Shown: one piece after another, positions 1-26,311 of the stretch | Layout: every line of letters starts with the position of its first letter | Numbering within the stretch: position 1 is the stretch's first letter | IMG/VR virus record: IMGVR_UViG_3300034073_001898 | Span: 1-26,311 of that record | Source: a virus | Direction: 5' to 3' (one strand) | DNA length: 26,311 nucleotides | Notes under the pieces: generated by a model | The model's database searches: none | The model's input: the letters and a program-made list of their open reading frames with translations, nothing else | What the model was told of the DNA's origin: nothing | Made by a program: the position numbers and the translations under genes

Positions 1-429
1 GCGGCCCAGGTCGTCGCGGGCGAGGCCCGCAGGCGGGCTCCCGTGGACGTCGGCCTTCTCAAGTCGAGCATCAACTACCAGATCCGCAAGGGCGAGGATA
101 CGGTCGTCGCGTCCATCGGGACGAACGTCGCGAAGAACGGTCGACCCTACGGGGCCTATATGGAGTTCGGGACGGGCCTCGTACACGATCACCCGACGTG
201 GCCACGGGCGCGTCACGTCGTCCCCCCTGCCGCGTTAATGGGATGGGCCGAGCGGAAGGGTCGCGGGGGGACCTTCCACGATGCCGAGATCATCGCGGAT
301 GCCATCACCCGTCGAGGCGGTCTCAAGCCCCGGCGGTATCTTCGCGGTTCGCTCGAGGCGTACATCCCGGTCTTCCGTGGTCAACTGGACAGGATCGCTC
401 GGGCGATTCGGACGAGGCAGGGTCTATGA
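1..429 (+). CDS. HK97 gp10-like neck/tail completion protein (5' partial)
   Basis: The frame is open from base 1, so the start lies outside the window. An internal GTG at 43 is a possible start, but the upstream residues (AAQVVAGEARRRAPVDVG) fit the family pattern of a helix, then APVDxG and a serine-rich turn, so the gene almost certainly begins further left. About 142 residues are visible. HK97 gp10-like proteins join the filled head to the tail. The glycine-rich middle (YGAYMEFGTG) is also typical. Its stop overlaps the next start (ATGA), and it is followed by a terminator-like gene and tail tube genes, the usual siphovirus order. The assignment rests on motif and position. Confidence 0.85.
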   Translation, partial: AAQVVAGEARRRAPVDVGLLKSSINYQIRKGEDTVVASIGTNVAKNGRPYGAYMEFGTGLVHDHPTWPRARHVVPPAALMGWAERKGRGGTFHDAEIIADAITRRGGLKPRRYLRGSLEAYIPVFRGQLDRIARAIRTRQGL

Positions 430-830
430 ACATCGCGTCAATCCGGGCCGGGCTCAAGACCCGACTCGCCACGATCACGGGTCTTCGATGCTACGAGACG
501 ATCCCAGACCAGTTCTCGCCCCCCGCGGCGATCGTCGGGATGCCGACTTCCATCAACTTCGACTTCACCTATCAGCGGGCGACTGACCGACTCACCTACC
601 CTGTCCGGTTGCTGGTTGCCAAGGCAACGGACCGCTCGGCACAGGAACGGCTCGAACAGTATCTCGACGGGTCCGGGTCCTTGTCGGTCAAGGCGGCCAT
701 CGAGGCTGACCCGTCGCTCGGTGGCGCGGCTAACGTCACCCGGGTCTTGAGTGCCCAAGGCCTCGGTGTCTATGATATGGGGGGCGTGTCCTATCTGGGA
801 TGCGACTTCACCGTCGAGGTCATCGCGTGA
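426..830 (+). CDS. Putative tail terminator / tail completion protein
   Basis: This 134-residue protein starts at an ATG overlapping the previous stop (ATGA at 426-429). It has a short N-terminal helix (IRAGLKTRLATI), a YETIPDQFSPPAAIVG segment, alternating strands, and a late segment resembling the 'G-S-x-S-V/I-K-x-A' turn of tail terminator proteins. Such proteins form a ring at the head-proximal end of the tail tube and stop its growth. A longer same-frame reading from 198 is not credible because it would overlap the preceding gene by more than 200 bases. Position between the gp10-like and tail tube genes supports the role; sequence evidence alone is modest. A head-tail connector is the main alternative. 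Confidence 0.6.
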   Translation: MNIASIRAGLKTRLATITGLRCYETIPDQFSPPAAIVGMPTSINFDFTYQRATDRLTYPVRLLVAKATDRSAQERLEQYLDGSGSLSVKAAIEADPSLGGAANVTRVLSAQGLGVYDMGGVSYLGCDFTVEVIA

Positions 831-1183
831 CGAAGGCAAAGAAGGTTTATAAGACCCGGGTCGAGCTCTACAACGACTCGCTCGGTCTTGTCCTGATGCC
901 GGGCGACGAAGTCCCCGCGGCTCTCATCGAGATGTCGCCGTGGGTCGTCGAGGAAGGTCTCGTCGTCGAGGCCTCGGTTTATGACACGGAACAGGCCGCA
1001 CCAGTCGAGGATGTCATTATTCCGGCCCCCGAGGTGACGGAAGACACGATTTCGGCGGTAGTTGACGACGTTAACGAAAATCCGACCCCGCAGGATGCCC
1101 CAGAAGACGACTTCTCGGGCGACCCGGTACCTTCGGATGGTCCTGTTGACGACGCCGCTTCTAGCGGCTATCAGGGGGCTTAA
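827..1183 (+). CDS. Small acidic tail-module protein of unknown function
   Basis: This 118-residue product starts at a GTG that overlaps the preceding stop (GTGA at 827-830). The N-terminal 50 residues contain a compact strand-rich segment (VELYNDSLGLVLMPGDEVP) resembling small SH3-like modules found in phage neck and tail genes. Residues from about 60 onward are strongly acidic and rich in proline, alanine and valine, with almost no basic residues, and are probably disordered. It lies directly before the tail tube genes and is translationally coupled to the terminator-like gene. A tail or neck accessory role is likely by position. No enzymatic motif is visible. Confidence 0.7.
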   Translation: MTKAKKVYKTRVELYNDSLGLVLMPGDEVPAALIEMSPWVVEEGLVVEASVYDTEQAAPVEDVIIPAPEVTEDTISAVVDDVNENPTPQDAPEDDFSGDPVPSDGPVDDAASSGYQGA

Positions 1184-1188
1184 ACGCG

Positions 1189-1908
1189 ATGGCCTTCGTA
1201 GCGGGTCGCAGAGCCAAGGTTCTCATCGGTGAGTTCGACCTTTCGGCCTTCCTGAACAACGCTTCGGCCGCTCGAACGGCTGACTTGGCCGATGTCTCGG
1301 TCTTCGGGGATACGGACCGCGAGTTCTTGAAGACGATGCAGGCGGCAACCGTCACTCTGTCCGGGTTCATCGACACGGTGGCCGGGGCAACCGAGCCTGT
1401 CTTGTCGTCATTCCTGACCGGGACCTCGACTCGTCCGGTCTCGATCTTCTGGGACGCGGATGCTATCGGCTCGCCGGGTATCTGCGGCGCTGGCTGGGAG
1501 GGATCCTACGAGGACTCGGCTCCGGTTGACGGTGTCCAGGCTATCGCGGCGAACTTGTCCTTCACCGGGCAAGTCGACCGGGCGGTATCGCTTCACGCGC
1601 TCGGGGCCGAGACCGGGACCGGGGCCTATGCCTCGGTCGACAACGGCGCGTCTAGCTCTAACGGTGCAGTAGCAGTCCTTCATGTTACGGCTGCCGGATC
1701 ATCCGGTACCGGAACCGTGGCCATTCAGGACTCGGCGGACAACATGACATGGACCCCTCCGTTGACCGGAGGGACATTCACCAACTTTACGGCGGCGACA
1801 TCCGAGGTGATTTATATCTCAGGGACAATCCGCCGATATGTCCGGGCTAACTTGACCTCGGCCCGCAACACCCAGACCTTCGCGGTCGCGTTCGGCCGCA
1901 GGCCGTAG
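1189..1908 (+). CDS. Major tail tube protein, long paralogue with extra C-terminal domain
   Basis: This 239-residue protein is a likely tail tube subunit. Residues 1-140 match the next gene in order: a start of MAFVAGRRAKVLIG, then VSVFGDTDREFLKTMQAATVTLSGFID, a C-A/E-YEDSAPVDG segment and a closing strand. The corresponding stretch in the next gene includes TTFGDSDREFIQGLRSATITISG. Residues about 150-239 form an additional all-beta module containing LHVTAAG, QDSADNMTW and RRYVRANLT, a pattern I associate with decorations on tail tube proteins of phages of high-GC hosts. Tube subunits stack as rings around the tape measure protein. The two consecutive genes probably arose by duplication. Confidence 0.75.
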   Translation: MAFVAGRRAKVLIGEFDLSAFLNNASAARTADLADVSVFGDTDREFLKTMQAATVTLSGFIDTVAGATEPVLSSFLTGTSTRPVSIFWDADAIGSPGICGAGWEGSYEDSAPVDGVQAIAANLSFTGQVDRAVSLHALGAETGTGAYASVDNGASSSNGAVAVLHVTAAGSSGTGTVAIQDSADNMTWTPPLTGGTFTNFTAATSEVIYISGTIRRYVRANLTSARNTQTFAVAFGRRP

Positions 1909-1918
1909 GAGGACCCCC

Positions 1919-2314
1919 ATGGCTTTTAGCGCAGGAAAGAACGTCACCTTCTCGCTCAACGGGACCCCGATCGGCACCTTCTTGTCGAACGTGTCCTTGA
2001 CTCGGAATGGCGATACCCTCGACGTGACGACCTTCGGCGACTCGGACCGCGAGTTCATCCAGGGTCTCCGCTCGGCGACCATCACGATCTCGGGCTACTT
2101 TGACCCGACGGCCTCGACTGGCCCGGATGCGGTCCTCGCGACCTCGTTCGCCGATACCGACGGCGTGGCCTTCTCGCTCGTCTTCGGGACCGGGACCACG
2201 GTGACCTACAGCGGATCTTGCCTCGTGGCCAGCTACGAGACCTCGGCCGCGGTTGACGGTCTCATCGCTTTCTCGGCTAGCCTGACGGCAACCGGGGCGA
2301 TCACCCGTTCATAA
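1919..2314 (+). CDS. Tail tube protein, short paralogue
   Basis: This 131-residue protein begins at an ATG preceded by TAGGAGG a few bases upstream. It is a paralogue of the N-terminal 140 residues of the preceding gene. Shared landmarks are the MAF start, the FGD(S/T)DREF motif, the SATITISGYFD strand and the SYETSAAVDG segment near the C terminus. It lacks the additional C-terminal module. This length is near the minimum for a tail tube fold. Either this is the main tube subunit and the longer paralogue is a minor or decorated form, or the two form a mixed tube. It sits directly before the frameshifted tail chaperone genes, as expected. Confidence 0.75.
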   Translation: MAFSAGKNVTFSLNGTPIGTFLSNVSLTRNGDTLDVTTFGDSDREFIQGLRSATITISGYFDPTASTGPDAVLATSFADTDGVAFSLVFGTGTTVTYSGSCLVASYETSAAVDGLIAFSASLTATGAITRS

Positions 2315-2329
2315 GAAAGACAGGAACCT

Positions 2330-2653
2330 TTGCGCGATTCACTCAAGGCCATCCTTGCCCCTCGGGTCGAGCCCTTCGAGCTCGGTCCGGGGGTCGCGGT
2401 CAAGGTCAAGGAACTGTCTCTCAAGGAGCGGATCTCTTGGCGCGAGGCGTCCATCGAGCCCGACGGCAAGCTCAAGGACAACTGGATCGCGGAACTGCTG
2501 TTCCGTTGTGTGCGGGACGAGGACGGGTCCGCGGTCTGGGATGCCCCCGAGGATGTCGACGGGTCCGAGTCGGTCTTGGGCAGGCTCCTAGAGGCCGCAC
2601 AGCGGGTCAACGGTCTAGCCGCGGACAGCACGAAGGAGGCCCAGGGAAACTAG
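2330..2653 (+). CDS. Tail assembly chaperone, unshifted product (gpG-like)
   Basis: This 107-residue protein starts at TTG, preceded by a purine-rich SD region (AAGAAAGACAGGA). It lies between the tail tube and tape measure genes, where siphoviruses encode the lambda gpG-like chaperone that coats the tape measure during tail assembly. It is small and acidic-basic mixed, with helical segments (LSLKERISWREA and VLGRLLEAAQRVNG). The decisive context is its 3' end: the last sense codons GGA AAC and the stop TAG immediately follow a G, forming the slippery heptamer GGGAAAC at 2644-2650, and an open -1 frame continues downstream. Confidence 0.8.
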   Translation: MRDSLKAILAPRVEPFELGPGVAVKVKELSLKERISWREASIEPDGKLKDNWIAELLFRCVRDEDGSAVWDAPEDVDGSESVLGRLLEAAQRVNGLAADSTKEAQGN

Positions 2654-2844
2654 AGCGGCTCCCGGAACTGCGCGTCGCGATGCGTTTGTGCCGGGAGCTC
2701 GGGAAGACCCTCGGGGAACTGCTCGAAGGGATGACCGCGGCGGAGTTCGAGTTGTGGATCGGATTGTGGAAAATCGAGGCCCTCGAAGAAGCCGAGCGAC
2801 AAGTCCGGGCGAAGGCACAAGCAGGGGGGCGGCGTCGTGGCTGA
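2330..2844 (+). CDS. Tail assembly chaperone, -1 frameshift product (gpGT-like)
   Basis: Slippage by -1 at GGGAAAC (2644-2650) would bypass the TAG at 2651-2653 and continue as LERLPELRVAMRLC..., giving about 171 residues: 107 from the upstream gene plus 64 more. The added part is helical and contains WIGLWKIEALEEAERQVR; it resembles the gpT-type extension that recruits tail tube subunits. The extension has no convincing start of its own (the first ATG, at 2680, lacks an SD) and its stop overlaps the tape measure start. Both observations favour expression by frameshifting. An independent small gene starting at 2680 is the less likely alternative. Confidence 0.8.
2644..2698 (+). promoter_or_regulatory. 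-1 programmed ribosomal frameshift signal
   Basis: The slippery heptamer G-GGA-AAC lies at 2644-2650 in the correct phase, and the stop codon follows immediately. After a 7-base spacer, an 8-base-pair GC-rich stem can form between GCTCCCGG (2658-2665) and CCGGGAGC (2691-2698). The 25-base loop contains further self-complementary sequence. An SD-like AAGGAGG at 2633-2639 lies 4 bases upstream of the heptamer and could pair with 16S rRNA in the translating ribosome. Spacer length and stem position match classical -1 frameshift sites. Confidence 0.8.
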
Positions 2845-4963
2845 GAGAGTAGAGGTCCTCATAACAGGGGACGCGTCCGGTCTAATCAGGACGACGGATC
2901 AGGCCTCGGAAGCTATGGCCGACTTCGGGCGGTCGGCGGGCAAGCTTTCCGGGATCGCGGATGCCTTGCGGTCCGACTTCGGCCGGATGACCGGGGCCTT
3001 CGCCGCGGCTCAAGTCGGTGTGTCCGCGGTCATCGGTGCCTTTAACCAAGCCGCGGCCGCGGTTCAGGCGATGAATGCCGAGGTCATCGACGCCGAGCGG
3101 GTGGCCTCGAAGTTGATTGCGGTATTCGATGGGGCCGAGGGTGCCGCTGCTCGGTTGACGGCTCAAGCGGAAGCCCTCGCCGGGTCGACCGTTTTCTTCG
3201 ATGACGACGCCATCAAGTCCGCGGCGGCGGCCCTTCGCGGGTTTGAGTTGACCGAGCAAGAGATCTCAAAGCTATTACCCGTGGCGGTCAACCTTGCAAC
3301 GGTCTTTGACAGCGATCTCACGAGTGCCGCAACGAAACTCGCCCTCGGTCTGAACGGCTCTACTAAGGGTCTTCGAGAGTTCGAGATCATCACTAAGGAA
3401 GGTGCAGACAGGGCGGAAATCTTCGCCCAGATCCTTGAGCGTGGCGAGAAGGCCGCGAAGGGTGCCGCGGATGCTCAGGGCGGATTGCGCGGGGCCACCG
3501 AGGGACTCAAGAAGGCTCAGGGCGAGTTCAATCAGGCACTCGGGAACCTTCTTGCGGGTCCGCAGTCGGACTTGCTCAACTTCTTGACGGATGCCACGAA
3601 CCGGGCGACGGGCCTTGCTAACTCGATGGCCGGGGCGACCGAGCAACTCATCAAGACCGCTCGGGTCATCGACCCGTTGACCGGAAAGATCGTCGAGGCG
3701 ACTGGGGTCGGCGGCAAGGACTTATTCGGACCGGGAAGCCTGACCGCTCAGTTCGCAGGACGCGGGTCTAGGCCAGCGGCAACGGCTCCGGAAAAGAAGC
3801 CCGAGGAACGTCCGGCAAGGTCGACTCGCAGGACGGCCGAGCGGGACCCGTTCGCCGGGTTCTCTGTCATGGAGCGATACCGCGACCAGGCTCGCCAAGA
3901 CTTGAATGACGAGATCGCGGCGGCCATCGAGGGTGACAAGAGATCAATCGACGCGGCGAAACAGGCCCGGGACATCCGGCTCGACGCCGCGGATCAGGCG
4001 GCCCAGATCGAGATCGATGCGGCGAAGGCCGCGACTGACCTTCTCGCTCAAGGGGCATCGGCCGCGGGGAAGTTCCTCGTCGACGTGCTCAAGGGTGACG
4101 CGTCTCTCGGTGGCTTCATCCGGTCCTTCGGTGGGGTGGCAACGGGACTCGGGGCGGCCTTTGGTGGACCGATCGGAGCGGCCCTTGCCGGGATCGGTGT
4201 CGAGGTTGCCGCGGCAATTGCCGACGAGACCGCGGCGCAGGATACCGCGGCGCAGAAACTCGGGAAGGCCGGGGACGAGCTCTTGAAGGCTGGCGAGATG
4301 ATGACCGAGGCCGAACTGGAACGACGGATCGAGGCAGCCAAGGCTGCGGCTCGGGCGGTCGGTCTGTCGGAGTCGGAGATCGCGAAGGCGGTTGCGGCCG
4401 CGAAGGGCGAACCCGAGGCGGCCCCTGCTTCCGGGGGGCGGCGCACCCAGAGCCTACCTCAGCCGGGCGAGACCTTGACCTTCGTCGGTGGTACCCCGAC
4501 GGTGGGTTATCGCGGCAACCAGTTCGGGGCCGTCGGTGCCGAGATGGAACAGGACTTTTCGGACTTTCTATTGCCGAGCGACGGAGTTTCTGGGGTAGGT
4601 GCTATCGTGACAGGCGGGACGGGAGTCCCGGGTGGTCTTCCGTCGGCCGGGCTTCCGGGTGCCCCTGCCGGATTGCCTGCCCCTGCTCCGCTTGCTCCGG
4701 AAACGACCGAGCCCTTCCGGGAGCTCGTCCGGATCCTGCGAGAGCTCTATTCGGTCCAACTCGACGAGGCCGGGGCAGGGATGACCGAGCGGCAGCCGCT
4801 GTATGTCTTCGACGTGGCGGCAGGCCGTGACGAGTTCACCCGGGCTCCGCGGGGTCTGTTCTTCCGTCCGGTCGGGTCAGGCCGTGGGGTCGACGGCGGA
4901 CAGGCTCTGTCCGGGGTATCCTCGAACACGACGAACAGGCGGACGAGCAGGAGGACCGGATGA
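2837..4963 (+). CDS. Tape measure protein
   Basis: This 708-residue protein starts at a GTG overlapping the end of the chaperone extension. Tape measure proteins span the tail lumen and set tail length; at the usual 0.15 nm per residue the tail would be about 100 nm, which is an inference. The sequence is dominated by alanine-rich helices, as in the family. Residues about 425-460 are hydrophobic and glycine-rich (FGGPIGAALAGIGVEVAAAI), a typical membrane-active segment. Residues about 585-630 are rich in proline, glycine and leucine. The C terminus is basic and ends in an RRTSRRTG tail. Position after the frameshifted chaperone and before the tail-tip gene supports the call strongly. Confidence 0.9.
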   Translation: MAERVEVLITGDASGLIRTTDQASEAMADFGRSAGKLSGIADALRSDFGRMTGAFAAAQVGVSAVIGAFNQAAAAVQAMNAEVIDAERVASKLIAVFDGAEGAAARLTAQAEALAGSTVFFDDDAIKSAAAALRGFELTEQEISKLLPVAVNLATVFDSDLTSAATKLALGLNGSTKGLREFEIITKEGADRAEIFAQILERGEKAAKGAADAQGGLRGATEGLKKAQGEFNQALGNLLAGPQSDLLNFLTDATNRATGLANSMAGATEQLIKTARVIDPLTGKIVEATGVGGKDLFGPGSLTAQFAGRGSRPAATAPEKKPEERPARSTRRTAERDPFAGFSVMERYRDQARQDLNDEIAAAIEGDKRSIDAAKQARDIRLDAADQAAQIEIDAAKAATDLLAQGASAAGKFLVDVLKGDASLGGFIRSFGGVATGLGAAFGGPIGAALAGIGVEVAAAIADETAAQDTAAQKLGKAGDELLKAGEMMTEAELERRIEAAKAAARAVGLSESEIAKAVAAAKGEPEAAPASGGRRTQSLPQPGETLTFVGGTPTVGYRGNQFGAVGAEMEQDFSDFLLPSDGVSGVGAIVTGGTGVPGGLPSAGLPGAPAGLPAPAPLAPETTEPFRELVRILRELYSVQLDEAGAGMTERQPLYVFDVAAGRDEFTRAPRGLFFRPVGSGRGVDGGQALSGVSSNTTNRRTSRRTG

Positions 4964-7578
4964 ACACGACCGATCGGAACGGGGTCGCCCTACCGTCGGA
5001 CCTCGGCGAGATCATCGACTTCGTTTGGTCGGTCCGGATCGCGGCGACGAACGGGGTCTTGAACTCGTCGACCGGGTGGACCTACTACGAGATCCCGGCC
5101 GAGGCGGTCATTCAGCGTTCCCGGTCGACGGCCCTCGACGAAGGCACCTGGTCCTTGACCCTCGGCATTCTGGCTGATGCCCTTCCGGACCTGACCGAGC
5201 CCCTCGCCTATTATCAACTCGAAGTCGACCTCGTCGACGACGCGGGCAATCAGTGGCCGTATCATACCGGGCCGATTGATACGGTCTCGGAGTCGTGGAC
5301 CCTCGACGGCGGGGCACTCGTCCGGGTCTATGAGGTGCAGTCCTTCGGGGTGTTGCAACGGACCAAGGGATACGATTTTAACGCGTTGACGATCACCCCG
5401 GACCGTCTGCCCTTTGCGGGCACGATGACCGGGTTCGCGCAGGCGCACTATGTCACGATGACCGGACCTTTCGCGGTCGGAACCCGGTATCTCATCCCCG
5501 GGACCAACGCGGGCGGTACGGTGGACATCACGGTCGGCACCGGGTCCTTCCCCGGGGTGATCGTGGACAATGACTCGGCCTTCGGGTCCCCGCTCGTCTA
5601 TGGGGTTGACTATACCGTCACGAACGCGGCCGGGACCGCGGTTCCCGCAACCAATGAGCCCGCGTACATCAACCCGCTTGTTGCGATCGCGGCAGGGACT
5701 TGGTACGTCCGATTCTTCGCGGTGGCATACTGGGGCATCCTTCAGAACTCCCCGGTCTCTCGGCCGTTCTTCATCCGGGTTCCCCCCGGGTCCGTGACCT
5801 ATACCTTCGGGACGACCCGGCCGAAGAGGGTCATCGCGGATGACTTTGCCACCCTCGCGGCCTCGGGATGCACGACAACTTTGATCACGGTCAAGGACCC
5901 CGAGCCGTACAAGTCGGGAACCGGGGTCGTCGCGGTCACGTCCGGGCCGACCGAGTTCCTCGAATGGACTTCGGCATCGACCGGGGCAGTCGAGGTCCGG
6001 CAGGTATCATCGGTGTCCGGGGCCGGGGTCATCACGGTCTCGGCCTTCTCTGCGGCCCCTACCGAGGGGGACTTGATTCGCCTGGTCACGACTCAGGCCT
6101 TCCGAGCCTGGGAACGGCACAACCGCTCGAACTCGACGCAGTTCGCATCGAACCCGGGCTTCTACACGAACTCAGGCCTCGGGACGTCCTACCCTCGCGG
6201 GCTCTTCCAACTCCTGCCGCAAACCGGGGTGATGCGTGCGACTCAGACCCGGCATTGGTTGACTGCCTCGACCGAGGTATATGCCTCGACCCTCTACTAT
6301 CTGCCGGACCGGATTGTCTCGCTGGGAACGGACAATCGACTTGAGTCCGCATACTATCAAGCGATCGTCAACACGAACCGCATCGCGGCGGGCGACTTTG
6401 AGACGGGGAACCCGCTTCAGACTTTCATCAAGAACTTCTCTCGGACGCTGTCATCGCTTGACCAAGTCCTCGACGACTTCGGCAAGGATGGTCTACCACC
6501 GAACGGGTACATCCACGACCGGACCTCTGGCAAGATCCTGGTCTCGGCATTCCGGCAGAAGGTCACCCCTGACCTCGTCCTCGGCAACGTGCTCGGGGTG
6601 CAGATCGGCAGTCTTCCGGAGCCTGTCTCGAAGGTCACGGTCCGGTCGGTCGGCGAGCCTAGGATCATCACCCACGAGCTCGAACCGACGCTAGAGGGAA
6701 CCTGGACGAACGGGCAACGGCTCTTCGACGGGGTCGAGTCGGTCTCGGCCGCGGTTGCTGGGGCGAATGCCGCGGTCGTCTTCCGGGTCCGGATGTCGGA
6801 CGGCTCGATCTTCCCCCCGATCTCGCGGATCGATGTCATCGGCTCGCAAGGCGTCTTCGAGTGCTACGGGGAACGGTGGGACAACACCTCGGCCGCGATT
6901 CGGTCCCGGCAGATCGAAGGCCTCGGGTATCTGATGCTCAAGGATGGACAGACCGTCTCCATTGAGAAGCAGCAGCTAGAGGACATGATGGCCTCGCTCG
7001 GCGGCTTCCAGACCGACGAGATCCGCATCTATCTCAAGTTCTACGATGACACGCTCAACGGAACCAACGCGGCCAACGTCTACGAGATCCGGGCCTACTC
7101 AGAGATCGAGACGGGGTGGTCGGCATACCTGACCGACGACACGACCGCGGGGACCGGGGCTGCCCCGACCGGATGGACGACTGTCAACACCGAGGGCTTC
7201 GGGCCGTTCTGGTGGGTTCGGGATGTCGGCCGAGCACGGTCTTTCCGGTATGCGTCGAGCGATTATTTGAAGCGGGTCCTGCCCGAGTACAACGCGACAT
7301 GGTCATCGGCGGCGTATCGGCAAGAGATCGTTGACCTGACCCGGATCAATCAAGTCGCCTGCCGTCAGATTGCGGAATCGTACCTCGACGAGTATATCCG
7401 GCAGGGCCGGACCTATACGGTCTCGGCAATCCTCGACCCTCGGATCGATCTCGGCGATACCGTCAACGTGACGCTCGGCGACGGGTCATCGCGGGATCTG
7501 TTCGTATGGGCAATCGCGGACAGCGGGGCCCGCGAGGACTTCGAGGCGACGTATACCCTGCTTGACTACTCGGCCTAG
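4960..7578 (+). CDS. Tail-tip / baseplate hub protein (gp27-like C terminus)
   Basis: This 872-residue protein starts at an ATG overlapping the tape measure stop (ATGA) with AGGAGG just upstream. No catalytic motif is visible. The protein is strand-rich throughout. Near residues 800-850 it shows the pattern common to tail hub proteins: a helix ending in AESYLDEYIRQGRTYTVSA, then DPRIDLGDTVNV, then a final FVWAIADSG strand. This resembles the last domain of gp27-like and prophage tail hub proteins. Its size suggests that distal-tail and hub functions are merged in one chain. The hub sits at the tail tip, contacts the tape measure end and anchors the fibre encoded next. Confidence 0.65.
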   Translation: MNTTDRNGVALPSDLGEIIDFVWSVRIAATNGVLNSSTGWTYYEIPAEAVIQRSRSTALDEGTWSLTLGILADALPDLTEPLAYYQLEVDLVDDAGNQWPYHTGPIDTVSESWTLDGGALVRVYEVQSFGVLQRTKGYDFNALTITPDRLPFAGTMTGFAQAHYVTMTGPFAVGTRYLIPGTNAGGTVDITVGTGSFPGVIVDNDSAFGSPLVYGVDYTVTNAAGTAVPATNEPAYINPLVAIAAGTWYVRFFAVAYWGILQNSPVSRPFFIRVPPGSVTYTFGTTRPKRVIADDFATLAASGCTTTLITVKDPEPYKSGTGVVAVTSGPTEFLEWTSASTGAVEVRQVSSVSGAGVITVSAFSAAPTEGDLIRLVTTQAFRAWERHNRSNSTQFASNPGFYTNSGLGTSYPRGLFQLLPQTGVMRATQTRHWLTASTEVYASTLYYLPDRIVSLGTDNRLESAYYQAIVNTNRIAAGDFETGNPLQTFIKNFSRTLSSLDQVLDDFGKDGLPPNGYIHDRTSGKILVSAFRQKVTPDLVLGNVLGVQIGSLPEPVSKVTVRSVGEPRIITHELEPTLEGTWTNGQRLFDGVESVSAAVAGANAAVVFRVRMSDGSIFPPISRIDVIGSQGVFECYGERWDNTSAAIRSRQIEGLGYLMLKDGQTVSIEKQQLEDMMASLGGFQTDEIRIYLKFYDDTLNGTNAANVYEIRAYSEIETGWSAYLTDDTTAGTGAAPTGWTTVNTEGFGPFWWVRDVGRARSFRYASSDYLKRVLPEYNATWSSAAYRQEIVDLTRINQVACRQIAESYLDEYIRQGRTYTVSAILDPRIDLGDTVNVTLGDGSSRDLFVWAIADSGAREDFEATYTLLDYSA

Positions 7579-7620
7579 GCGGGGGGTGACCCGATGCCCG
7601 GTCCCCGTTAAGCTAAGGGA

Positions 7621-10188
7621 ATGACCCAGCCCGCAGGACCGATCATCGGGGCCGCTCATCTCGACGACGGAATCAATACCCGATTCCGATGGAACGAGGA
7701 GTCCGGCCTTGCCTCGCCAGCATCTCGGGCCGTTGGCTCGATTCAACAGACCTTCGGCGGTCCTGTCCGGGTCGTGCCGACCCCGGTCACATACCCCCCG
7801 AAGGATCTTGACCTTCCCGGGTATCTGCTACAGGTCAACGGCCTCGCCGAGGGCTACGACCGCCTAGACCGTCTCTACAACCTGGCCGGAACCGCGGGCT
7901 CGGTCTCGATCTTGCAAATGGGGGCCCTCGGACTCGAGGTCATTCCCGAGACCCCGATCGTCGAGCGGCTCAAGGCGCATCGGGTGCAACTCGACTTCTC
8001 GATGAATGGGACCGCAATCCCGGCGACCTGGACGGCTCTCTTCGGTTCGTATCTCGGGTCAGCGTACGGGATGGTCGCTAATGGCGAGTCCCTGATCAAC
8101 ACGTCGGCCTTCGCCTTGGCCGCTGGGGCCTCTCCTAGCGTCACAAACGCGGGTTCGGCCCCTACCCCGATAGTTCTTACCATCTCGGTGTCCGGGCCCC
8201 GTACAACCCGCTTCTACGTTCGGTGCACGGCCCCCGGATATACCAAGCGAATCAGCGTCACCCCTGTCTCGGGCGGGGTCGTCTCGATCGGTGAGAAGGA
8301 CGGTCTCTTCGTCCCCCCCGGGGCCTCGGTCCTGCGGTACGAGGAAGCGAGCGGGGCCTTGATCACGGGGACGATCGCGTCTTCCATCTATGGCACTCGG
8401 TGGCGGTACGAAGGCCTTGATGAGTCCTTGTCGGAAGTCGGCCCCGTTGTGGTCTATAACACGCGGCAGCAACGGGCCTATGCCGCAACCTCGGCCTTCA
8501 CGACTTCGGCCGGATTGACCTTGTACGGTCCCGACGTCCCGCGGTTCGGGAACTCGGGGACCTATGATGCGACCGACGCGGGCCTCGTCGTCGAGCCGGA
8601 CAGGACCAACCTATGCCTGCAGAGTCAGGCCATTGGCACGTCGCCATGGGTCAACTACAGCACGGCACCTACCATCACGGCAGACGCAACAACTGCACCT
8701 GACGGGACCACAACGGCCGATCAGATGACGCAGGCGACGGCCGCCACGCTGTCAGGGCGCAGCCAGAGCATCACGGTGGTGGCTGGATCGGTTTACGTGC
8801 TTTCGGTTTACGTGCGATCCGGGCCAACTTACGGCAACGTCACGCTGCGCCTACGGGTTGAAGATGGTGCAGGCGGTGGCATCATAAATTATGACTTCAC
8901 CAGCTCGGCCAACTGGACGCGACACGAGGTGCTGTTCACGGCAACCACTACCACGGCGGTGGTGTTCATCAGGAACGGCACAGGCGGCAACCAGATGGAC
9001 GCATATTGGTGGGGCGTGCAGGTCGAGCTCGCCAACGGACAGACCGCGGCCAATGCGACAAGCTACATCCCGACGACGACCACGACTCAGCGGCGGTATG
9101 GCGATATCCTCGGGGTCCGTCCAGTTGAGAACCTGCTCGCCTGGTCGAATCGCTTCGACAAGCAGACCGCAAGCAGCACGGCGCGGGGGCTTTGGTATGT
9201 CGCAGGCGGAACGATCACGACGAGTCCAAGGCAGGCCGGACCGTCCGGTGTTACGGATGCGGCAACCCTGACGGCCGCTGGCGCGGTGGCTGGCATTCAA
9301 CAGCAGATCTTGAACTGCGAGAACCTGCATAACAAGACGATCGTCTTTTCGGTATGGGTCAAGAACAGCGTCTCTACCCCTGACGGAGACTTCTTCCTTC
9401 GGATTTCCGAAGTCGGCGGAACCGGGTCGGGTTCGCAAGACCATGTCATCGCAAACCTCGACGATCAATGGCGCAGGATCACGGTTCAACGCAAGTTGAC
9501 TAACCCTACGGACGTTTCCTTGCACATCAGAACCACGGGGGCAATCACGGTCTACTTCGCGCATGCTCATGCCTATGTCGGCTCGGATGGGACATACAAC
9601 CTGACCTCGGTTTCCGGGACTGCTGTCTCGGCCCCGTACATCGAGACGCAGGCGAACCCGGTCTATCGGGCGAGGGGCTGGGAATGGCCGGATTGGTTGA
9701 CGCAGAACGGGTACATCGAGGCCGATATCTGTTTCGGCGAGACGGCAAACCCGAACAGCGTAACGCGCATGTATCTCGGCGCACTAAACAGTTACTTCAG
9801 CCCAAGCATCTGGGGGCCTAGCTTATATCGGAGCGCGTCTGTCGGCAGCGCGGCAAACAATATAAATGTTGCCATGCAGAACAACGCAGGAACCTCGTCA
9901 ACAACCTATGTTCCATCTAGCAGCCTATACGATGGCGCATATCATAAGTATCGCGTGGAGTGGGTTAACTATACCGTTTCAGGCACGCGCACGATTCGGC
10001 TGCGGCTGTACCTAGACGGCGTGGAGGTGGCCAGCGCAACGACCGGTGGGGCTACCTCTTGGCTTCGCGTGCCGACGTTGCTGCTAGGTGCCGCGCCAAA
10101 CGGCGGTGAAATCGGCTGGTCAACCATGAAGAACATCGCGATCGGCTCCCCGGTCCTTCCGGCGAACGCGGTCCCGGCCCCGTATTAG
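7621..10188 (+). CDS. Tail fibre / receptor-binding protein with lectin-like domains
   Basis: This 855-residue protein starts at an ATG preceded by AAGGGA. The 42-base gap before it can form a weak CGGGG/CCCCG stem (7580-7584 and 7603-7607). Residues 1-320 are strand-rich and tail-attaching in character. Near residue 330 comes VVEPDRTNLCLQSQAIG followed by W and then APDGTTTADQM: the pattern of fibre modules with a carbohydrate-binding-like jelly roll (about 330-480). A second copy begins at VENLLAWSNRFDKQ (about 500-670). Residues about 695-850 resemble a concanavalin/laminin-G-like lectin fold (GYIEADICF, YHKYRVEW, LRLYLDGVEVA). Codon use and GC content shift in the two outer modules, suggesting domain exchange. 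No enzymatic depolymerase motif was seen. Confidence 0.8.
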   Translation: MTQPAGPIIGAAHLDDGINTRFRWNEESGLASPASRAVGSIQQTFGGPVRVVPTPVTYPPKDLDLPGYLLQVNGLAEGYDRLDRLYNLAGTAGSVSILQMGALGLEVIPETPIVERLKAHRVQLDFSMNGTAIPATWTALFGSYLGSAYGMVANGESLINTSAFALAAGASPSVTNAGSAPTPIVLTISVSGPRTTRFYVRCTAPGYTKRISVTPVSGGVVSIGEKDGLFVPPGASVLRYEEASGALITGTIASSIYGTRWRYEGLDESLSEVGPVVVYNTRQQRAYAATSAFTTSAGLTLYGPDVPRFGNSGTYDATDAGLVVEPDRTNLCLQSQAIGTSPWVNYSTAPTITADATTAPDGTTTADQMTQATAATLSGRSQSITVVAGSVYVLSVYVRSGPTYGNVTLRLRVEDGAGGGIINYDFTSSANWTRHEVLFTATTTTAVVFIRNGTGGNQMDAYWWGVQVELANGQTAANATSYIPTTTTTQRRYGDILGVRPVENLLAWSNRFDKQTASSTARGLWYVAGGTITTSPRQAGPSGVTDAATLTAAGAVAGIQQQILNCENLHNKTIVFSVWVKNSVSTPDGDFFLRISEVGGTGSGSQDHVIANLDDQWRRITVQRKLTNPTDVSLHIRTTGAITVYFAHAHAYVGSDGTYNLTSVSGTAVSAPYIETQANPVYRARGWEWPDWLTQNGYIEADICFGETANPNSVTRMYLGALNSYFSPSIWGPSLYRSASVGSAANNINVAMQNNAGTSSTTYVPSSSLYDGAYHKYRVEWVNYTVSGTRTIRLRLYLDGVEVASATTGGATSWLRVPTLLLGAAPNGGEIGWSTMKNIAIGSPVLPANAVPAPY

Positions 10189-10197
10189 GAGAAAGAG

Positions 10198-10434
10198 ATG
10201 GACGCAAGACAGGAAAGGATGCTCGAGGAGTTGCATGACGCCATCCTCGGGTCAGTCGGTCGCCCCGGACTTGCCGAGCAGGTCCGATCTCTTGAGTCCC
10301 GTCTCTCTCGGGTCGAGGGTCTCGTAACCGCGGCCCAGACGACCCTATGGGCTAAGTTCTGGCAGGCCTTGTCCTTGATCGGTGCGGCCGGGTCTGCCTG
10401 GTTCGTGGCGCACTTCAACGGTACCCGGCCATGA
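10198..10434 (+). CDS. XhlA-like coiled-coil membrane protein (lysis)
   Basis: This 78-residue protein starts at an ATG with AGGAGAAAGAG immediately upstream. Residues 1-48 are a charged amphipathic helix with heptad-like leucines (VRSLESRLSRVEGLV). Residues about 52-72 form a single hydrophobic segment (FWQALSLIGAAGSAWFVAHF). A coiled coil followed by one C-terminal membrane helix is the architecture of hemolysin XhlA-type proteins, which help holins and endolysins lyse the host. Its stop overlaps the endolysin start, so the lysis genes are coupled. A holin of unusual topology is the main alternative. Confidence 0.65.
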   Translation: MDARQERMLEELHDAILGSVGRPGLAEQVRSLESRLSRVEGLVTAAQTTLWAKFWQALSLIGAAGSAWFVAHFNGTRP

Positions 10435-10889
10435 TGCTATCGGAGCACTTCAACTCGGCCGAGTTCGTTGCCCCGGGTGACCCGGTGAGGCCTTCGGAAG
10501 ACGTGCTCGAACGGCTCAAGGACCTTTGCGAGCTCGCCCTTGAGCCCCTTCGCGAGGCCCTCGGTCGGCCGATCAAGGTCTCGTCCGGGTATCGGTCGGC
10601 GGTTTATAACAAGAAGATCGGCGGGGCTCCCGGTTCGCAACACTGCGCGGGGATCGCGGCCGACATCGTGATGGCGAACGACGCCGAGCAACTCAAGGCG
10701 GCGGCAATCGCGAGCAACATCCCCGGCATCGGTGGCATCGGCATCTACCCCGGCCGTGGGTTCATTCACGTGGATATCCGGCCTCGGGTCGGGAAGAAGC
10801 CGACGACCTGGGCTCAAGTGAAAGGCAAGTATCAAGCGATCCCGCGGGAACTGCTTCTCGCGATTCGTGCGCACGGGGGGAAGGTCTGA
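10431..10889 (+). CDS. Endolysin, M15 family zinc peptidase
   Basis: This 152-residue protein starts at an ATG overlapping the previous stop; a second ATG follows directly. It is a complete M15A-type peptidase, the family that cleaves D-Ala-containing peptide bonds in peptidoglycan. Zinc ligands are visible in order: His71 and Asp78 in SQHCAGIAADI, and His113 in GFIHVDIR. The conserved SSGYRS precedes them at residues 51-56. Length equals the catalytic domain alone; there is no cell-wall-binding domain and no signal peptide, so it should depend on the neighbouring holin to cross the membrane. The flanking genes encode membrane proteins, giving a standard lysis cassette. Confidence 0.92.
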   Translation: MMLSEHFNSAEFVAPGDPVRPSEDVLERLKDLCELALEPLREALGRPIKVSSGYRSAVYNKKIGGAPGSQHCAGIAADIVMANDAEQLKAAAIASNIPGIGGIGIYPGRGFIHVDIRPRVGKKPTTWAQVKGKYQAIPRELLLAIRAHGGKV

Positions 10890-11194
10890 TGGACTGGATT
10901 CATATCGCAGGGCAGGCGGCGGGCTGGCTCGTCCAGCAACCCGCGGTTCAAGGCGTGGCCGTGGCAGCGGTCACCGAGGCCATCAAGAAGGCCCCTGCGG
11001 GGCCGTCAGGCGGTCCTGGGGTGCGACTGGTTGCCGCGGTCCTTGCCGTGGCCTCGACGGTGGCAGCATCGGCCGCGGCTGGCGGGCTCGATCAGGCGGA
11101 CCCGCAGGTCATCGGCGGGCAGGTCATCGAGGCCTTGTCCGCGTTCCTCGCGGCCGTCGGCGCGTGGCAGCTTGCGCGGAAAGCGAAAGCCTGA
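10889..11194 (+). CDS. Holin-like membrane protein
   Basis: This 101-residue protein starts in a TGATG overlap with the endolysin stop. Hydrophobic stretches lie at about residues 43-63 (RLVAAVLAVASTVAASAAAGG) and 77-95 (VIEALSAFLAAVGAWQLA), separated by a short polar loop (DQADPQ); the N-terminal 30 residues form an amphipathic helix. The C terminus is basic (ARKAKA). Two membrane helices, small size, basic tail and position next to the endolysin fit a holin, which would permeabilise the inner membrane at lysis time. There is no sequence motif that proves it. Confidence 0.65.
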   Translation: MDWIHIAGQAAGWLVQQPAVQGVAVAAVTEAIKKAPAGPSGGPGVRLVAAVLAVASTVAASAAAGGLDQADPQVIGGQVIEALSAFLAAVGAWQLARKAKA

Positions 11195-11200
11195 TACTAT
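11172..11200 (+). promoter_or_regulatory. Candidate sigma-70 promoter at the end of the lysis cassette
   Basis: TTGCGC (11172-11177) is followed after 17 bases by TACTAT (11195-11200), with an extended -10 TG at 11192-11193. Each hexamer matches the consensus at four of six positions. It overlaps the holin stop and points into the 330-base gene-free stretch, so it would drive a non-coding transcript. Evidence is spacing and consensus only. Confidence 0.35.
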
Positions 11201-11206
11201 AGGAAT

Positions 11207-11388
11207 CCGGTCGCGGCTCACCCCGCTCCGGGACCCGGGTTCTTCATCCTCCGCGAAGGGGACGGTCCCCCCGGGTCTGGCGGTCCCCCTCGACGGCGTT
11301 TCTACCCAGAGACCCAGAAGACTGCGGAACGCCACCACAAGAGATTTCGGTCTCACCTTAAGCCCCGAGGCTCCGGCACCGGGGCTTT
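11207..11388 (+). ncRNA. Possible small RNA in the gene-free stretch after the holin gene
   Basis: The region 11195-11525 has no believable gene. Between the candidate promoter and the terminator at 11360-11388 lie about 180 bases with internal pairing: GACCCGGG (11232-11239) with CCCGGGTC (11280-11287) enclosing a loop that contains CCTCC, and a small GAGA/TCTC stem near 11341-11354. A structured transcript bracketed by promoter and terminator is possible. Alternatives are a packaging signal or merely a long 3' untranslated region. No known RNA family was recognised. Confidence 0.3.
11360..11388 (+). terminator. Rho-independent terminator-like hairpin
   Basis: AAGCCCCG (11360-11367) pairs perfectly with CGGGGCTT (11380-11387) across a 12-base loop, with a short TTT at 11386-11388. 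The U tract is brief, so efficiency may be modest. It would end transcripts from the lysis genes or from the possible small RNA. Confidence 0.6.
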
Positions 11389-11478
11389 CGTGTATCATCG
11401 AGACGACCGAAGAACGGTGTCCCTGGCCACGATTCCAACTATCAGGGCGGGCGGGCTAAGCCGCCGAGAAGGTCAACG

Positions 11479-11525
11479 AAATCCCCCCGGGCCGACAGGC
11501 ACAGGAACCGGGGGGGTTTCTCTTT
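11479..11525 (+). terminator. Strong intrinsic terminator separating late and early regions
   Basis: AAATCCCCCCGG (11479-11490) pairs over 12 base pairs, including one T-G pair, with CCGGGGGGGTTT (11508-11519) around a 17-base loop, followed by CTCTTT. It has a GC-rich stem, an A/T base and a T-rich tail. It lies directly before the promoter at 11533-11574, so it insulates the early operon from the tail and lysis transcription unit. Confidence 0.8.
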
Positions 11526-11532
11526 GGGAATC

Positions 11533-11574
11533 TTTCTCAAACCTATTGACGGGATAAGACAAACCCGTCATTAT
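11533..11574 (+). promoter_or_regulatory. Early promoter A with paired AAACC elements
   Basis: TTTCTC (11533-11538) and AAACC (11539-11543) precede a -35 TTGACG (11546-11551). A second AAACC lies at 11561-11565, 22 bases from the first, and a -10 CATTAT at 11569-11574 gives a 17-base spacer. The same arrangement recurs at 13954 and 23290. The repeated AAACC elements flanking the -35 on one face of the helix look like an operator. The promoter reads into the ribbon-helix-helix gene. Confidence 0.75.
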
Positions 11575-11579
11575 CAGAC

Positions 11580-11599
11580 AACGGCTTTAGGAGGTCGTT
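11580..11599 (+). promoter_or_regulatory. Leader hairpin presenting the SD in its loop (variant)
   Basis: AACGGC (11580-11585) pairs with GTCGTT (11594-11599), six pairs including one G-T, leaving the loop TTTAGGAG with the SD core. The start codon of the next gene follows immediately at 11600, and the stem begins near the expected transcription start. It is a looser relative of the GAAGGAG-loop hairpins found elsewhere in this window. Confidence 0.5.
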
Positions 11600-11773
11600 A
11601 TGAGAGTTGGCGGAAGAGGCCGCAAGGCCGACACAGTGGCAATAGGGTTCCGCATTCCTGCGGAACTCGACCGGGCACTCAGGGCGATGGCGCAGGACCG
11701 GGGGGTGACTCCCGGGGCGATCATCGAAGAGCTCATCAAGAAGGAGATCGAGCGTGAGACTCAAGAGCGATAA
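11600..11773 (+). CDS. Ribbon-helix-helix DNA-binding protein, candidate early regulator
   Basis: This 57-residue protein starts with MRVGGRGRKAD. It has a short beta segment (VAIGFRIP), then helix A (AELDRALRAMAQDRG), a turn with TPGAI, and helix B (IIEELIKKEIERE): the compact CopG/Arc fold, in which paired strands from a dimer read the DNA major groove. The basic N-terminal arm is typical. It is the first gene behind promoter A, whose paired AAACC elements look like an operator, so autoregulation is plausible; regulation of the two related promoters is inference. The 3' end overlaps the next gene by 20 bases. An antitoxin role is possible, but no toxin is evident. Confidence 0.85.
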   Translation: MRVGGRGRKADTVAIGFRIPAELDRALRAMAQDRGVTPGAIIEELIKKEIERETQER

Positions 11774-11942
11774 GAAGTACCGGATCCGGCGAGGCGTGGT
11801 CCTCGGGGTCGTCGTAACCCTCTGGGCGGTCTTCGGGCTGGACGTCATCAAGGCAGGGGTCGGGGCAATCGACGCCCCCTCTACGGCACTCGGCAAGGCC
11901 CTCGGGGTATGGCAGCCCCTGACCACGGAGCGCGGCCGATGA
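11754..11942 (+). CDS. Small single-pass membrane protein
   Basis: This 62-residue protein starts at a GTG inside the end of the ribbon-helix-helix gene. A basic N terminus (MRLKSDKKYRIRR) precedes a hydrophobic segment at about residues 13-39 (GVVLGVVVTLWAVFGLDVIKAG), followed by a short polar tail. The positive-inside rule predicts the N terminus in the cytoplasm. Function is unknown. Candidates include superinfection exclusion or host membrane modulation, which is guesswork from its early-operon position. Overlaps at both ends (GTG within the previous gene, ATGA with the next) argue it is a real translated gene. Confidence 0.65.
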   Translation: MRLKSDKKYRIRRGVVLGVVVTLWAVFGLDVIKAGVGAIDAPSTALGKALGVWQPLTTERGR

Positions 11943-12193
11943 TCGCTCGAGGACTGGACCAGGTCTTCCGGGCCCTTCAGCGGGCCGAGATCGACCTTGC
12001 CTCGCGGGATCAGGCCTTGCGGCTGGCGTGGGAGTTCTGGGCGGTCGTCAAGGAAGTCTCCACCGAGCCACCGAACCGCGAGCTCCTGCGGAAGCTCGAC
12101 GAGGCCGAGCGTCGGTTCCTCGATGCGTTGGACGTCATGGGATGGGAGCGTCCGGCCCGGGGCCGGGTCTCCGTAGAAAGGATCGAGAAGTGA
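11939..12193 (+). CDS. Small helical early protein, unknown function
   Basis: This 84-residue protein starts in an ATGA overlap and ends in a GTGA overlap with the next gene. It is almost entirely alpha-helical: a first helix with LDQVFRALQRAEIDLASRD, a second with LRLAWEFWAVVKEV, and a third with ELLRKLDEAERRFLDALDVMGW. Charge distribution suggests a helical bundle or short coiled coil. No motif identifies a function. Its tight coupling on both sides places it in the early operon driven by promoter A. Confidence 0.7.
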   Translation: MIARGLDQVFRALQRAEIDLASRDQALRLAWEFWAVVKEVSTEPPNRELLRKLDEAERRFLDALDVMGWERPARGRVSVERIEK

Positions 12194-12624
12194 AAGCAGA
12201 ACACCTCAAGCAGCTCGCACGGCTTGCCGTCGAGACTCAAGACCATGCACTCATGATCAGGGCCCTTGAGCTCCTGAGCGAGCTCGAACCGGAGGAGGTC
12301 AAGACCGAGCCCGCGGTGAAGCCGGAACCCGTTTCAACAAGAGCGATCGCGGTTCGTAACTTGCTCGCGGCATGGAGGCCCTATCAAGTAGGCTCGGCAA
12401 AAAGCGGTCTTCAGACGACTCAACTTGAGCGACAGGTTATCTCAAGACTCTCGGATGAAGACATCAAGCATCTCTTTCCGCTGTACCGCCGGGATGATGC
12501 CGGGGCCGAGCGAGGATGGGCGATCGAGGATGGCATCCCGAACATCAACATCGGGCTCCATACTGACAAGGTCGTATGCACGCACGGCAACGGCCGTCGG
12601 TTCTTCTTGAAGAGGATCATGTGA
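12190..12624 (+). CDS. Early protein of unknown function
   Basis: This 144-residue protein begins at a GTG overlapping the previous stop. Residues 1-40 form helices (LKQLARLAVETQDHALMIRALELLSEL), followed by a charged Glu/Pro/Val linker to about residue 55. The C-terminal part contains LSDEDIKHLFPLYRRDD and a region with conserved-looking aromatic and glycine positions ending in a basic FFLKRIM. It resembles two modules joined by a flexible linker. A nucleic-acid-related role is conceivable, but no motif supports a specific call. The next gene starts in a TGATG overlap. Confidence 0.65.
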   Translation: MKAEHLKQLARLAVETQDHALMIRALELLSELEPEEVKTEPAVKPEPVSTRAIAVRNLLAAWRPYQVGSAKSGLQTTQLERQVISRLSDEDIKHLFPLYRRDDAGAERGWAIEDGIPNINIGLHTDKVVCTHGNGRRFFLKRIM

Positions 12625-13298
12625 TGAGGATCATCCTCCCGACACAGGCAGTCCGGGATATCTACCAGGCGGTCAAGGCTCTCGACGCCGACCGGGTCAT
12701 CATCGACCCCGAGAAGGACATCGCGCATGTATGGTCACCCGATCGGGGGGCCGTCATCGGGGTGAAGCTATGGAAGAAGGAGGACCCGGGCGGGCCTGCC
12801 CCGCTCGAGGTCATCGACCAGACCATGGGGAACCCCGAGACCCCGCATGATGCCGAACTCGGCAGGGCCGTGGCCGTCACGATCCTCCCCGGGCGCGAGG
12901 CCTCGCCAATGATCCGGTCTGCCCTTGCGGATCTGGCCGAACGTCGCAGGATGGCGATGATCCACGGCTCGAAGGACAAGTCGGTCTCCATCCGGATCGA
13001 AGGCGGTCACGTCGAGATCGGTCCGTTCCGGGTCGAGGCCCCGACGTGGGGGAACGGCGAGACCGTGGTCAACGGCGGGTATCTCATGGCCGCGATTGAC
13101 CACGCCTTCGGGATGCAGGCCTATGGCGTCCAGATCGAGATTCACGAGGGAGGGGTGCTTCGGATCGTGATGCAGTCCCCGAATCAGCAGACCGAACCCG
13201 ACACTCGGTGGCGCGGGCAAGGAGTCCTCGGCCCTGTCGTCGTTCGTGACCGTCTCGTGGGGCTCAGGAAGGCGGGTTCCGATGCCGAGAGGTCTTGA
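12624..13298 (+). CDS. Early protein, possibly sliding-clamp-like
   Basis: This 224-residue protein begins in a TGATG overlap. Its N terminus (MRIILPTQAVRDIYQAVKAL) and C-terminal half (VSIRIEGGHVEIGPFRVEAP, then VVNGGYLMAAIDHAF, then a strand pair ending in VLRIVMQSPN) recall the strand-helix-strand repeats of bacterial beta clamps, especially the last domain where 'N-x-x-YL-x-x-A-L' precedes two strands. At 224 residues it is much shorter than the roughly 370-residue clamp, so it would have to be a reduced version. The resemblance is by eye and weak; it may be simply an uncharacterised early protein. It overlaps the following zinc-ribbon gene by 17 bases. Confidence 0.45.
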   Translation: MRIILPTQAVRDIYQAVKALDADRVIIDPEKDIAHVWSPDRGAVIGVKLWKKEDPGGPAPLEVIDQTMGNPETPHDAELGRAVAVTILPGREASPMIRSALADLAERRRMAMIHGSKDKSVSIRIEGGHVEIGPFRVEAPTWGNGETVVNGGYLMAAIDHAFGMQAYGVQIEIHEGGVLRIVMQSPNQQTEPDTRWRGQGVLGPVVVRDRLVGLRKAGSDAERS

Positions 13299-13971
13299 GT
13301 CCTGTCGGAACTGCGCACTCCTGTTCTCGGCCCTTGTAGACGGTCGATGCGAGCGGTGTATGAAGGCCTTAGGGCTCAAGTCGACGCTCAAGGAGTGCCG
13401 GGATTGCCGGGAGACCTTCGACGAGTCGGCGTTCTACAAGACCGCGAAGGGCGGACGGATGGCCCGGTGCAAGGACTGTTTCAACGTGGCAGACCGGGCC
13501 GCGAAGAAGGCCAGGGCCGAGCGTATCCGAGTCGCCGAGGCCCGGTCCTCGTTCCGGTCCGAGTTGGCCCCGGTCGAGGACATCGAGCCGGAGCCGGAGC
13601 CCGAGGAGCCCATCGACCCGGACGAGCTCGAGCAGGTTGTCCAGGTCGTCAAGAACAAGAACAGGGCCGAGCGGCTGGCAGTCGCCATGGCCGTTGCCTC
13701 GACGAAGAACACGGGGCGCGGGAAGCCGAGGTCTCGTCATCTCGGGGCCACAGAGCTCCCGTGTACGTCCTGTCTTCAGACCCTGCCCGCGGATCGTTTC
13801 GCGATCGATGTCCGGCGAGGGTACATCCATCCCCATTGTCACGATTGCATCAAGGCGCGGCATCGGAACCGCAGGTCCCGGGATGAGTTCATCTACACCC
13901 TCGGGCGGCTCGTCCTCTGGCGGATGGCCTACGATTCGGCCTTCCCGAAGAACTTTCTCGAAACCTGTTGA
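13282..13971 (+). CDS. Triple zinc-ribbon protein
   Basis: The start is taken as the ATG at 13282, with AGGAAGGCGGG upstream, giving 229 residues. Three Cys-pair modules are visible: CRNC...CERC near residues 7-26, CRDC...CKDC near 39-65, and CTSC...HCHDC near 160-195. The second and third resemble the CxxC-x-F-x-x-x-CxxC ribbon seen in phage endonuclease VII and HNH-associated proteins, but no nuclease core follows. The middle (about 90-125) is a Glu/Pro-rich acidic linker. A DNA-binding or structural role is likely. The stop codon overlaps the -35 of promoter B, so this gene closes the first early operon. Confidence 0.75.
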   Translation: MPRGLESCRNCALLFSALVDGRCERCMKALGLKSTLKECRDCRETFDESAFYKTAKGGRMARCKDCFNVADRAAKKARAERIRVAEARSSFRSELAPVEDIEPEPEPEEPIDPDELEQVVQVVKNKNRAERLAVAMAVASTKNTGRGKPRSRHLGATELPCTSCLQTLPADRFAIDVRRGYIHPHCHDCIKARHRNRRSRDEFIYTLGRLVLWRMAYDSAFPKNFLETC

Positions 13972-13995
13972 CAGTCCCGGGAAACCTGTTAGTAT
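13954..13995 (+). promoter_or_regulatory. Early promoter B with paired GAAACCTGTT elements
   Basis: TTTCTC (13954-13959) precedes a perfect 10-base direct repeat, GAAACCTGTT, at 13960-13969 and 13981-13990, exactly 21 bases apart. The -35 TTGACA (13968-13973) is a perfect consensus and overlaps the first copy; the -10 TAGTAT (13990-13995) gives a 16-base spacer, with TATAAG (13993-13998) as an alternative. It shares its layout with the promoters at 11533 and 23290 and drives the genes from 14076. Confidence 0.8.
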
Positions 13996-14000
13996 AAGAA

Positions 14001-14042
14001 GGTGGTCGGGGTCAACACCTTGTCCGGGGTTCCCCGACCACC
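14001..14042 (+). promoter_or_regulatory. 5'-terminal mRNA hairpin downstream of promoter B
   Basis: GGTGGTCGGGG (14001-14011) pairs perfectly over 11 bases with CCCCGACCACC (14032-14042) around a 20-base loop. It begins about 5 bases after the -10 element, so the transcript should start at or within the stem base. Such 5' stems commonly protect mRNA from decay; a regulatory role is possible. Three AGTTCC copies (14045, 14053, 14068) lie between it and the start codon at 14076. Confidence 0.65.
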
Positions 14043-14075
14043 CCAGTTCCCCAGTTCCAAGAAAGGCAGTTCCCC

Positions 14076-14270
14076 ATGACGTTCCTGATGACCAACGGTG
14101 CTCCCGCCACCTTCGCGGTCGATCGCACCTCTGCCGAAGTCATCCTCGGCACCACCGACATTCAGGAGATCCCGCTCAAGGATCTCAGCCCCCGCGACTG
14201 GGCGGCGGCCGAGCGGGTCTTCATCTGGCTCGAAGGCATCGAGCTCCCCTGCTTCGCGGTGGCATGCTGA
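14076..14270 (+). CDS. Small early protein, unknown function
   Basis: This 64-residue protein is the first gene behind promoter B and is preceded by the SD GAAAGG (14061-14066). The N-terminal half is strand-like (MTFLMTNGAPATFAVDRTSAEVILG), followed by an LKDLSPRDWAAAERVFIWLEG helix and a short strand. It looks like a compact alpha/beta fold. No known family is recognised. Being first in a strong early operon suggests high early expression, as with many phage host-takeover proteins; that is inference from position only. Confidence 0.65.
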   Translation: MTFLMTNGAPATFAVDRTSAEVILGTTDIQEIPLKDLSPRDWAAAERVFIWLEGIELPCFAVAC

Positions 14271-14428
14271 TGCGCACCACGACCGAGGCACTCGTCGAGG
14301 ACATCCTCGGCAACCCCGAAGAGCACGACGTACAGGCTCTCATCGAGGCCTTGGCGATTGCCAAGGACCTTGGTATCTACTGTCACCCGGCGATTGAGTG
14401 GGCGAAGGAGGCCCAGACTCATGCATAA
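14270..14428 (+). CDS. Very small helical protein, unknown function
   Basis: This 52-residue product starts in a TGATG overlap; an in-frame ATG two codons earlier (14264) is an alternative. Two helices are likely (EALVEDILG and DVQALIEALAIAKDL). Its last codons contain the hairpin and SD that serve the next gene, and its stop overlaps the next start region. Evidence of coding is the tight coupling on both sides and normal amino-acid composition. Function cannot be inferred. Confidence 0.6.
   Translation: MRTTTEALVEDILGNPEEHDVQALIEALAIAKDLGIYCHPAIEWAKEAQTHA
14399..14415 (+). promoter_or_regulatory. GAAGGAG-loop SD hairpin H1
   Basis: TGGGC (14399-14403) and GCCCA (14411-14415) enclose the loop GAAGGAG (14404-14410). 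The SD core GGAGG ends 9 bases before the ATG at 14421. It lies within the coding sequence of the preceding small gene. It is one of five hairpins with the same loop and different stems in this window. Confidence 0.65.
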
Positions 14429-14705
14429 CATCCCCACGGCGGAAGCCCTTAGGCTCAGCAACGCACTCGACAACCTCGGCTCGGCGGCACTCGCGATCGA
14501 GGGCGCGGTCTACGAGACCGAGCGGGCCCTTGTTCAGACCGTCCGGCGCATCTACGAGACCGACCCCGGTTTCGCGGCCGAGGTCTTCGACGGGCTGGAC
14601 CGTCGGACGCTCAAGGCGATCGTTCGTTCGGCGGTGTCGTTCGGTGTCTCGGTGAGCTTCGTCGAGGCGATCCTCGCGGTCAAGGAAGAGGCCGGGAATG
14701 ACTGA
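14421..14705 (+). CDS. Small helical early protein, unknown function
   Basis: This 94-residue protein starts 9 bases after the SD core of hairpin H1. It is predicted to be entirely helical: EALRLSNALDNLGSAALAIEG, ETERALVQTVRRIYET, AAEVFDGLDRRTLKAIVRS and a final VEAILAVKEEAG. This composition fits a small helical bundle. There is no motif for enzymatic activity and no membrane segment. The 3' end overlaps the next gene by 8 bases. Confidence 0.65.
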   Translation: MHNIPTAEALRLSNALDNLGSAALAIEGAVYETERALVQTVRRIYETDPGFAAEVFDGLDRRTLKAIVRSAVSFGVSVSFVEAILAVKEEAGND

Positions 14706-15057
14706 GTACGTCTCTGATGCCTTCGCTTTCACCATCCCGGCCCCTCGGTGGGGCGGTCAGGCGGTGACGGTTTGCGTCAACGTCATCGGCGACTTTGTCC
14801 AGGCGATGATCTGCGGCGACCGGGACGGCTCCTCGTGGGCGGTCAACTCGTCCGGCCCGGTATCCTCGATCAGGATTGAGCCTTACGGGGTCAAGGTCGC
14901 CGGGATGGAGTTCATGGCCCGCGAGATCAGCCTAAACGACATGAAGGTCCTCGGTGATGCCCGCATCCATGAGGCGTGGTACGACGGCCTTGAGGCCTTG
15001 ACCAAGTGGGCCGAGCCCCATGTCCTGTTCGCAACCGCAGAAGGGAGGCCGGAATGA
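14698..15057 (+). CDS. Early protein of unknown function upstream of the nuclease
   Basis: This 119-residue protein has an SD-like GGAAGAGG a few bases upstream. It is strand-rich (VTVCVNVIGDFVQAMICG, SSIRIEPYGVKVAGMEF), then has a helical segment with EAWYDGLEALTKWAEP. Its stop overlaps the start of the Cas4-like nuclease gene (ATGA), so the two are translationally coupled and may act together. No known domain is recognised. Membership of the replication-recombination operon is clear by position. Confidence 0.65.
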   Translation: MTEYVSDAFAFTIPAPRWGGQAVTVCVNVIGDFVQAMICGDRDGSSWAVNSSGPVSSIRIEPYGVKVAGMEFMAREISLNDMKVLGDARIHEAWYDGLEALTKWAEPHVLFATAEGRPE

Positions 15058-16100
15058 CGGCCCGCGTCATTGTCGAGAACATCATCGAAGAATCGCTCCG
15101 GAGGCTGGCCGTCCGGCCCCGGGGCGCGTGGAAGGTCCGTCCGTCCGGCATCCATCGGTGCGGACGAGCCCAGGTCCTCGCGTCTAGGCTCGACCCGGAA
15201 GAGACCTTTGAGCTCAACCCCAAGACCGCTCTTGCCTTCGCGGTGGGCACGGCAATCCACGAGATCATCCAGGGCAAGCTTCCCGAGGTCCCGGCCGAGG
15301 AAGCGTGGGACTCCGGCACAATGACCGGGCATTCGGACCTTCGGATCATCCGGGACGGCGCATCGTACGTCCTAGCCGACATCAAGACGATCAACGTCGA
15401 GGGATACCTCGAGGTCGCCAAGAAGGGCCCCAAGCCCGAGCACGTCGCGCAAGCGAACTGGTACGCGGTACAGGCAGGATGCCCCTTCGGGGCGATCGTC
15501 TACGTCAACAAGAACGGCACCATCCCCGCAGGGATGAAGGCAGACAAGGACTTGAACCCGACGTTTCAGGTTCTGCCCTTTGACGTTGACCCGGCACTCG
15601 CGGCCGAGATGGACGAGAAGGCCCAGTTCATCCTCGACCACGTCAAGGCCGGAACTCTTCCCCGCTATGAGCAGGTCATCGAATGTCGATGGTGCGATCA
15701 CAAGGCCGCGTGTCAGGCGGCCCTCGTCCAGGATGCCAAGGCATCGGCGCGCGAGTGGCGGCACATCAACTCAAAGGTCGTCGGGACAACCTTCCGGGAC
15801 GGCGGGTTCAACTGGCCCGAGGTCTTGGCCGCAGGGTCGGCCCTCGTCCTCGAGTGGGACAAAGACAATCCGCACGGTCCCCGCAGGGCCGACGGGACCG
15901 CGGTGGCCGTCAAGGTCATCGCGGAAGGCCATCACATCGGGTTCCTCCCGGCGACGGGTAGCCCGACGGCAGAGATCGTCTCGGATCACTTGGCAGCAGG
16001 CGGAACGGCCTCCTGCCGGGTGACCGAGATAACCGGGGGTGGTCCCGGCAAGAACCACGGACTCAACATCGAGATCGAGCTTCACGGCTCGGATCTGTAA
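15054..16100 (+). CDS. Cas4-like PD-(D/E)XK exonuclease fused to a HIRAN-like domain
   Basis: This 348-residue protein has the RecB/Cas4 nuclease signature. Cys36 lies in HRCGR; His69 in GTAIHEIIQG; Asp95 in MTGHSD; Asp109 and Lys111 in LADIKT; Gln133/Tyr137 form the QxxxY motif; and Cys211, Cys214 and Cys220 form CxxC-x5-C. Four cysteines in this order predict a 4Fe-4S cluster. Residues about 243-345 resemble a HIRAN domain (VVGTTFRDGG, then ALVLEWDKDNPHG, then VAVKVIAEGHHIGFLP), a module that binds DNA ends in chromatin and repair proteins. The enzyme would trim DNA ends during recombination-dependent replication. The next gene is SSB-like, which suits this role. The fusion is the unusual point. 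Confidence 0.82.
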   Translation: MTARVIVENIIEESLRRLAVRPRGAWKVRPSGIHRCGRAQVLASRLDPEETFELNPKTALAFAVGTAIHEIIQGKLPEVPAEEAWDSGTMTGHSDLRIIRDGASYVLADIKTINVEGYLEVAKKGPKPEHVAQANWYAVQAGCPFGAIVYVNKNGTIPAGMKADKDLNPTFQVLPFDVDPALAAEMDEKAQFILDHVKAGTLPRYEQVIECRWCDHKAACQAALVQDAKASAREWRHINSKVVGTTFRDGGFNWPEVLAAGSALVLEWDKDNPHGPRRADGTAVAVKVIAEGHHIGFLPATGSPTAEIVSDHLAAGGTASCRVTEITGGGPGKNHGLNIEIELHGSDL

Positions 16101-16115
16101 GAAAGCAGGCAACAC

Positions 16116-16532
16116 ATGAAGATGAAGCGAACGACTACCTTCGCCCAGGTCCCCGCGGGGACGTACGAGGCGACCTTGACGGGCCTCGATGCAAAGACCG
16201 TTACGACGACGGACGGCCCGGTTGATATTGTCGAGTGGGTCTTCTTGATCACCGACGGCGAGCACTCGGGGGCGAACGTCTCGGGGTCGACCTCGCAGGC
16301 GTGGAGCGAGAAGTCCAAGGCCTTCGCATGGGGCAAGGCACTCAACGGCAACAAGCCATGGGACGGCGTCGACGCCGACGGTGACCCGGACATCGCGGGT
16401 CTTATCGGCAAGGCGTGCTATGTCGAGATCCGCGAGAAGGTCTCGGCCAATGGCACGGCGCGGACCAAGGTCGAGGCAGTCCTTCCGGACCCCGCGGCCA
16501 TGAAGAAGGCCGCGAACAAGATCCCGTTCTAA
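16116..16532 (+). CDS. Putative single-stranded DNA-binding protein (OB-fold)
   Basis: This 138-residue protein starts at an ATG with AGAAAGCAGG upstream. The pattern VPAGTYEATLTGLDAKTV, then VDIVEWVFLITDGEHSGANV and GKACYVEIREKVSANGTARTKVEAVLP is typical of the phage OB-fold single-strand-binding proteins of the DUF669-like kind. The C terminus ends KIPF, echoing the IPF tip with which bacterial SSB recruits partner enzymes. It lies between the end-processing nuclease and the primase-helicase, as expected for a replication ssDNA-binding protein. Catalytic residues are absent. The exact family name is uncertain. Confidence 0.7.
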   Translation: MKMKRTTTFAQVPAGTYEATLTGLDAKTVTTTDGPVDIVEWVFLITDGEHSGANVSGSTSQAWSEKSKAFAWGKALNGNKPWDGVDADGDPDIAGLIGKACYVEIREKVSANGTARTKVEAVLPDPAAMKKAANKIPF

Positions 16533-16547
16533 GGGTCAGGCATCCGG

Positions 16548-16587
16548 TATGATGAATGCCCCGGAGCGAAGGAGGCTCCGGGGCATT
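16548..16587 (+). promoter_or_regulatory. TATGAT box followed by GAAGGAG-loop hairpin H2
   Basis: AATGCCCCGGAGC (16555-16567) pairs perfectly over 13 bases with GCTCCGGGGCATT (16575-16587), leaving the loop GAAGGAG. A -10-like TATGAT (16548-16553) lies just upstream, but no good -35 is visible. No U tract follows, so this is not a standard terminator. The primase gene starts 36 bases beyond with its own SD (AAGGAG near 16609), so here the loop is not the SD for the immediate gene. Confidence 0.55.
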
Positions 16588-16622
16588 CTGGCATCCCCCC
16601 GACACGTAAGGAGATAGAGATA

Positions 16623-18776
16623 TTGTACCCCATTGACAGTCGATTGAGAGAGCTCGAGTCCGTCGCAGGGCTCGGCCAAGTCTTCATCGCGGTGCACCAT
16701 GTCAGGCCCGACGGACGGTGCACTTGCGGCCGTCCGGATTGCGAGTCGCAAGGCAAGCATCCGATCGACCGGGGATGGCAGGCCCCCGGTGCCCAGCACG
16801 ACTCGACCAAGGCGGCCCAGTGGTACCGGGACGGTCGGAACGCGGGAATTGTGACCGGGGCGGATACCGGGCTACTGTTGCTCGACCTCGACAACGAGGA
16901 CGCGGTCGTCTGGTTCGAGAATCGCAACCAGGACCGACCATTCTTCATGGTCCGTACCGGGCGCGGGGCGCACGTCTACTACCAGCACCCCGGATGGGAT
17001 GTTCGGAACTCGGCGGGTCTCGTGGCCTCGGGCGTCGATGTCCGCGGCGAGCGGGGGTTCGTCGTGGCCCCCGGGTCAATCCACAAGACCGGGCGCATGT
17101 ACGCGGTCGATGTCGAGTCGGCCGACGGACCGCAACCCGTCCCGGCGTGGCTCGACGAGGCCCTTAGGAACATCAAGAAACCGGAAAACGCAGGGTCTAA
17201 GGTACGGGCAGACGAGGACGGCGTCATCCGCGAGGGCGGGAGGAATCAAGCGGTCTGGTCGCTCGGGAGCTCGATGCGGGCGGCGGGTCTCGGGTACGAG
17301 GCAATCCTCGCGGCCCTACGGTCGACCAATGAGACCGCGGTCATTCCCCCCTTGCCGGATCGGGTCATCGTCGACATGGCCGAACGCATCGTCGATGGGT
17401 TCGCACCCGGGACAGCGGCAAGGACTGTCCGGGTCGGGCTGGCCTCTGGGCTGAGGATGCCCGAGCCCGAGGGCGACGGGAAGAAGGACAAGATCGAGCC
17501 GATCAGTGTCGCGACTGCATTCCTTGAGGCGGTCGAGGATCGGCCCTTCGTCTTGCATAAGGGCTTTTGGTACAGGTTCAACGGCAAGTGCTACGAGGCC
17601 ACGACCGAGGAGGACGTCGGTCACGAAGTCCTCGGCAGGATGCAGCAGGCCCCGGACCTCGCGAGCAAGTGCAAGCGGGCCTTCGTCGGGGATGTCGTCG
17701 CCAACATCGCGACTCGGGTCCGGATCCCGGCCTCGGTAAACCATGGCGAGTGGATAGACGGCGGGCCCCTGTCCATCGTGGCGAAGAATGGGATTGTCGA
17801 CGTCAAGGCGTACCTCGAAGAGCGGCCGGACTGGTTGCGGCCGCACGACCCGGGGCTCCTGTCGACGGTGTGTGTCCCCTTCGAGGTCGACCCGGACGCG
17901 GACTGTCCATTGTGGCTCTCGGTCATCGAGAAGATCGTCCCGGACCCGGGGACTCGCGACCAACTCAAGCGATGGTTCGGGCTTAACTTGATCCCGGATG
18001 TCTCCTACCAGAAGGCCGCGGTCCTCGTCGGCGACGGGTCGAACGGCAAGTCGACCGTCCTGCTCATCCTTCAAGAACTGGTCGGCCGGGGGAACTACTC
18101 GACGGTCCCGCTCGAGCGGTTCGGGGAACGGTTCGACCTCGCGGCGATGGTCGGCAAGTCGGCCAACATCGCACACGAGATGGGCGAGCTCGACAAGGCT
18201 GCCGAGGGGATCCTAAAGCAACTCATCTCGGGCGAGGAAATGACCTTCGAGCGGAAGTATCGTGACTCGTACCAGGATGTCCCGACCGCTCGATTGACCT
18301 TCTCGACGAACGTCCTACCACGGTTCTCGGACCGGACCGATGCGATCTGGCGGCGGCTGATGATCTTCCCCTTCAACACGAAGATCCGGGAGGAGGACAA
18401 AGACTACGGCATCCTAGACAAGCTTCGGGCCGAGTTGCCCGGCATCTTCAACTGGGCGATCGACGGGCTTGAACAGCTCAAGGCCGACGGGCTCGGCGAG
18501 TCGCTGGAGATGAGCAACGCCAAGACCATGTATCGCGAGGCCGTGAATCCGTTCCTTCAGTGGGCCGACGATCGCATCAAGGAGACCGGGTTCGGGGTGG
18601 TCGAGGTCGCAAAGCTTCACGAAGACTATCGGACTTGGTGCGGGACGAACGGGTATCACCCGCTCGCTATTCGCACCTTCGAGGCCGAGATCGAGCGGCA
18701 CTTCAAGAAGGACATCAAGCGTCCAGGCACCGACGGGCCACGGCCGCGGGTCGTCGAAGGGCTTAAACTCCATTGA
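16623..18776 (+). CDS. PrimPol-SF3 helicase (bifunctional primase-polymerase/helicase)
   Basis: This 717-residue protein starts at TTG, with TAAGGAGAT upstream. The N-terminal part is an archaeo-eukaryotic-type PrimPol: a small CTCGRPDC cysteine cluster (33-40) with GKHP, the acidic pair Asp88/Asp90 in LLLLDLDNED, and His117 in GRGAHVYY. The C-terminal part is a D5/P4-type SF3 helicase: Walker A VGDGSNGKST near residue 469, an acidic Walker B-like helix after it, and sensor-like STNVLPRF near 560. It should prime and unwind DNA to start phage replication. A nested-repeat AT-rich region follows directly and is a candidate target. Similar fusions are common in phages and plasmids. Confidence 0.93.
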   Translation: MYPIDSRLRELESVAGLGQVFIAVHHVRPDGRCTCGRPDCESQGKHPIDRGWQAPGAQHDSTKAAQWYRDGRNAGIVTGADTGLLLLDLDNEDAVVWFENRNQDRPFFMVRTGRGAHVYYQHPGWDVRNSAGLVASGVDVRGERGFVVAPGSIHKTGRMYAVDVESADGPQPVPAWLDEALRNIKKPENAGSKVRADEDGVIREGGRNQAVWSLGSSMRAAGLGYEAILAALRSTNETAVIPPLPDRVIVDMAERIVDGFAPGTAARTVRVGLASGLRMPEPEGDGKKDKIEPISVATAFLEAVEDRPFVLHKGFWYRFNGKCYEATTEEDVGHEVLGRMQQAPDLASKCKRAFVGDVVANIATRVRIPASVNHGEWIDGGPLSIVAKNGIVDVKAYLEERPDWLRPHDPGLLSTVCVPFEVDPDADCPLWLSVIEKIVPDPGTRDQLKRWFGLNLIPDVSYQKAAVLVGDGSNGKSTVLLILQELVGRGNYSTVPLERFGERFDLAAMVGKSANIAHEMGELDKAAEGILKQLISGEEMTFERKYRDSYQDVPTARLTFSTNVLPRFSDRTDAIWRRLMIFPFNTKIREEDKDYGILDKLRAELPGIFNWAIDGLEQLKADGLGESLEMSNAKTMYREAVNPFLQWADDRIKETGFGVVEVAKLHEDYRTWCGTNGYHPLAIRTFEAEIERHFKKDIKRPGTDGPRPRVVEGLKLH

Positions 18777-18780
18777 GTTC

Positions 18781-19021
18781 TGGGACGTGGGGGACGCTGG
18801 GGGACGTAAAAAAGTGCCTGAAACTCAATCAGGATGCGGGTTCTACTGTTTTACGTCCCCGTCCCTACGAAAAAACTATGCATGAGAAAATTAGAGAAGG
18901 TAAGAGAGACATAAATATAAAGGCTTTTTGGCTTGGACGTGGACGTAAAATCGAGAGACCCGCACCACCACTGGCTTTGAGGCCGTTTTTTACGTCCCAG
19001 CGCGTCCCAGCGCGTCCCAGC
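18781..19021 (+). other. Candidate replication origin: nested inverted repeats around an AT-rich core
   Basis: Four blocks share the motif GGGACG...TAAAA in alternating orientation. Block 1 (18781-18813) has GGGACG at 18782, 18791 and 18801 and ends GTAAAAAA. Block 2 (18849-18865) is reverse, TTTTACGTCCCCGTCCC. Block 3 (18934-18950) is forward, TGGACGTGGACGTAAAA. Block 4 (18986-19021) is reverse, with CGTCCCAGCG repeated at 10-base spacing. Bases about 18869-18929 between blocks 2 and 3 are strikingly AT-rich in a GC-rich genome. Iteron-like repeats beside a melting zone next to the primase-helicase gene fit an origin; blocks 1/2 and 3/4 can also form hairpins. Confidence 0.55.
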
Positions 19022-19022
19022 A

Positions 19023-19039
19023 CGGCCGAAGGAGGGCCG
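19023..19039 (+). promoter_or_regulatory. GAAGGAG-loop SD hairpin H3
   Basis: CGGCC (19023-19027) pairs with GGCCG (19035-19039) around GAAGGAG (19028-19034). The SD core ends 9 bases before the ATG at 19045, the same spacing as hairpin H1. It directly follows the candidate origin repeats. Confidence 0.65.
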
Positions 19040-19044
19040 AACCG

Positions 19045-19377
19045 ATGAGAAAGAGACCAGGAACCCCAGCCGGACCCGTCCTTGTGGACTCGTCCGAGTG
19101 GACCCGAGAGACGGCGATCGATAGCTGGACCCCAGAGGCCGGGTCACGCGAGATTGCCGAGTTGATCCTCGATGTCATCGCGGCCGACGCGTGGTTCGAG
19201 TTCGACGACCTCGGACGGATGCTCTTGACCACGGGCGACCGCGAGGTACCCGGTGACATCCTCGACCGACTCCGGCATCATCGGGAAGGCATCGTCCGAT
19301 GGTTCACGCAGTGGCAAGCAGAGAACCGGACCCGCTACGAGCCCCTAGAAGCCGCGAGAGGTCACGGGGGGTGCTAG
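19045..19377 (+). CDS. Small protein resembling a TubC-N-like helical module
   Basis: This 110-residue protein starts behind hairpin H3. Residues about 30-90 (AELILDVIAADAWFEFDDLGRMLL...ILDRLRHHREGIVRWF) show the pattern of a helix, two short strands with aromatic and glycine residues, and a helix ending 'R-H-H-R-x-x-I-x-x-W/L', as in small TubC N-terminal-like modules found in phage replication regions. The N terminus is basic and proline-rich and the C terminus is polar. Function is unknown. It follows the candidate origin, so a replication accessory role is possible but unproven. Confidence 0.65.
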   Translation: MRKRPGTPAGPVLVDSSEWTRETAIDSWTPEAGSREIAELILDVIAADAWFEFDDLGRMLLTTGDREVPGDILDRLRHHREGIVRWFTQWQAENRTRYEPLEAARGHGGC

Positions 19378-19380
19378 GGG

Positions 19381-19614
19381 ATGGGTGGATCGGTCAAGTC
19401 CCGCTCTGGGGGCAGCCAGCCGCGGCAGAATCGAAACCAGAGACACGACGGGTTCCCGTGGCAGTGTCTCGGATGCGGTCAGTTCATGACGGCGAGCCAT
19501 CATCACTGCCCGGGGTGCGGTCTTCACGAGATAAGCGCAAGCCGGGGGCCGACGACTTGTCGAGGGTGCGGAAAGCGGCTGAGCGACGACTTAAAGACGA
19601 TTTGGAACCCTTGA
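19381..19614 (+). CDS. Zinc-ribbon protein
   Basis: This 77-residue protein has three Cys pairs: CLGCG, CPGCG (separated by about 11 residues) and CRGCG, with an extra HHH between the first two. At least one zinc ribbon is likely. The N-terminal 25 residues are basic and polar, suggesting nucleic acid binding. Its stop overlaps the RusA start (TTGA at 19611-19614). The reading frame is preferred here over the longer alternate frame from 19299 because its cysteine spacing is regular. Confidence 0.65.
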   Translation: MGGSVKSRSGGSQPRQNRNQRHDGFPWQCLGCGQFMTASHHHCPGCGLHEISASRGPTTCRGCGKRLSDDLKTIWNP

Positions 19615-19994
19615 CGGTCGCTCTCGAGGACGGGGTCTTGACCATCCGCTCGGACGGGATGCCGATTCGGGTCAAGCCTCGTCCTCGGACGACCCAGACC
19701 GGGCACGTCTACATGCCCGCGGACTATATGACGTGGAAGCGAACCATCGCGGGCAAGGTGGCTTTCCGCTTGAAAGAGTGCCCGGTCTTCCGGCAAGGTA
19801 GGGTCAGGCTGGACCTTTGGATCTGGTCGGGAAGGGGAGACGTCGACAATCTAGCGGGGGGCGTCATGGACGCACTGAACGGGATCGCGTGGCGAGATGA
19901 TGATCAGATCGTGGACCTCGCGGTTCACAAGCGGCCGAGGACGAAGACTGCCCCGAGGTGGATGGCCATCGTTCAGGCGGCCAACGATGCTTAA
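19611..19994 (+). CDS. RusA-family Holliday junction resolvase
   Basis: This protein is 127 residues from the TTG at 19611, which overlaps the preceding stop; same-frame GTG or TTG codons upstream (19557, 19566) are alternatives, but would extend over the zinc-ribbon gene. The hallmark is GDVDNLAGGVMDALNGIAWRDDDQIVDLAVHK: RusA-type resolvases carry D-x-D-N, the L-N-G-x-x-x-D-D pair, and a following K. YMTWK upstream is also typical. RusA cleaves four-way junctions in recombination intermediates. A dimer in the cytoplasm is expected from the family. Position among recombination genes and near packaging genes is consistent with resolving branched DNA before packaging. Confidence 0.88.
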   Translation: MTVALEDGVLTIRSDGMPIRVKPRPRTTQTGHVYMPADYMTWKRTIAGKVAFRLKECPVFRQGRVRLDLWIWSGRGDVDNLAGGVMDALNGIAWRDDDQIVDLAVHKRPRTKTAPRWMAIVQAANDA

Positions 19995-20181
19995 GCCGAC
20001 CGAGATCAGATGTTCCGGATGCAACAAGCCTGCGATCGTCCCCGAGGGTACCCGGTATCACCGAGAGCTCCTCTGTCGACCCTGCTACGATGCGTGGATG
20101 GACCTCGACCGCAAGGCGAGTGCGGAACTGAGACGGGAGCGCCGGAAGTGGGTCACCATCGACCAACGGGGGAGACAATGA
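19987..20181 (+). CDS. Small CxxC zinc-finger-like protein
   Basis: This 64-residue protein starts within the last codons of the RusA gene. CSGC near residues 9-12 and CRPC near 30-33 form a likely single zinc site; the segment between is EGTRYHRELL-like. The C-terminal half is a charged, arginine-rich helix (AELRRERRKW), which could bind nucleic acid. Together with two other cysteine-rich genes nearby, it suggests local expansion of zinc-binding proteins. Function is unknown. The stop overlaps the next start (ATGA). Confidence 0.65.
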   Translation: MLKPTEIRCSGCNKPAIVPEGTRYHRELLCRPCYDAWMDLDRKASAELRRERRKWVTIDQRGRQ

Positions 20182-20513
20182 ACGCCTTGTCCCTGTTCCG
20201 GTCGCTTGTGGCTCAGGGCATCGAGTTTCAAATCGGCCAGACCGAGGAAGGGGATATCACCCTCGGCATCGCGGGCGAGATCGACAAGGCGACGAGCAAG
20301 CGAATCGAGAAGGACCCCGAGAGCCTGGCTGCGGTCGTCCTTGAGCACTTGCCCGAGTTGACCCCGGGTATCGGTGATGCGACCCCGGTCCGGGTGATGT
20401 TCATGAGGGCGAAGGATGGTCTCGTCGCACGGTGGAAGACCGAGCGGGGGCAGGTGCGGATCTCGGAAGTCGCCGACCCGGACCGCAAGAAGAGAGGGAA
20501 GGATCATGGCTAA
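20178..20513 (+). CDS. Small protein upstream of terminase genes, unknown function
   Basis: This 111-residue protein starts in an ATGA overlap with GGGGGAGA upstream. It begins with a helix (ALSLFRSLVAQG), then strands (IEFQIGQTEEGDITLGIAG), a charged helix (KATSKRIEKDPESLAAVVLEHL) and a strand pair containing VRVMFMRAKDGLVARW. The C terminus is basic. No motif or family is recognised. It is coupled upstream to the zinc-finger gene and overlaps the small terminase-like gene by 8 bases, so it may be a packaging or regulatory accessory. Confidence 0.65.
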   Translation: MNALSLFRSLVAQGIEFQIGQTEEGDITLGIAGEIDKATSKRIEKDPESLAAVVLEHLPELTPGIGDATPVRVMFMRAKDGLVARWKTERGQVRISEVADPDRKKRGKDHG

Positions 20514-20865
20514 GACCAAGCGGACCCCAGAGGTCAGGGAAGCCCTGCTCCGGTATATCCGGGCGGGGAACTACCACGAGACCGCGTGCCGGGCGGCAGG
20601 GGTCTCGAAGGACTTCTTCTACGAGTGGATCAAGGCCGACCCCGACTTCGCCGACGACGTAAAAGCGGCCGAGGGTGAGGCCGAGGCCGAGATGCTTGCC
20701 TGCATCCGGGAAGCGGCCCTCGCCGACAAGACTTGGACCGCGGCGGCGTGGTACCTCGAACGGAAGAGTCCGGACCGATTCGGCAGGCAGGACCGCAGGC
20801 CCGAGGGCGCGGACAAGACCGAGGTCGTGATCAAGTGGGCGGATGAGGAAGGCGGGAATGCATGA
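20506..20865 (+). CDS. Putative terminase small subunit
   Basis: This 119-residue protein starts at an ATG after GGGAAGG. Residues about 5-45 form a homeodomain-like helix-turn-helix (EVREALLRYIRAGNYHETACRAAGVSKDFFYEWIKA), typical of phage small terminases and related DNA-binding proteins. A helical segment follows (AEAEMLACIREAALADK), then AAAWYLERKSPDRFG, a pattern often seen in small terminases, before a polar C terminus. Small terminase binds the packaging site and stimulates the large subunit. The large subunit follows two genes later. An unrelated HTH protein is possible, as the large-subunit gene is separated by a methyltransferase. Confidence 0.72.
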   Translation: MAKTKRTPEVREALLRYIRAGNYHETACRAAGVSKDFFYEWIKADPDFADDVKAAEGEAEAEMLACIREAALADKTWTAAAWYLERKSPDRFGRQDRRPEGADKTEVVIKWADEEGGNA

Positions 20866-22025
20866 TCCTCGTAGGGGACTGCCGGGCTCGACTCCGGGAG
20901 CTTGATACCGAGTCGGTCGATTCCATCGTCACGGACCCCCCGTACGAACTCGGGTTCATGGGGAAGTCCTGGGACGCGTCAGGCATCGCGTATGACCTCG
21001 ATGTCTGGCGCGAGTGCCTGCGGGTCTTGAAGCCCGGCGGCCATCTTCTCGCGTTCGGTGCACCGAGAACTTATCACCGACTTGCTTGTGCCATCGAGGA
21101 TGCCGGGTTGACCCTTAGAGAATGCCTCATGTGGATTTTTGGTGCAGGATTCCCGAAATCTCACAACCTTGACGGCGCGTGGAAAGGATGGGGGACCGCG
21201 CTAAAACCGGCGTACGAACCCATCGTCATGGCGCGCAAGCCGCTGCGGGGCACGGTGGCGCAGAACGTGATGGCCTACGGGACCGGGGCGATCAACGTGG
21301 ACGGGTGCAGGGTGGGGACGCAAGGCGGCACAAGGGCAGATGACAAGCCAAAATATCAAGACGGAATGTTCAAAGGCATCGGCGGAAAGGTTACGATCAC
21401 GCAACTTGACGCAGGCCGCTGGCCCGCGAACGTCATCCACGATGGGAGCGAGGAGGTCGTGGGTATGTTTCCTGATGTCGGCAAATCGACTGGAGGTCTA
21501 ACCCCTGGTGTTGGAAGTAAAACGCGACCGGCAACATGGTCTTTCGGAAATACCTTAGGGGCAGGTGCCGGAGGGTATGGCGACTCCGGCTCCGCTGCCC
21601 GCTTCTTCTACTCGGCCAAGGCAAGCAAGGCCGACCGGGACGAGGGCATGGAGGCGTGGGACGATCGGACGTTCAACCGAGTAAATCCTGGCGGGCTTGA
21701 GAATGACCCGCGATGGGCACCTGTCGAGCGGAAGAACGTCCACCCCACGGTCAAGCCGACCGATCTCATGCGCTATCTGGTCCGTCTCGTCACGCCCCCG
21801 GGCGGTCTGGTCCTCGACCCGTTCACGGGGTCCGGCTCGACGGGCAAGGCGGCCGTCCTCGAGGGAATGCGGTTCATCGGGTGCGAACTGTCCCCAGAAT
21901 ATGCGGCGATTGCCGAGGCCCGGATCAAGGCAGCCGCGGTCAAGACCGGGCAGGTCTTTGAGATCCCGGCGTCCCCTGCCCCGGGCCGCAAGGCCGACGG
22001 CGAGCAACTGAGGCTCTTCGCATGA
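20862..22025 (+). CDS. Beta-class DNA methyltransferase (N6-adenine or N4-cytosine)
   Basis: This 387-residue protein starts in an ATGA overlap. The catalytic DPPY motif is at residues 25-28, and the AdoMet-binding DPFTGSGSTGKAA is at about 319-331. Catalytic motif before cofactor motif, with the recognition region between, is the beta arrangement. DPPY is most common in N6-adenine enzymes, so adenine is favoured without excluding N4-cytosine. The middle (about 120-270) is less GC-rich and uses other codons than its neighbours, consistent with a replaced recognition region. It probably protects phage DNA from host restriction. It lies between the terminase genes, so it may also mark DNA for packaging. 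Confidence 0.9.
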   Translation: MILVGDCRARLRELDTESVDSIVTDPPYELGFMGKSWDASGIAYDLDVWRECLRVLKPGGHLLAFGAPRTYHRLACAIEDAGLTLRECLMWIFGAGFPKSHNLDGAWKGWGTALKPAYEPIVMARKPLRGTVAQNVMAYGTGAINVDGCRVGTQGGTRADDKPKYQDGMFKGIGGKVTITQLDAGRWPANVIHDGSEEVVGMFPDVGKSTGGLTPGVGSKTRPATWSFGNTLGAGAGGYGDSGSAARFFYSAKASKADRDEGMEAWDDRTFNRVNPGGLENDPRWAPVERKNVHPTVKPTDLMRYLVRLVTPPGGLVLDPFTGSGSTGKAAVLEGMRFIGCELSPEYAAIAEARIKAAAVKTGQVFEIPASPAPGRKADGEQLRLFA

Positions 22026-22129
22026 CCGCAGACCAAGGATGGACCCTCGGGGATACGGTCTCGCTCATCTTGATCCTATCGGGTCATGTCGCGGTCATGG
22101 TGGCGATTGCCTCGGGCGGTGGTTGTTGA
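22022..22129 (+). CDS. 35-residue membrane peptide between methyltransferase and terminase
   Basis: The ATG at 22022 overlaps the methyltransferase stop (ATGA), and its stop TGA (22127-22129) overlaps the TTG start of the large terminase (TTGA). The product begins MTADQGWTLGDTVSLI, and residues about 12-31 are continuously hydrophobic (VSLILILSGHVAVMVAIASG). Both overlaps are what the rest of this genome uses for translational coupling. It may be a real micro-membrane protein, or only a coupling frame that delivers ribosomes to the terminase start. Confidence 0.5.
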   Translation: MTADQGWTLGDTVSLILILSGHVAVMVAIASGGGC

Positions 22130-23283
22130 TCATCCGGTTGCCGGAACTCCACGAGGCGCAAGCCGCGGTTGCCCGGGACCCCGCTCGGTTCCGGGTCTTG
22201 GTCTGCGGCAGGCGGTGGGGGAAGACCCGGCTCGGGGTCGTCCTGGCTCTGCGGATGGCCCTCGAAGGCCGCAAATCATGGTGGGTGGCCCCGACGTACG
22301 CTATCTCGGGCATCGCGTGGGAGATGCTCCGGGTGATGTCCCGGGCGGTCGGTGCTCAGGCTCACGAGTCGACCCGAACTCTACGGTTCCCGAGCGGGGG
22401 CATCATCGCTTGCAAGTCAGCGGATAACCCGGACAACCTGCGAGGCGAGGGGCTGGACTTCCTTGTCCTCGATGAGGCGGACTTCGTGCCCCGGCGGGTC
22501 TGGGAAGAGGTCCTTCGTCCGGCCCTCGCGGATCGGAAGGGGAAGGCGGTCATCATCTCGACCCCGAATGTCGAGGGGGGATGGTTCCATGAGCTCGTCC
22601 AGAAGGGGCAGGGGGAAGACCCCGAGGTCCGGTCCTGGTGCCTGCCATCCTGGACGAATCCGCATCTCGACGAGGCCGAGGTCGACGCGGCCCGGTCGAG
22701 CCTGCCCGCGATCGTCTTCCGTCGGGAGTTCGGTGCCGAGTTCGTTTCGGCGGCTGGTGCCCTGCTCCGGCGGGAATGGATCCGGGTCGGCGAGCCCCCG
22801 GCCCGGGAAGACCTCGATGTCTCGGTCGGGGTGGACCTCGCGATCTCGACGAAGGACGGGGCCGACTGGACTGCGGCGGTCGCCCTCGGTCGGGACAGGA
22901 CCGGGGCCTTGTATGTCCTCGACGTGGCCCGGGGCCGGATGCCCTTCCACGGGGTGCTAGGGTTCATCAAGGCCTTCGCGGGGAAGTGGCGTCCGCAAGT
23001 CGTCGCGGTCGAGCAAGTCCAGTTTCAGGCGGCCGTGGTCACCGAGCTTCTGCGGACGACGGACCTTCCGGTCGTCGGGGTCCGTCCGGACAAGGACAAG
23101 GTGACCCGGTTTACCGGGATTCAGGCTCGGTTCGAGCAAGGCCTCGTCACTCTGGCCCCGGACCTGCCCCCGGACTTCTCGCGGGAGCTCCTGGGCTTCC
23201 CTGTCGCGGACCATGACGACATGGTCGATGCCCTTGTCTATGCTCACCGCGGGCTCGGATCGGCGGATGTCGGGATGTCCTGA
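22126..23283 (+). CDS. terL: Terminase large subunit
   Basis: The start chosen is the TTG at 22126, overlapping the previous short frame; a frame extending to 22039 is open but starts inside that peptide. It has 385 residues. Walker A GRRWGKT lies at 28-34, and Walker B LDFLVLDEAD near residue 115, followed by IISTP (coupling motif). The nuclease half has VGVDLAIS near 235 and DHDDMVDALVYA near 363, with acidic residues in RNase-H-like positions. The protein is an ATP-driven motor that pumps DNA into the empty head through the portal and cuts the concatemer. It is somewhat short, but both domains are present. Confidence 0.93.
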   Translation: MIIRLPELHEAQAAVARDPARFRVLVCGRRWGKTRLGVVLALRMALEGRKSWWVAPTYAISGIAWEMLRVMSRAVGAQAHESTRTLRFPSGGIIACKSADNPDNLRGEGLDFLVLDEADFVPRRVWEEVLRPALADRKGKAVIISTPNVEGGWFHELVQKGQGEDPEVRSWCLPSWTNPHLDEAEVDAARSSLPAIVFRREFGAEFVSAAGALLRREWIRVGEPPAREDLDVSVGVDLAISTKDGADWTAAVALGRDRTGALYVLDVARGRMPFHGVLGFIKAFAGKWRPQVVAVEQVQFQAAVVTELLRTTDLPVVGVRPDKDKVTRFTGIQARFEQGLVTLAPDLPPDFSRELLGFPVADHDDMVDALVYAHRGLGSADVGMS

Positions 23284-23289
23284 ACTTTC

Positions 23290-23330
23290 TTTCTCAAACC
23301 CCTTGACGGGTTATACAAACCTGCTAATGT
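23290..23330 (+). promoter_or_regulatory. Promoter C with paired AAACC elements
   Basis: TTTCTC (23290-23295) and AAACC (23296-23300) precede the -35 TTGACG (23303-23308). The second AAACC lies at 23317-23321, 21 bases from the first. The aligned -10 is TAATGT (23325-23330), a weak match. The sequence parallels the promoters at 11533 and 13954 and starts the DNA-modification operon right after the terminase stop. Confidence 0.7.
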
Positions 23331-23337
23331 GAATACA

Positions 23338-23354
23338 CGGTCGAAGGAGGACCG
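23338..23354 (+). promoter_or_regulatory. GAAGGAG-loop SD hairpin H4
   Basis: CGGTC (23338-23342) pairs with GACCG (23350-23354) around GAAGGAG (23343-23349). It begins about 7 bases after the -10 of promoter C, so it is the 5' end of the transcript. The SD core ends 9 bases before the ATG at 23360. An ATG-GCA-TGA frame (23355-23363) lies in between, its stop overlapping that start. Confidence 0.7.
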
Positions 23355-23359
23355 ATGGC

Positions 23360-23587
23360 ATGACGAACAAACAGCAAATCATTCACGCTCTCGAGAACGG
23401 TCTGGTCATTGAAGGTGAGTCTTTTGGCGAAGACGGATGGGTCTGGACCGGAAATCTCGGACTGACTCCTTTGTATAGATATGCTCCTGCCATCTACGCC
23501 CTCGAGAAGGAAGGGAAAATCGAGGCATACCGGGACGAGTTCGCTGCTCGTCAGGGATGGGGAACAATGGTGCGTCTGTGCAAGTAG
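23360..23587 (+). CDS. Small protein of unknown function, first gene of modification operon
   Basis: This 75-residue protein starts at the ATG at 23360, 9 bases from the SD core of hairpin H4. The N-terminal part is helical (KQQIIHALENGLVIEG), followed by aromatic-rich segments (GEDGWVWTGNLG, LYRYAPAIYALEKEGKIEAYRDEF), which could form a winged-helix-like or small alpha/beta fold. The C-terminal coding sequence overlaps the Mom-like gene by 31 bases in another frame. No family is recognised. Being co-transcribed with DNA-modification genes suggests a related or regulatory role, which is inference only. Confidence 0.6.
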   Translation: MTNKQQIIHALENGLVIEGESFGEDGWVWTGNLGLTPLYRYAPAIYALEKEGKIEAYRDEFAARQGWGTMVRLCK

Positions 23588-24237
23588 TACGCACGACCAA
23601 GCAGGTGGCCGAGACGTTTGTCTCGGTCAAGCACTACAGCCGAAGGCCTTCCGTGTTCTGGGAGGCCTTCGCGCTTGTCGAGGATGGCCACGTTCAAGGC
23701 GTCGTCGTGTACGGTCAACCAAGTCCACCGATTCAGCGTCATGCTTTCCGTGACCGTGACTTCCGGCTGTACGAGTTGACCCGCCTTGTGGTACAGACCA
23801 AGACTCGCAACGCTGCGAGCTTTCTAATCGGCAACAGTCTGCGGATGCTGGCAAGCCAGCCATGCGCGGTCGTCAGTTACGCGGACAGCGAGATGGGGCA
23901 TGCGGGCATTGTCTATCAGGCAACCAACTGGATCTATACCGGAGCCACCGTCAGCCACGACAAGGCGTATATCGTGGACGGCAAGCGACTGCACCCGATG
24001 ACCCTTCGTGATATGGGCATCACGAACCCGACCGCATGGGCTAAGACCAACGGCATCGAGATGGTGCCGCCGATGCAGAAGCACCGTTACTTTAAGTTGA
24101 TCGGCAACAGACGCGAGCGATCGGTGATGCTGGCGAAGCTGTCTTACCCTGTAGTCAACGCCTACCCTAAGGCCGACGCCACGCGGTACGACGACGGTGC
24201 TCCTATTGTGATGCCTGTTCCTTTGACGCTTTTCTAA
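23557..24237 (+). CDS. Mom-like DNA adenine modification protein
   Basis: This 226-residue protein is counted from the ATG at 23557; a GTG at 23578 is a plausible alternative, since SDs are weak at both. Recognisable features are VSVKHYSRRPSVFWEAFALVEDG, GVVVYGQPSPP, the highly characteristic YELTRLVV, then NAASFLIGNSLRML and VVSYADSEMGHAGIVYQATNW with YTG. This is the acetyltransferase-like fold of Mom, which in phage Mu makes a methylcarbamoyl-type adenine change that blocks many restriction enzymes. Codon use is less GC-biased than neighbours, suggesting recent acquisition. The substrate here is inferred from the family. Its stop is followed by a terminator. Confidence 0.83.
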   Translation: MGNNGASVQVVRTTKQVAETFVSVKHYSRRPSVFWEAFALVEDGHVQGVVVYGQPSPPIQRHAFRDRDFRLYELTRLVVQTKTRNAASFLIGNSLRMLASQPCAVVSYADSEMGHAGIVYQATNWIYTGATVSHDKAYIVDGKRLHPMTLRDMGITNPTAWAKTNGIEMVPPMQKHRYFKLIGNRRERSVMLAKLSYPVVNAYPKADATRYDDGAPIVMPVPLTLF

Positions 24238-24242
24238 GTCCC

Positions 24243-24260
24243 AGTCTTGAACGGCCCCCC
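24243..24260 (+). repeat. 18-base direct repeat, copy 1 (upstream of cytosine methyltransferase)
   Basis: AGTCTTGAACGGCCCCCC at 24243-24260 is identical to bases 25219-25236. The two copies bracket the cytosine methyltransferase gene about 976 bases apart. Copy 1 contributes the 5' arm of a terminator hairpin. Confidence 0.8.
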
Positions 24261-24283
24261 GCTTTCCTGCCCGGGGGGCTTTC
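24254..24283 (+). terminator. Terminator after the Mom-like gene
   Basis: GCCCCCCG (24254-24261) pairs with CGGGGGGC (24272-24279) around a 10-base loop and is followed by TTTCCC. Eight GC-rich pairs and a short T run make a plausible intrinsic terminator, 16 bases after the stop of the Mom-like gene. Transcription of the methyltransferase gene may depend on readthrough. Confidence 0.75.
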
Positions 24284-24287
24284 CCTT

Positions 24288-24304
24288 GGCCCGAAGGAGG
24301 GGCC
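24288..24304 (+). promoter_or_regulatory. GAAGGAG-loop SD hairpin H5
   Basis: GGCCC (24288-24292) pairs with GGGCC (24300-24304) around GAAGGAG (24293-24299). The SD core ends 5 bases before ATG 24306 and 8 before ATG 24309; the latter spacing is closer to that at hairpins H1, H3 and H4, so 24309 may be the start used. Confidence 0.65.
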
Positions 24305-24305
24305 G

Positions 24306-25226
24306 ATGATGAGATACGGTTCGGTTTGTAGCGGCATCGAGGCCGCAAGCGTTGCATGGGAGCCTCTGGGCTGGCAGCCCGCGTGGTTCTCGGAGATTGA
24401 CGCGTTCCCTTCGGCGGTGCTGGCGCACAGATTCCCAGCCGTGCCGAACCTCGGGGACATGACTACCATTCACGAGAAAGAGGAGTTTCAACGTGACGCA
24501 ATTGACCTTCTGGTCGGTGGAACCCCCTGTCAGTCCTTCTCAGTCGCCGGACTTCGCGGAGGCTTGGAGGATCCCAGAGGCAACCTTGCACTCATATTCT
24601 TGCGGATTGCCAGCATCGCCCGGCCTCGATGGATCGTCTGGGAAAACGTCCCCGGTGTCTTGTCATCGAACGGCGGACGGGACTTTGGTTCCTTCCTCGG
24701 GGCGTTGGCAGAACTCGGGTATGGGTGGGCCTACCGGGTCCTTGACGCTCAGTACTTCGGAGTTCCCCAACGACGCCGTCGCGTCTTCGTTGTCGGACAT
24801 CTTGGAGACGGAGCCCGTGCCGCAAGAGTTCTTTTTGAGCCCGAGAGCGTGCGAGGGTATCCTTCGCAGGGCCGAGGCCCGCAAGTTCAAGTTGCCGCAT
24901 GCCCTACGACAGGCACTGGAAAGCGTTATGACGCAGAGACCGAGACCCTGATTGCCTTCCACGCAACGCAAGACCCGATCAGCGGCCCGGTATCCCCGGC
25001 TCTCGGGACCAGCATGTACGCCGGAGTCCTTCATCAAGGCGTCCGACGCCTGACCCCGAGAGAGTGCGAGCGGTTGCAGGGATTCCCGGACGACTGGACC
25101 CTCGTCCCGTATCGAGGCAAGCCCGCGGCCAACGGCCCGAGGTACAAGGCCTGCGGTAACTCGATGGCCGTCCCCGTGATGCGATGGATCGGGAGCAGGA
25201 TTGCCGAGGCCGAGGCCGAGTCTTGA
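24306..25226 (+). CDS. DNA cytosine-5 methyltransferase
   Basis: This 306-residue protein starts with two adjacent ATGs (24306, 24309). All ordered motifs of C5 methyltransferases are visible: I GSVCSGIEAA, IV GGTPCQSFS with the catalytic cysteine near residue 75, VI WENVPG, VIII QRRRRVFVVG, IX RRLTPRECERLQGFPDDW and X ACGNSMAVPV. The recognition region between VIII and IX is short (about residues 170-230). It methylates a cytosine in a short DNA sequence, likely for restriction evasion; the site cannot be read from the sequence. An out-of-frame gene overlaps motifs IV-VIII. The gene is flanked by 18-base direct repeats, as in a mobile cassette. Confidence 0.95.
   Translation: MMRYGSVCSGIEAASVAWEPLGWQPAWFSEIDAFPSAVLAHRFPAVPNLGDMTTIHEKEEFQRDAIDLLVGGTPCQSFSVAGLRGGLEDPRGNLALIFLRIASIARPRWIVWENVPGVLSSNGGRDFGSFLGALAELGYGWAYRVLDAQYFGVPQRRRRVFVVGHLGDGARAARVLFEPESVRGYPSQGRGPQVQVAACPTTGTGKRYDAETETLIAFHATQDPISGPVSPALGTSMYAGVLHQGVRRLTPRECERLQGFPDDWTLVPYRGKPAANGPRYKACGNSMAVPVMRWIGSRIAEAEAES
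24493..24951 (+). CDS. Overlapping gene inside the cytosine methyltransferase
   Basis: This 152-residue frame (+1 relative to the methyltransferase) starts at GTG 24493, with AGAGGAG (24479-24485) 7 bases upstream, an ideal independent SD. It spans the methyltransferase from just before motif IV to past motif VIII. The product contains PVSPSQSPDFAEAW, LVPSSGRWQNSGMGGPT, and ends with SLSDILETEPVPQEFFLSP, ACEGILRRAEARKFKLPHAL. I recall these C-terminal patterns from small hypothetical proteins encoded over or beside phage cytosine methyltransferases, so dual coding is likely and not a chance open frame. Function is unknown. There are no membrane segments; the N-terminal half is rich in Ser/Pro. 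Confidence 0.72.
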   Translation: MTQLTFWSVEPPVSPSQSPDFAEAWRIPEATLHSYSCGLPASPGLDGSSGKTSPVSCHRTADGTLVPSSGRWQNSGMGGPTGSLTLSTSEFPNDAVASSLSDILETEPVPQEFFLSPRACEGILRRAEARKFKLPHALRQALESVMTQRPRP

Positions 25227-25236
25227 ACGGCCCCCC
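25219..25236 (+). repeat. 18-base direct repeat, copy 2 (end of cytosine methyltransferase)
   Basis: This is the second copy of AGTCTTGAACGGCCCCCC. It overlaps the last codons and stop of the methyltransferase (TGA at 25224-25226) and supplies the 5' arm of the hairpin before the portal gene. See copy 1 at 24243-24260. Confidence 0.8.
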
Positions 25237-25259
25237 TTCCTCGGGGTACCCTCGGGGGC
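25230..25259 (+). promoter_or_regulatory. GC hairpin directly before the portal start
   Basis: GCCCCC (25230-25235) can pair with GGGGGC (25254-25259); the loop contains the palindrome GGGTACCC. The start codon at 25260 follows at once, so the 3' arm GGGGG may double as the SD. It could act as an attenuator or control portal translation. No T tract follows. Confidence 0.45.
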
Positions 25260-26311
25260 ATGGGCATGCTCGATCGGTGGAACGCGGCGGTCAAGGCGTG
25301 GCGGCTCGGTGCGGCCGTCGTCACGACCGATACCGGGTTCGGCAACTTCTCGTTCGGTGACGAGCGGCGAGGCCTCGCGGCACATCGGGTCGTCGAGCTC
25401 TCAACGGCGGTCTATGCCGCGGTAGACCTGCGGTCCTCGGCCCTGGCCGCGATACCAGTCCGGATCATGGACAACTCTGGCGAACACGGCGAGGAGGTCT
25501 TCTCGGGGTCGGCCTACGATCTCTTCAAGAACGTCAATCCGCACTGGACCCTTGGGAGGCTCCTCGAGGCCATCGAGGTCTCCATGTGCACCTACGGGGA
25601 GGCCTTCATCGTCGTCGAGAAGGACCGCTCTGGCGTGCCGATCGAGCTCTGGTTCGCCAACGCGTCCAAGATGAAGGTCATCCCGCACCCGACGGAATAT
25701 ATCGCGGGGTACCTCTACAAGGCCGAGAACAAAGAGATCCGGCTCGCCCCCGAGGACGTGGTCTGGATCCACGGCATCCAAGACCCCTCGAACGAGTTCC
25801 GATGCCTTTCCCCGCTCGAGGCGGCCCGGCTCTCGGTCGAGTCGAACCTCGATGCCCTTGAGTCGAATCGGAACATCTTTAGGAACGGGCTCAACCCGGG
25901 GGGCATCATGTACCCGGCCGACCAGGGCATCAGCCTGACGAAGGAACAACGGCTCTCGATCGAGGAGCAACTCAACACCCGGCTCAAGGGCAAGGACCGG
26001 GCTCATCGGCTCGCGGTCTTCTCGCATCCGATGAAGATCGAGTCCCCGGCCTTGTCGCCCTCGGACGCCCAGTTCATGGAGTTGCTCAACTGGACGCTGT
26101 CGGACGTGGCCCGGGCATACAAGATCCCCCCGACCAAGTTGCAGGACTTCTCTCGGGCGACTTACTCGAACGTCGAACAGGCGGACAAGGCCTTCTTCAC
26201 CGACTGCATCATCCCCGAGGCCCGGCGGATCGCGGGGGCTATCAACGAGCAGTTGATGCCGATGTTCGGCGGTGACCTCGAACTCGTCTTCGACTTCTCG
26301 AAGATCCCGGC
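25260..26311 (+). CDS. HK97-family portal protein (3' partial)
   Basis: The open frame runs from ATG 25260 (a second ATG at 25266) through the window end without a stop; about 350 residues are visible. HK97-type portal landmarks include DLRSSALAAIPVRIMD, LFKNVNPHWT, MCTYGEAFIVVEK, DVVWIHGIQDPSNEFRCLSPLEA, NRNIFRNGLNPGGI, and LSPSDAQFMELLNWTLSDVARAYKIPPTKLQDFSRATYSNVEQ, then IIPEARRIAGAINEQLMP. The portal is a dodecameric ring at one capsid vertex through which terminase pumps DNA. Family length is about 400-450 residues, so most is present. Protease and capsid genes should follow outside the window. Confidence 0.95.
   Translation, partial: MGMLDRWNAAVKAWRLGAAVVTTDTGFGNFSFGDERRGLAAHRVVELSTAVYAAVDLRSSALAAIPVRIMDNSGEHGEEVFSGSAYDLFKNVNPHWTLGRLLEAIEVSMCTYGEAFIVVEKDRSGVPIELWFANASKMKVIPHPTEYIAGYLYKAENKEIRLAPEDVVWIHGIQDPSNEFRCLSPLEAARLSVESNLDALESNRNIFRNGLNPGGIMYPADQGISLTKEQRLSIEEQLNTRLKGKDRAHRLAVFSHPMKIESPALSPSDAQFMELLNWTLSDVARAYKIPPTKLQDFSRATYSNVEQADKAFFTDCIIPEARRIAGAINEQLMPMFGGDLELVFDFSKIP

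Follow-up and report, generated by a model that had tools for sequence, protein, structure and literature searches.

Background

In phage lambda the slip site of the tail chaperone genes (G/GT) is GGGAAAG, and the stop codon lies some codons later. The locus analyzed here would share with lambda a low-level -1 shift near the end of a tail chaperone gene; in lambda the resulting fusion is described as adding a T domain, which binds to the tail tube protein, and the ratio given is 30:1 (PMC5009743). Likewise, phage HK97 gp13/gp14 carries an annotated -1 frameshift, and two genes of the HK97 chaperone cluster are reported to have shifted at 6 and 7% in an assay (PMC3711429). The heptamer G_GGA_AAC itself has been reported as the g-t shift site of the haloarchaeal virus HCTV-1 (which has an archaeal host) and, on mammalian ribosomes, is one of the slipperiest sites (PMC5009743). 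The average distance from heptamer to stop is given as 26 bases in the SEA-PHAGES training set and as 36 bases in the Xu set (PMC10885494).

The effect of a stop codon that immediately follows the slip site (an intercodon stop) has been studied in HIV-1 constructs, where a stop at the next codon cut frameshifting by about 70% and extra eRF1 gave a further 20-37% cut; as natural cases the same source cites Rous sarcoma virus and barley yellow dwarf virus, and it reports RF2 control in bacteria (PMC4373837). In prfB, the stop at the shift site is described as always UGA (PMC5009743).

Here these systems are compared with a locus in a virus record of IMG/VR that is 26,311 bases long and has 62-65% GC; the whole of it is termed the window. 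The locus is read as a programmed -1 ribosomal frameshift of the G/GT type in the tail assembly chaperone of a siphophage, with a probability of roughly 0.94. A preliminary description had already proposed a -1 frameshift joining two tail chaperone ORFs, and this core of it is strongly supported by gene order, by family matches, by a slippery heptamer and a stop codon that recur in 28 of 28 contigs, and by conservation of the -1 frame as protein.

Results and discussion

Anatomy of the locus and predicted products

The 0-frame ORF (2330-2653, + strand) has a TTG start, where relatives such as L027 and L028 have ATG, encodes 107 amino acids and ends in CAG GGA AAC TAG. Within this end the slippery heptamer GGGAAAC lies at 2644-2650 (+) in X_XXY_YYZ phase, and the very next codon is the 0-frame stop TAG (2651-2653, +). 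Read in the -1 frame from GGG, the extension (2644-2844, +) begins GK-LERLPELR (that is, GK LERLPELRVAMRLCRELG...) and remains open until 2844, comprising 66 codons and the stop that ends there. The heptamer and stop, together with the AAGGAGG and the stem considered below, lie exactly where the preliminary description had placed them. Heptamers of the form XXXYYYN (where Y is A or T) occur just 11 times on the + strand across the 26,311 bases of the window, so that an in-phase one at the exact end of an ORF is unlikely to be there by chance. (A second + strand GGGAAAC, at 13979-13985, lies just past the end of ORF 13246-13971 and is thus no in-frame slip site of that ORF.)

The slippage, its rate and the roles of the two products are predicted from sequence, as follows. 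Most ribosomes would read the 0 frame and stop at UAG, yielding the 107-residue chaperone; a minority would slip back one base on G_GGA_AAC and read LERLPELR... to 2844, yielding a fusion of 171 residues whose T-type domain, as in lambda, would connect the tape measure complex with the tail tube protein. On the standard reading, the tRNAs on GGA and AAC would slip in tandem, which would leave Gly-Asn at the site (QGN-LERLPELR). Because such slippage would follow the decoding of AAC, the residue would be Asn and the main junction QGNLER; a QGK junction would arise only with slippage before AAC is decoded. The peptide QGKLER, which had been suggested as a target for mass spectrometry, is therefore unlikely to be the main junction. 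Heptamers whose second codon is AAA or AAG are reported to shift better in E. coli than those with AAC (PMC4066793), so the rate at this site may be low, which would suit a low ratio like lambda's 30:1.

Gene neighbourhood and family matches

The chaperone pair sits between the gene for a tail tube (major tail) protein (1919-2314, +; Pfam PF06199, E 2.8e-9; phrog_10528, E 9.5e-24) and that for a tape measure protein (2837-4963, +; GTG start, 708 residues), the latter assigned by its position, its length and a weak profile match (phrog_167, E 0.0019). The 0-frame product, of G type, matches PHROG 344 (phrog_344), a tail assembly chaperone family, with E 1.3e-11, as do the 0-frame products of three divergent relatives; against Pfam it gave no match up to E 1. 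The -1 product matches two tail protein families, phrog_337 and phrog_14766, with E about 2e-6, these matches starting at its residue 4 or 7. When nine -1 products were aligned by hhalign with the T parts of eight named phages, including HK97, Bcep176 and phiSASD1, the probability was 97.8 and E was 9.9e-13 over 45 columns. A search of solved structures returned a single unrelated match (E 0.24).

Several other features of the window deserve mention. The GTG start of the tape measure gene shares 8 bases (2837-2844) with the end of the -1 ORF, and through this overlap the fused chaperone and the tape measure protein may be translationally coupled. Upstream there are two tandem tail-tube-like genes, 1189-1908 and 1919-2314; the product of the former matches phrog_9522 along almost its whole length and carries an additional C-terminal part with an F5/8 type C match under the curated cut-off. 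Further along, the window encodes a Mom-like DNA modification protein (23557-24237; phrog_1384, E 3e-43), near which lie two DNA methyltransferase genes (20862-22025 and 24306-25226).

Conservation of the heptamer and of the abutting stop

Relatives were collected by scanning viral_contigs with peptide patterns lying outside the heptamer. This yielded 24 contigs and then 3 more, a further scan adding none, so that the set consists of 28 contigs (the window and 27 relatives) with 23 distinct sequences over 60 bases either side. L016, whose contig ends inside the tail tube gene, was left unscored, and L054, which lacks most of the -1 ORF, was omitted from the tree and from the -1 counts. Scans of genome_contigs confirmed no prophage relatives.

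In all 28 contigs a slippery heptamer directly abuts the 0-frame stop. The heptamer is GGGAAAC in 21, AAAAAAC in 2 and AAAAAAG in 5, and the stop is TAG in 23, TAA in 4 and TGA in 1; over 27 contigs, the next 0-frame stop comes 6 to 27 codons further downstream. In a tree of the 23 distinct fusion proteins (identical ones collapsed), the TGA row and the TAA rows fall among TAG rows. Given that the tree is weak at several inner branches and long in the AAAAAAG rows, the sole claim drawn from this tree is that the identity of the stop changed more than once.

The stop could in principle be a passive consequence of the -1 frame codon that overlaps it. Elsewhere in the -1 ORFs of 20 contigs, however, a CTN codon and the base after it spell a 0-frame stop in just 14 of 155 cases, and for 11 ORFs of the window the figure is 32 of 329; since so few CTN codons make such a stop, a fixed one at the slip-site codon is unlikely to be passive.

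The same conservation bears on the notion that the heptamer is there by chance, or that a sequencing or assembly error has broken the frame at the end of a single fused gene. Such an error is conceivable in that the window is an IMG/VR virus record rather than an isolate; yet the arrangement is repeated in 27 further contigs whose -1 parts diverge down to about 40% identity and whose stops and heptamers vary, and it is also found in 5 of the 22 named relatives described below. This explanation is already refuted by conservation and retains practically no probability.

A fusion made by slippage of RNA polymerase, instead of the ribosome, would be favoured by L050-L053, which have runs of 8 A at the site. 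In the window, though, no run there is longer than three, GGGAAAC is kept in 21 of the 28 contigs, and the slip phase, for which RNA polymerase slippage has no need, is kept throughout. Transcriptional slippage is thus extremely improbable.

Where reading of the -1 frame begins

An ATG at 2680-2682 (+), codon 13 of the extension, raises the alternative that the second ORF is a separate gene started there, with no frameshift at all. This ATG is kept in 23 of the 27 contigs covering codon 13, and a start at 2680 had been named beforehand as a finding that would overturn the frameshift. What distinguishes the two readings is the stretch between the slip site and the ATG. For -1 codons 4-12, all of which precede 2680, comparison of 15 contigs gives 371 synonymous and 174 non-synonymous differences in the -1 frame, as against 12 and 538 in the 0 frame and 8 and 498 in the +1 frame; these counts are pairwise and hence do not represent independent events. 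(The 15 of 28 contigs are the 21 with GGGAAAC less L021, L043-L046 and L054; the 7 with other heptamers are outside the comparison.) In other words, it is only in the -1 frame that residues ahead of the ATG show conservation. The family matches likewise begin ahead of codon 13.

The sequence upstream narrows the possibilities further. In L050, L052 and L053 (the latter two having the same sequence near the site) the -1 frame is closed by a stop immediately before the heptamer; together with the 0-frame stop directly after it, this confines the frame change to those 7 bases. In L019-L025 the -1 frame has a stop 12 bases ahead of the heptamer, and no ATG, GTG or TTG occurs from there to codon 12. 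Six relatives have GTG at codon 11, and three have TTG at codon 7 or 9; these codons lie after conserved residues, so the reading is unchanged. The sequence comparisons thus show that the -1 frame is conserved as protein from just after the slip site onward.

Codon 13 itself is TTG, TTA, CTC or CTG in four relatives, the last three codons being those of L050, L051 and L069; by eye, no SD-like sequence precedes 2680 at initiation distance; and a separate start would not require a heptamer and stop, both of which are nevertheless kept in 28 of 28 contigs. Consequently, an independent start at 2680 was rejected as the main route, and a separate gene started there is very improbable. Given that codon 13 is ATG in 23 of 27 contigs, a minor internal start may exist beside the frameshift.

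The SD-like sequence

The sequence AAGGAGG lies at 2633-2639 (+), 4 bases before the heptamer. It occurs 7 times on the + strand of the window and in frame once within the 11 ORFs checked, namely at 2633; anti-SD pairing as good is found in just 0.6% of 1,595 coding 24-base stretches of the window. The Lys-Glu that it encodes uses the preferred codons AAG and GAG, so that synonymous choice alone is no proof of an SD function. It was rejected as the SD of an overlapping start, there being by eye no ATG, GTG or TTG within about 20 bases downstream.

For stimulation of -1 shifting, SD spacings of 9-14 bases (PMC5009743) and of 8-11 (PMC6321510) are reported, and another study used a range of 6-17 bases before the second base of the motif (PMC4066793). 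With its 4 bases, the window falls outside the dnaX-type range of 9-14 bases before the site; its GGAG core, 6 bases before the second heptamer base, is at the near edge of the 6-17 range (PMC4066793). The spacing is therefore at or below the near edge of the published ranges, and an SD there may even lower -1 shifting, since one adjoining the E site is reported to be able to do so (PMC6321510).

AAGGAGG is kept in 14 of the 28 contigs, with GAGGAGG 7 bases before the heptamer in L052 and L053 and weaker sequences in the other 12; as a family-wide signal it was therefore rejected. Among the 12 named relatives that bear a heptamer, 5 (Bcep176, KS9, Jflix2, phiSASD1 and Dubu) have an SD-like sequence about 4-7 bases before it (-6.6 to -10.3 kcal/mol), so that close spacing is not odd for the tail chaperone family. 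The unusual effect once suspected from an SD closer than that of dnaX thus rests on a spacing that is real, but that is not peculiar to this phage.

The downstream stem-loop

Downstream of the stop, GCTCCCGG (2658-2665) is the exact 8-pair complement of CCGGGAGC (2691-2698), the two forming the arms of a GC stem-loop (2658-2698, +) with a 25-base loop. The gap of 7 bases from the heptamer is within the 5-9 bases after the shift site reported for stems (PMC8211752) and taken here as the dnaX-type range. Perfect 8-pair stems with loops of 3-40 have 49 start points in the window, which by simple arithmetic gives any one site a chance of about 1% of having such a stem start 5-9 bases downstream; the stem by itself is thus less remarkable. 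In folding energy the 55-mer at 2655 is within the 0.9% most stable of 5,252, and the 55-mer at 2656 has a z of -2.8, that of the 70-mer at 2651 being only -1.1.

When 21 distinct downstream stretches were folded, 6 had a z of -2 or below, partly with pairs other than those of the window. In an alignment of 17 sequences (from which the AAAAAAG group is absent), 76.5% of the cells of the stem were paired, compared with 75.4% when shuffled (131 of the 500 shuffles were as high), versions of the stem slid along the alignment reached at most 62.5%, and the RNAalifold consensus had 3 pairs only. Because it shows no covariation among relatives, the stem was rejected as a conserved signal, and it is considered here as a possible local stimulator. 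What had been called a complete signal accordingly holds as regards the heptamer and stop, found in 28 of 28 contigs, but not as regards AAGGAGG and the stem, neither of which is conserved family-wide; the latter two may tune the rate in the lineage of the window and are placed outside the conserved signal.

The abutting stop and release factor competition

With the stop in the A site, GGA and AAC would occupy the E and P sites, so that a release factor and slippage could compete. The earlier suggestion that an abutting stop allows competition between termination and slippage is sound and agrees with published constructs, in which a release factor can act ahead of slippage (PMC4373837); for this phage it would follow from the stop being the codon right after the heptamer, taken together with the published work on stop intercodons. 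Sensing of a specific release factor, as in prfB, was rejected: as the identity of the stop is not kept (23 TAG, 4 TAA, 1 TGA), a sensor of one release factor is unlikely.

A more speculative extension, which is judged doubtful, is that the abutting stop is a selected part of the signal, slippage occurring mainly one step late and competition with the release factor setting the ratio of short to fused product. Such a late step would put the SD-like sequence 8 bases from the P-site codon, nearer the spacing of known -1 stimulators. If this were true, the locus would represent, within a tail assembly system, a -1 equivalent of stop-dependent frameshifting. In the titles and abstract beginnings of the literature found there was no account of an abutting stop in tail chaperones, which is no proof of absence. 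However slippage is timed, the stop abuts the heptamer in 28 of 28 contigs though both vary, whereas the published averages are 26 and 36 bases (PMC10885494), which is a testable regularity; and, if the abutting stop is functional, these phages would offer a natural bacterial test bed for competition between -1 slippage and release factors.

Comparison with named phages and known systems

Direct searches of phage records yielded at most one weak match per query: P0001 had one (E 0.08) and P0002 none, and of two further queries one was without a match and the other had one (E 0.2). The window and its relatives add a clade of uncultivated phages to the known tail chaperone frameshifts. A third further query, a typed chaperone from the AAAAAAG group, found five phage records (E 5e-9 to 2e-3). 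Named relatives were found by tblastn from Bcep176 and Madraxi (members of phrog_344) and from this typed chaperone, which matched 87, 22 and 5 records in overlapping lists; 22 were fetched, being chosen for diversity and hence not a random sample, and among named phages only Bcep176 and Madraxi themselves were tested against phrog_344.

Among these 22, the heptamer abuts the stop in 5 (Halomonas H4907, EcoS-569R3, EcoS-640R1, phiSASD1 and Dubu), lies 3 bases before it in 1, and lies 30-36 bases before it in 6 (Bcep176, KS9, Jflix2, Yara, PHTowN and KLB5); in the other 10 no X_XXY_YYZ heptamer occurs within 50 bases of the stop. A joined gene is annotated in 6 of the 22 records and, among the 5 abutting cases, in two (phiSASD1 and Dubu). 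The abutting stop is thus a recurrent variant of the family and no novelty of the window. Two Klebsiella phage relatives, L107 (855-864) and L108 (834-843), have a chaperone ORF ending in GCA AAG TAA, a -1 overlap of just 7 bases and no X_XXY_YYZ heptamer; there the ribosome may slip on a single codon, A_AAG, next to the stop.

HK97 is akin to the window in that its 0-frame protein is related (by tblastn through Bcep176), as is its T part; unlike the window, it lacks any X_XXY_YYZ heptamer within 50 bases of the stop. Eukaryotic -1 shift sites with the stop as next codon are alike in that one respect, and differ in ribosomes, genes and stimulators; this is a likeness and no kinship. Gp35/gp35.1 of phiSASD1 and gp13/gp14 of Dubu, both Streptomyces phages, share with the window GGGAAAC followed at once by the 0-frame stop and an SD-like sequence that precedes the heptamer by about 4-6 bases; their records annotate the joined fusion gene, and the extension begins GKL-x-ARPER, which resembles GKLERLPELR in the window. 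They differ from the window in their Streptomyces hosts, in having TGA as the stop and Phe where the window has Met 13, and in a longer extension, about 115 codons past the stop. The type of frameshift described here is thus already known, and its abutting-stop geometry is shared with these phages rather than new.
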